A DNA stretch of 64,000 nt from Anatilimnocola floriformis. GTDB taxonomy: Bacteria; Planctomycetota; Planctomycetia; Pirellulales; Pirellulaceae. Below are positions 1-64,000 of this stretch, piece after piece. Position numbers and translations under genes: made by a program. The stretch's first letter is position 1, and each line of letters opens with the position of its first letter. The notes under the pieces were generated by a model. That model did not search any database. It saw only the letters and a list, made by a program, of their open reading frames with translations, and was not told the DNA's origin. Location: assembly GCF_024256385.1 (NCBI RefSeq), contig NZ_JAMLFW010000001.1, positions 1,426,001 through 1,490,000 on the forward strand, written 5' to 3'.

Positions 1-6
1 GCGGCT

Positions 7-77
7 GTAGCTGAATTCGCCAGAATTCAGATCATGAACTTGCGCACGAAGGTCTGAATTCTGGCGAATTCAGCTAC
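7..77. repeat. Perfect 24-bp inverted repeat (cruciform-like)
   Basis: Arms at 7-30 and 54-77 are exact reverse complements, separated by 23 bases. Each arm is itself nearly palindromic: CTGAATTC at 11-18 and GAATTCAG at 23-30 are separated by GCCA. The element ends 30 bases before the SDR start. No T-run follows, so it does not look like a simple terminator. It may belong to a dispersed intergenic repeat family, but no second copy is seen in this window. Confidence 0.9.
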
Positions 78-106
78 TTATCGTTTGGTCGAATAGAAAG
101 TGAAGC

Positions 107-847
107 ATGCAACCCGTCGCTCTCATCACCGGCAGTGGCAAACAACGTGTCGGCTGGCATGTTGCCGAAGCGCTGGGTCAGCGCGGTTACGCGCTCGCCA
201 TTCACTACCGCAGCTCGCAGGTAGAAGCAGAAGAGACTGTCGCACAGTTTTCTGCGCGCGGCATGACAGCGAAGGCCTTTCGCGCGGAATTGACTGACGA
301 AACCGAAGTCAAACAGCTCGTCGCTGACGTGCAGCAACATTTCGGCCAACTCGATGCGCTCGTTCACACGGCTGCCATCTGGCAACCAAAACCACTCGAA
401 AAGATCACCGCTGCCGATGTGCGGAATTATCTGGAAGTGAACACGCTGGCGGCATTCCTTTGCTGTCAGCACGCCGGCCTGGCGATGGTGAAGCAACCAA
501 ACGGCGGCAGCATCGTGACGTTTGGCGATTGGGCGGTCGCACGGCCGTATCTCAATTACGCGGCATATTTTCCCTCGAAAGGTGCGATCCCCACGCTCAC
601 ACGCACGTTTGCCGTGGAACTCGCTTCCCGCAATCCGCGCGTGAGGGTGAATTGCCTCGAGCCCGGGCCGGTAATGTTGCCGCCAGATCTTTCCGCGGAA
701 GAACGCGAGGAAGCGGTTGCCGGGACGCTCGTCAAGCGCGAAGGCTCGCCGCAGCACATTGCGCGGGCGGTGATTCACTTGCTCGAAAACGACTTCATCA
801 CCGGCACTTGCTTGCCGGTTGATGGTGGAAGGACCATTGCCTCGTAA
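107..847 (+). CDS. SDR oxidoreductase, pteridine-reductase-like
   Basis: This is a 246-residue short-chain dehydrogenase/reductase. The nucleotide-binding turn is TGSGKQRVG (residues 8-16), and H33-Y34-R35-S36-S37 after strand 2 suggests NADPH preference. Y154 and K158 form the catalytic YxxxK. The place of the usual catalytic Ser is held by Asp141 in a TFGDW context. Asp at this position and the HYRSS pattern are features of pteridine reductase 1/FolM-type SDRs, which reduce dihydropterins or dihydrofolate. The C-terminal TGTCLPVDGG is the standard SDR end. The SDR family is certain; the pterin substrate is inferred. It converges on the transporter gene that follows. Confidence 0.85.
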   Translation: MQPVALITGSGKQRVGWHVAEALGQRGYALAIHYRSSQVEAEETVAQFSARGMTAKAFRAELTDETEVKQLVADVQQHFGQLDALVHTAAIWQPKPLEKITAADVRNYLEVNTLAAFLCCQHAGLAMVKQPNGGSIVTFGDWAVARPYLNYAAYFPSKGAIPTLTRTFAVELASRNPRVRVNCLEPGPVMLPPDLSAEEREEAVAGTLVKREGSPQHIARAVIHLLENDFITGTCLPVDGGRTIAS

Positions 848-878
848 CCACCACCACCCTTGCGGCGGTGGCGAGAAG

Positions 879-2411
879 CTACGAAGTCAACTTCAGCACA
901 ATGTCGTACGCGGCCCAAATGCTAAAAAAGCCGAAGAAAATAATTGTCCAGCCGAGGATTGCCATCCGCCAAACTGGAATGCGAATGTCTGCCGGCAGCC
1001 GCTGACGATTCATGTAAAACAGCAGGATGGCGTACAGCAGCATTACCACGCCGTTGAGCGCGGCGGTTACTTGAAACTTCACCAGCGGCTCGATCTTCAG
1101 CCCGGCCCATTCCAACAGCAGGATGCTGATCGCCAGAAAAATCTCGCCCCACAGAAACCAGAAGTAGAGACGTCCTTCGCTCCAATTCGGGTTGTCGCGC
1201 AGCCAGGCTACTTTGACCAGGTCCGTTGAAATGCGGCTGCAGGCATCGAGCACGCCGAACTCGGTCGTGAAAAGAATTGCCACGCCCATAATCAAGAACG
1301 CGTAAAACGAGAACGGCCCAATCATTTGCGCCAAGCGTTCGGCTTCGGCGTAGACAAAACCGAGGCCCTCTTTGTGCAGCCTCGGATCTACCTGCAAGTT
1401 GCCGGCGGCGTCGTAAAACACGATGTAACTAATGAGCGTCAGCAGCGCGAGGCACACGATGCAGGTCAGCAGGAAAGATGTGAAATGTTCCCAGCAAGCC
1501 GCCCGCCACCAACGCTGCCAGCGCGACATGTTTTCGGCCGTGTGCGGAAAGTGATAGCCGGTTTCGCTCACGGCTTCTTCGTTGCCGGTGAAGGGATTCG
1601 TCAGGCGGCCGATGTGCACGCCCATGCCGTAGCCCTTGTCCTTGATGTAATTCGCCTGGGCCAGATTCATCGTGCCGCCAGCTCCAGCGAAGGCCAGCGC
1701 GCCGAGCAACGCCATCGGCGTGAGCGACTCATCGAACTTCGGCAGGAACTGCGGATATCCCAGCGTGAACACTGCCGTCCATTGCGTGATCACCGCATCG
1801 GGCCGCAGCACGGCCAGCCATACCGCCAAAGCGACGACAATGATCAAGATCAGCGCTACGAGCGCGAGTTGAACTTTTTCCACCGTTTCATAAATCACTG
1901 GACCGGCCGTTAGCACAAAACCGCACATCAGCAACGTGGCAATCGAAATCCAATTGTCATAATGCCCGGCGATGATCGCACCGTTGCCATCACGATTGGG
2001 CCCGAAGATCAGCCAGCCCAGTACTTGCGAGCAACCTTGCGCCCAGGCTGGCAGCATCCAGGGAATGATATTGAGCGCGAGTAGAAACGGTGCGATCGAG
2101 CGGCTGAGTCGTTGAAAACCAATCAGCGTTGTTTCTCCCGTGGCGAGCGTCCAACGCATGATTTCGAGGTTGAGAAAATACTGAGTGATGACTGCGATCA
2201 GACACGCCCAGAAGAAGACGAACTGGCTTTTGAACGTGATGAACGGCCAAAGAATGTATTCGCCGCTGCCAAGGGCTAGTCCGGCAAGGATCACGCTGGG
2301 CCCGATCATTTGCAGCATCGGCACCGGCGGCGGCATGTCGCGCCAACGCAACGGCGGCAACGCTCCGGGGGGAATCACATCGCTGGGGACGACTTCGCTT
2401 GGGTTGTTCAT
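879..2411 (-). CDS. Nramp-like multi-pass transporter
   Basis: About 510 residues with at least ten hydrophobic segments. The first membrane helix carries GSGEYILWP near residue 50, in the position where classical Nramp proteins have the metal-binding DPGN. A later unwound-helix motif AFAGAGGTMNLAQANY precedes a long polar loop (IKDKGYGMGVH onwards). The length and layout fit the divergent Nramp/MntH-related transporters found in planctomycetes; the substrate is not clear because the DPGN/MPH residues are not conserved. The reading frame opens earlier, at 2507, but the Met at 2411 begins a normal cytoplasmic tail, so I chose it. No Shine-Dalgarno sequence is obvious. Confidence 0.7.
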   Translation of the reverse strand: MNNPSEVVPSDVIPPGALPPLRWRDMPPPVPMLQMIGPSVILAGLALGSGEYILWPFITFKSQFVFFWACLIAVITQYFLNLEIMRWTLATGETTLIGFQRLSRSIAPFLLALNIIPWMLPAWAQGCSQVLGWLIFGPNRDGNGAIIAGHYDNWISIATLLMCGFVLTAGPVIYETVEKVQLALVALILIIVVALAVWLAVLRPDAVITQWTAVFTLGYPQFLPKFDESLTPMALLGALAFAGAGGTMNLAQANYIKDKGYGMGVHIGRLTNPFTGNEEAVSETGYHFPHTAENMSRWQRWWRAACWEHFTSFLLTCIVCLALLTLISYIVFYDAAGNLQVDPRLHKEGLGFVYAEAERLAQMIGPFSFYAFLIMGVAILFTTEFGVLDACSRISTDLVKVAWLRDNPNWSEGRLYFWFLWGEIFLAISILLLEWAGLKIEPLVKFQVTAALNGVVMLLYAILLFYMNRQRLPADIRIPVWRMAILGWTIIFFGFFSIWAAYDIVLKLTS

Positions 2412-2555
2412 GCAGCACGTGCGGGGAGGGCATAATTTTCGTGGCGACGCATTGTAAGCAGAAACTCGCGAAAACTTAATGCTCCCGGCGAAGCGGATTG
2501 TTATCATGTCGGCAATTCGGTGCTGTCCCGCCTATCGCTTGTTTGGAGCACTTTC

Positions 2556-3683
2556 ATGTCCGATCTATCCCGCCGCGATCTTCTCAAAACTGGCGCTGCC
2601 TGGGCCCTTTCGCCCGCCCTCGTTGCTTTCGGCCAGGACGCAGCCCCCAAGAATGAAGCGAAAACTCAACCAAAAACCGAGCCGAAGGCCGAAGCCAAGC
2701 CGAAGGCTGATCCCTACGCCGACGCCGTGCTGGTGAAGGGCGAACCAGCCAAGCCCGCGAAAGGTTCGTTCACGATCGCGGTCCTTCCCGATACGCAGCA
2801 CTACAGCGAAAAGTATCCGCAGAACTTTCTCGCGCAAACTCAGTGGCTCGTCGAGAATCAAGAAGAACGGAACATCGCCGCCGTGCTCCACCTGGGCGAC
2901 GTTACAAATCGCAACACCAAGCCCGAATGGGAGAACGCAGTAAAGGCCATGGATCAGCTCAACGGCAAGTTGCCGTATGCGATGGTCCTCGGCAACCACG
3001 ATTACAGCGCCGGCGGCGGCTGCAAGGATCGCACCACGCTCTTCAACGATTACTTCCCCATTGCCAAGCTAAAGTCGCTCGGTTCGCTCGATTGTGTTTA
3101 CGACAAAGAGCCCGATCGCATGGAAAACAGCGCGCACCTGTTTTCAGCCGGCGGCATCGACTTCGTGGTGATCGGCCTTGAGTTTGGGCCGCGGAAAGAT
3201 GTCGTTCGCTGGGCCAACGAGGTCGCGACCAAGCACAAGAATCGCGCAGCGATTCTGATCACACATGCTTACATGTACTACGACGAGACTCGCTACGACT
3301 GGAAGAAGTACAACACCAAGCAAACCTGGAACCCGCACAACTACCCCGTCGCTGCGGCCACCAACGACGACGTGAGCGATGGCGAAGAGCTGTGGAACAA
3401 CTTGATCAGCAAGCACGAGAATTTTCTCTGCACGCTGAATGGCCACGTGCTGAACGACGGCCTCGGCCGCATGTCGAGCAAGACGCCGGGCGGTCGCGAC
3501 ATTGCCCAGATGTTGGTCAATTTCCAAATGAAGCCCAACGGCGGCGACGGCTGGCTGCGACTGATGGAAATCAACCCGAGCGATCTGCAGGTCAAGATCT
3601 GCGACTATTCGCCGACCCGCGGCGAGCGGAACGAATCGAAGCAGAATAAATTTGATCTGCAATTTGCCGCCGTGAAGAGCTAG
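2556..3683 (+). CDS. Tat-exported calcineurin-like metallophosphatase
   Basis: 375 residues from the ATG at 2556; an upstream TTG-type start is unlikely because the Tat signal SRRDLLK begins at residue 5. A Lys/Glu/Pro-rich linker (about 28-70) joins the signal to a metallophosphatase fold. The metal ligands are visible: D79xxH82, GDVTN 114-118, GNHD 146-149, H237 in ITHAY, and GH 296-297. Proteins of this type hydrolyse phosphoesters outside the cytoplasmic membrane; the substrate is unknown. The gene is divergent from the transporter gene, and both promoters must lie within the 144 bases between them. Confidence 0.85.
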   Translation: MSDLSRRDLLKTGAAWALSPALVAFGQDAAPKNEAKTQPKTEPKAEAKPKADPYADAVLVKGEPAKPAKGSFTIAVLPDTQHYSEKYPQNFLAQTQWLVENQEERNIAAVLHLGDVTNRNTKPEWENAVKAMDQLNGKLPYAMVLGNHDYSAGGGCKDRTTLFNDYFPIAKLKSLGSLDCVYDKEPDRMENSAHLFSAGGIDFVVIGLEFGPRKDVVRWANEVATKHKNRAAILITHAYMYYDETRYDWKKYNTKQTWNPHNYPVAAATNDDVSDGEELWNNLISKHENFLCTLNGHVLNDGLGRMSSKTPGGRDIAQMLVNFQMKPNGGDGWLRLMEINPSDLQVKICDYSPTRGERNESKQNKFDLQFAAVKS

Positions 3684-4531
3684 TTGCGGCGAGCAGTAAT
3701 TACCGCCGGCCAGGCCGATCGCAGCGGCTGCCGGCGAGGAGGGCAACGCACCTAAGTGGTTTGGTGCGCGACGATTAGCGAGTTCCCGCCGGACTTACGG
3801 GGTTACCCGGCAACGGCGGGCTGCGAATAATTCTTGAGGCGTTCTGCCTGCAAAAACCGCAACTTCGGCAAATTCCAAATTGCCCTTGACGTAGTCGCGA
3901 CCCCCGCGACCGCTGCGAGAAGTACGACTGACGGGATTTTGTGAAGTTAGGTTCGCCTTTGTTACGAAAGAAACATTCGGAAGACGTGTGTTGCACGGCT
4001 CAGCCGCGACCAATTGCGAATTTCGCAAGTGTTCGCCAAGAGCCAAACAACGCATGGCTTCTCAGGGGGAATCTGCTATCGGCTGCAACGTTTCGGCGCT
4101 TCGTGCGTCGCGACCTGTGGCCTTCAAATGCCTGCACGTCTGTCCCAGACCCAATGGACAGCGAGTGAGCTGCATTTTCTCTCTGCCGGTTGAACCTTTG
4201 CCGCACAACGGCGCAGGTCGCCCGGATGGCCCCACGCGAAATGCCTTTGCCGGTATTTGCGATTTTGGGGATTTCCGCCGCGTTCCGGAGGTCCTGATTG
4301 CCGATGGTTATGAAGTGGCCGTAACGGAGGGAACCGCTTACGACCGCCGAAAAAACCCAGAAACGCCCCGACCCAGATTCGAATGACAGGCCATTTCCCA
4401 CAGCTGGCGAGATGGATCGAGACCAGGCCTGGCAAACGAAATAGGGGCAAATACGTGAAGTTCAGCGGCATCGCTCACCGTCTGTGCTTCACACCCAACG
4501 AGTCAAACGAGAGAGTAATGGAGAGCCTGCA
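3684..4531. other. 848-base stretch without a supported gene
   Basis: Open frames occur on both strands (for example 4000-4401 minus and 3988-4386 plus), but they overlap one another, have no recognisable protein character and lack ribosome sites. The sequence is not repetitive. It may be a long leader for the regulator gene at 4532 or decayed sequence. A TTGACG near 3890 has no convincing -10 partner. Confidence 0.5.
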
Positions 4532-5104
4532 ATGAAGGTCTTCACTACTGGACAGGTCGCTAAGATCTGTAAAGTGGCCCCGCGTACGGTTTCCAAGTGG
4601 TTCGATTCTGGTCGCCTTAAGGGTTACCGGATCCCCGGATCGCAAGACCGTCGTATCCCGCGTGAATATTTGATCAAGTTCCTCAAAGAACACGGCATGC
4701 CGTTGGGCGACCTCGAAGACGAGGCCATGGCAAAAGTGCTCATTGTGGCGCAAGACCAAGTGCTCATTGAAAACTTGAAGCGCGAATTGCCCACGGAAAA
4801 GTCGTTTAAGGTTGCTGTCGCCGCCAGCGGATTTGAAGCTGGCATCCAGGCGGAAAGCTTCCACCCCGACTGCATCATCGTGGACTTCTCGATCGGCAAG
4901 GTCGAAGCTCTGCAAATTTGCCAGAATCTGCGCAAAAATGTGGACTTCTCCGAAACGATCTTGATCGCCTTGCTGCCCGATGACGGCAGCCCGCTGAGCT
5001 TCGACCGCTCGGCGATCAACGAAACCTTTAAGAAACCTTTCGATGCCAAACTTTTGGCCGAACGGCTTCGCACCCTGATCGGCGCCCGGAAGGAACTGGT
5101 CTAA
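4532..5104 (+). CDS. HTH (excisionase/BldC-like) protein with degenerate receiver domain
   Basis: 190 residues; the start at 4532 has GAGAG about 7 bases upstream. Residues 1-53 form a MerR/excisionase-like winged helix: FTTGQVAKICKV, then TVSKWFDSGRLKGYRIPGS, then DRRIPREYLIKFL. Residues about 66-190 match a CheY-like receiver fold, with the phospho-acceptor candidate D118 in CIIVDFS and the KKPF lysine at 167/168. The acidic pair expected after strand 1 is replaced by VAQD (73-75, only D75 acidic), and the Thr/Ser at the end of strand 4 is Leu. Mg-dependent phosphorylation is therefore doubtful and it may be a pseudo-receiver. It is probably a DNA-binding regulator; its targets are unknown. 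Confidence 0.8.
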   Translation: MKVFTTGQVAKICKVAPRTVSKWFDSGRLKGYRIPGSQDRRIPREYLIKFLKEHGMPLGDLEDEAMAKVLIVAQDQVLIENLKRELPTEKSFKVAVAASGFEAGIQAESFHPDCIIVDFSIGKVEALQICQNLRKNVDFSETILIALLPDDGSPLSFDRSAINETFKKPFDAKLLAERLRTLIGARKELV

Positions 5105-5173
5105 CAAGACCGGTCCACCTCTCGCCAGCGACGACTTCGGGAAAGGGGATTCGCCGTCCCCACCTGTCAGTCA

Positions 5174-5252
5174 CTGCCTGCCCGCAGCTAGACACTGCGT
5201 GCTCGCGGCATCCTGCGTACTCGCAGCTAAACCTGCGTGCTCGTAGCAATCA
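5174..5252. repeat. Short tandem repeat, about four 18-21-base units
   Basis: Units start at 5174, 5195, 5213 and 5233 with consensus CTGCGTGCTCGCAGC plus 4-6 variable bases. The first unit is the most diverged (CTGCCTGCCCGCAGC). The array lies just downstream of the HTH/receiver gene and contains no gene. Confidence 0.7.
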
Positions 5253-5276
5253 TCAATAGCCTTACCCGGCATGGGC

Positions 5277-5366
5277 TTGACCCGCTCGTGCCGGTTTACA
5301 TAGAGGCGGAGAATCAGGGGAGTCGAATGAGTCGACTCTAAAAGCGCCGAATTCCCGGTTCGGCGT
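5277..5366 (+). promoter_or_regulatory. Possible promoter and short structured transcript
   Basis: TTGACC at 5277-5282 is followed 14-16 bases later by weak -10 options (TACATA at 5297 or CATAGA at 5299). Downstream are a small hairpin, GAGTCG with CGACTC (5319-5337), and another, CGCCGAA with TTCGGCG (about 5345-5365), followed by pyrimidine-rich sequence. This could be a small RNA gene; the -10 is poor. Confidence 0.3.
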
Positions 5367-5406
5367 CTTTCCCTATTTTTTGCCCACCAAAAGCAACGGA
5401 ACTAAG

Positions 5407-5435
5407 AACGCCGAGCTGCAAAGCTCGGCGTTTTT
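5407..5435 (+). terminator. Rho-independent terminator
   Basis: Perfect 11-bp stem (5407-5417 with 5422-5432) closed by a GCAA tetraloop and overlapping six T's (5431-5436). It lies 300 bases after the HTH/receiver gene and may end that transcript or the possible small transcript starting near 5310. Confidence 0.85.
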
Positions 5436-5485
5436 TCGTTTTGCTGAATGGCTGACATGTGCCTGTTACGTGCGCGAAGTCCGCG

Positions 5486-6298
5486 CTACTTCGCTCCTGC
5501 CTGCGCGTGCGCTATGGCAAAATCAACGAGTTCCTGGCACTGGAAGAAGCCTTCCCAAAAGTTGTGCCCCTGCCCCTTTGCGACCACGAGCTGCACCAGG
5601 CTCTCGGCGCCGGCAGTTTTGTAGTGCTCGGCCAACGTCGCTGAGTTTTCTTTCAACGGCACGACCTTGTCGTCGTCGCCGTGAATGATGAACACCGGGA
5701 TCTTGGCCTTGGCGAGTACCGGTACGCGGTTGATCGGGTTCAGCTCGGCGGCTCGGGCTTCTAGTTCTTCCGGCTTCAGGCCATATGCGGGGGCAGCCCG
5801 CTGAATGCCCGGGTAGGTTTTGAAATCGAAGACCGGATAAATGCCGGCCAGACCGGTGACCTTGTCGATATTTTCTGCCGCCCAACTCGTCACCCACAAA
5901 CCACCGCGACTCCGGCCGAGCACACAGCACTTCGCCGCGAAGCCGCGGTTCTTCGTCAGCTCGTTATAGAGCGCCGTGAACTGCTCGCGCCCCTTGGGAC
6001 TGCCGAAGGCTTCGCCAATGTCGACGCCAGCCACTGCGATGCCCGCATTCAGGAACTTTTCGTGCATCCACTTCTCCGCCGCATCGGGATACGGCGGCAA
6101 CGTCGGCGCGTACATGATCCACGGCTGGGGCTTGGCCCGCTTCTCTTCCGGCGGCAACATGACAAACGCCGGCCGATCGCCCACCATGAACAACTCGCCG
6201 GGCAACGGCAACTTTTTCGCCGGAGGCTCGGCGGCCGATGCTGCGGTGACTAGCAGAAAAAGAGTAATCACCGCCGTGAACAAGGAGAGTCGGATCAT
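5486..6298 (-). CDS. Secreted alpha/beta hydrolase
   Basis: 270 residues from the ATG at 6298, chosen because a classical Sec signal starts there (hydrophobic 5-20, AAS-AAEP cleavage region). The frame extends 24 codons upstream without signal-like character. Catalytic residues fit the alpha/beta-hydrolase fold: nucleophile S130 in GRSRGG, acid at D208-210 in HGDDDKVVP, and H245 in GQGHNF. It resembles dienelactone-hydrolase/prolyl-oligopeptidase-like proteins, so an esterase or peptidase acting in the periplasm is likely; the substrate is unknown. It lies downstream of the tRNA array on the same strand, 72 bases from tRNA-Cys. Confidence 0.85.
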   Translation of the reverse strand: MIRLSLFTAVITLFLLVTAASAAEPPAKKLPLPGELFMVGDRPAFVMLPPEEKRAKPQPWIMYAPTLPPYPDAAEKWMHEKFLNAGIAVAGVDIGEAFGSPKGREQFTALYNELTKNRGFAAKCCVLGRSRGGLWVTSWAAENIDKVTGLAGIYPVFDFKTYPGIQRAAPAYGLKPEELEARAAELNPINRVPVLAKAKIPVFIIHGDDDKVVPLKENSATLAEHYKTAGAESLVQLVVAKGQGHNFWEGFFQCQELVDFAIAHAQAGAK

Positions 6299-6370
6299 GT
6301 GAGAAGCCCCGCTGACGAAACGATCGTATGACAGCGAGGATTCTAGCTTCTCCGTACACGAGATCAACAA

Positions 6371-6442
6371 AGACGCAGGTGGGAGTCGAACCCACTTGAA
6401 GTTGCTCTGCAGGCAACCGCCTGGCCGTCCAGCCCCCGCGCC
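6371..6442 (-). tRNA. tRNA-Cys (anticodon GCA)
   Basis: 72 bases. The acceptor GGCGCGG pairs with CTGCGTC (two G-T pairs), the anticodon arm is GTTGC-CTGCAGA-GCAAC, and the T arm is GTGGG-TTCGACT-CCCAC. The discriminator is T73, as expected for tRNA-Cys. Position 8 is G instead of the usual T. CCA is not encoded. It is the last tRNA of the minus-strand array. Confidence 0.88.
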
Positions 6443-6484
6443 TTATCTACTTGCCGCTCATTATTCTGGCGAACAATGATTGAA

Positions 6485-6558
6485 TGCCCTCGCTGGGAAT
6501 CGAACCCAAGTCTTCGACCTTCGCAGGGTCGCGTGCTGATCCGGTACACTTCGAGGAC
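6485..6558 (-). tRNA. tRNA-Arg (anticodon GCG, unusual)
   Basis: 74 bases. The acceptor GTCCTCG pairs with CGAGGGC (one T-G pair). D stem GTGT/GCAC, anticodon arm CGACC-CTGCGAA-GGTCG, T arm TTGGG-TTCGATT-CCCAG, discriminator A. The anticodon reads GCG, whereas bacteria normally decode CGN with ACG (inosine). The fold is good, so it may function; no CCA is encoded. Confidence 0.8.
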
Positions 6559-6564
6559 AGAAAA

Positions 6565-7010
6565 TCTACTCTCTACTCACTCCTGTCTACTCTCCTTGTT
6601 CTTAGCGACTCCATAGTCATCTAGTGACTTGATTAGTCCGTTCAGCATTTTCGAAATCTCTTCCAACCTCGCCTTGAGACTTTGCTGCTCATCCATCGGC
6701 AGTAGTTTTCGTCGGCCAGCCAGTTCCAGCAAAGGAACGCACTCATGAACGGATCCACGTGCGATGCCGAAAAAGTGCTTGCGATCCGGCACGGTGAATC
6801 GCCCATTTCCTTCTGCAATGTTCGTGGAGATGGAAAGCGCAGCCCGATTCAATTGGCTACTGATAAAGCCGTATCCGCGAGTGAATTGTGCTGTTCGCTC
6901 GCAAACGTCATCGACGAAATCGACCGCATGCTGATACACGAGCAGCTTCTCGAAAGCAAATGGCATGTCGTGCCCCAAAGGATAATAGAGAGGAGTGAGT
7001 AGAAAGTAGA
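6565..7010 (-). mobile_element. Intervening-sequence-like element carrying a four-helix-bundle gene
   Basis: The segment is bounded by 20-base inverted repeats at 6565-6584 and 6991-7010 with one mismatch (core TCTACTCACTCCT). It contains a single gene for the protein family found in 23S rRNA intervening sequences. Its left end lies 6 bases from the 5' end of tRNA-Arg. The second element at 7342-7424 has related ends and no gene. The mobile nature is inferred from this architecture. Confidence 0.6.
6577..6966 (-). CDS. Four-helix bundle protein (S23/IVS-encoded family)
   Basis: 129 residues from the ATG at 6966 (PFAFEKLLVYQHAVDFVDDV). The family signature SQLNRAALSISTNIAEGNGR is followed by an F...IARGS...E segment and a helical C-terminal half. 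This family was first seen as the single gene of intervening sequences in 23S rRNA genes and forms pentameric helical bundles; its function is not settled. Here it lies between tRNA-Ser and tRNA-Arg, inside the inverted repeats at 6565-7010, and its stop codon falls within the left repeat. The frame extends upstream to 7059 across the right repeat, but those codons look unlike protein. Confidence 0.85.
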   Translation of the reverse strand: MPFAFEKLLVYQHAVDFVDDVCERTAQFTRGYGFISSQLNRAALSISTNIAEGNGRFTVPDRKHFFGIARGSVHECVPLLELAGRRKLLPMDEQQSLKARLEEISKMLNGLIKSLDDYGVAKNKESRQE

Positions 7011-7066
7011 AACATATTGTCACCCCATTCCTCGCTGCAACCTTTGTTTTGATTTTCACCTCTCAG

Positions 7067-7154
7067 CGGAAGGCATGGGATTCGAACCCACATGACGACT
7101 GAACTTCGCGCGGTTTAGCAAACCGGCCCAGCGAACCGTATCTGGCTACCTTCC
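7067..7154 (-). tRNA. tRNA-Ser (anticodon GCT)
   Basis: 88-base class II tRNA. Acceptor GGAAGGT/GCCTTCC, D stem CCAG/CTGG, anticodon loop TTGCTAA, long variable arm with a GCGA/TCGT stem, T arm GTGGG-TTCGAAT-CCCAT, discriminator G as usual for Ser. The first anticodon-stem pair (27-43) is a C-C mismatch. CCA is not encoded. Confidence 0.85.
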
Positions 7155-7180
7155 TCGATCTCTTTCTGATTCAAACAAAG

Positions 7181-7252
7181 TGGACCTCATGGGAGTCGAA
7201 CCCATCGCACCGATCTTGCAAGGATCAGTCGCCTCCAACGGCATGGAAGCCC
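7181..7252 (-). tRNA. tRNA-Ala (anticodon TGC)
   Basis: 72 bases. Acceptor GGGCTTC pairs with GAGGTCC and includes the G3-T70 wobble that is the alanine identity element. Anticodon loop CTTGCAA; T arm ATGGG-TTCGACT-CCCAT; discriminator A. The D arm is unusually short (6-base loop) and there are two bases between the D and anticodon stems. Confidence 0.8.
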
Positions 7253-7263
7253 ACAACCCAAAG

Positions 7264-7337
7264 TGACCGAGGTGGGAATCGAACCCACAGACACGAGACC
7301 CTCGATCTCGCCGCTAAACCTGTTCGCGTACCCGGTC
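7264..7337 (-). tRNA. tRNA-like gene of uncertain identity (GAG, C33)
   Basis: 74 bases with a good acceptor (GACCGGG/CTCGGTC), T arm (GTGGG-TTCGATT-CCCAC) and anticodon stem (CGAGA/TCTCG). The seven-base loop is TCGAGGG, giving anticodon GAG with C instead of the nearly universal T at position 33. It has a short variable loop, whereas tRNA-Leu would be class II. It may be a pseudo-tRNA or a tRNA with altered identity. Confidence 0.65.
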
Positions 7338-7341
7338 AAAA

Positions 7342-7424
7342 ATCTACTCACTACTCACTACTTTCTCGTCTCTACTTTCCTCCTCTCCTGCCGTTCTCGC
7401 AGCAGAAGTGAGTCGAAAGTAGAT
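7342..7424. mobile_element. Short, gene-less relative of the 6565-7010 element
   Basis: An 83-base spacer between two tRNAs has inverted ends at 7342-7359 and 7407-7424 (15 of 18 bases pair) that share ATCTACT and ACTCACT with the ends of the four-helix-bundle element. It starts 4 bases from the 5' end of one tRNA and ends 6 bases from the 3' end of the next. It looks like an internally deleted copy; this is inferred. Confidence 0.45.
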
Positions 7425-7430
7425 CCTTAG

Positions 7431-7513
7431 CGGAAGCCGTGAGACTTGAACTCACAAGCGTTTTATCGCCACCTGTTTTCGAGACAGGGTCCTCATCCAG
7501 CCGGATGACTTCC
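7431..7513 (-). tRNA. tRNA-Ser (anticodon CGA)
   Basis: 83-base class II tRNA. Acceptor GGAAGTC/GGCTTCC, anticodon arm CCTGT-CTCGAAA-ACAGG, long variable region, T arm with loop TTCAAGT (a slight departure from TTCGA), discriminator G. CCA is not encoded. The D arm is short of a clear fourth pair. Confidence 0.82.
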
Positions 7514-7529
7514 GTACAAGCAAAACCAG

Positions 7530-7604
7530 TTCCGGGGGTTGGAATCGAACCAACGAACTTCTGGTTCAGAGCCAGATGCCACTACCAACAGCAGCTGCCC
7601 CGGA
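7530..7604 (-). tRNA. tRNA-Gln (anticodon CTG)
   Basis: 75 bases. Acceptor TCCGGGG/CCCCGGA starts with the weak T1-A72 pair typical of tRNA-Gln. Anticodon arm TCTGG-CTCTGAA-CCAGA; T arm GTTGG-TTCGATT-CCAAC; discriminator A. It is the first tRNA of the minus-strand array, 23 bases downstream of the end of the terminator T-run. Confidence 0.88.
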
Positions 7605-7627
7605 ATGATGAATCTTCAGTGAGCGCA

Positions 7628-7660
7628 CAAAAAAAAGCCCGGTGTCTTGCGACACCGGGC
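7628..7660 (-). terminator. Rho-independent terminator upstream of the tRNA array
   Basis: A 10-bp stem (7637-7646 with 7651-7660) with a four-base loop is followed on the minus strand by an unbroken T-run (7629-7636). It should end transcripts of the glycosyltransferase operon before the tRNA array. No gene is seen in the rest of 7605-7930, so the tRNA promoter must overlap or follow this hairpin. Confidence 0.85.
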
Positions 7661-7930
7661 AAATAGCCTGCATGAAGGGCTATTGGCGATGTCAACAAGA
7701 AGAACGAAGCTGGCGTAGCGAACTCGCGGCGCGCTGCGATGCGCACTGGGCCGAGGACTGGCTACGTCGCTGAGAGCTGGCAGAGGATGAAAAACAGGCA
7801 AACATGAGAATCGTCTCAAACGGAGCGGATTGAACTCGATGCAGATATTGACGGGGCACGGCCGAAAAGGTTCGCAAAATTATCTGCCGTAATTGCGATC
7901 CGCCTACGGGTTCGCTTATTCCCGTAATTT

Positions 7931-9112
7931 TCAAACTCGATTCGCCCGCAGTTCGGCGAGCGAGTAGTGCGTATCTCGCCAGCGGATGCCGTTGCGGTAG
8001 TAGGTGAGGAACATCGACCGCCATTGGATATAAGTGAAGAGCGCGACCGTCAGCGGAAAGGCGAGCGCGGTCGTGAGCGGCAGTCGCATGGAACGGGCAA
8101 AACCAGCTGCGGTAAACAACTGCAGAATCACTGCCGTCAAGTACAGCCAGCGCGCCGGCCCCGGCACGATCCACACGGCCAAGTATGGCCAGACGTTGAA
8201 CGCGAGGGAGAACAGTGACGAGAAAATAGTGAGTCCCACGCGATAGTCGACGCCGGAGAAAGCGTTCTTCTCTAGCCCAACGATGACTTCGCGCAGCGAC
8301 GAGTACCACTCGACCGCAATCATCCCCACGCCGTAGACCACATCCTGGCGAAAGCCGTTTTTCTTCACGATCTTGCCGAGTTTCAGATCGTCGTCGGGCC
8401 GCATGCGGATCGGTTCGTGACGGCCGATCTTTTGGTAGACATCGGCGCGAATGAGATTGAACGCGCCGATGCCAATGTGCTCGGGCCGGCGCGGATCACG
8501 TACGCGCCAAGGTTTGACGAACAGCGTGAAGTAAATCGAAAACGTCACGACGAAGGCATGCAACAGCCAGGATTTCATCTGCACGTCGGGCGTGGAGGCG
8601 AGATGATCGATCTGATGCTCAAGCGCGTAACCGATCGCGCGGCGCAGCGCAGATCGCTCGAAAATGATGTCGGCATCGGTGAACAAAAGCCATTCGCCGC
8701 GCGAGTGCTCGGCGCCGAGTTGCAACGCATGATTCTTCCCCAGCCAACCGGCCGGCAGCTCCGTGACAGTCACCACATTCAACTGCGGAAACTCCGCGGC
8801 CAGGCGCGCGAGGATCTCGCCGGTTCGATCGCGCGAGCGATCGTTGACGAGCGTAATCTGCAACTCGGGATAATCGATAGCCACGAGCGACCGGACGGCC
8901 TGCTCGATGTTCCGCTCTTCATCCTTGGCCGCCGCGATGAGTGAGATCCGCGGCAGCGCTTCACCCTGTGGCAACGGCGCGTCGGCCAGTCGCTTGATCG
9001 ATCGATCGGAGTGCGAAAGAACGACTGCCACGGCCAACGACAGGCAGGCGGCTGCCACCGAGTGAATCAGCAGAATCCATTGCACGACTGGCCAAATCTG
9101 GGCCCATTCCAT
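7931..9112 (-). CDS. Family 2 glycosyltransferase with C-terminal membrane helices
   Basis: 393 residues. An N-terminal membrane helix (9-33) is followed by a GT-A domain: AAAKDEERNI at 60-69, NDRSRD with D91, the DxD motif DAD 146-148, and RPDDD (about 238-242) as the catalytic-base region. Three or four hydrophobic segments follow (about 285-370). The layout resembles the hopene-associated HpnB/hydroxylated-lipid glycosyltransferases, so transfer of a sugar to a membrane lipid is likely; the acceptor is unknown. Its ATG overlaps the stop of the amidohydrolase gene upstream (TGATG), so the two are probably translationally coupled. Confidence 0.82.
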   Translation of the reverse strand: MEWAQIWPVVQWILLIHSVAAACLSLAVAVVLSHSDRSIKRLADAPLPQGEALPRISLIAAAKDEERNIEQAVRSLVAIDYPELQITLVNDRSRDRTGEILARLAAEFPQLNVVTVTELPAGWLGKNHALQLGAEHSRGEWLLFTDADIIFERSALRRAIGYALEHQIDHLASTPDVQMKSWLLHAFVVTFSIYFTLFVKPWRVRDPRRPEHIGIGAFNLIRADVYQKIGRHEPIRMRPDDDLKLGKIVKKNGFRQDVVYGVGMIAVEWYSSLREVIVGLEKNAFSGVDYRVGLTIFSSLFSLAFNVWPYLAVWIVPGPARWLYLTAVILQLFTAAGFARSMRLPLTTALAFPLTVALFTYIQWRSMFLTYYRNGIRWRDTHYSLAELRANRV

Positions 9113-10056
9113 CAGGCGATTCCTAGCAGCTTGCGAGCATTCGTGCGGAAGATCTTCGCGGCGACCTCTTCCGGCAGTTTCAGCTTCTCTTTCTCTTCGA
9201 ACAATTCAAACTGCGGCACGACTTGAGCCGGCGCGAGAAAGTCGGTGCCAAACATGATGCGGTCTTGTCGACGAAGCAAAAACTCTCGACCGAACTCCAG
9301 ATCGCGGCTGATCGCGCCGGCGCCGCTCCCCGCCGAAAGATCGCCGTAGAGATTCGGAAACTTCTCCATCAGTGCATCAATGGCGCCGCCAGGGGCAACT
9401 TTCGTTTTCGGATAGCCACCCAAATCGAGTTGCTGTGTGCCGCCCGAAATTGATGCCCACCAGCCAGGGCCATGGCCGATGAACTGACAGTTCGGATGAT
9501 CGCCAATCGCCTTCGCGAGACCGGGGAGTCCAGGCTTGTCGAGGTTGCGCTCGTTGTCGAGATGAAACAGCAACGGCCATTTCAGTTCATCGCATGCGGC
9601 ATAGAGCGCCATGTTCTTCGGATCGTCGATGGCCACGCCGGGCTTGTGTTCGCCGAAACCTCGCGCGCCGGCGTCGCGGTATTTTTCGAGCATCTTCAGC
9701 AGTCCCTTCGCGCCGCCGTTGTAGCTGGTGCGCGGGTCGACGCAGCAGAAGGGAATCAACCGATCGCGAAACGGTGCTGTTTGCTGCAAGACAAAATCGG
9801 GAGTCACCAGATAGCTCGACGACTCCGGCGACACCAGCGGCAGGACCACCGCCTGCGCGATGCGATGGGCATCCATCCACCGCAACAACTCCTCCGCGGT
9901 CAGCGGTTGCGTGGTGTTCCACGTCTGGCCGAGATGCGTATGCATATCGACATAGTCGCCGGCGGGGGCCTTTTTCTCTTCCGCAACACAAGCCCGCTGA
10001 GCGATGAGGACCGCGCTGGCGGCGAGAAACGCACGGCGAGTAAAAGCAGGTCGCAT
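9112..10056 (-). CDS. Secreted amidohydrolase
   Basis: 314 residues from the ATG at 10056. A Tat-like signal FTRRAFLAASA (5-15) precedes an amidohydrolase barrel: the first metal-binding strand is VDMHTHLG (H39, H41), later FHLDNE and IGHGPGWW supply His ligands, and MFGTDF near the C-terminus supplies the catalytic Asp. This is the TIM-barrel amidohydrolase_2 group (decarboxylases and lactone hydrolases). Substrate unknown. The start region carries GGAG about 14 bases upstream. It is coupled to the downstream glycosyltransferase. Confidence 0.82.
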   Translation of the reverse strand: MRPAFTRRAFLAASAVLIAQRACVAEEKKAPAGDYVDMHTHLGQTWNTTQPLTAEELLRWMDAHRIAQAVVLPLVSPESSSYLVTPDFVLQQTAPFRDRLIPFCCVDPRTSYNGGAKGLLKMLEKYRDAGARGFGEHKPGVAIDDPKNMALYAACDELKWPLLFHLDNERNLDKPGLPGLAKAIGDHPNCQFIGHGPGWWASISGGTQQLDLGGYPKTKVAPGGAIDALMEKFPNLYGDLSAGSGAGAISRDLEFGREFLLRRQDRIMFGTDFLAPAQVVPQFELFEEKEKLKLPEEVAAKIFRTNARKLLGIA

Positions 10057-10123
10057 GAGGAGAGGCTCCAGGTTTTGCCACATCATACTCGATTCTTTGC
10101 GAGTGAACCGGCATAATCGCACG

Positions 10124-10870
10124 ATGCTCGACCCGCAGCCGACCGCCGCTCGCTATCGCGCCATCGCTCTCCTCTTCGCGATGATCTATCCCACGTGCCT
10201 GACGTGGATTTATTTCACCGCGCTCAAGGATTCACCAGGTTCCTGGCAACAGACAGCGTTCAGCATTGGCAAGCTGATTCAGTTCGGCTTTCCGGCGTTT
10301 TGGATTTTCGTCATCGAGCGCCGCCAGTTTTCTGGACACTCATTTACCACTAGCGGCCTGGGACTAGCGCTCGCGCTCGGCGTGTTCGAAATCGTCGCGG
10401 GACTTGGACTTTATTTCGTCGTGCTCAAACCGGCCGGTATCTTTGCCGGACCGCTGCAAGAGATGCTGCTGAAACTACGTGGCTTTGGGCTCGATTCATT
10501 CGGTGCCTACATCGCGCTAGGCGTTGGCTATTCGCTGGTTCATTCTTGGATGGAGGAATACTACTGGCGGTGGTTTGTGTTTCGAGAATTGGCCGACAAA
10601 AACTTCGATAACGCAAAACTGCCGGTTCGCGCGCTCGTCATTTCGAGCCTCGCTTTTGCGGCCCACCATGTCGTTGTTCTCGCCGGTTATTTCGAATGGA
10701 GTTCGCCCTGGACCTACATCCTTTCGGCGATTGTCGCCATCGGCGGCGGGCTCTTTGCTTGGATCTACTGGAGTAGCCGTTCGCTGTACGCCGCCTGGCT
10801 TGCGCATGCGTTTGCCGATGCGGCGATCTTTCTCATTGGGTATGACCTGGTGAAAGCGTCACTTCACTGA
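10124..10870 (+). CDS. CPBP-family intramembrane protease
   Basis: 248 residues from the ATG at 10124, about seven membrane segments. All three CPBP (Abi/Rce1-like) motifs are present: EEYYWR in the WMEEYYWRWFVF helix, FAAHH (FxxxH), and HAFAD (HxxxD). The family includes CAAX-processing and bacteriocin-immunity glutamic proteases; the substrate here is unknown. CATAAT at 10112-10117 is only 6 bases from the ATG, so a leaderless transcript is possible. It converges with the PQQ-propeller gene, with a 12-base overlap at the stops. Confidence 0.85.
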   Translation: MLDPQPTAARYRAIALLFAMIYPTCLTWIYFTALKDSPGSWQQTAFSIGKLIQFGFPAFWIFVIERRQFSGHSFTTSGLGLALALGVFEIVAGLGLYFVVLKPAGIFAGPLQEMLLKLRGFGLDSFGAYIALGVGYSLVHSWMEEYYWRWFVFRELADKNFDNAKLPVRALVISSLAFAAHHVVVLAGYFEWSSPWTYILSAIVAIGGGLFAWIYWSSRSLYAAWLAHAFADAAIFLIGYDLVKASLH

Positions 10871-12166
10871 TTCTGTCGCCAGGCTCGCGCAGACCAGTTC
10901 TTTGTCATTGCGAGCAAAGATGTGCTTATTCGCAAACCCCGGATGCGACCAGCACACGCCGCCACGCTGTCGAAGTTGATCGAGCGTTGGCTCCAGCATT
11001 TTCGCCCGGCTGATTTCTTCGTAGCCCTTCGGCGAGAGTTTCGCGATGATCAGTTCGCCGCGCTCATTGAAGAGAAAGAAGCGATCGCCGTTTTTCACGA
11101 AGTGAATCGTGCTCCAGCGAGCTCGCGGCACGGCGGAATCGTTTTCCCACACGCGGTCACCGGTTTTGGCATCGAGACAGCGCAGTTCACCGTAACTATC
11201 CACGCCGTAGATGTAACCATTTTCGAAAACAGGCGTGCTGATGATCGAATGCAGCGCATCGGTGTCTTGCTCATTACGTCCGACAACGTGCCAGAGTTTT
11301 TCAAATGCGGTTCGCTCCTGATCGAGCTTCAGCAGCAGCGAACCGTCGTAAAACGACGTGAAGAAAACCTCATTCCCGGCCTTCACCGGCGTCGCCACGC
11401 CGATCGGCATGTTGCGTGGTTTCCACGGCTGGCTCCAGAGCTTTTCGCCTGTCTTCACGGCGAGTCCCGTCACACTATCGCCTGTCCAGCAAATGGCGAC
11501 GCGCTGGCCCGCCTGATCGACGATAAGTGGTGTGGAATATTGGCCGCGGTCATCGAGCGCCTTCCAAGCATCGACGCCGGTTTGCTTGTTCACGGCGATG
11601 ATGCACGCACCCTCCCGGCCACCAATCTGCATGAGCAGCAAATCTCCTTCGACCACTGGCGAAGCCGAAACGCCCCAAATCGGCATGGCGATTTTGTGTT
11701 CGGTTTCGAGATCGCGCTTCCAAACCAACTTTCCTGAATCTGCATCGAGGCAATGCAACCGGCCCGTCGCGCCAATCGCGTAGGCTTTGTCGCCGTCAAT
11801 CGTCACGCAAGCCCGCGGACCAGCGGGATAACCCACTCGGCCGTATTCACAGCCATACTCGACAACCCACTTCTCCTCACCGGTTATTTCATCGAAGCAA
11901 ATAATCCGTTCGCGCGGATTGCCACGCTCGGCGATGCGGTCCATCAAGTAGACTTTGCCCGCCGCGATCGTCGGCCCGGTATAGCCCGCGTTGATCTTCG
12001 CCCGCCATTTAATCGGCAATTCCGCGGCAGAGAATTTTTCGACGATGCCCGTCTCTCGCCACACGCCATCGCGCGTCGGACCACGCCACTCGGGCCAATC
12101 TTCTCCCTGCGAGGAGGACTCGCCACACAAAAAAAGGATCGCCATTAAAATCAGGTATCGCTTCAT
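10859..12166 (-). CDS. Secreted PQQ-like beta-propeller protein
   Basis: 435 residues with a Sec signal (4-18). The start of the mature part, DWPEWRGPTRDGVW, is typical of planctomycete outer-membrane BamB-like/PQQ-repeat proteins. Repeats such as LHCLDADSGKLVWKRDL and LRCLDAKTGDRVWEND mark blades. These proteins have the quinoprotein fold, but no catalytic dehydrogenase residues are recognisable, so a structural or binding role outside the cytoplasm is likely. Its ATG overlaps the stop of the MFS gene by four bases (ATGA), placing it last in a three-gene operon. Confidence 0.82.
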   Translation of the reverse strand: MKRYLILMAILFLCGESSSQGEDWPEWRGPTRDGVWRETGIVEKFSAAELPIKWRAKINAGYTGPTIAAGKVYLMDRIAERGNPRERIICFDEITGEEKWVVEYGCEYGRVGYPAGPRACVTIDGDKAYAIGATGRLHCLDADSGKLVWKRDLETEHKIAMPIWGVSASPVVEGDLLLMQIGGREGACIIAVNKQTGVDAWKALDDRGQYSTPLIVDQAGQRVAICWTGDSVTGLAVKTGEKLWSQPWKPRNMPIGVATPVKAGNEVFFTSFYDGSLLLKLDQERTAFEKLWHVVGRNEQDTDALHSIISTPVFENGYIYGVDSYGELRCLDAKTGDRVWENDSAVPRARWSTIHFVKNGDRFFLFNERGELIIAKLSPKGYEEISRAKMLEPTLDQLRQRGGVCWSHPGFANKHIFARNDKELVCASLATESVK

Positions 12167-13497
12167 TTCTTACTACTCCGTTCGTCGTTCGGCCAAAGCA
12201 GTCCCAGCGCCAGGCAACCGATGAGCGGCACTTGCCCGGCCCAGAAGAGCCCCGTCGCGAACGAGTGGGTCACGTCGATACTCTTGCCGACGTATTTTTG
12301 CATGTACGACGTGATGATCCAGGTCGTCGCGCCAAACAGGCCCGTTACGAGGCCTTGTCGCCGAGTGGACAGTTCCTGCGCGAGCGAATAATAAACCGGA
12401 AATAGCCCGAGTGTGCCGCAGCCGATGAGCAGGAACGTGTAGAGGAGCAACGCACCGTGCGGCAGGTTCGCCGCCACTGCTGTGTACATGGCGAGCAGCG
12501 TGCAGACCGTGAACACTAGCAGCCTGGCGCGATTGAGTGAGAAACGTTCACCGGTCAACCACTTCACGGCGCCTCCCGCCGCGAGACAACCGAGGTCGGC
12601 AACCAAATAAAAGGCCATCATGAACCAGAACATAAAGTTCTCCGAGTATTTATGTTCCTCCTGCAGCAGCAGCGGCATCCACGCCCGCAGATACTGCCAG
12701 GTCATGTTGATGGCGACGACGATCGACATCAGAACGATAATTTTCCGCAGCACGGACCACGTCCATAATGCCGGCCTGCTCCCGTTCTTTTTCAACGGCG
12801 ATTCCGCCGGCAGTTTCAAATCGGCTTCACGAATGAAAAACAGCCAGGGAATCACCCAACTCATTCCCACAATGCCGATGACAATAAACGGCTGTCGCCA
12901 ACTGCTCTCTTCATTCGTGCGCATCGCCATCACCGCGAGCGGCGTGATGATGGAACCAACCGAAGCGCCACTTTGCAGAATGCTGTTGCCGAGCAAACGA
13001 TCCGGGCCGGTGAGTAGTCGCTGCGTGGTGATCAGCGCGCAAGGCCAATGCCCCGCTTCGAAATAACCGAGCACCACCCGGCAGAAAAAGAGCCCGAGAT
13101 AACCGGCGGCGTTTGATTCGCTGTTCATCCCTAGCCACGCATGCTGTGAACCAACGATGGGCAACAGCGCGTCGCCGATCTGCTGGCTCCACACCGTAGC
13201 GACACCGGCCGAAGACCAGCCGAGCAACATCAGCGGATACAGCCAGCGAACGCTCACGCGGTCGGCGAGCAAGCCGTTGATGATCGCACCGGCTGCGAAC
13301 GCCAGGCCGAAGCCCCACTCGAGTGTGCCGTACTGTTCGTGCGTGAGTTGAAACTCGGTCTTGATGGGCTTCGACATGAGCGACAGCGTTTGGCGGTCCA
13401 TGTACATGATCATGGTGGCCAGAAAGAGCAAGCCGCAGATGGACCACTTCCATCTCGCCGATCGACCGTCGCTGCTATCGAAACTCAGCCGCTCCAT
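12163..13497 (-). CDS. MFS transporter (ExuT/anion-cation symporter type)
   Basis: About 444 residues with twelve membrane segments. MYMDRQTLSLM in helix 1, LADRVSVRWLYPLML between helices 2 and 3, and GYFEAGHWPC (about 125) are typical of the hexuronate/organic-anion transporter branch. The N-terminus is uncertain: Met at 13512 or 13497; I chose 13497 because GGGATGG precedes it. Either start overlaps the creatininase gene end by 13-28 bases, indicating coupling. The substrate is not deducible; the operon partners suggest a small organic compound. Confidence 0.82.
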   Translation of the reverse strand: MERLSFDSSDGRSARWKWSICGLLFLATMIMYMDRQTLSLMSKPIKTEFQLTHEQYGTLEWGFGLAFAAGAIINGLLADRVSVRWLYPLMLLGWSSAGVATVWSQQIGDALLPIVGSQHAWLGMNSESNAAGYLGLFFCRVVLGYFEAGHWPCALITTQRLLTGPDRLLGNSILQSGASVGSIITPLAVMAMRTNEESSWRQPFIVIGIVGMSWVIPWLFFIREADLKLPAESPLKKNGSRPALWTWSVLRKIIVLMSIVVAINMTWQYLRAWMPLLLQEEHKYSENFMFWFMMAFYLVADLGCLAAGGAVKWLTGERFSLNRARLLVFTVCTLLAMYTAVAANLPHGALLLYTFLLIGCGTLGLFPVYYSLAQELSTRRQGLVTGLFGATTWIITSYMQKYVGKSIDVTHSFATGLFWAGQVPLIGCLALGLLWPNDERSSKK

Positions 13498-14243
13498 GAG
13501 AAGCCATCCCACGCCAGCATGCGATTGATGTAGCTCACGACATCGGCAGTGAAGACGCGAAACAGCGTCTCCCCTTTTTCCGCCGTCGCGTTGGTCGGAT
13601 AACCGATGTGCCCGGTCGGCGTGCGCTCTTTCGTGATCCAGCCGCGGCTACCGGGCTCAAAAGGATTGCCCCACTCGACGCGCGCGGTCTGCTTCAGATC
13701 GCCGACCAGGTCCGGCCGGATCCGCAGCATCATCGACGTTTCCCACTCACAGGCGTGACCCATGCGGTTTTGTTCCAGCGACGAATCGACTTCATTCGGC
13801 TTGCCGCCGAGCAACCAATACGTCGCCGATAACAGCAGCAGATCGTTCCGCTGCCGATACTTTTGCCGCAGCTCAAACACCACCTGCTGCCCCGGCACGT
13901 GATTGCCACCGTGGCCGTTGATCAGCAGGATCCGCTGAAAGCCGTGCGCGATCATGTTCTCAATCAGGTTCGTCAGCAGGTCGAGATACACCCGCGGCGC
14001 CGCCGTCATCGTCCCCGGAAAATCCATGTGGTGCTCGCTGTTGCCTAGCCACATCAGCGGCGTGAAGAGGACCTTGTCTTTCAGTTCGGCCTCGGCTCGG
14101 CGGGCGACTTCGCCCATCAGCAGGCTGTCGGTAAAGACTGGCATGTGATGGCCATGCTGCTCGAGTGCAGCGATGGGAATGACAACCGGTGTCGACTTGG
14201 GCAGCGCGGCCACCGCGGGCCAGTTCATTTCGGCCAAAAGCAC
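13485..14243 (-). CDS. Creatininase-family amidohydrolase
   Basis: 252 residues. The metal-binding motifs of the creatininase fold are visible: PIAALEQHGHHMP (24-34, Glu and His ligands), TDS (Asp ligand), LINGHGGN (about 107), and HACEWETS (about 166, Glu ligand). Family members hydrolyse creatinine, formamidopyrimidines or mycofactocin peptides. It is the first gene of the creatininase-MFS-propeller operon, so uptake plus hydrolysis of the same compound is plausible but inferred. Confidence 0.85.
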   Translation of the reverse strand: MLLAEMNWPAVAALPKSTPVVIPIAALEQHGHHMPVFTDSLLMGEVARRAEAELKDKVLFTPLMWLGNSEHHMDFPGTMTAAPRVYLDLLTNLIENMIAHGFQRILLINGHGGNHVPGQQVVFELRQKYRQRNDLLLLSATYWLLGGKPNEVDSSLEQNRMGHACEWETSMMLRIRPDLVGDLKQTARVEWGNPFEPGSRGWITKERTPTGHIGYPTNATAEKGETLFRVFTADVVSYINRMLAWDGFSWSG

Positions 14244-14393
14244 AGGCAGGAACTCCAGGTAAGGAAGTTGGTTCAGGAAGGCACGGGCAGCTTAGCGGAT
14301 GGGCCAGCGCGGGACAACAATTTCAACCGTCGGCGAACTCACACTCAGACTGCCGCGGCCACCCATTTTGCCAAGGAATAGGACTGGAATAAT

Positions 14394-14520
14394 ATAACGG
14401 TTATTGCGTTTTTGCATTTCGGTTAACTCGTGTGTGGCAAACAAGTTGTGCAATTTACATGCACTATGTCCATAACCTTTTATAACCATTTTATAACCAC
14501 TCACACACGACGTTATAACG
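14394..14520. promoter_or_regulatory. AT-rich region with repeated ATAAC/GTTAT boxes
   Basis: Within 130 bases are ATAACGGTTAT (14394-14404, palindrome), GGTTAAC (about 14420), ATAACC at 14472, 14482 and 14493 (10-11-base phasing), and CGTTATAACG (14511-14520, palindrome). The whole gap 14244-14808 has no gene. The boxes sit between the divergent creatininase operon and the lactonase-LRR gene and look like an operator region. Confidence 0.5.
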
Positions 14521-14808
14521 CCGTGCTGATCATCTCGCTGTCAGTTAGTCGCGACTCATATCTCTGCTGGCAAGCCGTCGATTGCTGACGTCGAGCGCGC
14601 AGCAGCGATCGGATGCACGGCGTAGACATTTCGCCGGCATTTGAGCCGCTCGTGGCGGTGAGACAGTGATCGACAGTGAATGGTCAAGCAAGCGTGGCGG
14701 GTTCGCAAGCCTCGCCCAGAATTTTCCAGCCGTGTTTCGCTGTGGTATGCTGCGGCACTTCCCGCCCGGTCTCTCCCAACTCCTGCCTCGCCAAAGCGGA
14801 AACCTCTC

Positions 14809-16935
14809 ATGCGTCGCTACCTGCTGAGTCTACTGGTCTGCACGTGTTTCGCGACTCTTCTCACCGCCGAGGAACCGACCGGTGAACTCGCTGACAAATT
14901 GAAGGGCGTGACCTTCGAGCAATACTCAACCGCGCCGGGTTACTCCGAAGGGCCGACGTGGCGGAACGGCGAAGTGTTGTTTTGCAGCGGCGCACTGATG
15001 CGGGTCGACAACAAACGCGAGCTGCACAAGTTTCTCGAGATCAATCCGGCCGGCACTTATCTGAACGGCAACGAAGGGCACGTGCTGATTGCCGACAATA
15101 AGACGAAGGCGATTCTCGAGCTGCAGCCGAATAACGAAGTACACGTGCTAGCCGAACTGTACGACAATCAAACGCTGCGTGGGTTGAACGATCTGACCGT
15201 CGATGCGGCCGGCAACATTTATTGGACCGATCCCGAGGGTTCGTCGCTCGATAAGCCGATCGGCAACCTCTATCGCCTGAACAAGGCGGGGCGCGTCGAT
15301 CTGATCGCCGGCGGCTTGGCCTTTCCGAATGGCCTCGAGGTTGATCCGGCGAGCAAGTTTCTGTACGTGATCGAATCGCAGTCGAAGAAGATCCTCCGTT
15401 ACGGGCTCGTCGCCGATCACCGGCAACTCGGCAAGCCCGAGGTCTTCTACGATCTCGGCGGCAGCGGCGGCGACGGTTGTGCTTTCGACGCAGCGGGCAA
15501 TCTGTGGGTGACTGATTTTCATCGGCCAGAGACCGGGAAGGGACGGATCACGGTGCTCAGTCCGGAAGCCAAGGTACTCGCGTATCTGCCACTGCCGAGC
15601 AAGGTCGTCAGCAACATTACCTTTGGTGGCGAGAATCGCGATGAGATCTTCTGCACGACGGGCGATCCGCCGGGAGTATTTCGGGCGAAGGTCGGCGTGA
15701 AGGGATTTGCGGGGCATGTGGCGCGGAAGCATGTGCCGGTGCGGAAGCTGAATGTTGTATCGATCGACCCCAAGCCGGACAGCGGCGTGGTGAGCAAACT
15801 CGACAAGCTCTTTGCCGCCGCGAAAATTGATGGCGGAAAACTCAATGACAACACCATTGAGTCAGCCTTTGAGATGGTCGCGTTAATCGGCAATCCTGGA
15901 CGCCAAGACGAAATCAACAAGATCCTGCCGGCTTGGAAGAAAAACGTGTTGCAGCAAGCCAGCGATCGCGAACTCTTGGCCGAAGTCAAACGCCTCGGCG
16001 GCAAAGTGACGAGCGAAGTCGTCGCACCAGATTGGCTTCGCAGTCTTGCCGGCGACGAAGCGTTAACGACCTTCAGCCGCATCGTCGAAATCGATTGGAA
16101 CGAGCGCACTGACGGCCACAAAGAACCGACGCCGAAGAAGATCACGGATCGCGTGAACGACGACACGCTGAAGTTACTCGCCGGCCAGGATCATTTGCGT
16201 AGCCTGCAACTGTCGGGCACGGCGGTGACGAGCGCCGGCCTAGTTCATTTGAAAGATTTGAAAAGCCTCGAGCGCTTGAATGTTTGTCTGACCAACTGCA
16301 CCGACGAAGGTTTTGAGCAGCTTGCCGGCCTGACGAACATGAAGCGGATGACGGTGTGTGCTTCGAAGATTACTGGCAGCGGCTTTCAGCACCTTGGCGG
16401 GATGAAGCAACTCGAATCGATCAATCTCCACTCCTCGCCCGCGAGCGACGACGGCCTAGCCGCGATCGGCAAGTTGCCGAGTTTGCGCCGGCTGGAAATT
16501 GTTCACACGCACGTGACGGACGCCGGCCTCGCGCACCTCGTGAGCTTGGAGCATCTCCGGCAGCTACACATTCACGGCCCGCAAACAACCGAAGCGGCGC
16601 TGCCGTTTGTTGGCAAGCTGACGAGGTTGTATGAGCTCGATGTTTATGACCGCGCGGCCAGCGATGCGACGTGTGCACAGATCGCCAAATTGCCGAAACT
16701 GCGAAAACTGATGCTCGTGACCGGCGTCTTCACCGATGCCGGGGTGAGGGAACTGGCGAGCATGACGACACTGGAGAACGTCACGCTCGATTCGGCACAC
16801 ATGACTGATGCGTCGCTAGAAGCGTTGGCGAAGTTGCCGAATTTGCGAACGTTGAGTTTGAATCGCGGGAAATTTTCGGCGGAAGCGAAGGAGACTTTTG
16901 CGAAAAAGTTGCCGGAGGTGGTGGTGAAGTTTTAG
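14809..16935 (+). CDS. Secreted SMP-30/gluconolactonase-like propeller fused to leucine-rich repeats
   Basis: 708 residues from the ATG at 14809, where a Sec signal begins (RRYLLSLLVCTCFATLLTA). Residues about 30-320 are an SMP-30/gluconolactonase propeller (APGYSEGPTWRNGEVLF; LRGLNDLTVDAAGNIYWTDP; GLAFPNGLEVDP; DGCAFDAAGNLWVTDF). A linker of about 130 residues follows, then from about 450 a run of cysteine-poor LRRs with the pattern LxxLxLxxTxVTDAGLxxL. Both halves are common in planctomycetes singly; this fusion is unusual. The product probably acts outside the cytoplasm, combining lactone hydrolysis or binding with a protein-binding surface. The stop codon lies at the edge of the repeat that follows. 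Confidence 0.8.
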   Translation: MRRYLLSLLVCTCFATLLTAEEPTGELADKLKGVTFEQYSTAPGYSEGPTWRNGEVLFCSGALMRVDNKRELHKFLEINPAGTYLNGNEGHVLIADNKTKAILELQPNNEVHVLAELYDNQTLRGLNDLTVDAAGNIYWTDPEGSSLDKPIGNLYRLNKAGRVDLIAGGLAFPNGLEVDPASKFLYVIESQSKKILRYGLVADHRQLGKPEVFYDLGGSGGDGCAFDAAGNLWVTDFHRPETGKGRITVLSPEAKVLAYLPLPSKVVSNITFGGENRDEIFCTTGDPPGVFRAKVGVKGFAGHVARKHVPVRKLNVVSIDPKPDSGVVSKLDKLFAAAKIDGGKLNDNTIESAFEMVALIGNPGRQDEINKILPAWKKNVLQQASDRELLAEVKRLGGKVTSEVVAPDWLRSLAGDEALTTFSRIVEIDWNERTDGHKEPTPKKITDRVNDDTLKLLAGQDHLRSLQLSGTAVTSAGLVHLKDLKSLERLNVCLTNCTDEGFEQLAGLTNMKRMTVCASKITGSGFQHLGGMKQLESINLHSSPASDDGLAAIGKLPSLRRLEIVHTHVTDAGLAHLVSLEHLRQLHIHGPQTTEAALPFVGKLTRLYELDVYDRAASDATCAQIAKLPKLRKLMLVTGVFTDAGVRELASMTTLENVTLDSAHMTDASLEALAKLPNLRTLSLNRGKFSAEAKETFAKKLPEVVVKF

Positions 16936-17058
16936 TCGTCGACCGCTCCGCGGTCGATGATTGGACGCGGCAATTAAGTTGTGGCCGGAGTGCCAAGAGC
17001 CACAACATTCGTGCGAGTATTCGGCTCCATTCATCGAGCACGGAGTGCTCGACGACTA
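16933..17058. repeat. Composite palindromic repeat between convergent genes
   Basis: The element begins TAGTCGTC and ends GACGACTA. Inside are a hairpin GACCGCTCCGCGGTC (16939-16953), TTGTGGC with GCCACAA (about 16978-17008), and TCGAGCAC with GTGCTCGA (about 17034-17052). The TAG at its left end is the stop codon of the LRR gene. It resembles the shorter element at 17918-17966. Confidence 0.75.
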
Positions 17059-17895
17059 TTGGAACGTCTCCAGCACCCCCCGAACCAGCGCCCGCACTTT
17101 CGGTTGCACATGCTGCGCAACTTTCACAACGTGTTCGGCATCGACTTCTTCATTCGCGGGTGAATCAGGCTTTGCGATATTCGTAACCGTGCTGATGCCG
17201 AAGACCCGCATGCCGCATTCGGCGGCGACGAGGACTTCCGGCACGGTCGACATGCCGACGACATCACCCAGTTTGCGGAACATCCGATATTCGGCCCGCG
17301 TTTCATAACTCGGGCCGGTTACGGCAACGTACACGCCTCGCTGACACACAAAGCCGCCGGCGCGGGCAGCTTGCAAGCCGACCTCGATCAATTCGAGATC
17401 ATACAGCCGAGCCGAAACTCGCGGCATGCGATCGGTTTGTCCGGGTTGAAATTTAGCGAGCCCCGGCAGGAACATCAGTTGAATGTGATCCTCAATCAGC
17501 ATCACATCGCCGACGGCGAACTGCGGATTCACACCGCCGGCCGCGTTCGACACGATCAGCGTCTTTGCGCCCAGGCCGTTCATCACGCGCACGCCGAGCG
17601 TCGCTTGCTCGACGTCGTAGCCTTCGTACAAATGGCAACGCCCTTGCATGGCCACGACGGGGACTCCCTGCAGCGTTCCGCAAATGAGGTTACCTTTGTG
17701 CGCGAGCGCGGTCGAATGCGGCAGGTGCGGGATTTCGCGGTATGGGATGATTTGTTCCGCCGTAATCTCATCGGCTAGATCGCCCAAGCCGGTGCCGAGG
17801 ACGATGGCGACCTGCGGCGTGCAACTCCAGCGAGACCGGACGGCGGCGAGGGCTTCGGCGAGCATTTGCTCGCGTGGTGGGTTGGTTGCGTTCAT
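17056..17895 (-). CDS. Purine nucleoside phosphorylase (PNP-I, trimeric type)
   Basis: 279 residues from the ATG at 17895. Hallmarks of the trimeric PNP family (COG0005) are present: IVLGTGLGDL (about 29-38), MQGRCHLYEGY (phosphate and ribose site), LIVSNAAGGVN, GPSYETRAEYRMFR, and the MSTVPEVLVA plus ISTVTNIA purine-site segment. The enzyme splits purine nucleosides with phosphate into base and ribose-1-phosphate in the cytoplasm (purine salvage). Length is normal. The frame stays open upstream through a palindromic repeat, which is not coding. Confidence 0.93.
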   Translation of the reverse strand: MNATNPPREQMLAEALAAVRSRWSCTPQVAIVLGTGLGDLADEITAEQIIPYREIPHLPHSTALAHKGNLICGTLQGVPVVAMQGRCHLYEGYDVEQATLGVRVMNGLGAKTLIVSNAAGGVNPQFAVGDVMLIEDHIQLMFLPGLAKFQPGQTDRMPRVSARLYDLELIEVGLQAARAGGFVCQRGVYVAVTGPSYETRAEYRMFRKLGDVVGMSTVPEVLVAAECGMRVFGISTVTNIAKPDSPANEEVDAEHVVKVAQHVQPKVRALVRGVLETFQ

Positions 17896-17917
17896 GTTCT
17901 TTCGCTGGCTGGCTTTG

Positions 17918-17966
17918 TCGTCATCACGCTCCGCGTGGTGATGCGCCACGCGGAGCGTGACGACTA
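17918..17966. repeat. Palindromic repeat, 15-bp arms
   Basis: Arms 17924-17938 and 17946-17960 (TCACGCTCCGCGTGG) are exact reverse complements with a 7-base loop, flanked by GTCGTC and GACGAC. It fills the gap between the HTTM and PNP genes. The TAG stop of the HTTM gene lies in its GTAGTCGTC edge on the minus strand. Confidence 0.85.
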
Positions 17967-18929
17967 CACTCTCGCTCGCGCCGAACCACCGGAGCGAGGG
18001 AGCAGGTTCCACAGGGCCGAAAAATCTGCACTCGTCAAGAATGTAGACCAGCCGACGAGCATGATCCAGTGGAACAAAAACAAGCACATCGCGTATTCAT
18101 TGCTGAGATGAAACAGCACGATCAGCAGCAAAGCCCAGCGGCGCGTTTCGCGGAACCAAACGAGCAGCGGCGCGAAGAGTTCTACGGCGACAACGGTCCA
18201 TGTCATCAAGCGCACGAGAATCGGCATTTCAAACGGCCAGGCCGGGATGCTGAAGCGGCCGAACGTGTCGTCCAAGCGAATGACATACGACAGCGCACTC
18301 CCATCCCACCAAGGCGTACCACCCAGTTTGAAGAGGGCTGCCGAGACGAAGATCACGACCATCTGCAGTTGCAACAACCGCAACGGCCAAGCTGGCGCGA
18401 GAGGACAGGTTTCATTTGCGTTGCGATTCCAGAGCAAGCGATCGACCGACCAAGCGCGGCCGCTCGGCATGAGTAGCAGAAAAAAACCGACGAGGCAAAA
18501 CACGCTATCCTCGGCATCGAGAATGAGCGGATTGCGGTGTTGCCAGCTGACGAGGAGTACGTACACGATCAGCGCGTTCACGCGCGAGCAAAAGCCCACG
18601 AGCAACATCAGCGTGCAGGCGATGTGGATCCAGAAGATGTTTTGCATCCATTCGCTGGCTTCATTGGGATCGGTTGGCAACCAGCGAAGCACGGACCATT
18701 GCTGCGGCAGTCGAGCTGCTTCATCCACATCGGGCGGATACAACCCGGTCGGGCCATACCAGGTTTCCAGATCGGGATAGAGCACGGCCAGGTAAATCAA
18801 AATCACCAGCGCAAAGCCGATGCGGACGAGCGCGAAGCGGCGCGCGTCGATTGGCGCATTGAGGAACTGCGTCCAGCTGGTGGAGAGCTTTCCCCAGAAT
18901 TGCGCGAGCGAAATGCCGTCGTTACTCAT
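17964..18929 (-). CDS. HTTM-domain membrane protein
   Basis: 321 residues with about seven or eight membrane helices. The N-terminal half (FLNAPIDARRFALVRIGFA) and the motifs WQHRNPLILDAEDSVFCLVG and AALFKLGGTPWWDGSAL are typical of HTTM domains, the membrane part shared with vitamin-K-dependent gamma-carboxylases. Stand-alone HTTM proteins are widespread in planctomycetes; their activity is not established. Its start overlaps the stop of the upstream partner gene by four bases (ATGA). Confidence 0.82.
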   Translation of the reverse strand: MSNDGISLAQFWGKLSTSWTQFLNAPIDARRFALVRIGFALVILIYLAVLYPDLETWYGPTGLYPPDVDEAARLPQQWSVLRWLPTDPNEASEWMQNIFWIHIACTLMLLVGFCSRVNALIVYVLLVSWQHRNPLILDAEDSVFCLVGFFLLLMPSGRAWSVDRLLWNRNANETCPLAPAWPLRLLQLQMVVIFVSAALFKLGGTPWWDGSALSYVIRLDDTFGRFSIPAWPFEMPILVRLMTWTVVAVELFAPLLVWFRETRRWALLLIVLFHLSNEYAMCLFLFHWIMLVGWSTFLTSADFSALWNLLPRSGGSARARV

Positions 18930-19525
18930 TCGGGATTTCCCGCTGACGGCGGTGGCGGTAAATCCAGCAATGGTTCATTCGAAAGCACCCAGCGATCGTC
19001 ATAGCCTTCGGGCGCGCCGGGCTTCGGCCAGCGATTGCCCGTTGGCGCTGGCAGCGTTTTTGTTTCGGCGATCAGCTTGACGAATTTGGGGGGCGCTTCG
19101 CCCCCTGGCGGCAGCTTCGCTGTGTTCACAATGTGCTGCGCGAGGGCCGGCCAGCAGCGGTTGTTGCTGTTCATCCAGACGTTGTCGTAATATTCGGCCC
19201 AGCGATGCTTGCGAAATCGCGTCGCCGACGAATGCTCGGGCCAATGCGGCATCGACCACTTGGCCAGCACGTGATCATCGCTATCCATGATCTCGGCCGA
19301 GATGCGATGATTCTGTGCGTCGGGTGTGGGCGCAAACATGCTCCAGCCGTAATGTCCTGCGCCCATCCAATCGGCAAGCCAACGGGCTGCGTAGGAGGCC
19401 GCGTTGATGTTCAGCGGTGCGCCTTGGAGCACCATCAAGGCGACCAAAAATACGACCAGGCCGCACACGCCGCGGCGGCGCAGCCTGAGCCAGCGCTGGG
19501 CAGTTTGGGATGGTTCTGCCGTCAT
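18926..19525 (-). CDS. Membrane-anchored partner of the HTTM protein
   Basis: 199 residues: one N-terminal membrane helix (20-37) followed by an extracytoplasmic domain with the motif GWSMFAP (about 60) and several conserved Trp/His residues, ending in a Pro-rich tail. No enzyme family is recognised. Small proteins with a WSMFAP-like motif are often encoded next to HTTM proteins, and the ATGA overlap here supports a joint function. Confidence 0.7.
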   Translation of the reverse strand: MTAEPSQTAQRWLRLRRRGVCGLVVFLVALMVLQGAPLNINAASYAARWLADWMGAGHYGWSMFAPTPDAQNHRISAEIMDSDDHVLAKWSMPHWPEHSSATRFRKHRWAEYYDNVWMNSNNRCWPALAQHIVNTAKLPPGGEAPPKFVKLIAETKTLPAPTGNRWPKPGAPEGYDDRWVLSNEPLLDLPPPPSAGNPE

Positions 19526-19670
19526 GATCGTTACGTTCGTTACGGGCCGCTGAAAATCGCTGCAGCTGAGTGCTGCAGGCGTTGTCCTAATATAGAGCGC
19601 TCGCCGGCTGCAACCTAAGTTTGCTTAGCAGTCCTCATCTTCCGTTGGCAATGTCTGCCGAGTTCGTCCT

Positions 19671-20336
19671 ATGCTCAAACCAATTCTCGTGACCGTTCTG
19701 GTGGCCGTTGTCATTCTCACCGAATGTGCGCTGGCCTACATGCTCATTCCCAGTTCCGCCGAAGTGGCGGCCAAGCTCGATGAGCACGGCGAAGCAACCG
19801 CAGCCAAGACCGACGAACACGGCGCGAAGGATGAGCACGGCAAGAAGGAAGATGCTCACGGAAAGAAAGACGACGCCCACGGCAAAAAAGACGACGCCCA
19901 CGGCAAAAAAGACGCACACGGCGCTGCCAAGAAAGATGCTCACGCGAAGCCCGCTCATGGCGGCGGTCACGACCCGGCCGGAGGCGGCAAAGTTCCCGCC
20001 GGTTCCGGCACCGGCGGCGAAGTCGAAGTGGAAATGGGCAAGTTCAACCTGATGGTGCACGAGACTGCTAGCAATGTCACGCTGCGTGTGAATTTTCATC
20101 TGGTCGGCACCGTGGAAGACGCCGACAGCGACGAAGTCACGCGTTTGATCGAGAAAAACCAGCACCGCTTGCGTGATCAAGTCATCTTTGAAATCCGCAA
20201 TGCGCAGATGAGCGACCTCTCGGAAGCCGGTTTGGGCTTGATTAAAAGACGCATTTTGGCGAAAAGTAACGATCTGCTCGGGCAGCCCTTGCTGCAGAAT
20301 GTCGTGTTCAGCGAGTTCTCGTACCTCGAACAGTAA
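19671..20336 (+). CDS. fliL: Flagellar basal-body protein FliL
   Basis: 221 residues: an N-terminal membrane helix (4-25), a long linker, and a C-terminal FliL domain from about residue 120 (VEMGKFNLMVHE... SDEVTRLIEKNQHRLRDQVI... ILAKSNDLLGQPLLQNVVFSEF). FliL surrounds the stators and supports motor torque. The linker (about 38-105) is very unusual: repeated DAHGKK units, rich in His and Lys, suggesting metal binding or a charged spacer. It is the first gene of the fliL-fliN-fliO-fliP-fliQ-fliR-flhB cluster. Confidence 0.85.
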   Translation: MLKPILVTVLVAVVILTECALAYMLIPSSAEVAAKLDEHGEATAAKTDEHGAKDEHGKKEDAHGKKDDAHGKKDDAHGKKDAHGAAKKDAHAKPAHGGGHDPAGGGKVPAGSGTGGEVEVEMGKFNLMVHETASNVTLRVNFHLVGTVEDADSDEVTRLIEKNQHRLRDQVIFEIRNAQMSDLSEAGLGLIKRRILAKSNDLLGQPLLQNVVFSEFSYLEQ

Positions 20337-20393
20337 CGAGTTGAACAGTCTGGTCGCCATGGATGGGCGATCGGCCGACAGGAAAGGATTCCG

Positions 20394-21032
20394 ATGGCTG
20401 ACGGCGAAAAAATCTCGCAGGATGAAATCGAACAACTGCTGATGCAAGCGCAGCAGGTGGCCGGTCACAAGCCGCCCCCCATCGCGCCCGCAGCACCCGC
20501 AACCGGCGGAGCCGTCGGTCAATCGGAAATCGAAAACCTGCTGAAGCAAGCTCCCGCCGCTCGATCTGCGGCCGCCCCTCAAACACAAACTGCCACTGCA
20601 GTCGCTCCGCCTCGCGCCGCCGCTCCGGCCGCGGTCAAACCGAGCAAAGTCGGCGACGATATCCAATTCCTGCTCAACCAGGCCGAACAAGCGATCGCCT
20701 CGGTCGATCAGCCGATCGATCCCGCCATCGCCGGCATTCAGCCCTTCGAATTTCGCGACTTCGGCGGCAGTCCCGCGTCGGGCGACAAAGCCACGCTGGA
20801 ACTTCTCCGCGATGTCGATCTGCAAGTCCGCATCGAGCTCGGCCGAACGCAGATGTATCTCGAAGATGTGCTCAAACTCAAACGCGGCGCGGTCGTGCCG
20901 CTCGACAAACTTGCCGGCGATCCCGTCGACGTTTACGTCAACGGCCGCTTGATCGCCCGCGGTGAAGTGCTGGTGCTGAACGACAACTTCTGCGTTCGCG
21001 TAGCGGAACTTTTAACAAGCGATGATGTGTAA
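20394..21032 (+). CDS. fliN: Flagellar C-ring switch protein FliN
   Basis: 212 residues. The C-terminal 75 residues are a SpoA domain (LLRDVDLQVRIELGRTQMYL... LKLKRGAVVPLDKLAGDPVDVYVNGRLIARGEV), the FliN core. The N-terminal half has two short acidic-hydrophobic motifs, DEIEQLLMQAQ (10-20) and SEIENLLKQA (about 44-53), and a third similar segment, DIQFLLNQAEQAI, separated by Ala/Pro-rich linkers. Such motifs resemble the CheY-P-binding tail seen in FliM and FliY. No fliM is in the window. FliN forms the bottom of the C-ring. Confidence 0.88.
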   Translation: MADGEKISQDEIEQLLMQAQQVAGHKPPPIAPAAPATGGAVGQSEIENLLKQAPAARSAAAPQTQTATAVAPPRAAAPAAVKPSKVGDDIQFLLNQAEQAIASVDQPIDPAIAGIQPFEFRDFGGSPASGDKATLELLRDVDLQVRIELGRTQMYLEDVLKLKRGAVVPLDKLAGDPVDVYVNGRLIARGEVLVLNDNFCVRVAELLTSDDV

Positions 21033-21049
21033 CGAGAGTGAGAAAAGCA

Positions 21050-21100
21050 CTCCCTCGTCCCGGTACTCCGGGGAGAGCGTTGGGGTGAGGGGTTGAAGCG
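21050..21100. repeat. GC-rich palindromic repeat, copy 1
   Basis: CTCCCTCGTCCCGGTACTCC followed by GGGGAGAG and GGGGTGAGGGG. The same element occurs at 23183-23233 and 29491-29539. Each copy begins 10-20 bases after the stop of a plus-strand gene. This copy has three or four differences from the other two. Confidence 0.85.
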
Positions 21101-21126
21101 GAAAGATTGCAAATTGGGTGGAACGG

Positions 21127-21924
21127 ATGCCACAGAGTTTCAAAATCTCGATTGCAATGTTGATCCTCCTCGGATCATCGTTGTCGGCGTTTGCCCAACA
21201 ACAACTCCCCAGCGGCGCCGTTCGTTCGCACTACGCCAAACAAGGCGCCATCCCCGCCGTTCGCGAACAAACACCTGTGTATGCTCCTGCTGCTCCCGCC
21301 TCGAGTCATCAGCCGATCGCTCCCGTCGCGCACGAAACGCACATTCCCGAGCCCGGTCCGTTGCCGACTCGCGGTCCCGCACCGGCTCCCATTCTGATCA
21401 CGCCCCGAGGTTCGACCAGTCCCAAAGCTCTCGTCCGCACGCCAACGTCGGGTTGGGGCGCACTCAGCAGCGTTGGCGCTAGTCTCGGCCTCGTGCTCGG
21501 CGCGTTCCTCTGCGTCGCGATGCTTTCAAAACGCTACCTGCCGAAGGCCGCGGGCCCGCTGCCCAAGGAAGTTGTCGAGCAACTCGGTTGGGCGCCGCTC
21601 GTCGGCCGTCAGCAAATGCAGCTTGTCCGTCTCGGCAACAAGCTGTTGCTGATCTCGGTCACGCCCGGCAGCAGCGCCGAACCGCTGGCCGAAGTTACCG
21701 ATCCCGCCGAAGTGGAACGCCTCAGTGCAATGTGCCGGCGAGCCAAACCCGAAAGCTCGACGCAAACATTTCGCGACGTCATCAGCGACCTCGAACGCCA
21801 GCCGACTCGCGGTTTTGTCGAAACGCAACCGCGCCCGGTGACCCCGCGTCCAGCTACGACGACAACGCCGATTAGCACCACCACTCCACAGCGCCCCGTG
21901 ATTGCGAGGCCCCTCAATGGTTAA
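21127..21924 (+). CDS. fliO: Flagellar biosynthesis protein FliO
   Basis: 265 residues with a Sec-like N-terminus (8-25), a Pro/Ala-rich periplasmic stretch, one membrane helix (about 115-135), then the FliO cytoplasmic domain ([26 protein letters not shown]) and a Thr/Pro-rich tail. FliO assists FliP assembly in the export gate. I chose the ATG at 21127 because GGTGGA lies 5-9 bases upstream; a GTG at 21118 is possible. Its position between fliN and fliP and the 8-base overlap with fliP support the assignment. Confidence 0.85.
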
Positions 21925-22792
21925 GTGGTCGCTGATCTTCTGCACCTTCGCCGTGTTGACTTGCAACGCACTCACCGCGACTGCCCAAATCGTCGGCGAT
22001 GCGCGCAGCCGCGCAATCGCCGCCGAAGGACTTCCCGCGGACGAAATTACTCCCGCTAGTCTCCCTGCCACCGATGCGGTCACAGAACTCCTCCGCAACG
22101 GCCCCGAATCGTTGACGAGCCCGAAGAAGCTGAGCGGTTCGCTGCAGATCATGTTGCTGCTGACCGTCATCAGTCTCGCGCCGGCGATTCTGTTGATGAC
22201 GACTAGCTTTGTGCGGATCGTCGTCGTACTCGGTTTGCTGCGGCAGGCCCTCGGCACGCAGCAACTTCCGCCCAGCCAAGTGATGACCGCACTCGCGCTC
22301 TTCATGACGCTGCTCGTCATGACGCCGACATGGAATGAAGTTTATCAGCAGAGCGTGCGGCCTTACTCCGAAGGCCGAATCGCCAATCCTGAAGATGCTT
22401 TCAACCTGGGCGTGCTGCCGGTCAAACGCTTTATGAGTCGGCAAATCGAAATGGCCGGCAACAGCGACGACGTCTGGATGTTTTACGACTATCTGCCCGA
22501 AGCCCAACGCCGCAGCACACCGCCGCAATCGTACGACGAAGTGCCGCTCCCCGCGCTCCTCCCCGCCTTCATGCTCAGCGAACTCAAAGTCGCCTTTCTC
22601 ATCGGCTTTCAGATTTACTTGCCGTTTTTGATCCTCGACATGGTCGTTTCCAGCGTCACGATCTCGATGGGCATGATGATGTTGCCGCCGGTGATCGTGT
22701 CGTTGCCCCTCAAGCTGCTCCTGTTCGTGCTCGTCGATGGCTGGACGCTAGTCGTCGGCATGTTGATGAACAGCTTTGGTCCTGCCGGATAA
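21917..22792 (+). CDS. fliP: Flagellar export gate protein FliP
   Basis: 291 residues: a cleavable signal, then the FliP core. Diagnostic segments are [70 protein letters not shown], and [21 protein letters not shown]. Five FliP subunits with FliQ and FliR form the export gate in the inner membrane. The ATG at 21917 lies within the end of fliO, so translation is probably coupled. Confidence 0.95.
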
Positions 22793-22893
22793 TTTCCTCA
22801 CGTTTTGATCGAGATCCACGAGAACTCTTTGCTCACCTTCCTGTTCCTGACTGCCGCCACGCGTTACGTCCTTCGCTACTGGCGAGGCAAACC

Positions 22894-23172
22894 ATGATGA
22901 CCCCCGAAGATGCCGTGACCCTCGCGCAGCAAGCGCTGCTCATGTCGCTGCTCCTTTCTGCGCCGCTGCTAATCGTCGGCATGGTCGTCGGTTTACTGAT
23001 TGGTCTGACGCAGGCCCTCACGCAAGTGCAGGATCAAACCGTCGCCTTCGTGCCGAAGCTCGTCGCGATGGTCGTCTGCCTGCTGCTGTGCTTGCCGTGG
23101 CTGGTGCAGAAGCTGATGGAGTACAGCGAGACGCTGATCACGGAAATTCCGAAATCGATGCTCGGCGGATGA
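22894..23172 (+). CDS. fliQ: Flagellar export gate protein FliQ
   Basis: 92 residues with two membrane helices. MTPEDAVTLAQQALLMSLLLSAP and GLLIGLTQALTQVQDQT are classic FliQ segments. Four subunits wrap the FliP-FliR core. It starts 101 bases after fliP and is followed by a GC-rich repeat before fliR. Confidence 0.94.
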   Translation: MMTPEDAVTLAQQALLMSLLLSAPLLIVGMVVGLLIGLTQALTQVQDQTVAFVPKLVAMVVCLLLCLPWLVQKLMEYSETLITEIPKSMLGG

Positions 23173-23182
23173 TTTTGTGTTG

Positions 23183-23233
23183 CCCCCTCGCCTCGGTACT
23201 CCGGGGAGAGGGTTGGGGTGAGGGGCCGAAGCG
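23183..23233. repeat. GC-rich palindromic repeat, copy 2
   Basis: Starts 10 bases after the fliQ stop: CCCCTCGCCTCGGTACTCC, then GGGGAGAG and GGGGTGAGGGGCCGAAG. It is nearly identical to copy 3 at 29491-29539. The left arm (CCCCTCGCC, CTCC) can pair with the right (GGAG, GGTGAGGGG). Confidence 0.85.
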
Positions 23234-23251
23234 GTGTGACAGCTACGATTC

Positions 23252-24058
23252 ATGACAATCCTTTCCCCCCTACTCACGCTTTACCTCAATCAGTTCCTGA
23301 TTTTCGTTCTGGTACTGACGCGAATCGGCGCGCTCATCATGACGCTGCCGGTACTCGGCGGCAGCAATATTCCAGTGCAAATTCGCGCGCTGCTCGCCGT
23401 TTCCGTTGCGATGCTGATTGCTCCGCTGCACTGGGGCATGACGTTGCCGGGAATCGACAATCTCGCCGCGCTCGGCATGCTGATGGCGCGCGAAGCCCTG
23501 CTCGGACTGGCCCTTGGCACTTCGGTGATGATCCTCCTCAGCGGCATGCAACTCGCTGGCCAGGTGACGAGTCAAATGAGCGGCCTGTCGCTCGCCGATG
23601 TTGCCAACCCTACGTTCGACACCACTGTGCCGATCATCGCTCAGTTGCTCGAATCGCTGGCGATCGCGCTCTTCTTTTTGCTCGGCGGCCATCGCCTGGT
23701 CATTACTGCCCTGCTCGATAGCTTTCAGTGGTTACCGCCTGGCGCCGCGACGTTGCCCGAAGATTTGGTGCAAGTTCTGGTACAAGTTACCGCGCACAGC
23801 TTTCACGTCGGCATTCGCGCTAGTGCGCCGGTGATGGTCGCGATGTTTCTCGCGGTGCTCGTGGTGGGCCTCATCAGCCGGACGCTGCCGCAGCTCAATG
23901 CGATGGCGGTCGGTCTGAATTTCAATGCAATCTTGCTGCCGTTGATCGTTGCCGTGTCGATCGGCTCCGCCGCGATCACTTTTCAGAATGAGCTGGCCGG
24001 TGTGCTGGAGCAGGTTCGTGCGGCGCTTACTCCCGGCGCGGAAATGCGGGCGGAGTAA
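23252..24058 (+). CDS. fliR: Flagellar export gate protein FliR
   Basis: 268 residues with about six membrane helices. LNQFLIFVLVLTRIGALIMTLPVLGG, LMAREALLGLALGTSVMILLSGMQLAGQVTSQMSGL and MVAMFLAVLVVGLISRTLPQLNAMAVGLNF (given here only as landmarks, read in parts) are typical of FliR. One FliR completes the FliP5-FliQ4-FliR1 gate. It is followed after 6 bases by flhB, as in many flagellar operons. Confidence 0.94.
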   Translation: MTILSPLLTLYLNQFLIFVLVLTRIGALIMTLPVLGGSNIPVQIRALLAVSVAMLIAPLHWGMTLPGIDNLAALGMLMAREALLGLALGTSVMILLSGMQLAGQVTSQMSGLSLADVANPTFDTTVPIIAQLLESLAIALFFLLGGHRLVITALLDSFQWLPPGAATLPEDLVQVLVQVTAHSFHVGIRASAPVMVAMFLAVLVVGLISRTLPQLNAMAVGLNFNAILLPLIVAVSIGSAAITFQNELAGVLEQVRAALTPGAEMRAE

Positions 24059-24064
24059 CAGCGC

Positions 24065-25150
24065 ATGGCCGACGAAGATGCAGGAGAAAAGTCGCACGAA
24101 GCATCGCCGCATCGTCGCGAGCAGGCGCGCGAGGAAGGCAACGTCGTCAAGAGCCAGGACCTCGGTTCGGCCGCGATGCTCGTCATCGGTTTGCTCACGC
24201 TCTGGTACATGGGCAATAGCCTCGCCCTCGCGTTTGGCCGCATCACTCGTGAACATCTCGGCGGCGAAGCCTGGCTGCGAATGGATCTGCCCGACATTCT
24301 GCAGCAACTCGTCCACATCGGCGCCGACGTTGGTCTGGCGGTGCTGCCGATTCTCGGCACGCTGGTCCTCACCGGTGTACTGGTCAACCTCGGCCAGGTC
24401 GGCTTTTTGTTTCTGCCGCAGAAGCTGGCCATGGATTGGCAACGGATCAATCCTCTTTCAAACGCCGGCCGAATTTTTTCCACCACCTCGGCCGTGCAAC
24501 TCGGCTTCGGCATGGGCAAAGTCGTTCTCGTCGCCACGATCGCCGCCATCAACTTGTGGGGCGAACGCGAACAACTACTGATTCTTTGCGATCAAGAAGC
24601 GGGCGAGATCGGCGTCTATCTCTTCAGCATTTCGTTCTGGACTAGCCTCAAGATCGGCATCGCGCTGCTGATCCTGGCCGTCTTCGACTATGGCTATTCC
24701 TACTGGAAGCACGAGCAAGACTTGATGATGAGCCATCAGGAAATGCGCGAGGAAATGAAGCAGCAGCAGGGCGATCCACACGTGGCCTCGCGCCGCAAAC
24801 AGGTGCAGCGCGAACTCGCGAAGGGGCGTCTCAAAGAAGTGATTCCCAAAGCCGATGTGATCGTGACCAATCCCACGGAACTCGCCATCGCGCTGCAGTA
24901 CGATCCCGACACAATGCCCGCGCCGGTCGTGCTCGCGAAAGGCGCCGGCGTACTCGCGCAACAAATCCGCCGCCTCGCTCTAGAAAACGCCATCGCTGTT
25001 GTCGAGCGCAAAGAACTAGCCCGCGCGCTTTACGCCAACGTCGATGTCAACTCCGCCGTCCCCGCCGAACAGTACGCCGCCGTCGCCGAGGTCATTCGCT
25101 ACGTCTACCAACTCAAGGGCAAGAAGCTGCCCGGCCAACAAGCGGCTTAG
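24065..25150 (+). CDS. flhB: Flagellar export switch protein FlhB
   Basis: 361 residues: four membrane helices in the first 220 and a cytoplasmic domain. SHEASPHRREQAREEGNVVKS at the start and the basic helix MREEMKQQQGDPHVASRRKQ are FlhB hallmarks. The self-cleavage site reads TNPTELAIAL, that is NPTE instead of the common NPTH. The Asn and Pro that take part in cleavage are kept, while the following His is Glu. FlhB controls the switch from rod/hook to filament export. The stop overlaps the convergent isomerase gene by four bases. flhA is not in the window. Confidence 0.94.
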   Translation: MADEDAGEKSHEASPHRREQAREEGNVVKSQDLGSAAMLVIGLLTLWYMGNSLALAFGRITREHLGGEAWLRMDLPDILQQLVHIGADVGLAVLPILGTLVLTGVLVNLGQVGFLFLPQKLAMDWQRINPLSNAGRIFSTTSAVQLGFGMGKVVLVATIAAINLWGEREQLLILCDQEAGEIGVYLFSISFWTSLKIGIALLILAVFDYGYSYWKHEQDLMMSHQEMREEMKQQQGDPHVASRRKQVQRELAKGRLKEVIPKADVIVTNPTELAIALQYDPDTMPAPVVLAKGAGVLAQQIRRLALENAIAVVERKELARALYANVDVNSAVPAEQYAAVAEVIRYVYQLKGKKLPGQQAA

Positions 25151-26091
25151 CCGTAGGCTTCGCGCAGCACTTTGAGACTCTTCGGAATCGCCGTCAGCGG
25201 ATCTTCTCTTCCCTCGAACTCCAGCGAAACCCAGCCGCGATAATTCACATCGCGAAAGATCTTGGCAATCCGCGGGTTGTCGAGCTCGAGCGTGTACCAC
25301 AGCCCGCCGCCGAAGTACGTTTTCGATTGCACCAGAATCGTTTTCGGCGCCATCAGCTTCAGGCGGTCGTAGGGATCTTCCAAAAAATTGCCAGTGTCGG
25401 ACGTCACCTGCAGCCAAGGACTCTTGATCGCATCGACAATCCGCAACACACCTTCCGGCGTGCGACCGAGTCCCCAGTGATTTTCGAGCCCGAGCAACAC
25501 GCCGCACTTCTCCGCGGCAGGAAGGCATTTTTCCAGGCTATCGATCACCCACTTGTAGCCGTCATCGTCGGTATAGCGTTCGATCGTCGGCTCGATGCCG
25601 CGGTTCTTCATCAGCTCGTCGAAGTCTTTGCTCGTCCCCCAACTGCCAGTGTTCACTCGCATCGTGGGAATGCCCATTTGATAGGCGAGCTCGATGCAAT
25701 GAATCGTGTGATCGATGTTCTTCTGCCGCTTGGCTGCATCGGGCGACAGAAACCCTTGATGCGTGCTAAAGCCGCACAGCGACAAGCCGTTGACGAAGGC
25801 TCGCTTCTTGAGTTTCTGCAAATAACCGGGTTCTTCGCTGGTCATCTGCCGATGCAAGATTTCCACACCATCGAAACCCCACTCGGCCGAGAGATCGATG
25901 CACTTCTCCAAATCGCGGAGGGCTTCGTTCTTGAACTGCCAGAAGGAGTAAGTCGACACGCCGATGTGCTGACGAGGCGTTGCCATGCGCGGTTCTTCGG
26001 CGAGGGCAGACGAAGTGCTAAAGCCCGGCAGAGAAAGTGTCGCAGCGGCAGCGACTGCGCCTTTTAAAAGTTGACGGCGGTTGGTGGACAT
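25147..26091 (-). CDS. Secreted sugar phosphate isomerase/epimerase-like protein
   Basis: 314 residues from the ATG at 26091, which has a near-perfect AAAGGAGG Shine-Dalgarno 9 bases upstream, rare in this region. A Tat signal (NRRQLLKGAVAAAATLSL) leads to an AP-endonuclease-2/xylose-isomerase-like TIM barrel: VSTYSFWQF, WGFDGVEILHRQM, LGLENHWGLG, VTSDTGNF, and LDNPRIAKIFRDVNYRGWVSLE. The metal-binding Glu/His/Asp/Glu set appears to be present. Tat-exported members are numerous in planctomycetes; the substrate is unknown, probably a carbohydrate. Confidence 0.85.
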   Translation of the reverse strand: MSTNRRQLLKGAVAAAATLSLPGFSTSSALAEEPRMATPRQHIGVSTYSFWQFKNEALRDLEKCIDLSAEWGFDGVEILHRQMTSEEPGYLQKLKKRAFVNGLSLCGFSTHQGFLSPDAAKRQKNIDHTIHCIELAYQMGIPTMRVNTGSWGTSKDFDELMKNRGIEPTIERYTDDDGYKWVIDSLEKCLPAAEKCGVLLGLENHWGLGRTPEGVLRIVDAIKSPWLQVTSDTGNFLEDPYDRLKLMAPKTILVQSKTYFGGGLWYTLELDNPRIAKIFRDVNYRGWVSLEFEGREDPLTAIPKSLKVLREAYG

Positions 26092-26106
26092 CGTCTCTGA
26101 CCTCCT

Positions 26107-26231
26107 TTTAGCCACCGGCTTCAGCCGGTGGTAACTCGCGCAAAAAAATCTCCGGCTTTAGCCATTCGAAGATCGATGGCTAAAGCCGGAACGCTATCTC
26201 GATCAATCCACCAGCTAAAGCTGGTGGCTAA
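26107..26231. repeat. Three-hairpin REP-like element, copy 1
   Basis: TTTAGCCACCGGCTTCAGCC and its complement form hairpin one. The centre CCGGCTTTAGCCAT pairs with ATGGCTAAAGCCGG. CCACCAGCTAAAGCTGGTGG closes the element. Copy 2 at 54219-54355 has the same order of three hairpins. It lies between serS and the isomerase gene, immediately upstream of the latter's strong ribosome site. Confidence 0.9.
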
Positions 26232-26248
26232 TGGATGCAATCGAAAAA

Positions 26249-27529
26249 CTACTTCCCAATCTTGTCTTTCCCCACCCACATCCGCAGCTTCTCGGGAATC
26301 GCGATGCTTCCATCCGCTTGCTGATAATTCTCCAGCACGGCGATCAAAGCGCGGCTGATCGCCACGGCCGTGCCGTTGAGCGTGTGGACGAACTGCGTTC
26401 CCTTCTCGGCCTTCTTCTTGTAACGCACATCAAGGCGGCGGGCCTGGTAATCGGTGCAGTTGCTGGTGCTGGTCACTTCGCCCCATTCACCCTTGCCGTC
26501 GTTGCGGCCGGGCATCCACGCTTCCAGGTCGTACTTGCGATAAGCGGGACCGCCGAGATCGCCCGAAGCCGTGTCGATCACACGATACGGAATTCCCAGG
26601 CCATCGAAAATCTCGCATTCGATCGCGCGGATCTCTTCCAGCGTCGCGTCGCTCTGCTCGGGCGCGGTGAAGGCGAACATCTCGACCTTGGTGAATTGAT
26701 GCACGCGATAAATACCGCGCGTCGCCTTGCCGTGCGCGCCGGCTTCGGTGCGGAAGCAGTGGCTGATTCCGCAGAGCTTGATCGGCAACTGCTCTTCGCC
26801 GACCGTCTGCTTCGCATACATGCCGCCGAGCGTGATTTCGGCCGTGCCGACGAGGCTCAGGTCGCTGTTCTCGATCGAATAGATCTGCGTTTCGCCGCTG
26901 CCGCGGGGATTGAAACCGATGCCGATCAGAATCTCGTCGCGGGCCAGATCGGGCGTGGTCGTGATCGTGAAACCGCGAGCCATCAAGACATCGAGAGCGT
27001 AGCGCTGCAGCGCCATCTCGAGCAGCACGGCTTCGTTTTTCAAAAAGTAAAAGCCGTGGCCCGTCGTGCGCGAGCCGGCTTCGAAGTCGATCAAGTCATG
27101 CTTGGCCGCGAGTTCGACGTGATCGAGCGGTTTGAAATCGAATTTTTTGATCTCGGTTTTGCCGCGAGCCACTTCGGCCGCATCGTGCTCACCGCCGATC
27201 GGGGCGCTCGGGTGCGTCAAGTTCGGAATGAGCAACTGCAACGCGTGAGCCTGCGTTTCGAGCCGATCATGTTCAGCTTGCGCAGCATCCTTCTGATCGC
27301 GGAGCTTGCGGCCTTCTTCTTTCAGCCGTTCGCGCGTTTCCGGATCGGCTTTGCCGATTTGCTTAGCGGTGTCGTTGGCCTGGCGATTGAGTTCTTCGAC
27401 TCGCAGCAGGCATTGCCGCCGCGCGGTTTCGAGCTCGACGAGCTTGGGAACGTCGCAGGTCACGCCGCGGTTCTTGCAGTTGACGATGACTTGTTCAGCG
27501 TTATCGACGATGTATTTGCGATCGAGCAT
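26249..27529 (-). CDS. serS: Seryl-tRNA synthetase
   Basis: 426 residues, the normal bacterial length. An N-terminal coiled-coil arm (about 30-105) binds the long variable arm of tRNA-Ser. The class II core follows with motif 1 around ALDVLMARGFTITTTPDLAR, motif 2 in HCFRTEAGAHGKATRGIYRVHQF, and motif 3 in NGTAVAISRALIAVLENYQ. It charges tRNA-Ser in the cytoplasm. Two tRNA-Ser genes are in this window, about 19 kb away. It begins 66 bases after the end of the M20 peptidase gene on the same strand. Confidence 0.97.
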   Translation of the reverse strand: MLDRKYIVDNAEQVIVNCKNRGVTCDVPKLVELETARRQCLLRVEELNRQANDTAKQIGKADPETRERLKEEGRKLRDQKDAAQAEHDRLETQAHALQLLIPNLTHPSAPIGGEHDAAEVARGKTEIKKFDFKPLDHVELAAKHDLIDFEAGSRTTGHGFYFLKNEAVLLEMALQRYALDVLMARGFTITTTPDLARDEILIGIGFNPRGSGETQIYSIENSDLSLVGTAEITLGGMYAKQTVGEEQLPIKLCGISHCFRTEAGAHGKATRGIYRVHQFTKVEMFAFTAPEQSDATLEEIRAIECEIFDGLGIPYRVIDTASGDLGGPAYRKYDLEAWMPGRNDGKGEWGEVTSTSNCTDYQARRLDVRYKKKAEKGTQFVHTLNGTAVAISRALIAVLENYQQADGSIAIPEKLRMWVGKDKIGK

Positions 27530-27595
27530 TGGCGGAAGGGGGCCAGGGGCCAGAGGTTAGGGACTAGGAGTCTGAATGCAGTGGTGAATACAAAA

Positions 27596-28972
27596 TTAGC
27601 GTTTGATTTTGGCGATCTCTTCCCACAGGGCAGCGCTCGCGCAAATGCCGCGGTGGAAATCGCCGAGGTTAAATTTTTCGTTCGGGCTGTGCGTGTTGTC
27701 GTCGTCGAGACCCCAGCCGAGCAGGAGCGTATCGACGCCGAGTTGCTGCTTGAAATTGGTAACGATCGGAATGGAACCGCCTTCGCGAATGAACACTGGC
27801 CGTTTACCGAAGCCCGTTTCAATCGCCTGTTCAGCCGCGGCCATGAAGGGACTTTCAAGCGGCACGACGCAACCTTGCGCGCCACTCATGTAAATCAGTT
27901 CCATCGTGATGCCCGGCGGCAATCGCTCTTTCAAAAACGTCTCCAGCGACGCGGCGATCTTTTTGGGATCTTGATTCGGCACCAGGCGGAAGCTGAATTT
28001 CGCGCCAGCCTTCGCGGGGAGCACCGTCTTGCCACCTTCGCCTTGATAGCCACCCCACAGGCCATGCACATCAAAGGTCGGCCGAGCCCAGCGGCGCTCA
28101 AGGGTCGAAAAATCTTTTTCGCCGTAGAGACCCGCCACGCCGAGCTGTTCCTTAAACGACTCATCGCTGAACGGCAGCGCGGCGAACTGTTTTCGTTCGC
28201 GATCCGACAGCGCGAGCACGTCGTCATAAAAGCCCGGCACCTGCACGCGACCGTTAGCATCGCGCAGGGCGTGCAATAAGGACGCGAGCGCGTTGAGCGG
28301 GTTCGTCACCGCGCCGCCAAACGTGCCGCTGTGCAGATCCTGCTTCGGCCCGGTCAGGCGGATCTCGAAATAAGCGATGCCGCGCAAGCCGTATGTAATC
28401 GCCGGTTGGCCGGGGGCGAATTGCGACGTGTCGCTGATCACCACGATGTCCGACTTCAGTTTGTCGGTCACGCCGGGCTGCTTCAGATAGTCGTAGATTC
28501 CCTTGCTGCCGACTTCTTCTTCACCTTCGATGACAAACTTCAGTTGCACGGGCAGCTTGCCGCGGGTCTTCAGCCAGGCCCGCGTGCTGAGAACGTGAGT
28601 CAGCATTTGGCCTTTGTCGTCGGTCGCGCCGCGGGCATAGACATTGCCGTTGCGGATGGTCGGTTCAAACGGCGGCGTGACCCATTCATTGAGCGGATCG
28701 GCGGGCTGCACATCGTAGTGACCGTAAACGAGCACCGTGGGTGCACCGGGAATCGCCGGGCTTTCGGCATAAATCAACGGCTGACCGATCGTTTCGATCT
28801 TCTCGGTCTTCAGCCCCATCGCCTGAAACTGCCCGGCAACCCAATCTGCCGCCCGGCGCACATCGGGATGGTACTTCGAATCGGCCGCCACGCTGGGAAT
28901 GGCCAGCAACTGGCACAGATCCCGCTCAAACGTGCCCCGTTCGGCGTCCAGATATTTCCGAATATCTTCCAT
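27596..28972 (-). CDS. M20-family dipeptidase
   Basis: 458 residues from the ATG at 28972; the extra upstream codons do not look like protein. Zinc ligands of the M20/M28 clan are visible: VLVYGHYDVQP (His and Asp), GRGATDDKGQ region (bridging Asp), IEGEEEVGS (catalytic Glu pair), and the final His in DDNTHSPNEKF. The lid domain carries DLHSGTFGG. This is the carnosinase/CNDP-like dipeptidase subgroup without a signal peptide, so it is cytoplasmic peptide turnover. Confidence 0.92.
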   Translation of the reverse strand: MEDIRKYLDAERGTFERDLCQLLAIPSVAADSKYHPDVRRAADWVAGQFQAMGLKTEKIETIGQPLIYAESPAIPGAPTVLVYGHYDVQPADPLNEWVTPPFEPTIRNGNVYARGATDDKGQMLTHVLSTRAWLKTRGKLPVQLKFVIEGEEEVGSKGIYDYLKQPGVTDKLKSDIVVISDTSQFAPGQPAITYGLRGIAYFEIRLTGPKQDLHSGTFGGAVTNPLNALASLLHALRDANGRVQVPGFYDDVLALSDRERKQFAALPFSDESFKEQLGVAGLYGEKDFSTLERRWARPTFDVHGLWGGYQGEGGKTVLPAKAGAKFSFRLVPNQDPKKIAASLETFLKERLPPGITMELIYMSGAQGCVVPLESPFMAAAEQAIETGFGKRPVFIREGGSIPIVTNFKQQLGVDTLLLGWGLDDDNTHSPNEKFNLGDFHRGICASAALWEEIAKIKR

Positions 28973-29033
28973 GATTTTGATGCTCTCCCTCGTCTCCCGC
29001 CTCTCGACTCTCGCCTCACCCAAGATCGGGCAA

Positions 29034-29039
29034 TATAAT
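29034..29039 (+). promoter_or_regulatory. Perfect -10 element (TATAAT) upstream of clpS
   Basis: TATAAT lies 82 bases before the GTG start of clpS. There is no good -35 at 16-18 bases, so this is a candidate only. Confidence 0.5.
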
Positions 29040-29120
29040 ACGAGCGGTTCGCCTCGCCTATTCCCGGTGCTGGGCTGCGGCAGCGAACCTGAGTCTATGC
29101 AGTGTCGCAGGAGGCCCCGA

Positions 29121-29471
29121 GTGTCCGAGCAAAAATCTGCCGCCGTTGCCGAACCCGATGTGGAAGCCGATCAATCGGCCCAGCGAAAACCGCCCAAGCG
29201 GCAGCCTCGCTACAACGTCATTCTGTGGAACGACGACGATCACACCTACGACTACGTGATCACCATGCTCAAGGAACTCTTCGGCCATAAGGAAGAACGC
29301 GGCTTTAAAATTGCCACCGAAGTCGACAAGACCGGCCGCGGCATCTGCCTGACCACCACCATGGAACACGCCGAACTCAAACGCGACCAGATCAAAGCCT
29401 ACGGCGCGGAAAAGGGAAATCCGAAGAGCAAGGGCAGCATGTCGGCGACGATTGAGCCAGCGCCGGAGTAG
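29121..29471 (+). CDS. clpS: ClpS adaptor protein
   Basis: 116 residues if translation starts at the GTG at 29121, supported by AGGAGG at 29109-29114. An ATG at 29097 is in frame but has no ribosome site. The ClpS core is clear: YNVILWNDDDHTYDYVI, MLKELFGHKEE, TEVDKTGRGICLTTTMEHAE. The Asn-Asp-Asp pocket that binds N-degron residues is present. ClpS delivers substrates to ClpAP in the cytoplasm; clpA is not next to it. It is divergent from the peptidase gene. Confidence 0.93.
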   Translation: MSEQKSAAVAEPDVEADQSAQRKPPKRQPRYNVILWNDDDHTYDYVITMLKELFGHKEERGFKIATEVDKTGRGICLTTTMEHAELKRDQIKAYGAEKGNPKSKGSMSATIEPAPE

Positions 29472-29490
29472 TGTTCGTTGCTACGCGGTT

Positions 29491-29539
29491 GCTCCCTCGC
29501 CTCGGTACTCCGGGGAGAGGGGTGGGGTGAGGGGCCGAA
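29491..29539. repeat. GC-rich palindromic repeat, copy 3
   Basis: Starts 20 bases after the clpS stop and matches copy 2 almost base for base (CTCCCTCGCCTCGGTACTCC, GGGGAGAG, GGGGTGAGGGGCCGAA). It separates clpS from the convergent flavin protein gene. Confidence 0.85.
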
Positions 29540-29568
29540 CAGCGAGTTCACTCAGCCAGTTGTGCTCG

Positions 29569-32244
29569 TTATTTCGCATCTCCAAACACTTTCTCCCCAG
29601 CCGCATTCATCCGCACTCCCTGTGCTTGATCAAACAGCATCACCCCAAGCTGTTGTTCATCTGCCAGCGCAATTGCGTCCGGCAAGCCAACCGCCAGCAG
29701 CGCAGTTCCCCAGCCGTCGGCGTCTAGGGCGGTGGGAGCCAGGACCGCGCAGAGCGTCGTGGTAGTGACATACGGCTTGCCGGTTTGCGGCGAGATGAGG
29801 TGATGCACCTTGGGATCCGCGCCGGGCTTGGTGCGATACAAGCCGCTGGTGGCGAGGGCGGAATCTTTCAACTGGAAGACACGCAGCATCTGCTGCGGAT
29901 TGCGCGGATCTTCGATGCCGACGCGCCAGCTGCCGCGGGCGAGGAGTTCGCCGCCGACGTCGACTAGGCATTCCTGCACGCCGGCCTGCTCGAGAATTTT
30001 CTGCGCCTGATCGGCAGCGTAACCCTGCAAGATGGAACCGAGATCGATCTGCAACTGCGGATTGCTTTTGCGGAGCGTTTTCGCGGCGAGATCGACCGTG
30101 AGTTTTTCATAGCCGACGCGCTCACGCAATTCTTTTAGTTCCTCTTCGCTCGGCGCCGGTCGTTCGCCCGGCGGTCCATATCCCCAAGCGGCCACGAGCG
30201 GCGCGACGGTGATGTCGTAGCGGCCGTTCGACAGGCGACTCAGTTCCTGCGCGCGAGCGACGAGCTTGAGCAGTTCTTCAGGCTGTTCGGTCTCGAAGGT
30301 CGTTTCGCTCGCATTGAACTGCGCAGTCGCCGAATCCTGCCGCCAGTGTGAGAGACTGCTTTCGATTCGCTCGAGTTCCTTCGTCACCGCTTCTTGCAGC
30401 GGCGCAATCTGATGGTCGCCGCGGATTTTCACCGACCACGAAGTGCCAAAGGCTTTGCCGCCGATTTCGACGAACTTCGGCTCGCCAGCAATTTTTGGTT
30501 CTGATGCTGCCGGTTGAACTTTTGCCCACAACTGCGGGCCGAATAAACCGAGGGCCACGCAACCGACAAGCGCCGCCGCCAGCCAATCGCGGCGTTGAAT
30601 CCGGTCGTGGTCGCCACCGCTCTTCACCAGACGAAGTAGTTCTCCTGTCGGACAGCCATAGCGACAGAATCCGTACGGCACGATGGTGGACGCGAACAAA
30701 CCGACGAGCGCAATCGTGGCCGAGATTCCCGCCGCGCCGCCCAAGACCCACGCATCGAATGGTTCAATCTTCGCCAGGTCAAACCGCAGCACGAACGTCG
30801 CGAGGACTACGCAGGCACCGAGCAACAGCGCGGGAATGATCGCGAGTCGCCGTTGCCAGGCAGCCGATATTTTCAAGTGAAGTCGTTTGAAGTGGGCGAA
30901 CAAACCTTGCGCCGCGCCATGCGGACAAAGTTGCTGGCAATAAACCTGCCGCCGCGAAACCCACGGCATGATGAGCGCGACGGCTGCGAGCAACATCACC
31001 GCCGGCGCGGTTCGCCACGGCAAGCCATGACGCGACCAACCGACAAAGAGCGCGATCGACAGCAAATCGCCCAACCAGTAGAGAAACGCCACGACGAGCA
31101 CGACCTGCCACACCAGGCGAATTCGCCGATTCGATTTCAGCGAAGTGAACGCCATTGCCAGGCCGCCCGCGATCACCACGAGCAAGCCGGGCTGCCAATT
31201 CCAGGTCGGTTCTTTCTTCGGCACGACCTTGGTGTCGGCCAGGAATCGCCGGCGCACTCCATCGGCCACGGCAAAGCTCGTTTGCGTCGCGCCGGACACG
31301 CCTTCGATGCCTGCCGTTTTGAAATCGATCTTGGCCCACTCGTCGATGGTGCGGCCTTTCAAACTATCGCGAAACTCATCCGACGGACTCACGCGCTCGA
31401 CATACAACTCGGTGTCGTAGCTCTTGCGAATGATGACATCGATCACACTCACGCCGTTGGCAGCCACCGCGATGAGCGACTCCGTCGGCCCTTGATAGCC
31501 GCGGGCGTTGTCGGAATAAGGCGAGGTGCGGACGACGTAACCGAGATGCTTTCCTTCTTCGTCGAAGGCCTTGTACCAACCAAGCCGCGGCGTGTCGGCT
31601 TCGAACTTGCGGGCCGCTTTGAAGAGTTTTTTGATGTCGCGCAGCTTGACCGGTTCGGGGAAGCGGAGCGAAACACTCGTGCCGCGCAGCCGCCGCTCGA
31701 TCGCTTCGGCGAAAGCGAAACTTGTCAGGGTCGAGCCACCCACGCCGTCGATTTTTTCGCGGTGCGTCGTTTGATCGGCGCCGAGAAACTGCGGCCAGAA
31801 TGTTCCACTCGCGCGGACTTGCTCGGCGTGGCTGGGCGTATCACCGCTGGAGAGCACGCGCACGCCTATGATGGTTTGCTGGGCATCGAGCACGATCAGC
31901 AGGTTGCTGGGGCCGCTGTAACCGATGATGTCGTCGGTCCGCGGTGAAGTGGTCAGCAGCAAGCCGAGCGGCTTCCCTTTGTCATCCAGCACGGCTTGAC
32001 CGCCGAGTCGGGCGTCGCCGGCTGCGAACTTCACGGCCGTGGGAAAATACTCCTTCGCCGTGGCGAGTGAGATTTCATCGGCCGGTGGTGGTTGCCGGCC
32101 AGCTACAAATAAAATCGCAGCGACGGCAGCCAGCAAACCGAGACGAAAGGCCCGCGGCAGAATGGCGGCAGTAATCCACTGCCGCCAGCTTCGGCGAGCC
32201 TTCTCTTTTTTTACTTTCGGCGGTGGCGACGGTTCGCTCTCCAT
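29569..32244 (-). CDS. Fused FMN-binding, membrane 4Fe-4S and ApbE flavin-transferase protein
   Basis: 891 residues in five parts. (1) A membrane anchor at about 31-48. (2) and (3) Two FMN-binding domains (about 60-195 and 200-335) with flavinylation-site candidates GVGGST and GVSGAT. (4) A NosR/NapH-like membrane part with CQQLCPHG and CRYGCPTG, each a CxxxCP motif as used for iron-sulphur clusters (about 435 and 535). (5) An ApbE domain from about 590 (GKAFGTSWSVKI; DLGSILQGYAAD; VDVGGELLARG), the FAD:protein FMN transferase. It could attach FMN to its own domains and pass electrons across the membrane. Nine bases separate it from the FAD oxidoreductase gene upstream. Confidence 0.88.
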   Translation of the reverse strand: MESEPSPPPKVKKEKARRSWRQWITAAILPRAFRLGLLAAVAAILFVAGRQPPPADEISLATAKEYFPTAVKFAAGDARLGGQAVLDDKGKPLGLLLTTSPRTDDIIGYSGPSNLLIVLDAQQTIIGVRVLSSGDTPSHAEQVRASGTFWPQFLGADQTTHREKIDGVGGSTLTSFAFAEAIERRLRGTSVSLRFPEPVKLRDIKKLFKAARKFEADTPRLGWYKAFDEEGKHLGYVVRTSPYSDNARGYQGPTESLIAVAANGVSVIDVIIRKSYDTELYVERVSPSDEFRDSLKGRTIDEWAKIDFKTAGIEGVSGATQTSFAVADGVRRRFLADTKVVPKKEPTWNWQPGLLVVIAGGLAMAFTSLKSNRRIRLVWQVVLVVAFLYWLGDLLSIALFVGWSRHGLPWRTAPAVMLLAAVALIMPWVSRRQVYCQQLCPHGAAQGLFAHFKRLHLKISAAWQRRLAIIPALLLGACVVLATFVLRFDLAKIEPFDAWVLGGAAGISATIALVGLFASTIVPYGFCRYGCPTGELLRLVKSGGDHDRIQRRDWLAAALVGCVALGLFGPQLWAKVQPAASEPKIAGEPKFVEIGGKAFGTSWSVKIRGDHQIAPLQEAVTKELERIESSLSHWRQDSATAQFNASETTFETEQPEELLKLVARAQELSRLSNGRYDITVAPLVAAWGYGPPGERPAPSEEELKELRERVGYEKLTVDLAAKTLRKSNPQLQIDLGSILQGYAADQAQKILEQAGVQECLVDVGGELLARGSWRVGIEDPRNPQQMLRVFQLKDSALATSGLYRTKPGADPKVHHLISPQTGKPYVTTTTLCAVLAPTALDADGWGTALLAVGLPDAIALADEQQLGVMLFDQAQGVRMNAAGEKVFGDAK

Positions 32245-32253
32245 GCGACCGCC

Positions 32254-34611
32254 CTACTTCTTCAGCAGTTGAACCGCATCGGCGTGAATGAAACCGTCGG
32301 CCCCTTCGTTCGACAGGATGATCGCGGCTTTCCCTGCCGGAAACTCGAACGCGCCGAGCGAATGGAAGGCCTGCGGATCGGTCGAGTTCTCTTGCTGATT
32401 GAGTTTCAGCTTGAGTGGCTTTTGACCTTCGCGTTCGATGATGCAGAGAGCCTTCTTCGCGCGATTCTCATGCCCCACCCACGACAGCCGCACTTCATAC
32501 TTGCCGGCTTCGGGCACGGTGAGTTCGAAGCGAGCCTCGGCTGCATCGTTGATCGAAGCATACCGATAGCCATTGCCCACGTAGGGGCTCAGGCCGGAAC
32601 CTGCACCCCAGTTGCCGGTGAACTTCGCGGTAGCATCATCGACCGCAATGCCGCTGAGCGACTTCAACTCGATTCCGGGCGGCCCGGACGGTTTCGGCGC
32701 TTGATTCGGCACACCAGAGACTTTGTCCGCAGCCTTCGACAGGTACGGCGCGACGGCAATCACTTCCTTATCGGGATAGAGTTCGCCGCTGAGCGTATCG
32801 CGGCGCATCGCGCCGGGCTGCTTGAAGAGATCAATCAAATCGGGCAGGTAGCTTTCGTAAACATTCCGCGGCGAGGTGTTGTGCAGCCGGCACAGATAAG
32901 CGGCCTTGCCGACCACTTCGCCCATCATGCCGCAAGTGCGCATCACGCGCACCGTGCCGAGGGCTTCGTGATTCACGCTGATGCACCGGCCGGCCATGAA
33001 CAGGTTTGGCACATTCTTCGAATAGAAGCAGCGATACGGAACCGGATATCCGTTCTTGCGATCGACGCCGGCGCCGAATTCAGCCCGTGAAATGAACGGA
33101 TTGTCCGGGAATTTTTTGGCGTATTGTTCCTTGGGATAATGCAGGTCGATATCCCACGTCGTCGGCACGCAGCCGTCGGGAAATTCCTTCTGGCTGACGA
33201 TGTCGTTGCGCGTGAGCACCACGTCACCCTCGATCAGCCGCGATTCGCGCGGGCCACCGACATAAGCAACCCACTTGAGGGCCGCCTTGGTGTGGGCGTC
33301 TTTTTCCTTGCCATGCTTCAGCGCGCTGAACGCGCCATACACAGCACGCAGGTTCCAGTCGCGAATGAACTCCAGGTCGTTGATCGAATCCTTGTTGAAA
33401 CCCGACTCCCAGAACCATTCACCTTTCATGAACGGCTTGTCGTCGATCTTCGAACGGCTGGCCACGGTTTTTGGAAAGTCGCTCACATCGAGCGCGAGCG
33501 CCCACGGAGTTTCCGGCCACTCTTGTTCGTTGGCTTCGTTTTGCCAGTACCACATGTTCGACATGCCCATGCGGCCCTGCGGTTCAATGCTGTGCTTCGC
33601 GCCGGCAAGAGCGCCAACTACGCCGTGGCCGGTGCAGTCGCAAAACAGTTTGCCGCGGAAGATTCGTTCCTTGCCGGTCTTCACTTCGAGCGCGGTGACT
33701 GACGTGACTTTCCCTTCCTTATCGGTGGCGGCCTTCATGGCGAAGTGGCCGAAGAAGAGCGAGATTGATTTCTCGCGGAGGACGAGTTTTTCTTTTCGTT
33801 CATCGACGAAATCGTCGCCAGCGCCGGGAGAATCGGGCGCGTGATCGGCAAACTCTTCGACAATCTCACCGAGGTGCGGATATTTGCCGCGGAGCGTGCC
33901 ACCCTGAGCCCACACGCGAACTTCGCTGCTGCCGTTGCCCCCCAGGACGAAGCGGTCTTGAACGAGAGCCACCTTCAACGATTGGCGTGCCGCCGAAATT
34001 GCTGTCGCCGTGCCGGCATATCCGCCGCCGACGACGACCAGGTCGAACTCACCGGCGTCTTCTGGTTCTTTGCCAAAGCCGAGCCAATTGCGACGAGTTG
34101 CTGCCAGATCCGCATCGGCGGGCAGTTTGAAATCTTTGTCGGAGGTCAACAGGATCGCATCGCAGCGACCATCGAAGCCGGTCAAGTCATGCAGACCGAG
34201 GGTAGTTTCGCCCTTGGGAAGTTCTACCTCGCCACCAGCGTGCCAATGCCAATCGACACCTTGCGTGCCAAATGTGGTTTCGAGTGGTTTGCCATTGATG
34301 AGGAGTTGAAACCGGCCCGGCGTGCCGGGAGCTTTCCAATGAGCGACCCAATCTTTGGTGCGAACCCACACCTGATATTTGCCAGCTGCGGCGACCTCGA
34401 CCTTTGTCGACGCATCTTTCACCGGCTGACCCAAACCGTGCGCCAGCAAGTAGGGCGAACCAACGATTTGCGTGAAGGCAGTGTCGAGCGACCAGCCGCC
34501 GACATCGTCGAACGACTCGGCTTCGACAAAAATCGTTTCCGCCCGAGCCGCACCTGAAAACGAAACCGCCAGCAACGCACAACCGAGAATCGCCCACAAG
34601 AAACGTCGCAT
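32254..34611 (-). CDS. Secreted FAD-dependent oxidoreductase with golvesin-like C-terminal domain
   Basis: 785 residues from the ATG at 34611; a TTG 12 bases upstream is possible. Sec signal at 1-24. Residues about 25-165 form a carbohydrate-binding-like beta domain. The FAD_oxidored core starts at LVVVGGGYAGTATAISAARQ (about 190) and continues with VLGGNGSSEVRVWA and the C-terminal FAD segment FMAGRCISVNHEALGTVRVMRTCGM. The last 130 residues are a golvesin/xanthan-lyase-like domain (EARFELTVPEAGKYEVRLSW). Probably oxidises a polysaccharide or glycan outside the membrane. It is 9 bases upstream of the flavin electron-transfer fusion, a possible redox partner. Confidence 0.85.
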   Translation of the reverse strand: MRRFLWAILGCALLAVSFSGAARAETIFVEAESFDDVGGWSLDTAFTQIVGSPYLLAHGLGQPVKDASTKVEVAAAGKYQVWVRTKDWVAHWKAPGTPGRFQLLINGKPLETTFGTQGVDWHWHAGGEVELPKGETTLGLHDLTGFDGRCDAILLTSDKDFKLPADADLAATRRNWLGFGKEPEDAGEFDLVVVGGGYAGTATAISAARQSLKVALVQDRFVLGGNGSSEVRVWAQGGTLRGKYPHLGEIVEEFADHAPDSPGAGDDFVDERKEKLVLREKSISLFFGHFAMKAATDKEGKVTSVTALEVKTGKERIFRGKLFCDCTGHGVVGALAGAKHSIEPQGRMGMSNMWYWQNEANEQEWPETPWALALDVSDFPKTVASRSKIDDKPFMKGEWFWESGFNKDSINDLEFIRDWNLRAVYGAFSALKHGKEKDAHTKAALKWVAYVGGPRESRLIEGDVVLTRNDIVSQKEFPDGCVPTTWDIDLHYPKEQYAKKFPDNPFISRAEFGAGVDRKNGYPVPYRCFYSKNVPNLFMAGRCISVNHEALGTVRVMRTCGMMGEVVGKAAYLCRLHNTSPRNVYESYLPDLIDLFKQPGAMRRDTLSGELYPDKEVIAVAPYLSKAADKVSGVPNQAPKPSGPPGIELKSLSGIAVDDATAKFTGNWGAGSGLSPYVGNGYRYASINDAAEARFELTVPEAGKYEVRLSWVGHENRAKKALCIIEREGQKPLKLKLNQQENSTDPQAFHSLGAFEFPAGKAAIILSNEGADGFIHADAVQLLKK

Positions 34612-35182
34612 CACAAGCCTCAATCAGCATGGAGAGTCATACGCGCCGGGTCACGGCGGGAAGTTCCGTATTATAGCCGAGAGCCCAGCGGAACTCACTC
34701 TGCCCAGTTTCCTGGCTGACACGAAAGTCACGAGTCCACCAGAATGCGTTTTCGGCGAGAGAAAGATTTTTACTGATGCGGCGGATCGATTCGAAACGAG
34801 TCAAATCCATAGCGAACGGCCGGCTTTTCACTGTTTTTGTTGAAGATTTGCACCACTGTGCAAATTTTCGGACGCAACGAGTCAGATCTGGCATACGATT
34901 TCAGTAAGAACTGGCCCTGATTCACCGCAACCAGACTGGTACAATGCCGATAACGAAAGAGCAGTCAGCCGTTCGTCGCCGCGGCACGCAGTGAGTTGTG
35001 CGGTTGATTGCCAGAGACGTACATTTGCGTAAACAGCCTTTGGTGTGCATTCTGACCGAGGGACCTATTTTTACGGGATGGCTCGAATCACCAAGGTGCA
35101 GGTGCAGTAGCACGCCCGATTCCGCCAATCTCCCAGCGACTCCATCGCTGTCGAAATCCTCCAAAGGTTTGTTCTAAAAACG
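34612..35182. other. Non-coding stretch with one palindrome
   Basis: No credible gene on either strand; short minus-strand frames (34637-34894, 34922-35164) lack protein character. ATTTGCAC-CACT-GTGCAAAT at 34846-34865 is a perfect 8-bp inverted repeat, a possible operator 235 bases upstream of the oxidoreductase start. TACAAT at about 34939 is an isolated -10-like hexamer. Confidence 0.5.
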
Positions 35183-35219
35183 CCGGGCTCCGCCGAAAAA
35201 GCGGAGCCCGGTTGTTTTT
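35183..35219. terminator. Bidirectional-looking intrinsic terminator
   Basis: An 11-bp perfect stem (35183-35193 with 35201-35211), 7-base loop CGAAAAA, followed by TTGTTTTT on the plus strand and by a short T-run on the minus strand. Confidence 0.8.
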
Positions 35220-35227
35220 CTTGCTGA

Positions 35228-35342
35228 TTGTCGCCTTTCGCTCCGCGAAAGAACGCGTCTTTTAAGCGTCGCAGCGCGAACCAATCAGGCAGCGGTTCGC
35301 ACTCTTCCAAGAGGCGTGCTTTCGCGGAAGCGAAAGACGACC
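35228..35342. repeat. Nested palindromic element (TGTCGCCTTTC family), copy 1
   Basis: The left end TGTCGCCTTTCGCTCCGCG and the right end CGCGGAAGCGAAAGACGAC are inverted, and each end also folds on itself (CTTTCGCTCCGCGAAAG). GCGTCTT near the left end matches AAGAGGCG near the right. The related copy 2 is at 47192-47309. Confidence 0.85.
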
Positions 35343-35351
35343 ATGACCGCC

Positions 35352-35379
35352 TTGAACGTTCACGACAATTTGCTAAAAT
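35352..35379 (+). promoter_or_regulatory. Promoter of tRNA-Lys
   Basis: TTGAAC (35352-35357), a 16-base spacer and TAAAAT (35374-35379) give a good sigma-70-type promoter whose start would fall about 5 bases before the tRNA 5' end at 35391. Confidence 0.75.
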
Positions 35380-35390
35380 CTGTGCTTCCC

Positions 35391-35464
35391 GGATCCGTAG
35401 CTCAACTGGTCAGAGCATCTGACTCTTAATCAGAGGGTTCTCGGTTCGAGTCCGAGCGGGTCCA
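35391..35464 (+). tRNA. tRNA-Lys (anticodon CTT)
   Basis: 74 bases. Acceptor GGATCCG/CGGGTCC, D arm starting TAGCTCA, anticodon arm TCTGA-CTCTTAA-TCAGA, T loop TTCGAGT, discriminator A. CCA is not encoded. It has its own promoter and terminator, unlike the tRNA array at 6-7 kb. Confidence 0.93.
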
Positions 35465-35480
35465 CTATCCATCCGGGATG

Positions 35481-35512
35481 AAAGCTTGTGCAGCAATGCA
35501 CAAGCTTTTTTT
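35481..35512 (+). terminator. Rho-independent terminator of tRNA-Lys
   Basis: A 12-bp perfect stem (35481-35492 with 35497-35508), GCAA tetraloop, then T's to 35512. It starts 16 bases after the tRNA 3' end. Confidence 0.9.
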
Positions 35513-35645
35513 ATGCGCCGTTTGGATCCTTTGCTTGCCGTTTCCAACGAAACCGTCACCATTGCCAGCCTAGCCGGCCTTCTTTTCGGCGCAATAATTC
35601 AAACGACGAGGTCTTCATGTCAGATTCCTGCCAAGGAGGACTGCC

Positions 35646-36665
35646 GTGTCTATCGTCGCAACGAAAACGGGTAGCATTCGCCAACAATGGCCTGCTGCTC
35701 CGGATTTTCACTCGCTGCCCACTCCCAAGACGCAGCACCCGGCCGTGCCGCTGGTCAAGCTCTGCTACACCATGGTTCACGCTGCCGATGCCGTGGGAAT
35801 CCACGATCTGGCCGACGGCGAGTTCCTGCCGGCCGATTCGACGCTCGAACAAGGCATCGAGCGGCAGCTGAATTACTTGTTGAATCAAGTTGGCTGTTTG
35901 CGGCCTGGTTTTCGACTGCTTGAGATCGGCTGCGGCTATGGTCACTTGCTGCAAATGGCCCAGCAACGCGGCGCGCAGGTGATCGGCGTCAATATTTCGC
36001 CCGAACAAGCGGATTATTGCAACGAGCGCGGGCTGAAGGTGCATTGCTGCTCCTATCGCGATTTGTTGCACGAGGCGAGTTGGCACGGCCAGTTCGATGG
36101 CGTGATTGCCAACGGCTCGCTGGAGCATTGGGTGCAGCCCGAAGATGTGCAAGCCGGGCGGATGAACGATATTTATCACGAGTCGTTCGCCATCGCGCAC
36201 AAACTGCTCGACCCTCAGGACCACGACGCGCGTTACGTCACCACGGCGATCCATGTCAAACGCGATGTGAAGCCCGAGTACCTGCTCGCATCCTGGCTCA
36301 ACCAACCGCTCGGCTCCGACCGCCGGCATTTCAGCTTGCTGCATCACTGGATGGGCGGTTACTACCCGGTCGACGGCCAACTTGCCGAATGTGCCAAACC
36401 GTTCTTCACGCTCGAAAAAGAAGTCGACGGCACCTTGGGTTACAAGGTAGCCAACGACTATCGGATGGCGCGGATGCTGCGCGGGCTTTATACCAATCCG
36501 ACATTGGTTTGGCGGCTCCTCAATTCGCTAGTCCATCATCCGTTCGTCGCGGCCACGATGCTGGAAAGCTTTTTCATCGAGCAATCGTGGGATTGGCAGT
36601 TCCGCGGCGACAATCCACCGATGAAACTACTGCGTCAAACCTGGCGGCGAACCGAGATCGGCTAA
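35646..36665 (+). CDS. SAM-dependent methyltransferase (cyclopropane-synthase-like)
   Basis: 339 residues beginning with GTG at 35646; AAGGAGG lies 8-14 bases upstream and fixes the start. The SAM-binding motif I is LLEIGCGYGHLL (about 91-102), followed by IGVNISPEQADYC (motif post I) and GSLEHW (about 157). The order resembles cyclopropane-fatty-acid synthase and mycolate methyltransferases, with an extended N-terminal helix region and a C-terminal part containing HHWMGGYYPVDG. The substrate is probably a lipid or membrane-associated small molecule. No membrane segment. Confidence 0.82.
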   Translation: MSIVATKTGSIRQQWPAAPDFHSLPTPKTQHPAVPLVKLCYTMVHAADAVGIHDLADGEFLPADSTLEQGIERQLNYLLNQVGCLRPGFRLLEIGCGYGHLLQMAQQRGAQVIGVNISPEQADYCNERGLKVHCCSYRDLLHEASWHGQFDGVIANGSLEHWVQPEDVQAGRMNDIYHESFAIAHKLLDPQDHDARYVTTAIHVKRDVKPEYLLASWLNQPLGSDRRHFSLLHHWMGGYYPVDGQLAECAKPFFTLEKEVDGTLGYKVANDYRMARMLRGLYTNPTLVWRLLNSLVHHPFVAATMLESFFIEQSWDWQFRGDNPPMKLLRQTWRRTEIG

Positions 36666-36675
36666 GGTAAGAGAG

Positions 36676-37155
36676 CTACGGCAATTCCCAGCGGCAAACC
36701 AAACCGTCCTCGGGATCCATCACCTCGCCGATGAGCTGAAAGCCGCATTTTGTCAGCACGCGAATCGACGCGTTATCATCGGGCATGGTGTGAGCCCGTA
36801 CGAGCAGCACCTGACCGCTCGCTTTGGCAAAATCGATCAAGCCCTTGGTTGCCTCGGTGGCAAAGCCGCGGCACCGCTGAGCTTCGTCGATGCCGTAGGC
36901 CACTTCCACCATGCCGCTGCTGTCGGGCGGTCCCTTGAACGCACAATTGCCGACGGCGGTTCCGGTTGCGCGCTCGATCACCGTGTAAGAAAGTGCCCAG
37001 GGATCGCCGGGGGTGGTCTGCTTTACCCGAGCGATCCAGTCGGGCGAAACCTGCGCGAAGACCTCCGGCGGTAGCGCTGCGACCCAAGCCAAAACTTCCT
37101 CGGGCGTTTGCAGCACCAGATCGAGGTTGGTCGTTGCAATCGAAAATGCAGTCAT
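36676..37155 (-). CDS. GNAT N-acetyltransferase
   Basis: 159 residues from the ATG at 37155 (AGGTGG about 12 bases upstream); the much longer open frame upstream lacks protein character. A RimJ/RimL-like GNAT fold: GNCAFKGPP, VEVAYGIDEAQRCRGFATEA (acetyl-CoA loop RCRGFA) and NASIRVLTKCGFQLIGEV. It probably acetylates an amine or a protein N-terminus; the target is unknown. It converges on the methyltransferase gene, 10 bases apart. Confidence 0.85.
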   Translation of the reverse strand: MTAFSIATTNLDLVLQTPEEVLAWVAALPPEVFAQVSPDWIARVKQTTPGDPWALSYTVIERATGTAVGNCAFKGPPDSSGMVEVAYGIDEAQRCRGFATEATKGLIDFAKASGQVLLVRAHTMPDDNASIRVLTKCGFQLIGEVMDPEDGLVCRWELP

Positions 37156-37363
37156 GGGTGTGATTTTCCACCTCGTTCGACGGGCATTCAAGAACCAAAG
37201 ACGTGAGGGATTTTCTTTTTGACAAAACCCCTGCGAAATGACTATGGTTGTGGGCGGCGGGGCCTTCTCTTCCCAGGTTCTTCGCCATTTTCTCGCCTGT
37301 TGCTCACTCTCCTGCGCGACAATCCACTCCTTAACTGACCGATTGCGAGAGGGGAATTGCACG

Positions 37364-38314
37364 ATGATTTTGCAGGGATGTCGCCGACGCGGTTTTACGT
37401 TGGTCGAATTGCTGGTCGTGATTGCGATCATCGGTGTGTTGGTCGCCCTGCTGCTGCCAGCCGTGCAGGCCGCGCGCGAGGCCGCCCGGCGGATGCAATG
37501 CAGCAACAATCAAAAGCAGCTCGCCCTGGCGATTCATAATTACCACGATACGTATTTGACGCTTCCTTGGGCTGCGTCGCAGGGGTTCGGCTTCACCTAC
37601 CACGCCCACGTTTATCCGTTCATGGAACAGCAGCCGCTGTACAACATCATTCAGTTTCAAGATTCCGGCGAGGGAAGCGATAGTTCGCCGAACAGCACCT
37701 TTTCGATCGTCGCCAAAACGGTGGTGAAGGGGCTGAAGTGCCCGTCCGAAAAAACAGCCAATGTCTGGGCGCCGGCGATCAATGGTTTGTCGAATCGGGC
37801 CGTCGGCAGCTATGTCGGCAATTGCGGCAGCGATGTGAGCCTCGATACACCGCAAGCTCAGGGGACGATCGACGTCCGCTGCGGCAACGGCCCGATGCTC
37901 GTCTTTCACGTCGCTTCGGCAGTCAATCGCACGGAAGTCAAATTCAAGAACATCACTGACGGCCTATCGAATACGCTCCTCGGCGGCGAATCGCCGTTCT
38001 CGGTGGTCGATCCCTGCACCATTTGCGACCGCATGTATGGCTACAGCTACGATGCCGATGCGGCGAATGCTGCATCGGGCGAGGGAGACTTTTCCGAGGT
38101 GGTCTGCTCGACTTACTACAAAATGAATCGTTCGATGCTGAAGACCGGTCCGACGGGTGATGAACGCGAAATGTCCTTCGGCAGCTACCATCCTGGCGGC
38201 TGCGTGATGCAGATGTGCGACGGCTCGATCCGCTACGTCACTGAATCGGTCGACATGGCCATTTGGAAAGCGGCCGGCTCGCGCGACGGCGGCGAAACTC
38301 TGCAACTTCCGTAA
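37364..38314 (+). CDS. DUF1559 type IV pilin-like protein
   Basis: 316 residues from the ATG at 37364 with AGAGGGGA 9 bases upstream. The N-terminus [20 protein letters not shown] is a prepilin peptidase/methylation site followed by a hydrophobic helix. The rest is the DUF1559 domain ([25 protein letters not shown]) ending in the H-x9-DG motif [16 protein letters not shown]. Planctomycetes carry dozens to hundreds of such proteins, probably surface or pilus-like components. It is followed 26 bases later by a small lipoprotein gene, a common arrangement. Confidence 0.93.
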
Positions 38315-38340
38315 ACCTTTTTGAAGAGAAGTCTCGAACA

Positions 38341-38496
38341 ATGCGACTGATGATTGTGACCACATTTCTGGTAGCGCTAATCGGCTTGAGCAGTGGTTGC
38401 TCGAAGGGCAACCCCACCGTTGCGCCTGCCGATGCAGTGAAGGTTCCTGCCGATGCGCCAGTCGGTGAGGAAAAACCATCGAACGACGAAAAGTAA
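38341..38496 (+). CDS. Small lipoprotein
   Basis: 51 residues. Signal RLMIVTTFLVALIG with lipobox LSSGC at 16-20, then a short acidic/Ala-Pro tail. Too short for a fold. It is very likely in one operon with the DUF1559 gene; planctomycetes often pair the two. Function unknown. Confidence 0.75.
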   Translation: MRLMIVTTFLVALIGLSSGCSKGNPTVAPADAVKVPADAPVGEEKPSNDEK

Positions 38497-38514
38497 GACG
38501 CCGCGCGGCTAACT

Positions 38515-39624
38515 TCAATGCTTCGGCGTGACTCGTCCCACGCCGAACTGGTCGCCGGTGGCGATCGGCAGTTGGCCGCGGAAATGGATTTCGACCATTT
38601 TCTCGCTGTGCACTTCGCGCCGCTTTTCGTCGGAGAGGCGAGCCACGATTTCTTTCGTCGCTGTGTCGAAGACTTCGCCCGTCGATGGATACGCAAACTT
38701 GCCATCGAGGCTAAAGGTGATCCAGCCGGGTTGCTCGCGCACGGCGACGCTTTGTTTTTGCTTCGGCGGATCGACCGTGTTGTCGAAGATGTGTACGCGT
38801 TGATTGGCAGCGTCGACCACCCACACTTCGCGCTCGTCGGGCGTCAGGCCGATGCCATGACTGGGGCAGCCGTGGCGTTTTACCGTTCCTGGCTCGAAGC
38901 CTTGTACCTCAACACGGTGGAGCTTCTTTTCGGTAGTGAGATTGGCGATTTCGAAACCGAGCAGATCGTTGACGCAAATGTAGGCTCGCGTCGCAGCGCC
39001 ATTCACGACAAACGGCCTGATGGCGCCGGCCATCGGCCCGACCTTGCCGACCAACTCGTTAGTCTTGGTATCGGCAACGAATAGAAATGGCGACTTGAGA
39101 CCGCCGAGATACATCCGCCGGCCATCGCGACTGACGACCGTATTGTGCGCGCCGCTCTTGGTTTCGACGGCAGTGATCTGCTTGCCATCGGTCGCATCAA
39201 TGACGTTCCAGGTGTCCCTTTCGAACGACGGCACGTACAGCAACCGACCGTCGGGCGTGATCGACATTCGATCGGTGCCGTTAGGCGGCGCGGTTTCCCA
39301 TAATGTTTTGTCGGTCTCCAGATCGAGGCAATAGAGCTTCGATCGCGTGGTGAAATACAACCGCTTCGTCGCTGCGCACGCACACACGCCCTTGATATTG
39401 TCGGGCATCGGCTCGGCGCTGGCCGGTGTTTCGATACGACGGACAAACTTGTGTCCGTCGTCGATATCAAACACCAAAATCCCCGCGCCGCCGAACTCCA
39501 GATAGTTCCGAATGCCGGGCGTCACCACATACAAATAACGACGCGGCGTCGGTTCCTCACCCGCGACGAGCAGCGGCAGCGAAGCAATCCAGACCACGGC
39601 GAGCAGCAGGTTTCGCAGCTTCAT
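38515..39624 (-). CDS. Secreted YncE-like beta-propeller protein
   Basis: 369 residues from the ATG at 39624; an earlier TTG lacks support. Sec signal (3-22). Repeats of the seven-bladed YncE/lactonase type: LYCLDLETDKTLWET, VIDATDGKQITAVET, LFVADTKTNELVGKV, VWVVDAANQRVHIFD. No catalytic residues are recognised. Probably a binding or structural protein outside the cytoplasm. The PDZ protein gene lies 28 bases upstream on the same strand, so the two may be co-transcribed. Confidence 0.8.
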   Translation of the reverse strand: MKLRNLLLAVVWIASLPLLVAGEEPTPRRYLYVVTPGIRNYLEFGGAGILVFDIDDGHKFVRRIETPASAEPMPDNIKGVCACAATKRLYFTTRSKLYCLDLETDKTLWETAPPNGTDRMSITPDGRLLYVPSFERDTWNVIDATDGKQITAVETKSGAHNTVVSRDGRRMYLGGLKSPFLFVADTKTNELVGKVGPMAGAIRPFVVNGAATRAYICVNDLLGFEIANLTTEKKLHRVEVQGFEPGTVKRHGCPSHGIGLTPDEREVWVVDAANQRVHIFDNTVDPPKQKQSVAVREQPGWITFSLDGKFAYPSTGEVFDTATKEIVARLSDEKRREVHSEKMVEIHFRGQLPIATGDQFGVGRVTPKH

Positions 39625-39652
39625 CGGCGATACTTTCTTCAACGATTCTTAC

Positions 39653-40876
39653 TTACGGCAGAGCGGGCGGAGTTGGCAGCGCCGGCTTTTCGGGCGGCGT
39701 GAGTTTCAGCTCGAGGCGTTTCACCGGATCATCGCCCGGCGGCAACGCCGGGGCGGCTTCGTTGGCCGGAGCGCGACCTTCGAGGCGATTGATTCGGTCT
39801 TCGAGCGAACGAATGGTCGCTTGGAGCAATTCCACCTGGCTCTTGAGGGCGTTCACTTCTTCGCCGAGTCCCACCGGCTGACCGCCAGCGGGGCGAGCGA
39901 GGCCATCGATCACTTCGCCGACGCGGCGCACGATCGGCCGATCGCCGCCAGCGCCACCGAGAATGCCGCCGAGGGCGCCTCCGCCAACTGCAACGTTTCC
40001 ACCGGCTGGATTGCCTGCTGGCTGAGCTCGCGCGTCGAGCGCTGCCGGAGCGAGTCGCACCGTCTTCCGCGTGAGGGTCGCGCCGCGGTAATAGCTCAGT
40101 TCCATTTCCTGACCAGCGCGGGCGGCGGCGACGAGCTCGACCACTTCATCGGGCGTGTTCACTCGTTGGCCATCGACTGCGACGATCAAGCTGCCGACGG
40201 GAATGCCGGCGCGCTCGGCAGGGCCGCCCACTTTCACGGCTGCGACGAGCGCGCCGCGCGAGGCGGTGAGTCCATTGGCAGTGCGGGCCTGCTCGGTCAA
40301 TTGAACGACCGAGATGCCCAGCGAACCGCGGGCATTGCCTACTTCGGGAACGGCGGGAGGAGCGGCCGGATTAAATCCAGGCGCGGCATCCGGCGGCGGA
40401 CCGGGATCTTCTTGATTCGCCCGATTCACCGGCGGTGTTTGCCGCGCGACGAGTGTGGCGTTCAAGGTCAACGCTTGTTGCCCGCGCAGCACGGTGAACG
40501 TCGCCTTTTGACCAGCCGCGACCTGATTGAGCACGGCTTCAAAATCGTCGAGGTTTTTCACGGCCTGGCCGTTGATGGCCGAGACGAGATCACCCTTTTG
40601 CAACTTGGCCGCTTCGGCGGGGCTGCCGGGCTTCACGCCCAGCACGACGATTCCCTGCTGGCCGTCGGTTTCATCGGCGGTCATGCCGAGATAACCGGGC
40701 TGAGCCACCGGCGCGGGATTGGCCAGCGGATCGGCGGGTTGATTTAGCTTGTCGAGCGCGCCGCCGAGGCGTTGTTCGAGTTTTTTCAGCAATTGGGCCG
40801 ACGCGAAAGGCTGGGCCAACGGCTGAATGAGAGCAGCTGCAAAAGCTGCCGCTAACAAGAGGTTCTGACGACGCAT
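39653..40876 (-). CDS. Secreted protein with two PDZ domains and a coiled coil
   Basis: 407 residues from the ATG at 40876, preceded by GGAAGGAG. Sec signal (3-28). PDZ 1 at about 60-145 (GIVVLGVKPGSPAEAAKLQKGD) and PDZ 2 at about 185-275 (LVAAVKVGGPAERAGIPVGS). A Gly/Ala-rich linker leads to a short coiled coil (EEVNALKSQVELLQATIRSLEDRINRLEG, about 335-363, landmark only) and a Pro-rich tail. No protease domain, so it is not a DegP; a scaffolding role in the periplasm is likely. Confidence 0.82.
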   Translation of the reverse strand: MRRQNLLLAAAFAAALIQPLAQPFASAQLLKKLEQRLGGALDKLNQPADPLANPAPVAQPGYLGMTADETDGQQGIVVLGVKPGSPAEAAKLQKGDLVSAINGQAVKNLDDFEAVLNQVAAGQKATFTVLRGQQALTLNATLVARQTPPVNRANQEDPGPPPDAAPGFNPAAPPAVPEVGNARGSLGISVVQLTEQARTANGLTASRGALVAAVKVGGPAERAGIPVGSLIVAVDGQRVNTPDEVVELVAAARAGQEMELSYYRGATLTRKTVRLAPAALDARAQPAGNPAGGNVAVGGGALGGILGGAGGDRPIVRRVGEVIDGLARPAGGQPVGLGEEVNALKSQVELLQATIRSLEDRINRLEGRAPANEAAPALPPGDDPVKRLELKLTPPEKPALPTPPALP

Positions 40877-40944
40877 GACCGCACTCCTTCCGGATTTCAA
40901 GTGGCATTCGATTCAATTCCGATTATCCGTTATGCTCCAGCGAA

Positions 40945-41907
40945 ATGAAACTGCCCGCCATCGCCGTTGCCCCTTTGGAACTCTCCCCGGGAGTTCCTTC
41001 TGCTGGACTGCGGCGCGGGGCCGAGGCCTGGCCGCCGAGCGAGCGAGCGTTGCAAATGGCCGCCGTGCTTGAGCACATTCGCCGCGTTCCCTCGCGCTTT
41101 ATCGCCGTTGCCACCGTGGAGCCGCGCGAAGCGAATCAGCTGCCGCTAGGAGCGGTGTTGGTTGAATGTTTGCCCGGCCGCGCGGCAGTAGTGATGACGC
41201 CGCAGATCGATGCGTTGTTGCCGGTCAGCCAGCGCGACGAACTGGCCAGCGCTTTGCTCCTGGCACTCGATGGCGTTCTGCAGCAACAGAAAATTCTGCT
41301 CGCTCAAGCGTTGACCGAAAGACGCGAGCATCCCACGACGGCCATCTTTCAAGCCGCCGGCTATCGAGTGGCCAGCGACCTGTTGTATTTGGCCGCCGAT
41401 CTGACGGGAGCGGCCAACCGGCGGATTCCGGGTTTTCCGATTCAACCGCTGGAGCTAGTAGCCGTTTCGCACGACGAAGACGCGCGCTGGATTCGGCTCA
41501 TCGAGCAGACGTATGAAAAGACGCTCGACTGCCCCGCCGTCGATGGCTTGCGGCCGACGCGGCATGTGCTGCAAGAATATCGCGACATCGGCGTGCCGCG
41601 CACCGACTGGTGGTTCATCGCCCGCTACAACAGCGAAGACATCGGTTGCCTGATCCTCGCCGATCATCGCCCCGCCGCGCATGCGGAACTCGTTTATATG
41701 GGCCTGACTCCCGATATGCGCGGCCGCGGCTGGGGAGTTCACCTCGCGCACCAGGCCCAACTGATTGCCGCCACGAGCGGCGCCCAGCATCTGGTTCTGT
41801 CGGTCGATGCGGCCAATCTCCCCGCGCTCCGCCATTATCAAACGGCGGGATTTAAATTCCTGGAACAACGCACCGTGCTGGTGAAGGCGATTATCCCTAC
41901 CCCGTAG
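40945..41907 (+). CDS. Tandem GNAT-like acetyltransferase
   Basis: 320 residues. The C-terminal half (about 170-320) is a GNAT domain with the acetyl-CoA loop MRGRGWGVHLA and the end LPALRHYQTAGF. The N-terminal half looks like a second, degenerate GNAT fold without the loop, an arrangement known from mycothiol-synthase-like proteins. Substrate unknown. The TAG stop is the first bases of the palindromic repeat at 41904. Confidence 0.75.
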   Translation: MKLPAIAVAPLELSPGVPSAGLRRGAEAWPPSERALQMAAVLEHIRRVPSRFIAVATVEPREANQLPLGAVLVECLPGRAAVVMTPQIDALLPVSQRDELASALLLALDGVLQQQKILLAQALTERREHPTTAIFQAAGYRVASDLLYLAADLTGAANRRIPGFPIQPLELVAVSHDEDARWIRLIEQTYEKTLDCPAVDGLRPTRHVLQEYRDIGVPRTDWWFIARYNSEDIGCLILADHRPAAHAELVYMGLTPDMRGRGWGVHLAHQAQLIAATSGAQHLVLSVDAANLPALRHYQTAGFKFLEQRTVLVKAIIPTP

Positions 41908-41930
41908 GTCAGGCACTTCAGTGCCTGACC
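41904..41930. repeat. GTAGGTCAGGCACTT palindrome, copy 1
   Basis: GGTCAGGCACT (41907-41917), two bases, AGTGCCTGACC (41920-41930). Its leading GTAG supplies the stop codon of the GNAT gene (41905-41907). Copy 2 lies at 43065-43094, one gene further on. Confidence 0.9.
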
Positions 41931-42020
41931 GTGCCTTACCCAGCAACGCTGCAATCGCGCCGGCCGTCTGCTAAATTCTGAATCAGTTTCCAGTTCTCCC
42001 CACTCTGCGAGTTTGCTGCT

Positions 42021-43049
42021 ATGTCCCTCTCCCGCCTGTGTTGGTTGTTCGTTTTCACGTTAGCGACGGTTGCTCCCTTCGCCGTGCACGCCGCCGACGA
42101 GATTGCCAATGGCGATGTCGTGATCGGCCCTGAGTATTCGCTCGATCCCGATCTGAAAGACAAAGGAAATCCCAAGGGGAAGCAGTTCGAGTTCTCGCTG
42201 AAGCTCGCCGACAGCAAGATTTTTCCTGGCACCGACAAAACGCTCGACGCCAAGAAAGCCGTGCGTGAATCGCGCAAGGTCGTCGTCTACATTCCTGCCG
42301 CGTACAAAGACGGCGACAAGGCGCCGGTGCTGGTCACGCTCGATGGCCCGAGCAATTTGAACTATGTCCGCAATGCTCTCGACAATCTCACAATCTCGAA
42401 GGACGCCAATCGCAAGTTGCCGGCGTTCATCGTCGTCGCGGTCGAGAACGGCGGCAACGATGGCAAGGGAAGCGAACGCGGTCTCGAGTACGATACGATG
42501 TCGGACCGCTTTGCCCGCTTCATCAACGATGAAGTCCTTGTCGCCGTGCAGAACGACGAAAAAATCAAAGCGGCCTTTCCGAAGTTCGCCATCACCGCCG
42601 ATCCCGATGGCCGCGGCATGATGGGCTGCAGCTCGGGCGGCGCTGCCGCTCTCACTGCGGGCTGGTTCCGGCCCGATCTGTTCCGCCGCTTGATCACGTA
42701 CTCCGGCACGTTCGTCGATCAACAAGACGACGACGCTGCCGAAGAAAAGGAGTTCCCGCTCGGCGCTTGGGAATATCACTCCAGCAAGAAGCTGATTGAA
42801 ACCAGCGAGAAGAAACCGCTGCGGATCTTCACGCACGTCTCGGAAAACGACAACCGCGCCAAGGACGCCGAAGAGACCTATCACAACTGGGTGATGGCCA
42901 ACAACCGCACCGCGGCGGCGCTCAAGGCGAAGGGCTACGAATATCGCTACGTTTTCAGCAAAGCCACCGGCCATTGCGATGGCAAGGTGTTCCAGCAAAC
43001 ACTGGCCGACACGCTGGTTTGGGCCTGGAAGGGTTATGAAGCGAAGTAG
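42021..43049 (+). CDS. Secreted esterase (enterochelin-esterase-like)
   Basis: 342 residues; Sec signal (1-25). After a short beta domain, the alpha/beta-hydrolase part has RKVVVYIPAAYKDGDKAPVLVTLDG, nucleophile Ser in GMMGCSSGGAAAL (about 199), and His in KATGHCDGKVF (about 317). This resembles the IroE/Fes/esterase D group, which acts on ester bonds of siderophores or feruloyl sugars. The substrate is not determined. Flanked on both sides by copies of the same palindromic repeat. Confidence 0.85.
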   Translation: MSLSRLCWLFVFTLATVAPFAVHAADEIANGDVVIGPEYSLDPDLKDKGNPKGKQFEFSLKLADSKIFPGTDKTLDAKKAVRESRKVVVYIPAAYKDGDKAPVLVTLDGPSNLNYVRNALDNLTISKDANRKLPAFIVVAVENGGNDGKGSERGLEYDTMSDRFARFINDEVLVAVQNDEKIKAAFPKFAITADPDGRGMMGCSSGGAAALTAGWFRPDLFRRLITYSGTFVDQQDDDAAEEKEFPLGAWEYHSSKKLIETSEKKPLRIFTHVSENDNRAKDAEETYHNWVMANNRTAAALKAKGYEYRYVFSKATGHCDGKVFQQTLADTLVWAWKGYEAK

Positions 43050-43064
43050 TTAGTATCAGGCAGC

Positions 43065-43094
43065 GTAGGTCAGGCACTTAAGTGCCTGACCTAC
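43065..43094. repeat. GTAGGTCAGGCACTT palindrome, copy 2
   Basis: A perfect 30-base palindrome. The TTAA at its centre provides the stop codon of the PepSY gene on the minus strand, and the repeat encodes that protein's last residues (RSGT). Confidence 0.95.
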
Positions 43095-44190
43095 GGCGCT
43101 TGCGCCACCACATCATTGTGCCGGTTACGTACAGCACGGCCGGCATGAGGCCCACGATGAAGAACAGCGAGCGGCCGACGATGCCAAACGCGTCGCCGCT
43201 GTGCAGGGCGACTTGGATGCGAAAGAAAATATCGCTGGCCGTGTGCTTTCGCCAGTCGCGCATGGCCAGGATCTCGCCGCTGTATTGATCGATCCACACA
43301 CGGCCCACGCCGCGGTTCTGGCCGATTTCGCCCGCTTGCCGCACGTAGATTTTGTACGTGGCGTCTTTCCCTTGCGGCAGTTCTATCGTCATCAAGCGGC
43401 AGTCTTTCATTTCCGCGCGGACGATCTCCACGGCTTCCTCGGCAGTGATCTTTTTTTGCCCCGCCGAAGTCGGCGGCTTCGAATTCACCTTGTTCGGAAT
43501 CGGCGTGAGGGGCGATACATAGTTCGCCAGCGGTTTCAATTGCGGCGCAAAGATAATGATGATGCCAGTCGTCGTGATCAGCAGCAGGAAGATCGTCGAC
43601 AGTCCGCCGATCGTTTTGTGCAGATCATAAATCCGCTTGCCGCGGCGAATGGCAAAAGCGTTTCGCACGCCGGACTTGAGCAGCGGCCACCACAGCATGA
43701 CGCCGGAAATAATCGACGCGAACATCAGCACGCCCATCACGCCGAGAATGGTCGCGCCCGTTTTGCCGCCCAGCAGATTGGTGTGCATCTGGTTGACGAT
43801 GGCCATGAAGCTCTCGGCGCGAACTCGCTTGCCGGTGACCTCGAGCGTGATTGGATCGACGAAAACTTCGGTGTCGATCACGCCGTCGTCGGTCTTCTGT
43901 TTGAAGCGAACCTTGCTGACGCTCCCTTGTTCGTGCGGCACTTCCAGGCTCACGGCTTTGCCCAGATCGGGATGAGCCTCGGCCGCGGCGGCAAAGATTT
44001 CGGTGAACGACCGCTGCGGGCCGGTACTCTCGGTGATCATCTGCGCTTCGTTCAAATGCTCATCGAGGTCGCGCTCGAAGACGAGCATGCTTCCCGTCAC
44101 ACCCATCGCGGCAAAGAGCAAGCCCACGGTCAGCCCGAGATACAGATGGACCTTCAGCCAGATTTTGCGGGCAATGAACACAGCGCGCAC
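43078..44190 (-). CDS. PepSY-domain membrane protein
   Basis: 370 residues, four membrane helices (about 12-36, 145-170, 192-215, 335-358) and extracytoplasmic PepSY domains between them. The motifs KVHLYLGLTVGLLFAAMGVTGSML and YDLHKTIGGLST are typical of PepSY_TM/FepB-reductase-like proteins; His in HLYLG, MHTNLL and DLHKTIGG probably bind haem. Related proteins reduce ferric siderophores at the inner membrane. Next to a siderophore-esterase-like gene this fits iron uptake, but that is inferred. Its C-terminus is encoded by the palindromic repeat. Confidence 0.85.
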   Translation of the reverse strand: MRAVFIARKIWLKVHLYLGLTVGLLFAAMGVTGSMLVFERDLDEHLNEAQMITESTGPQRSFTEIFAAAAEAHPDLGKAVSLEVPHEQGSVSKVRFKQKTDDGVIDTEVFVDPITLEVTGKRVRAESFMAIVNQMHTNLLGGKTGATILGVMGVLMFASIISGVMLWWPLLKSGVRNAFAIRRGKRIYDLHKTIGGLSTIFLLLITTTGIIIIFAPQLKPLANYVSPLTPIPNKVNSKPPTSAGQKKITAEEAVEIVRAEMKDCRLMTIELPQGKDATYKIYVRQAGEIGQNRGVGRVWIDQYSGEILAMRDWRKHTASDIFFRIQVALHSGDAFGIVGRSLFFIVGLMPAVLYVTGTMMWWRKRRRSGT

Positions 44191-44441
44191 TCGTAGAAAA
44201 AACGATCACGAAAGGGTTCGCTGGCTGGTTTCGCAGCGCTCTGGCAACGCACGAACTGGCGGGCGGAATGAGTCGGTATTTTAGTCGCAGCCGCCGTTTT
44301 TCGCGAGACATCGGCGACGAGCACCTCGCCGCACTTTCAACAAGAAATCGTTGCAAGCAGCCGCGCGGTGATTTACATAGTTGTAAGTTTTGAGCAAATT
44401 CGTGATCCAGCCATGCAGCTGATGCGTGAAAATTAGCACTT

Positions 44442-45518
44442 ATGAAAATCATTATTACCGGCCCGGCCGAGGCGTTTGATGACGATACCGAAGAGCCGGT
44501 CGACGATCCCCGCCGGTTAGCTCCGCTTGATGGTTTGGATTTCAGCACCGATAAGTGCTCGAATTATTTGGGTAAGGAACTGGACGAAATCGGCCTGCGG
44601 GGCGGCGTCATTCGTTTGGCCGTTGAGAAAAAGAAGCTCCGTGTTGTCACCGAGTTCGAATCGCCGCGGAAGCTGACGCCGGCAGAACTAGCCAAGCTGG
44701 TCGACGATACGCGCGGCCAATGGAGCGATGGCATCGGCGAAGGAGAATTTCGCCACGCGCAGAAGTACAAGTTGCAGATCGACGTTTCGCCGTTCGGCCT
44801 GGGACCGACAACCGCTAAGCAGATTGCTGACGGCAAGAAAGTTGCCACGCCGCGCGGCATGCCGCTGCACAAAGCCCTCGAAGAAAAGAAGGTGAAGCTC
44901 GCGCGCGAATTATTGGCCAGTGGCGTGAAGCTCGACGTGCGCGACAAGTATGGCCAAACGCCGCTGCACATTGCCTGCAGCGAAGGGCTGCTCGATCTTG
45001 CCGAGGAGTTCATTCAGGCCGGCGCCGATGTGCGGATCAAGAATAAGTCGGGAGCCACCGCGCTCGAGAGCCTGTGTGTCTGTCAAGAAAAGTGCATGCG
45101 CACTCCGCAGCCGCTCGCCGTGCTGAAGCTCTTGCTCAAAAAGGGCGTCGCCGTGGATGACGGCGACAAGCAAGGAGTCACGCCGCTGATGTGGGCTGTG
45201 AATCGTGGCCACCTCGAATTGGTGAAGGGCCTGATTAAAGCCGGCGCCAACGTGAACGCTCAGGATCGCGAGAAGGGAAACGAGAACCGAGTGCTGATGT
45301 ACGCTTCCGACTTGGAGATCATCAAGCTATTGCTCAAGCACGGCGCCGATCCGCGCTTGAAGAATGCGTATGGCAACACGGCTTGGGATTCGGCCCTGCT
45401 GAACAGTCATCAGCGCGGCTACCGCCAGCGCGCCGAACTCCTGCAGAAGCATGGCGAGAAGTTGGATAAAAAAGAAAAAGACGACGAAGTAGGGAGGGCG
45501 AGGCTCCCGGGCCGTTAG
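44442..45518 (+). CDS. Ankyrin-repeat protein
   Basis: 358 residues without signal or membrane helix. Residues 1-125 are an unrecognised alpha/beta domain (MKIIITGPAEAF; LRGGVIRLAVEKKKLRV). From about 140 come five ankyrin repeats: GMPLHKALEEKKVKLARELL, YGQTPLHIACSEGLLDLAEEFI, GVTPLMWAVNRGHLELVKGLI and others, with less regular units between. The C-terminal GRARLPGR is encoded by a repeat element also seen at 48085. Probably a cytoplasmic protein-binding protein. Its stop overlaps the convergent synthase gene by four bases. Confidence 0.83.
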   Translation: MKIIITGPAEAFDDDTEEPVDDPRRLAPLDGLDFSTDKCSNYLGKELDEIGLRGGVIRLAVEKKKLRVVTEFESPRKLTPAELAKLVDDTRGQWSDGIGEGEFRHAQKYKLQIDVSPFGLGPTTAKQIADGKKVATPRGMPLHKALEEKKVKLARELLASGVKLDVRDKYGQTPLHIACSEGLLDLAEEFIQAGADVRIKNKSGATALESLCVCQEKCMRTPQPLAVLKLLLKKGVAVDDGDKQGVTPLMWAVNRGHLELVKGLIKAGANVNAQDREKGNENRVLMYASDLEIIKLLLKHGADPRLKNAYGNTAWDSALLNSHQRGYRQRAELLQKHGEKLDKKEKDDEVGRARLPGR

Positions 45519-46537
45519 TGCGAGCGGGCGACGACGAATTCCGCAATCATCAGCAGCACGTCCTTCGATGGCGATGGTGGCAGGCAATCGAGACGGCGGC
45601 GCGATTGGGCGGCGATGGCTTGGGCGCGATCGCGGGCGTAGTCGAGGCCGCCGTACTTTTGCAGATAAGGCGCGAGCGTGGCGGGAGTCGCTTGCTCGCT
45701 GCCGAGCAGTTCCAACAGTTGGGCGCGATCGGCGGGCGATGCTTCGCGCAATGTGTGAATGAGCGGCAGCGTCGGCTTTTGCTTTTCCAGATCCGTGCCC
45801 AGCGATTTGCCGGTGGCGTCTTCTTCGCCTTGCAGGTCGAGCAGGTCATCGGCGATTTGAAAGGCGATGCCCAGCTCGCGGCCGTAGAGATCGAGCTCTT
45901 CCACCTGGTCGGCGGGCAAGCCGGCGAAGAGTGCGCCGAGGCGGCAGCTGCAGGCCGTCAGTTCGGCCGTCTTGGCTTCGATGACTTGCAGGTATTCTTC
46001 CTCGGCGAGGTCGAATTGGCCGCGCGTTCCTTTTTGCCGTAGCTCCCCTTCGCAGACAATGTTCGTGGCATGGCCGATCAGGCGGCAGCCGAGGACGCTA
46101 TCGATGGTGCTCGCCAGGTGAAAGGCGTGCGTGAAGAGATAGTCGCCGAGGAGCACGCTGGCTTCGTTATCCCAGCGAGCGTTAACGGTGGCGAGGTGGC
46201 GGCGCATTTGCGCATTGTCGAGCACATCGTCATGCACGAGCGTGGCGGTGTGCACCATTTCGACGACGGTGGCCAGCGTCAGGTGCTCCGGCACGATCTT
46301 GCCAGCGGCTTTCGCGGTGAGGAGCAGCAGGGCCGGTCGGAGCCGTTTGCCGCCCAGGAGGCAGCCGTAACGGACGAGCTCGTCGACGTAGGGATGCGGG
46401 TGGTGCATCTCGCGCCGGAAGATGGTCTCGACCTCGGCCAGTTCGGTGGCGATGGGTGCGTAGAGCGATTGCAGCGCCGGCGACAAAGCCGGCTCGGCGG
46501 TCAACGTAGACATGGGAACTGCATCCTGCCGCGTCAT
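45515..46537 (-). CDS. Polyprenyl (octaprenyl-type) diphosphate synthase
   Basis: 340 residues. [12 protein letters not shown] (about 63-74), the first Asp-rich motif VHDDVLD (about 101) and second Asp-rich motif [11 protein letters not shown] (about 232) are all present, with KTAELTACS between. The residues before the first motif (TATL) are small, which generally allows a long product chain. It makes the side-chain precursor for menaquinone or similar quinones. Its ATG overlaps the moaC stop (ATGA), so moaC and this gene are coupled. The Met at 46513 is an alternative start. Confidence 0.92.
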
Positions 46538-47094
46538 TTCGATTTGCCCAGCGAAGTTGCCAGGTTATTTACCGGAGTTGCCGGTTCTTCCTGGCTAATA
46601 ACCGCAGCGGCGGTGGCGGCATCACGGACAAAATGCCCGCTTCGGCCACCCGACTTCTCGTCCAGCTGCACTCGTTCGATCACCAGGCCTCGATCGATGG
46701 CCTTGCACATATCGTAAACCGTGAGAGCCGCAGCAGATACGGCCACCAGAGCTTCCATTTCGACGCCCGTCTTGCCGGTCACGCGCGTGGTCGCCGAAAT
46801 CGCCAGCGTCTGCTCGTCGACGTAGTCGAAAGCGAGCGATACGCCCTCGAGCGGCAATGTATGGCAGAGCGGAATCCACTCCGCCGTTCGCTTGGCGGCC
46901 ATAATCCCTGCCAGGCGAGCAACTTCCAGCACGTTTCCCTTGGTCAGGGTCCCTTGCTTGATCCGTTCCAAAGTGGCCGGCTGCATCCGAATCTGCCCAC
47001 TCGCCGTCGCCGAGCGCACGGTCACCGCCTTGGCCGAAACATCGACCATGCGGCTGGCGCCCTGCTCGTCGAAATGAGTGAAATCGTCAGGCAC
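46534..47094 (-). CDS. moaC: Cyclic pyranopterin monophosphate synthase MoaC
   Basis: 186 residues. MoaC signatures: [16 protein letters not shown] at the N-terminus, [19 protein letters not shown] (about 66-84), and [27 protein letters not shown] (active-site Glu, Lys and Asp; landmark only). It converts the MoaA product to cyclic pyranopterin monophosphate in molybdenum-cofactor synthesis. The C-terminal 25 residues are longer than usual and of no clear family. No other moa genes are nearby. Confidence 0.95.
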
Positions 47095-47191
47095 AGAGGA
47101 AAGGGGAGTGGTGGTTTGCGGCTCGTGCGGTTTAACCTAAGCACCAAGAATAACGCTCACCCCCCGGTGTGAACAGGCAGCCTGAACGCCC

Positions 47192-47309
47192 GACTGTCGC
47201 CTTTCACTCCCGTGAAAGGGGGCGTCTTGGGGCGGTTCCAAGTCGCTGCACGCTCCGCGATTAGAAGACGCGTGCTTTCACGGAGTGAAAGCCGACATTG
47301 CGGACAGTC
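47192..47309. repeat. Nested palindromic element (TGTCGCCTTTC family), copy 2
   Basis: The left end GACTGTCGCCTTTCACTCC and right end GGAGTGAAAGCCGACA are inverted, with an outer GACTGTC/GGACAGTC pair. AAGACGCG near the right end pairs with CGTCTT near the left. It fills most of the gap 47095-47454, which has no gene. Confidence 0.85.
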
Positions 47310-47454
47310 TGCTTCTCTCCATGTTATAAGAACGCGCTAGACACGGCAGTATTCGCGGCACAAAATTTTGACGAGAATACCAAGCCTCTTCAGTAGCGCT
47401 CTTCCTATTCAGCAGTTCAACACGTGTTGTTAGCCGTTCGGCGAGGATGACAAG

Positions 47455-48051
47455 ATGTTTATTCCAATTCCGGTTGTTGTGAGGCACGTCGTCAGAGTCA
47501 AAGGCGAAATGTTGAAGCTCATTACCTGTGAGCATTGCCAAACGGAATTTGGATTCGTAGTGCAACTAGAAGCGAGCGGAGAAGAGCACGACATCATCAT
47601 GGCCGATGCAGGCGGCGCGAAACGCGCAACGAAGCGAGCCGAGCAAAACCTGCTGAAAAAAGGAAACAACGAAGTCCACCCGATTCCTTGTCCCCAGTGT
47701 GGGGCTTACCAGGAAGACATGGTGAAGTTGCTCAAGGAAGAAGGGACAAGCAACGCGCCGATGATTGCCGGACTAATTGTTGCGGTAATTTCGCTGATTC
47801 CCTTAGCCTGGCAAATGCCCGGCGCTTGGAAGTTGACGGCGGCAGGGCTCGTCATCGGGCTCGGAATGATGGGTTACAGCGATTTCGCCGCAGCCCTCTA
47901 CAACCCCAATGCTGGTGACCCTGAACGCCGAAAAGCAACCGGCCGCAAACATACGGTGTGGGGACCAGAATTGGCAGAGTTGTTGAACGCCGGATCAGTG
48001 ACCACCGAGCCGATTATGAAAATTGACGAATCGGATCCGGATGATGAGTAG
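47455..48051 (+). CDS. Zinc-ribbon membrane protein of unknown function
   Basis: 198 residues. Two CxxC pairs, CEHC (25-28) and CPQC (79-82), flank a polar stretch and probably form a split zinc ribbon. Two membrane helices follow (about 103-118 and 124-142), then an acidic tail. No family recognised. A start at 47455 gives an N-terminus IPIPVVVRHVVRVKG; the Met at about residue 19 is an alternative. It stands alone, with repeats on both sides. Confidence 0.65.
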   Translation: MFIPIPVVVRHVVRVKGEMLKLITCEHCQTEFGFVVQLEASGEEHDIIMADAGGAKRATKRAEQNLLKKGNNEVHPIPCPQCGAYQEDMVKLLKEEGTSNAPMIAGLIVAVISLIPLAWQMPGAWKLTAAGLVIGLGMMGYSDFAAALYNPNAGDPERRKATGRKHTVWGPELAELLNAGSVTTEPIMKIDESDPDDE

Positions 48052-48084
48052 CTGATGTTGGTTGTCAGGACGCCAGCCGTTCAA

Positions 48085-48125
48085 GCGAGGGCGAGGCGGG
48101 AGCCTCGTCCGCCTCGTCCTCCCCG
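48085..48125. repeat. GGGCGAGGC palindromic repeat
   Basis: GAGGC-GGGA-GCCTC at its core, flanked by GGGCGAGG and CCTCGTCC. The related sequence at 45489-45518 (GTAGGGAGGGCGAGGCTCCC) forms the 3' end of the ankyrin gene. Confidence 0.65.
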
Positions 48126-48178
48126 CATGATTATAGTGTGCGGCGTGCATCGCGCGGCTTCTCACTCAGTTCATTGGA

Positions 48179-49687
48179 CTAATCGTTCTCCAACGCAGCG
48201 ATCAGCTTCTTGATTTCGTCAGCATTCAGATTCTGCGCCGTGCTGCGGAGCATGGACTCGAAATGGCGGATGCTGAGCGGATCGTATGGATAGCCGATGT
48301 TGCCTCGAGGGCCGACGCTAGTGGTGAGCAGTTTCGCGTCGGCATCCAAAATGGCGAACCAAGGAATCGAATCAACCCGTTTACCAAGACGGTCGATCGC
48401 TCGTCTTGAATTGGTCATGCGACCGTCGAGGACAACACAAACGTAGTCCTTTTGGACGAGTGTCTCCTGTTCACGCAGATACCGTTTGAGTTTGATGCAA
48501 GGAGCGCAGCCTGGGCCACTGATTTGCAACAGGACTCGCTTGCCGTCCCGTTTGGCTTGCGCGTAGGCCGCATCCAAAAGCTGCTCCGCATCTCGCTCGG
48601 CCATGTTTACGGCATGTTGCTCGAGAAACTTGGTGAGCCGCAGAACGTCAAACTTCTCCTCCGTTTGCAGGTCTGCTGTGGAAGTGGCCGCGACCAAGGT
48701 TCCTTGGTTGTCGAGCACCAGAAAGACCGCCTCTTTTTCGCCCGGTATTTTCACTTTGTGTTTTTCGAGCAGCGTTCGGCACTCATTGGCTTCGCTCGTG
48801 GTGTTGGCCCAAACAACACGGTATCCCGCCAGCGCGATCCCGAAAGATTGCACGCCATCCGGCGGGAGCTTGAAGCTGTCGGTGAAAAAATATCGCAGGG
48901 CAATCAATTGACGGGCGAGTTGAGATTCCGCATTCGTGGCGATAAGGAGCACACGCGTATCGGCCAGCGACGCGTCCTCTTGCCCTCGCTTCAAACGGCT
49001 GGCCAACTTGTGATCACGCAGGCCACTCTGATCGAACAATTCATCCAAGTTGCGCGGCCGATTGGGAAACTGCCGACCTTCCTGAGCCAATCTGCCGGCT
49101 TCGCGATCCAACTGACGCTGCTGCATCCCAAGCATTTGAATCTCGTCGGCCAAGACGATCTTCGCCTGACCGTCGGCGACGACATCATGTGCGGACCGCA
49201 GGACGCGTTGGCCCCGCTCCAGCGCCCCTCGCGCGGTGTCGTGGTAAGTCAGCAGCGTTTTGAGCGAGACGTCTGGCCCGTTGGGCCGATTTCGTTTGAT
49301 TTCGGTCATCACCTTGGCAGCGTAGACATCGCTGGCCTCGATTGCGGCGGGATTGGCGGCGAGTCGCCGCTCGATGACTTCTAAGCTGGGCCAAACGCGA
49401 CCGATCTGCTGGCGTGCGTTAGCAAGCGAACTACGAAAATCGGCGATCGCACTGACGACTTCCTTTGGCTCTTTGTCGCCCTGATCGAGGATCTGCTCTA
49501 GTTCTTCCAGTTTGGTGAGCGCGAGCTCTGGATTTGTTTCGCGAGCTTGCTCTGCCAGGTAAAAGGTCAACTCAGCGCGCTTCAGCAGTTCGCTACGGGC
49601 CACCGTTGAATTGCCGGATGGTTCCTGTGCCAGGCAAGGCCAAGCCAAGGTGAATGCCAACCAAGCCAAGACAAATTTCGATTGCAT
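48179..49687 (-). CDS. Secreted thioredoxin-like protein
   Basis: 502 residues; Sec signal (1-20). Residues 25-240 are mostly helical with charged heptads and no known domain. Residues about 250-350 may be a degenerate thioredoxin fold (FGIALAGYRVVWANTTSEANECRTLL). The C-terminal 130 residues are thioredoxin-like with CAPC in QISGPGCAPCIKLKRYL (about 393) and cis-Pro in SIPWFAILDADAKLL. It probably acts as an oxidoreductase outside the cytoplasm. The CAPC site differs from the usual CGPC. Confidence 0.8.
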   Translation of the reverse strand: MQSKFVLAWLAFTLAWPCLAQEPSGNSTVARSELLKRAELTFYLAEQARETNPELALTKLEELEQILDQGDKEPKEVVSAIADFRSSLANARQQIGRVWPSLEVIERRLAANPAAIEASDVYAAKVMTEIKRNRPNGPDVSLKTLLTYHDTARGALERGQRVLRSAHDVVADGQAKIVLADEIQMLGMQQRQLDREAGRLAQEGRQFPNRPRNLDELFDQSGLRDHKLASRLKRGQEDASLADTRVLLIATNAESQLARQLIALRYFFTDSFKLPPDGVQSFGIALAGYRVVWANTTSEANECRTLLEKHKVKIPGEKEAVFLVLDNQGTLVAATSTADLQTEEKFDVLRLTKFLEQHAVNMAERDAEQLLDAAYAQAKRDGKRVLLQISGPGCAPCIKLKRYLREQETLVQKDYVCVVLDGRMTNSRRAIDRLGKRVDSIPWFAILDADAKLLTTSVGPRGNIGYPYDPLSIRHFESMLRSTAQNLNADEIKKLIAALEND

Positions 49688-49868
49688 GAAATGACTCCGT
49701 GTCGCAAATCTTCGTGCCCCTGCCTCCTGTCCATGAATATAAGTTTAACGCCGAGTCATTTTCGAACGGAAGATGAGTCGAGCTGGTCAACTAGGTTCTG
49801 GCTACTGAATTGTCGTTTTTCGCTAAGGCCATGTTCACTCTGGCAGATCTTTTTCGGCAGCGTGTAGA

Positions 49869-50117
49869 ATTACTCGCATAAAACCCACAGCCCGAGAATG
49901 GTTCTTCTTATGCTTTATTGCGTTGCTATGTAGCGGTTGGGTCTGGGATGGCCAGAGGCATCGGCAGCGGGAGGAATTCGCCGTCGACAACTTCTGCCGA
50001 TTTACCGGTCATCGGGCAGAGGTTGCTCGCCTAGCCCTATTCACAGCAAAGCTGTATCCCATACCGACTGCTGGAGCTCAGCAAACAAATCCAACGGCAG
50101 TTAGCGGCCAGCCATGA
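49869..50117 (+). pseudogene. Possible start-less small membrane-protein gene
   Basis: An 83-codon frame (open from 49827) with a plausible helix WFFLCFIALLCSGWVW followed by a charged soluble part. No ATG, GTG or TTG precedes the helix; the first is TTG 49923, inside it. The TGA stop overlaps the ATG of the next gene (ATGA), as in real operons. It may have lost its start, or start at a rare codon. The rest of 49688-49868 shows nothing. Confidence 0.3.
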
Positions 50118-50401
50118 AACGCGAATCGCGCGCACCCTTGATCGTCGCCGTTGTGCTAGTGCTCCTCCCGGTGCTGTATGTGGGGAGCTATTTGGCGCTG
50201 GTCGAGCCTGCCGATCGCCTAACCGTTATAGCGATAATTTTTATGAAGCGTCGGCCGCCATCGAACTACCGAACTCAAGGAGAATGGGAATCGGTCTTCT
50301 TCTGGCCGCTGGAGTAGATCGACCGGAAGCTGAGGCCGAGAGCTTGGCAGAGCGACTGGGACGGTGCTGCAGACGAATGGTATTCAGGCCCAAAATATTA
50401 A
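50114..50401 (+). pseudogene. Paralogue of the 50913-51212 membrane protein, interrupted by an in-frame TAG
   Basis: The first 67 codons begin KRESRAPLIVAVVLVLLPV and match the N-terminus of the 99-residue protein at 50913-51212 almost exactly, ending FFWPLE before TAG (50315-50317). The same frame continues after the TAG for 27 codons as IDRKLRPRAWQSDWDG..., which resembles FLDRRVRPETWGDAPNW of the intact copy, and stops with TAA at 50399. So a single amber codon splits a recognisable homologue. The middle part is also diverged and shorter. Confidence 0.6.
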
Positions 50402-50649
50402 GGCCTCAAGCTGTGCAGAAATTGGGCGAGCCAAGTCCAACGATAAATCGCCACGTTAATTCCCAATGCTAGACTCTCGGCTGCGACTAGGGCCATCACG
50501 AATTGCATACTGAACTGCCCGAACCTCTGGGCGGAAATCCCCTGGTAAACGATCATGAGCGCCGGCAGCCAGACCGGAGAGGTCGTGATGGCGAGGACGA
50601 TCGCAATCGCAGTCCAGAACTGAGCGCTGATCAGCAAGTCATTGGCCAT
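50398..50649 (-). CDS. Small membrane protein, unknown
   Basis: 83 residues from the ATG at 50649, which has GGGAGAAAG just upstream. Two hydrophobic segments (about 10-35 and 47-68) with charged ends. No family recognised. It is convergent to the interrupted membrane-protein gene, with stops overlapping by a few bases. It belongs to the accessory region. Confidence 0.5.
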   Translation of the reverse strand: MANDLLISAQFWTAIAIVLAITTSPVWLPALMIVYQGISAQRFGQFSMQFVMALVAAESLALGINVAIYRWTWLAQFLHSLRP

Positions 50650-50873
50650 TACTTTCTCCCACACAACCGTACTTGATCGCCCAACAACCGCCGCGGCGAA
50701 AGCGAAAGGCATGGCTCTTTAGGCTACGCAATCTCGGCACAATCGCAAGCATTTCGATCAAAAGGCTCGGCTAAGGTGCTGCTCTGGTAGTTCTGTTTTA
50801 AGGAGTTGGTCGAACATGGCCTATTGACTTAACAAGTGATCTTTTGTATATTATAAGGATTGTGGGTGCTGGG

Positions 50874-50889
50874 CGATTAAGTGGACCCG
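50874..50889. repeat. Possible left terminal inverted repeat
   Basis: CGATTAAGTGGACCCG matches the inverted CGACTAAGTGGACCTG at 54158-54173 in 14 of 16 bases. Together they would bound 3.3 kb containing the transposase, the RHH gene and two cargo genes. Confidence 0.4.
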
Positions 50890-50912
50890 TTTTCGATTGG
50901 CACGGGAAGTGC

Positions 50913-51212
50913 CTAGGGCGGCGGCTCACTTCGCAATTTGTCTTGCCAGTTTGGCGCATCGCCCCACGTCTCAGGCCGGACTCGCCGGTCGAGGAATTCC
51001 AGCGGCCAGAAGAACCGATCGGTCTTTGGATAGCCAAATCGGTAGTTAGACCACGTCCAGGACGGTTCTAGCGTTTGTTGGTCCACATAATTCGGTCGAA
51101 CAACGCTGCGGCCACTTGGCACGACCAGCGCCAAATAGCTCCCCACATACACCACCGGCAAGAGCAGCAGCACGATAGCGACGATCAGCGGTGCGCGGGA
51201 TTCGCGTTTCAT
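50913..51212 (-). CDS. Small single-pass membrane protein
   Basis: 99 residues from the ATG at 51212. KRESRAPLIVAIVLLLLPVV is a short cytoplasmic tail plus membrane helix. The outer part contains FFWPLEFLDRRVRP and ends PPP. It starts one base after the TAA of the 285-residue gene upstream, so the two are translationally coupled. A broken paralogue lies at 50114-50401. Function unknown. Confidence 0.6.
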   Translation of the reverse strand: MKRESRAPLIVAIVLLLLPVVYVGSYLALVVPSGRSVVRPNYVDQQTLEPSWTWSNYRFGYPKTDRFFWPLEFLDRRVRPETWGDAPNWQDKLRSEPPP

Positions 51213-51213
51213 G

Positions 51214-52071
51214 TTATTTCGGCGCACCCTCCACAGGATCAGCTGCCAGGAGCGAGGGCGGCTGTACGAGCGCTGCCTCAAACATCTTAAGCGTGTTGAC
51301 CAAGGTGTCGAATTCAAGCTTCGTGAGCTTTGACGGAACATTCAGCCATGCGACCTTGAGCGATGGCATCGTGATGGGCAAGTTAACGGTTTCGGCGACC
51401 ACCCCCATGCTCGGCATGATCGGGTTTGTCGGCAAGTGATAAGTCGTTGTCGTCATTTGATTTGGAAGCGGAGCTTGGTTTCGCCCCGCCGTATTTGGGT
51501 ATGACGTTGCTGAGTCGCTCGATTCATGCGAGTCCAGATCGTCATCATCGTCTTCAATTGTATCTGGTTCCGCGACGCGAGCATAGGCAACAGTTTGAGA
51601 CAACTGCCGTATGAACTTATCAACATGGGCATCATTGAACTCCATTTCGCGGATCAGAAACGCAGATAGCGAAGCATTTGACGGCAGGTGTCCACCGTAC
51701 TTTTCCCAGATCTTTCGATGTAGCGGGGGTGAAAGGGCAGCTGTCTTGATGGCCTTAAGCCGTTCCGGAGAAGACTCGTTTTCGGCAATCAGAATATCTA
51801 ACGCGAGATTTGACAGTCGCACCTGACGCGACTCAGTTCCGCCGTCTTCCTCGACCAAAAGGCCAAATTGCTTCAGCGCAGCAACTGCACGAAGTCCGCC
51901 GCTGCTTGCAGCCGTTTCGTAGCCGAAATGCTCGCAGACTACAACATCCACTGGGACTGCATGCCGTTTCTCGTGGCGGTAAATGACCGAAGCCTTTTCG
52001 ATTGCCTCTTGCAGATTGATTGATGGGTATGCTGGGCTGCGCAGTCGCTGTTTTTTCCGGTCGTCGGCCAT
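51214..52071 (-). CDS. Hypothetical protein, possible winged-helix N-terminus
   Basis: 285 residues from the ATG at 52071 (CAGGA 8-12 bases upstream). A start at 52116 is unlikely because the -10 element overlaps it. Residues about 10-110 (SINLQEAIEKASVIYRHE... GLRAVAALKQFGLLVEE... LSNLALDIL) look like a wHTH or SMC-associated helical domain; about 160-190 is very acidic (EDDDDDLDS). The C-terminal 60 residues (LKVAWLNVPSKLTKLEFDTLVNTLKMF) are helical. No known family. It could be a regulator of its own operon, whose promoter carries direct repeats. Confidence 0.6.
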   Translation of the reverse strand: MADDRKKQRLRSPAYPSINLQEAIEKASVIYRHEKRHAVPVDVVVCEHFGYETAASSGGLRAVAALKQFGLLVEEDGGTESRQVRLSNLALDILIAENESSPERLKAIKTAALSPPLHRKIWEKYGGHLPSNASLSAFLIREMEFNDAHVDKFIRQLSQTVAYARVAEPDTIEDDDDDLDSHESSDSATSYPNTAGRNQAPLPNQMTTTTYHLPTNPIMPSMGVVAETVNLPITMPSLKVAWLNVPSKLTKLEFDTLVNTLKMFEAALVQPPSLLAADPVEGAPK

Positions 52072-52114
52072 AAATAGATCCTGGTTGAGTTCCTGTCTGA
52101 TCGGTATCTGAGCC

Positions 52115-52159
52115 ATATCATTGCAGACAAAACAGATTTGTCAAGAAACATCGCAGACA
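52115..52159 (-). promoter_or_regulatory. Promoter with flanking direct repeats
   Basis: On the minus strand TTGACA (52144-52139) is followed after 18 bases by TGATAT (52120-52115). The plus-strand 11-mers CATTGCAGACA (52119-52129) and CATCGCAGACA (52149-52159) lie exactly 30 bases apart, one between the promoter hexamers and one just upstream, like a regulator's binding sites. Confidence 0.6.
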
Positions 52160-52373
52160 GGGGCTAGACTCGTGCCTCGACGACGGGTAAGATTTGGAAG
52201 TCGCAGCAATGGAAAGGATGGTGCGCGATGGCTAGAAGGGAACGCAGGATCAGCCAGTTGGTTGTCGCTGGTTGATCTGCCGCAGGCTCAGAAATGAGCG
52301 AGTCAGAAGAGGGGCCGGGACCGCAAATCGAGGCTACCCAAATCTGGCGAGATGACCTTTTTCAAGATCGTTA

Positions 52374-52472
52374 GAGTGGTGAATCGTTAATCCTGGTGCT
52401 GGTCGTGTCACCGACCAGATGACCGTCCAAAGGATCAGGACGGAGCTTCCAAAACTTCGCGATTCACCGCTC
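52374..52472. ncRNA. Candidate structured RNA
   Basis: A 13-bp outer stem (52374-52386 with 52460-52472, one T-G pair) encloses CTGGTCG/CGACCAG (52399-52405 with 52412-52418) and CCGTCC/GGACGG (52423-52428 with 52438-52443). This gives a three-helix junction. It lies in a 490-base gap (52160-52648) without a gene, next to a transposase module. Strand and transcription unknown. Confidence 0.4.
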
Positions 52473-52648
52473 GCTTTTGCTTGCTAGTGCAAACATGGCT
52501 TTTCACTATCATATACAGCCTCGCTTTTCGAGGCTATGGCGTCTCCGCTGATTTTGTGGAGACCGGCCCGCGTCTTGGTGGCGCAGCAGATTTATAAACT
52601 GCCGAAGGGTACGGCGTCGCCGTTGGGATCGTAACCCCCGCTCTCCGC

Positions 52649-52852
52649 TCAGCCCTTCTTGCTAAGCAATTCGCGAATGGCAATTGTGACCGCCTGTGAG
52701 CGGTTCCAACCCTCTTTCTCGCGTAGCTCATCGAGTTGTGCCACTACGTCACTCGGCACTGTAACGGCCACCAGAACGGCCTTTGCGTCAGGGTCAATTG
52801 GCTTCCGGCCAGCGCCCTTCCGTTTGCCGCCGTGCGCCTTTTTCTTCCCTAT
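52649..52852 (-). CDS. Ribbon-helix-helix DNA-binding protein with non-standard start
   Basis: About 67 residues. A basic N-terminus (GKKKAHGGKRKGAGRKPID) leads to a ParD/CopG-like RHH: AVLVAVTVPSDVVAQLDELR then EGWNRSQAVTIAIRELLSKKG. No ATG, GTG or TTG exists in the frame before the stop at 52883-52885. AAGGAG (52864-52859) stands exactly 6 bases before ATA at 52852, which I take as the start. It is divergent from the transposase, across a shared operator-like inverted repeat. It probably represses its own and the transposase promoter. Confidence 0.6.
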   Translation of the reverse strand: MGKKKAHGGKRKGAGRKPIDPDAKAVLVAVTVPSDVVAQLDELREKEGWNRSQAVTIAIRELLSKKG

Positions 52853-52879
52853 TTTCCACTCCTTGAAAGAAATATAATC

Positions 52880-52915
52880 GAATCATGTTGACGGCGAACA
52901 TGATTCTAATATAAT
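52880..52915 (+). promoter_or_regulatory. Strong promoter for the transposase overlapping a 10-bp inverted repeat
   Basis: TTGACG (52888-52893), 16 bases, TATAAT (52910-52915). GAATCATGTT (52880-52889) and AACATGATTC (52897-52906) are a perfect inverted repeat with a 7-base centre that covers the -35 region. The divergent RHH gene has TATATT at 52876-52871 just outside it. Confidence 0.75.
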
Positions 52916-53071
52916 AGAAATCAACGCGGGCCGGCAAGCCCACGAAAAAAGCCCAGTCCAACCCGGCAAGGTCGAACTGGGCCAGCAAAGAAAACCAGGC
53001 TGTTCGCCCGATTCCCCAGCGTAGTAACTGGAATCATAAGCGAGGCAGCCGCAACTTTGAAGGCTGTCCCT

Positions 53072-54085
53072 ATGATCGGTCTCCCAGAATGCAATCACCC
53101 CCGGAGCAAGAAGAGCGGGATGACGAAGTGCGGAACGCAGCGCTACAAGTGCTTGGAATGCGGTAAGCGGTTCACGCACAGCACGAAGGTGCTCAGCGGC
53201 ATGAGGCTTGGAGTTGAGAAGTCGGCGCAGGTCATCAGCATGCTTTGCGAAGGGTTGAGCATCCGTGCTACTTCGCGTTTGTCGGGTGTCTGCAAAGACA
53301 CGATTCTCGAATTGCTGCTGACCGTTGGCCAGCGCTGCAAGACATTCCTCGAAAACGTGATCGTCGGCCAGCCAGTGAAGGACGTGAGCGTCGACGAACT
53401 TTGGAGCTTCTGCATGATGAAGGAGCGGACCCGCAAGATTAACAGCCTGCCGGTTGGCAGCTGCGGTGACAACTACTGCTATGTCGGCTTCGAGCGCAAC
53501 ACGCGGCTCATCCTCGCTTGGCATTCAGGCGAGCGGACTCACCAGAACGGTTTGGAGTTCGTGCAGAAGCTCCAGCGGGCTTGCGAGAAAGGCCGCTGCC
53601 AGATCAGCAGCGACGGTTGGAAGCCCTACAAGCACCTGATCCCGAATCACTTCCCGAACGCCGACTACGGCATGGTCATCAAGATATTCGCGAGCGCTGG
53701 CGATCAGACCCGCTACAGCCCCGCGAAGATAGTCGAAATGAAACTGCGGACTATCGCTGGCAAGCCAGACGAGAGCCGCATGAACACCAGCCACAGCGAA
53801 CGTTTCAATCTGACGATTCGCATGGGCATGCGTCGGTTCACTCGGTTGACGAACGGCTTCAGCAAGTCGCACGAGCACCACGAAGCGGCCTTGGCTTTGT
53901 TCTTCATGCACTACAACTACGTCGCGATGCACGGCACGATTAAGTCGACGCCAGCACAAGCGGCAGGTCTGGCAGATCGGCAGTGGACGATTGCCGAAAT
54001 GATCGAAGCGGTTGGCACCTACGTGAAGCCTGAACCAAAGCGACCATCGATCATCGAAGCGATCGAGCGGATAGGCGACAACTAG
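53072..54085 (+). CDS. IS1-like DDE transposase
   Basis: 337 residues from the ATG at 53072 (GAAGG about 8 bases upstream); TTG 53057 is an alternative. The N-terminal zinc finger CNHP...KCGTQRYKCLECGKRF is typical of IS1-type InsA-like domains, followed by a HTH (LSIRATSRLSGVCKDTILELL). The DDE residues fit VSVDELWSF (about 109), ISSDGWKPYKHLI (about 186) and NTSHSERFNLTIRMG (about 243). The leader of 150 bases contains an imperfect hairpin near 52950-52985. It is one frame, without the IS1 frameshift. Confidence 0.85.
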   Translation: MIGLPECNHPRSKKSGMTKCGTQRYKCLECGKRFTHSTKVLSGMRLGVEKSAQVISMLCEGLSIRATSRLSGVCKDTILELLLTVGQRCKTFLENVIVGQPVKDVSVDELWSFCMMKERTRKINSLPVGSCGDNYCYVGFERNTRLILAWHSGERTHQNGLEFVQKLQRACEKGRCQISSDGWKPYKHLIPNHFPNADYGMVIKIFASAGDQTRYSPAKIVEMKLRTIAGKPDESRMNTSHSERFNLTIRMGMRRFTRLTNGFSKSHEHHEAALALFFMHYNYVAMHGTIKSTPAQAAGLADRQWTIAEMIEAVGTYVKPEPKRPSIIEAIERIGDN

Positions 54086-54095
54086 TCGCCAGTCG

Positions 54096-54123
54096 GCCCC
54101 GTCAGAAATGGCGGGGCTTTTTC
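54096..54123 (+). terminator. Rho-independent terminator of the transposase gene
   Basis: GCCCCGTC (54096-54103) pairs with GGCGGGGC (54110-54117, one T-G pair), followed by TTTTTC. It starts 10 bases after the transposase stop. Confidence 0.85.
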
Positions 54124-54157
54124 ATTTCTTGTGGTAAAATTATTTTCAGATTTTTCG

Positions 54158-54173
54158 CAGGTCCACTTAGTCG
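54158..54173. repeat. Possible right terminal inverted repeat
   Basis: CAGGTCCACTTAGTCG is the inverted counterpart of 50874-50889 (14 of 16 bases). It follows the transposase terminator by 35 bases, the usual place for an IS end. Confidence 0.4.
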
Positions 54174-54218
54174 ACCACTACCGGATTGTGTTTCCCAGGC
54201 GTGCAAGGTTAACCGCCC

Positions 54219-54355
54219 TTTTAGCCACCAGCTTTAGCTGGTGGTCCGAGCGCGCAGGGTGTCCGGCTTTAGCCATCAAGTCCTGCGGGACCCGTAGGAA
54301 TGGCTAAAGCCGGGTGCCTTGGTTTGCTGACCACCAGCTAAAGCTGGTGGCTAAG
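54219..54355. repeat. Three-hairpin REP-like element, copy 2
   Basis: TTTTAGCCACCAGCTTTAGC begins the element. CCGGCTTTAGCCAT pairs with ATGGCTAAAGCCGG in the centre, and CCACCAGCTAAAGCTGGTGG closes it. Same plan as 26107-26231, with a different central loop. Confidence 0.9.
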
Positions 54356-54735
54356 TGGAAAGAAGGCCACCACTGGTGGATAGTGGTTGCGGCAAGATGA
54401 GGGTTGTGAAACTCTCCTGCGACCGCGAGTTCGTTGTTGTGAGTTCCCTAAAAAACTGTTGTAGAACTGCCTCAGAACTGTTGTGAAAGATTTCTGCAGA
54501 AAATAAAGGTTGCGCCGGCGGCGTTCGCCGCAAGTAGTTGGCCGGAAATGGTTTTCGGCGGCAGTAAAGTGCGCAAGAGTCGAAATCGAGTTGCTGCGAA
54601 AGTGTTGTGAAAAAATTGCCGTACAAGTCAGCAGTTTGTGCTTAAATGCTGGCGGTTTCAGGCCTTGCGCAGAATGCGATTTTCGCGCAGAAGTGTTGTA
54701 TAACCGGCCGCGGATGAGAGCTTATGGCGGCGACC
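54356..54735. other. AT-richer non-coding stretch with repeated TGTTGT motifs
   Basis: TGTTGT(G/A)(A/G)AA-like motifs occur near 54433, 54457, 54477, 54602 and 54693. No frame here resembles protein. One inverted 9-mer, TTTTTCACA (about 54604-54612, minus strand), fits a DnaA-box consensus, but the others do not. Confidence 0.4.
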
Positions 54736-55065
54736 TTAGGCAGCGCGGCGGAAGCTGGCGACGGGGAGCAGCGTCGAGACGACGTGGGTCAGTTTGCCGT
54801 CGGCGTCGTAGAACTTGAGTTGGTTCTCTTCGACAAACCAGATGGCGTGGCCGCCTTCGCCGGTGAAGCGGCGGCCGCAGTAGTTGCCACCCTTGATGAG
54901 AATGCTCTCGCTGAATTCGCTGGGTTGCGGCATGCCCGCGCGGGCGAAGGCTTCGGCCACGAGGAGGCGCACGTGCTGAGTCATTTCCGCGTGAGGCATT
55001 TCGGTCACCGACTGAACGAGCATCCACAAACGACCCAAGCTGAACGTGGCAAAGGTCGCTGCCAT
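54736..55065 (-). CDS. Hypothetical protein
   Basis: 109 residues from a tentative ATG at 55065 (55023 also possible). The longer frame to 55233 overlaps the divergent gene's start and is unlikely throughout. The recognisable part runs from SVTEMPHAEMTQHVRLLVAEAF to GGNYCGRRFTGEGGHAIWFVEENQLKFYD, a small alpha/beta domain. No family recognised and no signal peptide. Probably a small cytoplasmic protein. Confidence 0.55.
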   Translation of the reverse strand: MAATFATFSLGRLWMLVQSVTEMPHAEMTQHVRLLVAEAFARAGMPQPSEFSESILIKGGNYCGRRFTGEGGHAIWFVEENQLKFYDADGKLTHVVSTLLPVASFRRAA

Positions 55066-55231
55066 CAATATCGGCGCAATCGCAGCGGCACATTCCGTTT
55101 TCGTTATCTGTTCCTTAACGTCCGCCCAGCTTACGCAGTCGGCCGATGTCTGCGAAACGCAAGCGATATGCTGGCAATGGTCGATGAAGAGAAATGACAC
55201 CTGAGATTCAGCAATTTGCGGAGTTTTTCTC

Positions 55232-55426
55232 ATGTCTGACGAAGCCCAACCAATTCGCCTGGCCGATCTGCACCCCGATGAGATTCAGGAGTTGCTGGAA
55301 GAGGCGGGAATCGAAGCGACCGAAGAGCAAGTGAAAATGATCTCGGCTTTTGTGGCCAGCGTTGGTGGTTTGGAAAACGCCCAAGGGCTGTTTGACGAGT
55401 TGAAGGAATTGCGGCCGGCCGCGTAG
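55232..55426 (+). CDS. Small acidic helical protein, unknown
   Basis: 64 residues, ATG at 55232 with CGGAG 10 bases upstream. Rich in Glu/Leu (HPDEIQELLEEAGIEATEEQ), likely two or three helices. No family recognised. It stands between the divergent hypothetical gene and the LRR lipoprotein gene and could share the latter's transcript. Confidence 0.65.
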   Translation: MSDEAQPIRLADLHPDEIQELLEEAGIEATEEQVKMISAFVASVGGLENAQGLFDELKELRPAA

Positions 55427-55563
55427 CGCTTGCGGCCTACCTGTTCGCCGCAGTTGTCGCGGAGTACTCTTTCCTGCTGCAAGCGGCGGCGGTTGTCTTT
55501 TTCTTGGGCTTGGACGAGCGGCCCGCGCTGTCGCGTGTCAACTTGTTGCGACTGGGTGCGACG

Positions 55564-56892
55564 GTGTCTTCTACCGAGAAACTTCGAGCTCAATATCTCG
55601 CACTCCTCGCCATCGTGGCGGCGGTTTGCTGCAGCGGTTGTCCCTCGCCAGAACCGAAGCGGTCCGGCTCGGCTGATCCAACTAAACCGCAATCGCCGAG
55701 CGCCTCGGCCAAAGATGACGCTGCTGCGATCGCTGCGCTCCAGGCCAAGGGCGTGACATTGAATCGCGACAAAGCCGGCAACATCGGTGAAGTGATTCTG
55801 TCTGCCGATTGCACCAACGACGATCTGAAGCACGTCGCCGCACTGCCGCACTGCACGACTCTCTCGGCCGCAGCGTCTGGCATTTCCGGCGCAGGTCTGG
55901 CCCATCTCAAGTGGCACCCTGGCCTGAAGATTTTACGTCTCGAGCAAAGCAGCATTCAAAACGAAGATGCTCAGCAACTGCTGGAGATTCCGAAGCTGGA
56001 TGATCTCGATCTGAGGAAAACCGCCTTCACCACGCCCGCTTTTGTGACATTGGCCAAGCATAAGGCGCTTCGCAAGATTCGCGCGCCGCAAACCAAGTTT
56101 GATAACGAATCGCTGAAAGCGATTGCGCCGATGAAGCAACTCGTGGCGCTCGACCTGAGCGATTGCGAACTCTTGACGGCTGTGGGATGTGCCGCGCTGG
56201 GCGACTTGCCAAACCTGGAAATGCTGAAGCTCTCGGGTAGCGGCATCGACGACGGGACGCTTGATTTCATCGTCCCGCTGAAGAAGCTCAAGGTGCTCGG
56301 CCTGGCTCAATCGTCGGTGACGAAAGTCGGGCTCGACAAACTGGAACAGCATCCAGCTTTGAAAAAGCTCGACCTGTATGGTTGCCCGAATGTGAATTCG
56401 GCGGCTCTCGAAAAGCTCGGTACGATTCCGAACCTCGAAACGCTCGTGCTGCGGAAGACGACCGTGGCGAATGACGGTATGACGTTTCTCGCGGGGCTGA
56501 AGAACCTGAGAGAGCTCGACCTATCGGAAACCAGCATCGGCACGGGTGCTGATTTTGCCGCGATCACGGCAGTGCAGAGCCTCGTCGATTTTAACGTCTG
56601 GTCAACCGGCTTCGGTGATGCTGATATGCCTGCGGTCGGCCAGCTGAAGAATCTGGAGAGGTTGAATCTCGACAAGACCAAGGTCACCGACGTCGGCCTG
56701 GAAAGCGTTCAGGGGCTGGAAAAGCTCGAGTACATTCACCTCGGCAAAACGACGATAACCGACCAAGGCCTGGCTCATTTGCAGGGGCTGAAAAAGTTGG
56801 AGACGGTGATCGTGACCGTCGTCCCGGGTGTGACCGACGATGGAGCGGCGGCGTTGAAAAAGGCGATTCCGGGTGTGAACGTGAAGCGTTGA
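55564..56892 (+). CDS. Leucine-rich-repeat lipoprotein
   Basis: 442 residues if it starts at GTG 55564, which places a lipoprotein signal (LALLAIVAAVCCSGC, Cys about 26) at the N-terminus. TTG 55504 is in frame but adds 20 residues before the signal. From about residue 95 there are some 14 LRRs of the bacterial cysteine-poor type (LKKLKVLGLAQSSVTKVGLDKL; LKNLERLNLDKTKVTDVGLESV). Similar to the repeats of the lactonase fusion at 14.8 kb. A membrane-anchored protein-binding protein; partner unknown. The amidase gene begins 11 bases later. Confidence 0.82.
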   Translation: MSSTEKLRAQYLALLAIVAAVCCSGCPSPEPKRSGSADPTKPQSPSASAKDDAAAIAALQAKGVTLNRDKAGNIGEVILSADCTNDDLKHVAALPHCTTLSAAASGISGAGLAHLKWHPGLKILRLEQSSIQNEDAQQLLEIPKLDDLDLRKTAFTTPAFVTLAKHKALRKIRAPQTKFDNESLKAIAPMKQLVALDLSDCELLTAVGCAALGDLPNLEMLKLSGSGIDDGTLDFIVPLKKLKVLGLAQSSVTKVGLDKLEQHPALKKLDLYGCPNVNSAALEKLGTIPNLETLVLRKTTVANDGMTFLAGLKNLRELDLSETSIGTGADFAAITAVQSLVDFNVWSTGFGDADMPAVGQLKNLERLNLDKTKVTDVGLESVQGLEKLEYIHLGKTTITDQGLAHLQGLKKLETVIVTVVPGVTDDGAAALKKAIPGVNVKR

Positions 56893-56903
56893 GATGGTGG
56901 AGC

Positions 56904-58520
56904 ATGGGTGATGGGGACTCACCAACATCTTGGAGTGCCAGCGACATCGCCCGGCGCATTGCTGCGCGAGAAATCAGCGCTCGCGAAGTGTGCGAGGCTT
57001 ACATCTCCCGCTGCGAGCAGACGCACAAAGCACTCAACGCTCTCGTCTGGAACCGCTTCGATGCGGCGCGCCAGGAAGCAACTGCCGTCGACGAAAAAAT
57101 AGCTCGCGGCGAAAAGCTCGGTCCGCTCGCCGGCGTGCCGATGACGATCAAGGAGAGCATGTATCTGCAGGGCTCGCCGACGTGCATCGGCTTGACGAAT
57201 CTGCGGGACAATATCGTTGGTGAAACGGGTGTGCTGGTCGCGCGATTGCAGCGCGCCGGCGCGATCATTCTCGGCAAGACCAACGTGCCGCAGTTGATGT
57301 TTTGGCACGAGTGCGATAACCCGGTCTACGGCCGGACGAATAATCCGTGGGACCTCGCTCGCACTTCGGGAGGCAGCACTGGCGGCGAAGGAGCCATCAT
57401 CGCTGCCGGCGGCTCGCCACTGGGCTTGGGTACCGATCTCGGCGGGAGCATTCGAGTTCCGTCAGCGTGGTGCGGCATTCATGGCTTGAAGCCGACATCG
57501 CGTCGGCTTCCTACGTCTGGCGCGCTTCGTACTTTTCGCGGCCTCGAAGCGATTCAAGTCGTTGCCGGTCCGATGGCGCGGCATGTCGAGGATTTGGAAC
57601 TCGCGCTGCAGGTTCTTGCCGATCACAGTGATGGGCTGTCGCTGAACGAAATTGAACCCTGGCCTTTGCGAGCGTCGCGCGAAGTCGATATTCGTAAGCT
57701 CAAGGTTGGTTTGTGGCTGAGCGATGATTGGGTACCTCCCTCGCCAGCGATTCGCCGCGCGGTGCTCGATGCTGCCGAGGTGCTGTGCTCGGAATACGAC
57801 GTTGAAATTGCTGTGCTCGATGATGTGGTGAAAGCAGCAGAGCCACGCTTCACGAATGGTAAAGAGATCTTGGAGCTCTACTGCCAATTGCTGGAAGCCG
57901 ACGGCAACGCTGATGTGCGGAAATTGGCCAAGGGAAGTCGGCTTGATTCGCGCGTGTCAAAGATGCTGCTGCTCGGTGGATTACGAAGTCCCGTGCGTGC
58001 GGTGGTCCGAAGTTTCTGCTGGCTGCTGGGCCAACGGCTGATGTATCAACTGATCGGCGCGAGTCGGCCGCAATCGACGGCCGAGCATTGGGAACGAGTC
58101 TACGAGCAACAGCAATTCATCCGCGGTTTTGCCGCACTGCTGGATGAGCAGCAAATCGATGTCATCTTGTCTCCGGCCTTCGGCGTTCCTGCGGCGCAGC
58201 ACGGCAAGCCGTTCGATTTGCTTCCCGCGGCGAGCTATACCTTTCTGCCGAACTTGCTCGGTTGGCCGGCAGGTGTGGTGTCGCTGTCGACGGTTCGTGA
58301 AGACGAGCAAGTGGGCCGTGCGCCGACTCGCGATATGGTGCTGAAACAAGCAGCCGCCGTCGATGCCGGCAGTGCGGGTTTGCCAGTGAGTGTGCAAGTG
58401 ATCGCGCGGCCGTGGCGAGAAGATATTGTCCTGGCAGTGATGGCGGCGCTGGAACGCGCGCTGCCACGTCCGCAGTTGTCCGCGGCGCATTTGGCTGCGA
58501 TGGGTGCGCGGTCTTCTTAG
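56904..58520 (+). CDS. Amidase-signature enzyme
   Basis: 538 residues from the ATG at 56904. The Ser-cisSer-Lys triad is visible: Lys in GVPMTIKESM (about 87), cis-Ser in ARTSGGSTGGEGA (about 163) and nucleophile Ser in GTDLGGSIRVPS (about 186). Length and C-terminal part resemble fatty-acid-amide-hydrolase-like members more than GatA (no GatBC nearby). No signal peptide, so probably cytoplasmic hydrolysis of an amide. It directly follows the LRR lipoprotein gene and may be co-transcribed. Confidence 0.88.
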   Translation: MGDGDSPTSWSASDIARRIAAREISAREVCEAYISRCEQTHKALNALVWNRFDAARQEATAVDEKIARGEKLGPLAGVPMTIKESMYLQGSPTCIGLTNLRDNIVGETGVLVARLQRAGAIILGKTNVPQLMFWHECDNPVYGRTNNPWDLARTSGGSTGGEGAIIAAGGSPLGLGTDLGGSIRVPSAWCGIHGLKPTSRRLPTSGALRTFRGLEAIQVVAGPMARHVEDLELALQVLADHSDGLSLNEIEPWPLRASREVDIRKLKVGLWLSDDWVPPSPAIRRAVLDAAEVLCSEYDVEIAVLDDVVKAAEPRFTNGKEILELYCQLLEADGNADVRKLAKGSRLDSRVSKMLLLGGLRSPVRAVVRSFCWLLGQRLMYQLIGASRPQSTAEHWERVYEQQQFIRGFAALLDEQQIDVILSPAFGVPAAQHGKPFDLLPAASYTFLPNLLGWPAGVVSLSTVREDEQVGRAPTRDMVLKQAAAVDAGSAGLPVSVQVIARPWREDIVLAVMAALERALPRPQLSAAHLAAMGARSS

Positions 58521-58740
58521 TCTTCCGCGCTGGCGGAAGAGTTGATCAAGATTTGCCACTTTCTAGCTGGCGAATTGAAAATATTTCCCGCAAATCGTGC
58601 TGGCATTGTCTCCATCGAAAGGTGTATAACTCTGAGTGGCCAATAGGTCGACGAAGTCGTGCGTAGCGTTTGGTTCTGTAGAATCGGTCGTTGCTCCCCT
58701 CGCCTGTTCCGTTTGGCGGACCTAGAGCGGTCCCTTTCAT

Positions 58741-58776
58741 CGGCCCTGAAAGTGAGTACGAGGGCCGGAGTTTTTT
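58741..58776 (+). promoter_or_regulatory. Terminator-like hairpin in the leader of the RRM gene
   Basis: CGGCCCT (58741-58747) pairs with AGGGCCG (58761-58767), then GAG and six T's (58771-58776), only 15 bases before the GTG start and directly before the AGGAG ribosome site. This has the form of a transcription attenuator. The remainder of 58521-58740 has no gene; TATAAC at about 58625 is a possible -10. Confidence 0.65.
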
Positions 58777-58791
58777 GTCAGGAGTTGTGCG

Positions 58792-59142
58792 GTGGCAATG
58801 AAGTTGTATGTCGGGAACCTGAGCTACGGGGTGACCAACGAGAAGCTGGAAGAACTGTTTTCGCAGTTCGGCCAGGTTCGTAGCGCTCAAGTGATTCAGG
58901 ACCGCGACACCGGTCGCAGCAAGGGTTTCGGCTTTGTCGAAATGGCTGACGACAATGCCGCCCGTGAGGCCATCAAGGGCCTGCACGAGCAGCAGCACGA
59001 CGGTCGCCCGCTGACGGTCAACGAAGCTCGCCCACGTGAAGATCGTGGCGGCGGCGGTGGCGGTGGTGGTGGCCGAGGTGGCGGTGGCGGCTACGGTGGT
59101 GGCCGAGGCGGCGGTGGCGGCGGTTACGGCGGCCGTCGTTAA
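58792..59142 (+). CDS. Glycine-rich RNA-binding protein (single RRM)
   Basis: 116 residues. GTG start at 58792 fits AGGAG at 58780-58784; the ATG at 58798 would be too far. Residues 3-82 are an RRM: RNP2 LYVGNLSY (5-12) and RNP1 KGFGFVEM (about 44-51). The tail is an Arg/Gly-rich stretch (GGGGGYGGGRG). This is the bacterial/cyanobacterial Rbp type, which binds RNA in the cytoplasm, often in cold response. The leader hairpin suggests autoregulation by attenuation. Confidence 0.93.
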   Translation: MAMKLYVGNLSYGVTNEKLEELFSQFGQVRSAQVIQDRDTGRSKGFGFVEMADDNAAREAIKGLHEQQHDGRPLTVNEARPREDRGGGGGGGGGRGGGGGYGGGRGGGGGGYGGRR

Positions 59143-59222
59143 TCCAGCGCGCGGGCGATGTCCGCGAAGATTGTCCAACGAATAGAGTCTTCGAAGTTCG
59201 AACCTGCTAATCGTATATTTTG

Positions 59223-59258
59223 CGGCGGTGATTGCTTTTGGCGATCACCGCCGTTTTT
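59223..59258 (+). terminator. Rho-independent terminator of the RRM gene
   Basis: A 13-bp stem (59223-59235 with 59241-59253, one T-G pair), loop TTTTG, followed by TTTTT. It lies 80 bases after the RRM stop. Confidence 0.9.
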
Positions 59259-59292
59259 GTTTCTTGTCGGTCTACTGCGATTCGATCTTTCG

Positions 59293-60663
59293 CTATTTCG
59301 AAAGAGCGGCGTTTAACGCTTTACCGTCGGCGCTGGGGAACTCAATCCCCAAGAGCTTGGCAATCGTCGGCGCGACGTCGATGTTTTCGACGCTCTTCAG
59401 CGTTTCGCCCGTGCGAACGCCGTTACCGCTGAGGACCAGCGGGGCATTCATCTTGTCGAGCGACGAAATGAAACCGTGCGAGCCGAGCGCGGTTTTGGAT
59501 TCAGTGTTGGCGACAACGAACTCTTCGCCGATCGGCGTGCCGGCCACTGCGTAACCGTCCTTGGCAACTAGCACCGCGTCGGGTGATTGGTTGTATTCGC
59601 GCGGATGAGGAATGCCGAGTTCGGTAAAGCGGTCGGGGAAAATAACCTCGGCGACTCCTTCTTTGTCTTTCATCAGGTCGCGGAACTTTTCGCGATCGGC
59701 GGCGGCCGTCGCCGGGTTGGTGCAATACACCAGGCCGATGCCACCCTCGGGAAAGACGTGGATCTTGGCGTCCGACATTTTTCCCGCCGTTACGGTGAGC
59801 AACTCATTCTGCCGCAGCAACACGTTCGGGCAGATCGCTTTCGGCGTGGAAGTGAAGCCGTGATCGGCGAGGATGATGAACGTCGTCTTGTCGAAGATGC
59901 CGGCTTCCTTCGTCGCCGCGACCATCTTGGCTACGCACGAATCGGCGTAAGCATTGGCCGTGTAACCGGCCGGCGTTTGCGCGCCGAGCAAGTGATGCGT
60001 GGCGTCGCAGTTGAGCAGATGCACAAACAGCAAGTTCGGCTTGCGCTGGCGAATCAGATGGCAAGCAGCTTCGGTCCAGATGAGATCCTTGCCGACAACG
60101 CTGTTGGCCGCGAACGACGGTTGCGTTTCATCAGCGAGAATACCATCGATCACCAACTCCTGCCGCAGTCGCGGCGTCATGTGAATGACTTGCTCGGGGA
60201 CATCGGGAAAACTGTCGTCGAGCGATTTGGAACCGCGCATGCAGGGCCAGTTGATTTCGGCCGTTGCCAAGCCCACTTCGTGAGCGGCATCGATGATCGT
60301 TTTTACGCGGATCAAATCCTGCTGATCCCGTTTGGGATCGACCACCGTCGGCACATCGATGGCGCCTCGCACCAACACGCCATTCGCGAGCACGCCGTGC
60401 TTCTCCGGCCGCACGCCAGTAATGACCGACGAATGATTCGGCCAGGTGACGCTAGGATTCGAAACCTTCATTCCTCCTTCAGCGACACTTCCCGCTTTGG
60501 CCAGCTTGCGAATCGTGGGCAGCGGCGCTTTCGGATCATTTAGCAGATACGCAGCCAAGCCGTCGACGCTGACGACGATGATGTGCTGGTCGCGATTCGC
60601 GGCAAAGGACTGAGTTGGCAACAGCAACGCAACGACAAACGCGAGCAAACAGAAGGAGCGCAT
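59293..60663 (-). CDS. Secreted type I phosphodiesterase (alkaline phosphatase superfamily)
   Basis: 456 residues from the ATG at 60663, where a Sec signal begins. Metal ligands of the NPP/alkaline-phosphatase fold: IIVVSVDGLAAYLL (Asp), NPSVTWPNHSSVITG (nucleophile Thr in VTWPNH), LLNCDATHHLLG (Asp and His), ILADHGFTST (Asp-His) and ALGSHGF (His). It hydrolyses phosphodiesters or pyrophosphates outside the cytoplasm; substrate unknown. The C-terminal ENIDVAPTIAKLLGI is typical. Confidence 0.9.
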   Translation of the reverse strand: MRSFCLLAFVVALLLPTQSFAANRDQHIIVVSVDGLAAYLLNDPKAPLPTIRKLAKAGSVAEGGMKVSNPSVTWPNHSSVITGVRPEKHGVLANGVLVRGAIDVPTVVDPKRDQQDLIRVKTIIDAAHEVGLATAEINWPCMRGSKSLDDSFPDVPEQVIHMTPRLRQELVIDGILADETQPSFAANSVVGKDLIWTEAACHLIRQRKPNLLFVHLLNCDATHHLLGAQTPAGYTANAYADSCVAKMVAATKEAGIFDKTTFIILADHGFTSTPKAICPNVLLRQNELLTVTAGKMSDAKIHVFPEGGIGLVYCTNPATAAADREKFRDLMKDKEGVAEVIFPDRFTELGIPHPREYNQSPDAVLVAKDGYAVAGTPIGEEFVVANTESKTALGSHGFISSLDKMNAPLVLSGNGVRTGETLKSVENIDVAPTIAKLLGIEFPSADGKALNAALSK

Positions 60664-60763
60664 AAACAACTCAAGGCGGAGACATTTTGGAGGGCTGCGA
60701 GTTCGCAGCTTGAAGCACAAAGTCACCGCATTGTAGCCCGGCTCGCTGCGATTGGGGCGGCGG

Positions 60764-62299
60764 CTACTTCGGCGCCGAGAGGCCGTACTTTTTCAGCAGC
60801 GCTTCGATATCTGCTTTCAGCAGATTTTCTTGCGGCAGGCGGCTGTAGTTGCTGAGGAGCGAAGGGAGCCGTTCCTTGACTTCATCGGGTTGCTCTTGCC
60901 GATCGAGCACGACTGCCTCTCCGGCCAGTCCGAGAGCACGAAACTCCCGCTCGGTTTGTTCGAGATTCGCGAGTTCGTGATAAATGGCATAGGCGTCGGT
61001 TAGCCGATTCTGTTGCAAGTACCAGAAGCCGAGATGCGACTTGGCGATGCGGGTGATGCGCAGCGCTTCGGGGCTGTTGCCCGGCGGAAAATATTCCCAG
61101 ACCGCTTTCAGAGCCTGCTCGCGGTTCTGCTGGGCAAGCAGCGCGGCGAAAAGCTGCTCGTCGATCGTTTCATACTTTTTCATCGTCGCCTTGGGAATGT
61201 TGCTGGCGACCAGCAACGGCGGCGGCATGAGCGACCAGGCAATCATGCCGCCCACAGGAAAGGCCACAATCAGCAGCACAATGCCGATGAGCCATGCCCA
61301 GCTTTTTTGCCGCGTGAGAGCCTGCTTGAGCATGGCTCGCGAGAGTTGCTGCGTGGCTTCGTTGAGTCCCGTTCCGATAAAGGTGGCAGTCAAACCCCAG
61401 GCCGGCAGATCAGCGGCCCAATCGTCTTCGAGCCCTTCGATCTTGAGAGACCGCAACTCCTTGAGCAGTTCCACGGGCCGTTGATAACGATCATCGGCGC
61501 GTTTGGCGAGCAAGCGATGCACGATGCGACACAATCCGGACGGCACATCGGGCCGGATGGTTTCGAGCCGCGGCGGATCATTTTTCAAATGCTGCACCGC
61601 CACCGCGAGCGCGCTCTCGCCGTCGAACGGGGGCCGGCCAGCGAGAATGTGATAGGCCGTCACGCCCAGCGAATAAAGATCGCTGCGTGGGTCGACGACC
61701 TTTCCCTCTACTTGCTCGGGACTCATGTACAGCGGCGTGCCCATGGTCATGCCGATCTGCGTCAGATCGAGCTTGTCGCCGCCTTGGGCGATGCGGGCCA
61801 GGCCGAAGTCGGCGACCTTTACTTCGCCGGAACTCGACAGCATGATGTTTTCGGGCTTGATGTCGCGATGAATGATTCCTTCATCGGCGGCACGCTGCAG
61901 AGCGCCAGCCACCTGGCGCAGAATGAGTGAAACCTGCGGCGCATCGAACGGCCTGCCGCGATGGGCGAGCAACTGTTTCAGGTTCCGCCCTGGCACGTAT
62001 TCCTGAACGATGTAGTGCACGCCTTCGGCCTGTCCCACTTCGTGTATCTGCACGATGTTGGCGTGGGTCAGCTTGGCAGCCGCTTGAGCTTCGTGATGAA
62101 AGCGGCGGACATAGGTTTCGTTCGCGGCCAGGCTTTGGCGGAGAACTTTGAACGCCACCTGCCGCTCGAGCGACATTTGCTGCGCGAGATAAACCTCGGC
62201 CATACCGCCGCGGCCGAGGCGACGGAGCAGCTGATAATCGCCCAGCCGCCGACCCACCAGGTCTGGCTCGCTCGCGACATCGCCGGGCAGTTCGGTCAT
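60764..62299 (-). CDS. Hanks-type Ser/Thr protein kinase
   Basis: 511 residues. Kinase domain about 20-285: P-loop LGRGGMAEVY (28-37), Lys in VAFKVL (about 51), HRDIKPEN (about 144), DFGLA (about 164), MSPEQ (about 192) and a terminal arginine-rich helix. One membrane helix follows (about 335-358), and the outer part (360-511) is helical with TPR-like features (GFWYLQQNRLTDAYAIYHELANLE). It is a transmembrane sensor kinase; signal and targets unknown. Planctomycetes have many such kinases. Confidence 0.92.
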   Translation of the reverse strand: MTELPGDVASEPDLVGRRLGDYQLLRRLGRGGMAEVYLAQQMSLERQVAFKVLRQSLAANETYVRRFHHEAQAAAKLTHANIVQIHEVGQAEGVHYIVQEYVPGRNLKQLLAHRGRPFDAPQVSLILRQVAGALQRAADEGIIHRDIKPENIMLSSSGEVKVADFGLARIAQGGDKLDLTQIGMTMGTPLYMSPEQVEGKVVDPRSDLYSLGVTAYHILAGRPPFDGESALAVAVQHLKNDPPRLETIRPDVPSGLCRIVHRLLAKRADDRYQRPVELLKELRSLKIEGLEDDWAADLPAWGLTATFIGTGLNEATQQLSRAMLKQALTRQKSWAWLIGIVLLIVAFPVGGMIAWSLMPPPLLVASNIPKATMKKYETIDEQLFAALLAQQNREQALKAVWEYFPPGNSPEALRITRIAKSHLGFWYLQQNRLTDAYAIYHELANLEQTEREFRALGLAGEAVVLDRQEQPDEVKERLPSLLSNYSRLPQENLLKADIEALLKKYGLSAPK

Positions 62300-62433
62300 G
62301 AAAGATCAGGAGGGAATTCAGGGGAGGGATCTGGCTAGAATCCAGTATGGGTTGCCCAGCGCCATTCGGCAACCTCGTCTGGATGAGTCTCCTAACGGCG
62401 GCCGATGGTTCATATTGCGGCAACAACAAATAG

Positions 62434-63135
62434 TCATCCCCGCGATTGAGCTACCCAATACAACGACGGAACGGCAATCATCTGGCCAGCCCGCGCCAGC
62501 AGCAGCCGAGCCAGCGACTTTAGCTTGCCGAACGGCCCGCGATTGCGAAAAGGCACAAAGGCCGTGCGGCGCAATTCGCGGACGGCGAACTGATGCTCCA
62601 GTTGCGTTCGCAAGCTGGCCACCGTAAAGGTCTGCTGATGGCCCCAGCGATGAAAGAGTGTGCCGCAGCAAGGACAAATGACGTCACCCGCTTTGAGGTT
62701 CTCGTTGTAAGGCACCGTGCCGAGAAACCAACCGCCGGGCTTGAGCACGCGAGAGATTTCCTGCAGGCCGGCGGCTCGCTGAGCATCGTGCAGATGCTCG
62801 AGCACTTCGGAGGCAACGACCGCATCAAATTGCTTGTCGGCGAGCGACATCTGCTCGATGTAACCAACATGCCCGGTCACGCCCGCCGTGGCTAACCGCT
62901 CGATGGCGACGGCATCGGGATCGAGCGAATGAACCTCAAAGCCACGAGCGAGTGCCGTTTGCTCGAAATGCCCGCTGCCGACACCGATGTTGAGAACCTT
63001 TGGTTTCGGCGACTTCACTCGACGGGAAATCGAGCGCACGATGTATTCGAGCCGCGGCTTCGCGGCAGCGAACGACTCTGGATCGGCATTTTGAAAATGC
63101 GACCAGATTTTGTCTTGCGAATGGAGGTGATCGCT
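62434..63135 (-). CDS. SAM-dependent methyltransferase
   Basis: 233 residues if it starts at GTG 63135, which has GGGAG upstream. An ATG at 63186 would overlap the upstream gene by 29 bases and has no ribosome site. Motif I is VLNIGVGSGHF, followed by HSLDPDA and ASEVLEHLHD (UbiE/Methyltransf_11 type). A CPCCGTLFHRWGHQQTF segment follows (zinc-like CxxC). The C-terminal part is hydrophobic. Similar genes lie in glycan-biosynthesis clusters; the substrate is unknown. Confidence 0.8.
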   Translation of the reverse strand, partial: SDHLHSQDKIWSHFQNADPESFAAAKPRLEYIVRSISRRVKSPKPKVLNIGVGSGHFEQTALARGFEVHSLDPDAVAIERLATAGVTGHVGYIEQMSLADKQFDAVVASEVLEHLHDAQRAAGLQEISRVLKPGGWFLGTVPYNENLKAGDVICPCCGTLFHRWGHQQTFTVASLRTQLEHQFAVRELRRTAFVPFRNRGPFGKLKSLARLLLARAGQMIAVPSLYWVAQSRG

Positions 63136-63157
63136 CACTCCGGGTACTCCCGGCGAC

Positions 63158-63994
63158 TCATCTCGTGGCGACCGTTTCGCTGGCATCGCGCGGAGTAAAG
63201 CGAAAGCTCTGACTCTGGCTGAAGAACTGCAGCGGATTTTCGTACACGATTTTGCGGATGAGACTTTCCGGATGTTTGCGGCGGCGCATTTCCATGATGA
63301 AGTCGGGCACAGCCGTCGGTTTGCTCGGGCCCCAATCGCCGGCCGAGTTCACCATCAGACGCTCCGAGCCGTACATTTCGATCATGTCGACCGCGCGAGC
63401 GGGCGTGCACTTGCTCACGGGATAGAGCGTCATGCCGGCCCAGAAACCTTCTTCCAGAACGTGGCGGATGGTGTGCTCCTCGACGTGATCGACGAGCACG
63501 CGATTGCGCTCGATGCGCGAGTCGCCGGTGAGCATATCGAGAATCATCCGCGTCCCTTGGTATTTGTCTTCCAGGTGCGGAGTGTGAATGAGGATTTGCT
63601 GTTCGTACTTGATCGCCAGTTCCATGTGCTCGAGAAACACGATGGCTTCGTTGCGAGTATTTTTATTGAGCCCGATCTCTCCGATGCCGAGCACGTTCGG
63701 CTTGTTGATGAACTCAGGAATCATCGCGATCACTTCGCGCGACAGGCTGACGTTCTCGGCTTCCTTGGCGTTGATGCAGAGCCAGCAGTAATGCTGAATG
63801 CCGTATTGCGCGGCCCGCTTCGGTTCGACTTCGGTCAGCTGCCGGAAGTAATCACGAAAGCCGTGAACCGTGCCACGATCAAAACCGGCCCAGAACGCCG
63901 GTTCGCTGAGTGCGACGCAACCCATGCGCGCGAGCGTCTCGTAGTCGTCGGTAATCCGCGAAACCATGTGAATATGCGGGTCGAAGTAATCCAT
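63158..63994 (-). CDS. TatD-like metal-dependent hydrolase (EboB-like)
   Basis: 278 residues, complete; its start lies 6 bases from the window end. DPHIHMVSR (5-13) supplies the first two His ligands, IGEIGLNK (about 107) the Glu, ILIHTPH (about 134) and VLVDHVEEH (about 167) further His residues, and NSAGDWG (about 216) the Asp. It resembles the TatD-like EboB protein of ebo clusters more than DNase TatD, but the other ebo genes would lie beyond the window, so that assignment is tentative. It may be co-transcribed with the methyltransferase 22 bases downstream. Confidence 0.8.
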   Translation of the reverse strand: MDYFDPHIHMVSRITDDYETLARMGCVALSEPAFWAGFDRGTVHGFRDYFRQLTEVEPKRAAQYGIQHYCWLCINAKEAENVSLSREVIAMIPEFINKPNVLGIGEIGLNKNTRNEAIVFLEHMELAIKYEQQILIHTPHLEDKYQGTRMILDMLTGDSRIERNRVLVDHVEEHTIRHVLEEGFWAGMTLYPVSKCTPARAVDMIEMYGSERLMVNSAGDWGPSKPTAVPDFIMEMRRRKHPESLIRKIVYENPLQFFSQSQSFRFTPRDASETVATR

Positions 63995-64000
63995 ATGCTT

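Follow-up and report, generated by a model that had tools for sequence, protein, structure and literature searches.

The window analysed here, a 64-kb stretch (G000:C1:1426001-1490000) of an 8.9-Mb host genome, contains a minus-strand array of seven tRNA genes spanning positions 6370-7604. Between two of these genes lies a compact unit in which a short gene is enclosed by two inverted arms, and a further hairpin, of the same repeat family but without a gene, is found elsewhere in the array (Table 1). The encoded protein matches both PF05635 (E 1.5e-26, 93.1 bits versus a cut-off of 33.8) and TIGR02436 (E 8.4e-26, 90.3 bits versus a cut-off of 24), which bears out its assignment, in a preliminary description of this DNA, to the S23 family of rRNA intervening sequences (IVSs). 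The sole solved relative found by sequence is XCC0516 (2gsc). According to the available part of PMC4990558, S23 proteins are without a known function; that of PMC10053308 reports a resemblance of PF05635 to Avd, the proteins of diversity-generating retroelements, and it is in this resemblance that S23 units are akin to such retroelements.

Table 1. Features of the S23 unit and the surrounding tRNA array (window coordinates).
Feature	Position	Strand	Remarks
S23/heptad element, arm - S23 gene - arm, 446 bp	6565..7010	-	arm score, PF05635 match, absent from same-genus G001
Gene for S23 protein (PF05635, four helix bundle), ATG start, 129 aa	6577..6966	-	profile matches; stop codon within downstream arm
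Arm upstream of S23 gene, gene sense TCTACTTTCTACTCACTCC...	6978..7010	.	ends 11 nt before ATG
Arm downstream of S23 gene	6565..6597	.	covers last codons and stop of CDS
Gene-less hairpin, repeat family as in element	7343..7424	.	between tRNA-Leu and tRNA-Ser(cga); absent from G001; RNA fold z -3.49
tRNA-Arg (gcg)	6484..6559	-	5 nt from element
tRNA-Ser (gct)	7066..7154	-	upstream of S23 gene; 55 nt to arm
tRNA-Cys, final gene of array	6370..6443	-	
tRNA-Ala, -Leu, -Ser, -Gln, array members	7180..7604	-	

The preliminary description had noted 20-base inverted ends with one mismatch. A single mismatch indeed separates 6565-6584 from the reverse-complemented 6991-7010, and the repeat proved longer than noted, since each arm comprises 33 nt; the two are 88% complementary and lie 380 nt apart. 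Their local inverted-repeat (IR) score of 23.0 was reached by none of 5000 Markov versions (maximum 14.0) and at none of 2445 equal-geometry placements elsewhere in the window (maximum 13.5). The arms consist of diverged ~7-nt units (TCTACTN), with a best lag of 7 (0.56, a value that includes filler Ns, which favour short lags), so that the tandem 7-nt units by which heptameric repeats are recognised are present here in diverged form. Terminal inverted repeats are likewise present, as in insertion sequences and MITEs, and the ends can pair to a stem as those of a 23S rRNA IVS do; the 446 bp encode neither a transposase nor any other enzyme of mobility. One end lies close to the 5' end of tRNA-Arg, as had been described; the hairpin at 7343-7424 had gone unmentioned in that description. 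A sigma-70 scan of 6300-7800 returned a single promoter-like site (minus strand, 6367-6340), no more than shuffled sequences yield, and none ahead of the S23 gene. Terminator-like 30 nt past tRNA-Gln (7631-7660) recur at C1:4042830-4042859 and in some relatives.

The comparison with relatives of the same tRNA order, which the preliminary description had proposed, showed the insert to be absent from the one genome of the same genus (G001). Its tRNA genes stand in identical order, in blocks that are 84-86% identical, with gaps of 43 and 47 nt, and the array holds neither the S23 element nor a counterpart of the hairpin at 7343-7424. Because the G001 spacers have diverged, a target duplication is unreadable in the window. 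Copies of the ends were found elsewhere in the host genome, all without the gene: hairpins at C1:564792-564870 (L007) and C1:1174141-1174226, and half a copy of the repeat at C2:707016-707047. By eye, the copy at C1:1174141 is close to both arms of the gene-bearing unit (88-91%). Two doubts raised at the outset, that the ends might have no other copy or that relatives might always keep the gene here as an ordinary separate one, were not borne out. In our view, insertion of a mobile S23/repeat unit into the tRNA array is well supported.

We found three S23 genes in the host genome, each within inverted arms of a different repeat, those of the second and third copies being GGGAGRC and GGGRCTG. 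A GGGAGRC pair pattern matched the genome 16 times (reversed control, 0), and two of these matches are the S23 arms. Four of ten gene-less GGGAGRC places have an inverted partner scoring at least 16 (scores that come without a control set), and the other six are single arrays rather than hairpins. For the third copy, a search of its own genome with the exact GGGGMCT pair pattern gave no match; gene and arms of this copy are conserved in G001. At the second-copy locus, the neighbours are 85-86% identical to those of the G001 ortholog, whereas the S23 genes are just 63% identical, and the arms match with scores of 23.0 and 16.0 within a species versus 7.5 and 12.0 across species. This divergence may reflect change in concert or the replacement of one unit by another.

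Similar arms surround S23 genes in many bacteria. PF05635 is present in 40 of 60 genomes, the host's included. Our set of relatives, with 94 rows from 37 genomes, consists of G001:C1:1324743 and 93 of the 109 rows with the lowest E-values among the matches listed; 16 of the 109 rows were left out, some of them at contig ends (including L024, L033, L055 and L074), and L098 was dropped as an edge, leaving 93 loci. The median flank IR score of these loci is 18.5; 64 of them lie above the 99th percentile of 3684 shifted controls (14.0), 41 lie above every control, and 29 fail the 99th-percentile test. A broad set from many phyla was taken from the best 80 of 590 stretches, 77 of which were usable and three at contig edges. 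Here, the 99th percentile of 4623 controls, again 14.0, is surpassed by 51 of 77 loci and the highest control (32.5) by two, and 26 fail the percentile test. Among 117 genomes of the family to which a Dyella genome belongs, 43 have PF05635; in this family, arms scoring above 14 flank 25 of 28 readable loci as against 18 of 1120 controls (28 of 30 loci used, two being short, from 53 matches listed). In the loci read, the arms lie close to the start and stop codons. The flank test is blind to units with both arms on one side of the gene, such that L073, L080 and L082 score 8.0, 8.5 and 9.0 though both of their arms lie upstream, and it also misses Nostoc-type units in which an arm runs over the stop codon (L223, L224 and L229, by eye). 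No arms are seen at L089, L090 and L092; the armless L090 and L092 are PF05635 genes with a long C-terminal extension and are perhaps no longer mobile.

The repeat varies between loci, and the two arms within one locus match: a locus's own partner arm was top-ranked in 54 of 93 and 44 of 77 loci, where about 1 is expected by chance. Between genomes, arm similarity follows protein similarity (Spearman 0.278; 62 loci, 1819 pairs; 0 of 2000 permutations as high), a correlation that can come from co-inheritance alone. Across 78 S23 loci with an IR score of at least 11.5, the best period was 7 in 55 and 8 in 15, compared with 7 in 54 and 8 in 12 of 212 controls; filler Ns, which favour short lags, entered the period count of the relatives' set and were kept out of the broad set and the 78-locus count.

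Of 392 genomes from the phylum, 19 (the host among them) have relatives of the window S23 (E up to 1e-20), and this subfamily tends to sit downstream of tRNA genes. At 18 of 25 related loci (L103-L124, L073, L080 and L082), ARAGORN places a co-oriented tRNA at most 340 nt upstream: tRNA-Pro, with three anticodons, in 15 cases, and tRNA-Ser, -Val or -Gly in the others. A search for the protein beside tRNA genes, as suggested earlier, thus succeeded in other genomes of the phylum. Most subfamily relatives share the order tRNA, short palindrome, long hairpin and gene; in the 14 leaders aligned, the long hairpin has a CGGTC core (CGATC in L104). The consensus fold of the leaders has 13 pairs, 7 of them changed on both sides, with a weak covariation term (-0.3), and the arms of the tRNA-S23 leaders align poorly; in the six subfamily relatives that were folded, the hairpins between tRNA and gene have z values of -3.4 to -5.9. 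L106 and L114 contain the long hairpin twice as direct repeats, before and after the S23 gene. By eye, tRNA-like 3' ends are retained in L103, L114 and L118 and lacking in L120, L123 and L124. In G019, tRNA-Pro is directly followed by a terminator-like hairpin, unlike in G396 of the same genus, and ~6 kb downstream the long hairpin recurs together with the final letters of a tRNA; tblastn with the window protein found no S23 there, and a possible fragment was seen by eye. Window positions 7019-7028 (TTGTCACCCC), just beyond the upstream arm and in the opposite direction, resemble the 3' end of the tRNA-Pro that precedes related genes, which may be chance. The idea of a tRNA 3' end as constant target was not upheld, with 55 nt between tRNA-Ser and the arm in the window.

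Of the other S23 loci from relatives, 11 of 85 are in tRNA arrays, some sharing a contig; at L094, a tRNA lies ~0.9 kb away. These 11 array loci contain 15 S23 genes, 12 of them of the RD(H/Y)xKLRAFELAD type, and 14 of the 15 run antisense to the tRNAs; the exception is L031. No tRNA is near L028 and L035, two genes of the RD(H/Y)xKLRAFELAD type. L056 (G014:C12:217000-230000) is a 29-tRNA array with several interspersed S23 genes, and those read are all antisense. Counting the window, L073, L080 and L082, 19 of 93 S23 genes lie by tRNAs. Among the broad-set loci none of 80 has a tRNA near, for which reason a role of the arms as a general tRNA-processing signal was dropped. The tRNA-focused reading of the preliminary description holds with respect to the S23 family, the stem-forming ends and the insertion, but it is too narrow, as most armed S23 genes have no tRNA nearby.

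Filled and empty sites can be compared on plasmids. S23 genes occur in 35 plasmid records, mostly cyanobacterial; six of ten plasmid loci read exceed 14, two of the six being near-duplicates, and single controls there reach 35.5. The unit is present on a plasmid of Trichormus variabilis ATCC 29413, and Tolypothrix PCC 7712 has the corresponding empty site (flanks 98.4 and 97.0% identical). GTAAT, found once in the empty site, stands at both ends of the filled one, a 5-bp duplication. The same site is filled likewise on a Scytonema plasmid and holds a shortened copy on a Nostoc C052 plasmid. A second C052 plasmid carries the unit where Nostoc C057 instead has 42 nt of other sequence and Nostoc ATCC 53789, by eye, a gene-less GGGAAC-type hairpin. 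In Calothrix brevissima, 11 nt of the target are replaced at the filled site, and the comparison of Anabaena sp. 90 with Dolichospermum is unclean, with extra DNA in both. On plasmid pANA02 of Anabaena sp. 90, a type I-D CRISPR operon contains an armed S23 gene (L220 2495-2863), placed between cas6 and cas4.

STRR of cyanobacteria are grouped with the 7-nt heptameric repeats. Representatives of this class are the GGGAATC repeats of Xanthomonas (70 inverted pairs in Xcc, 75 in Xac) and the GGGGA(C/T)T repeats of Nostoc, described by Rehm et al. 2015 (PMC4692102), who found inverted pairs to be few in Nostoc and report no general tie to mobile elements; the portion available gives them no established role, and a term search of the main text found no mention of S23 or a four-helix protein. 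The arms described here resemble these mostly intergenic repeats, some of which form inverted pairs, in their 7-nt units, and differ from them, as far as the accessible text of PMC4692102 describes them, in enclosing S23 genes. No link between S23 genes and heptad repeats appears in titles and abstract openings of the open-licence PMC literature, among the matches listed, and in the part of PMC5524665 at hand S23-type genes appear only in a table of phage regions. Across the 117 Dyella-family genomes, the median number of GGGAWTC pairs is 4 with S23 versus 0 without (Mann-Whitney 4.8e-5, kinship uncorrected), and at least 10 pairs occur in 19 of 43 genomes with S23 versus 10 of 74 without (Fisher 3.4e-4, again uncorrected for kinship). 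In nine genomes the S23 arms were read as GGGAWTC-like, and there the pairs number 2, 31, 53, 76, 80, 85, 105, 123 and 190. REP/RAYT and MITE elements are a further comparison, with short inverted repeats and gene-less copies that are moved in trans. S23 units share the short inverted repeats and the gene-less copies, but their partner protein is S23 and no transposase, and variable heptad repeats take the place of a fixed palindrome.

The closest known counterpart in plan is the IVS. According to the accessible text of PMC4990558, that of Coxiella burnetii is 428 nt long and combines an S23 ORF with a stem of 28 bp, RNase III cleaves rRNA IVSs, and a mobile origin of IVSs, with the ORF needed for mobility, was proposed by Ralph and McClelland 1993 (as cited there). 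A 23S rRNA IVS and the 446-bp unit are alike in size, the S23 ORF in the loop, the terminal stem and a patchy distribution. Unlike the former, the latter lies in a tRNA array, its arms are built of ~7-nt repeats, it has gene-less copies, and cleavage of its stem by RNase III is a prediction.

The 446-bp unit, inserted into the tRNA array, is probably a small mobile element of the S23/heptad-repeat kind, in plan like the rRNA IVSs. The unit would have entered the array after the split from G001, and its gene would be transcribed together with the tRNAs, because the 11 nt between arm and ATG are too short for a promoter. Processing of the stem within the tRNA precursor is plausible and would limit the harm to the tRNAs. 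As to how the protein acts, we infer that S23, a relative of Avd, may recognise the folded hairpin of its own repeat, as RNA or single-stranded DNA, and may help hairpin copying to new places by means of host enzymes, with gene-less hairpins carried in trans. Several points speak against the mobile reading: the unit encodes no mobility enzyme, no movement was observed, part of the S23 loci fail the 99th-percentile test or stay below the highest control, the GGGGMCT pair pattern gave no match, six of the ten gene-less GGGAGRC sites are single arrays, the covariation term of the leaders is weak, and at least 10 GGGAWTC repeats still occur in 10 of the 74 Dyella-family genomes that have no S23.

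An alternative that deserves some weight, if on balance doubtful, is that the insert is the tRNA counterpart of an rRNA IVS, co-transcribed, folded into a long stem and excised by RNase III, S23 having no part in mobility. The element is co-oriented with the tRNAs and has a 33-nt stem, the tRNA-gene hairpins of the six folded subfamily relatives are strong, and the RNase III cleavage of rRNA IVSs and the build of the Coxiella IVS provide a precedent in the available part of PMC4990558. However, like arms enclose S23 genes far from tRNAs, the S23 genes of other tRNA arrays are nearly all antisense, and the gene-less copies elsewhere and the match of arm and protein type would be left unexplained. 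The latter match, with the repeat sequence tracking the S23 protein type, also speaks against S23 genes being passengers in repeat hairpins that an unrelated host transposase moves, as RAYT moves REPs and insertion sequences move MITEs. Although the unit lacks a transposase of its own and the 5-bp duplication at one plasmid site resembles a transposase product, the association of S23 with arms across many phyla and the greater abundance of GGGAWTC repeats where S23 is present make this explanation unlikely.

It could also be argued that nothing moves, and that S23 binds its own repeats within a regulatory unit, controlling its own mRNA or the local chromosome structure, the repeats growing by replication slippage. 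The nearness of the arms to start and stop codons fits such a role, as do the partnerless single arrays at six of ten gene-less GGGAGRC sites; yet slippage does not yield two matching inverted arms, and the filled and empty sites on near-identical plasmids, together with the patchy distribution of the subfamily among the 392 genomes, render a non-mobile unit distinctly unlikely. Finally, the absence from G001 could instead be the loss of an ancestral element, with no gain in the host. The comparison does rest on one same-genus genome, but both TCTACT units of the array are absent there and the S23 subfamily is patchy, and we regard loss as very improbable.

Beyond this array, the wider claim of chief interest is that of one S23 for one repeat. 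S23 genes and ~7-nt-repeat hairpins might form a class of minimal bacterial mobile elements in which every S23 would recognise a repeat of its own; the unexplained heptameric repeats known from Xanthomonas and cyanobacteria would then be gene-less copies, and the rRNA IVSs and tRNA-linked units special cases. To this proposal we give an even chance. A unit of gene plus repeat would tie a protein family without a known function to unexplained repeats in many bacteria. If S23 and heptameric repeats are partners, a single protein, together with its own repeat and a plasmid, would suffice to put both long-standing questions to the test, and bacterial genomes would gain a mobile unit of ~450 bp whose ends are free to vary while matching each other.
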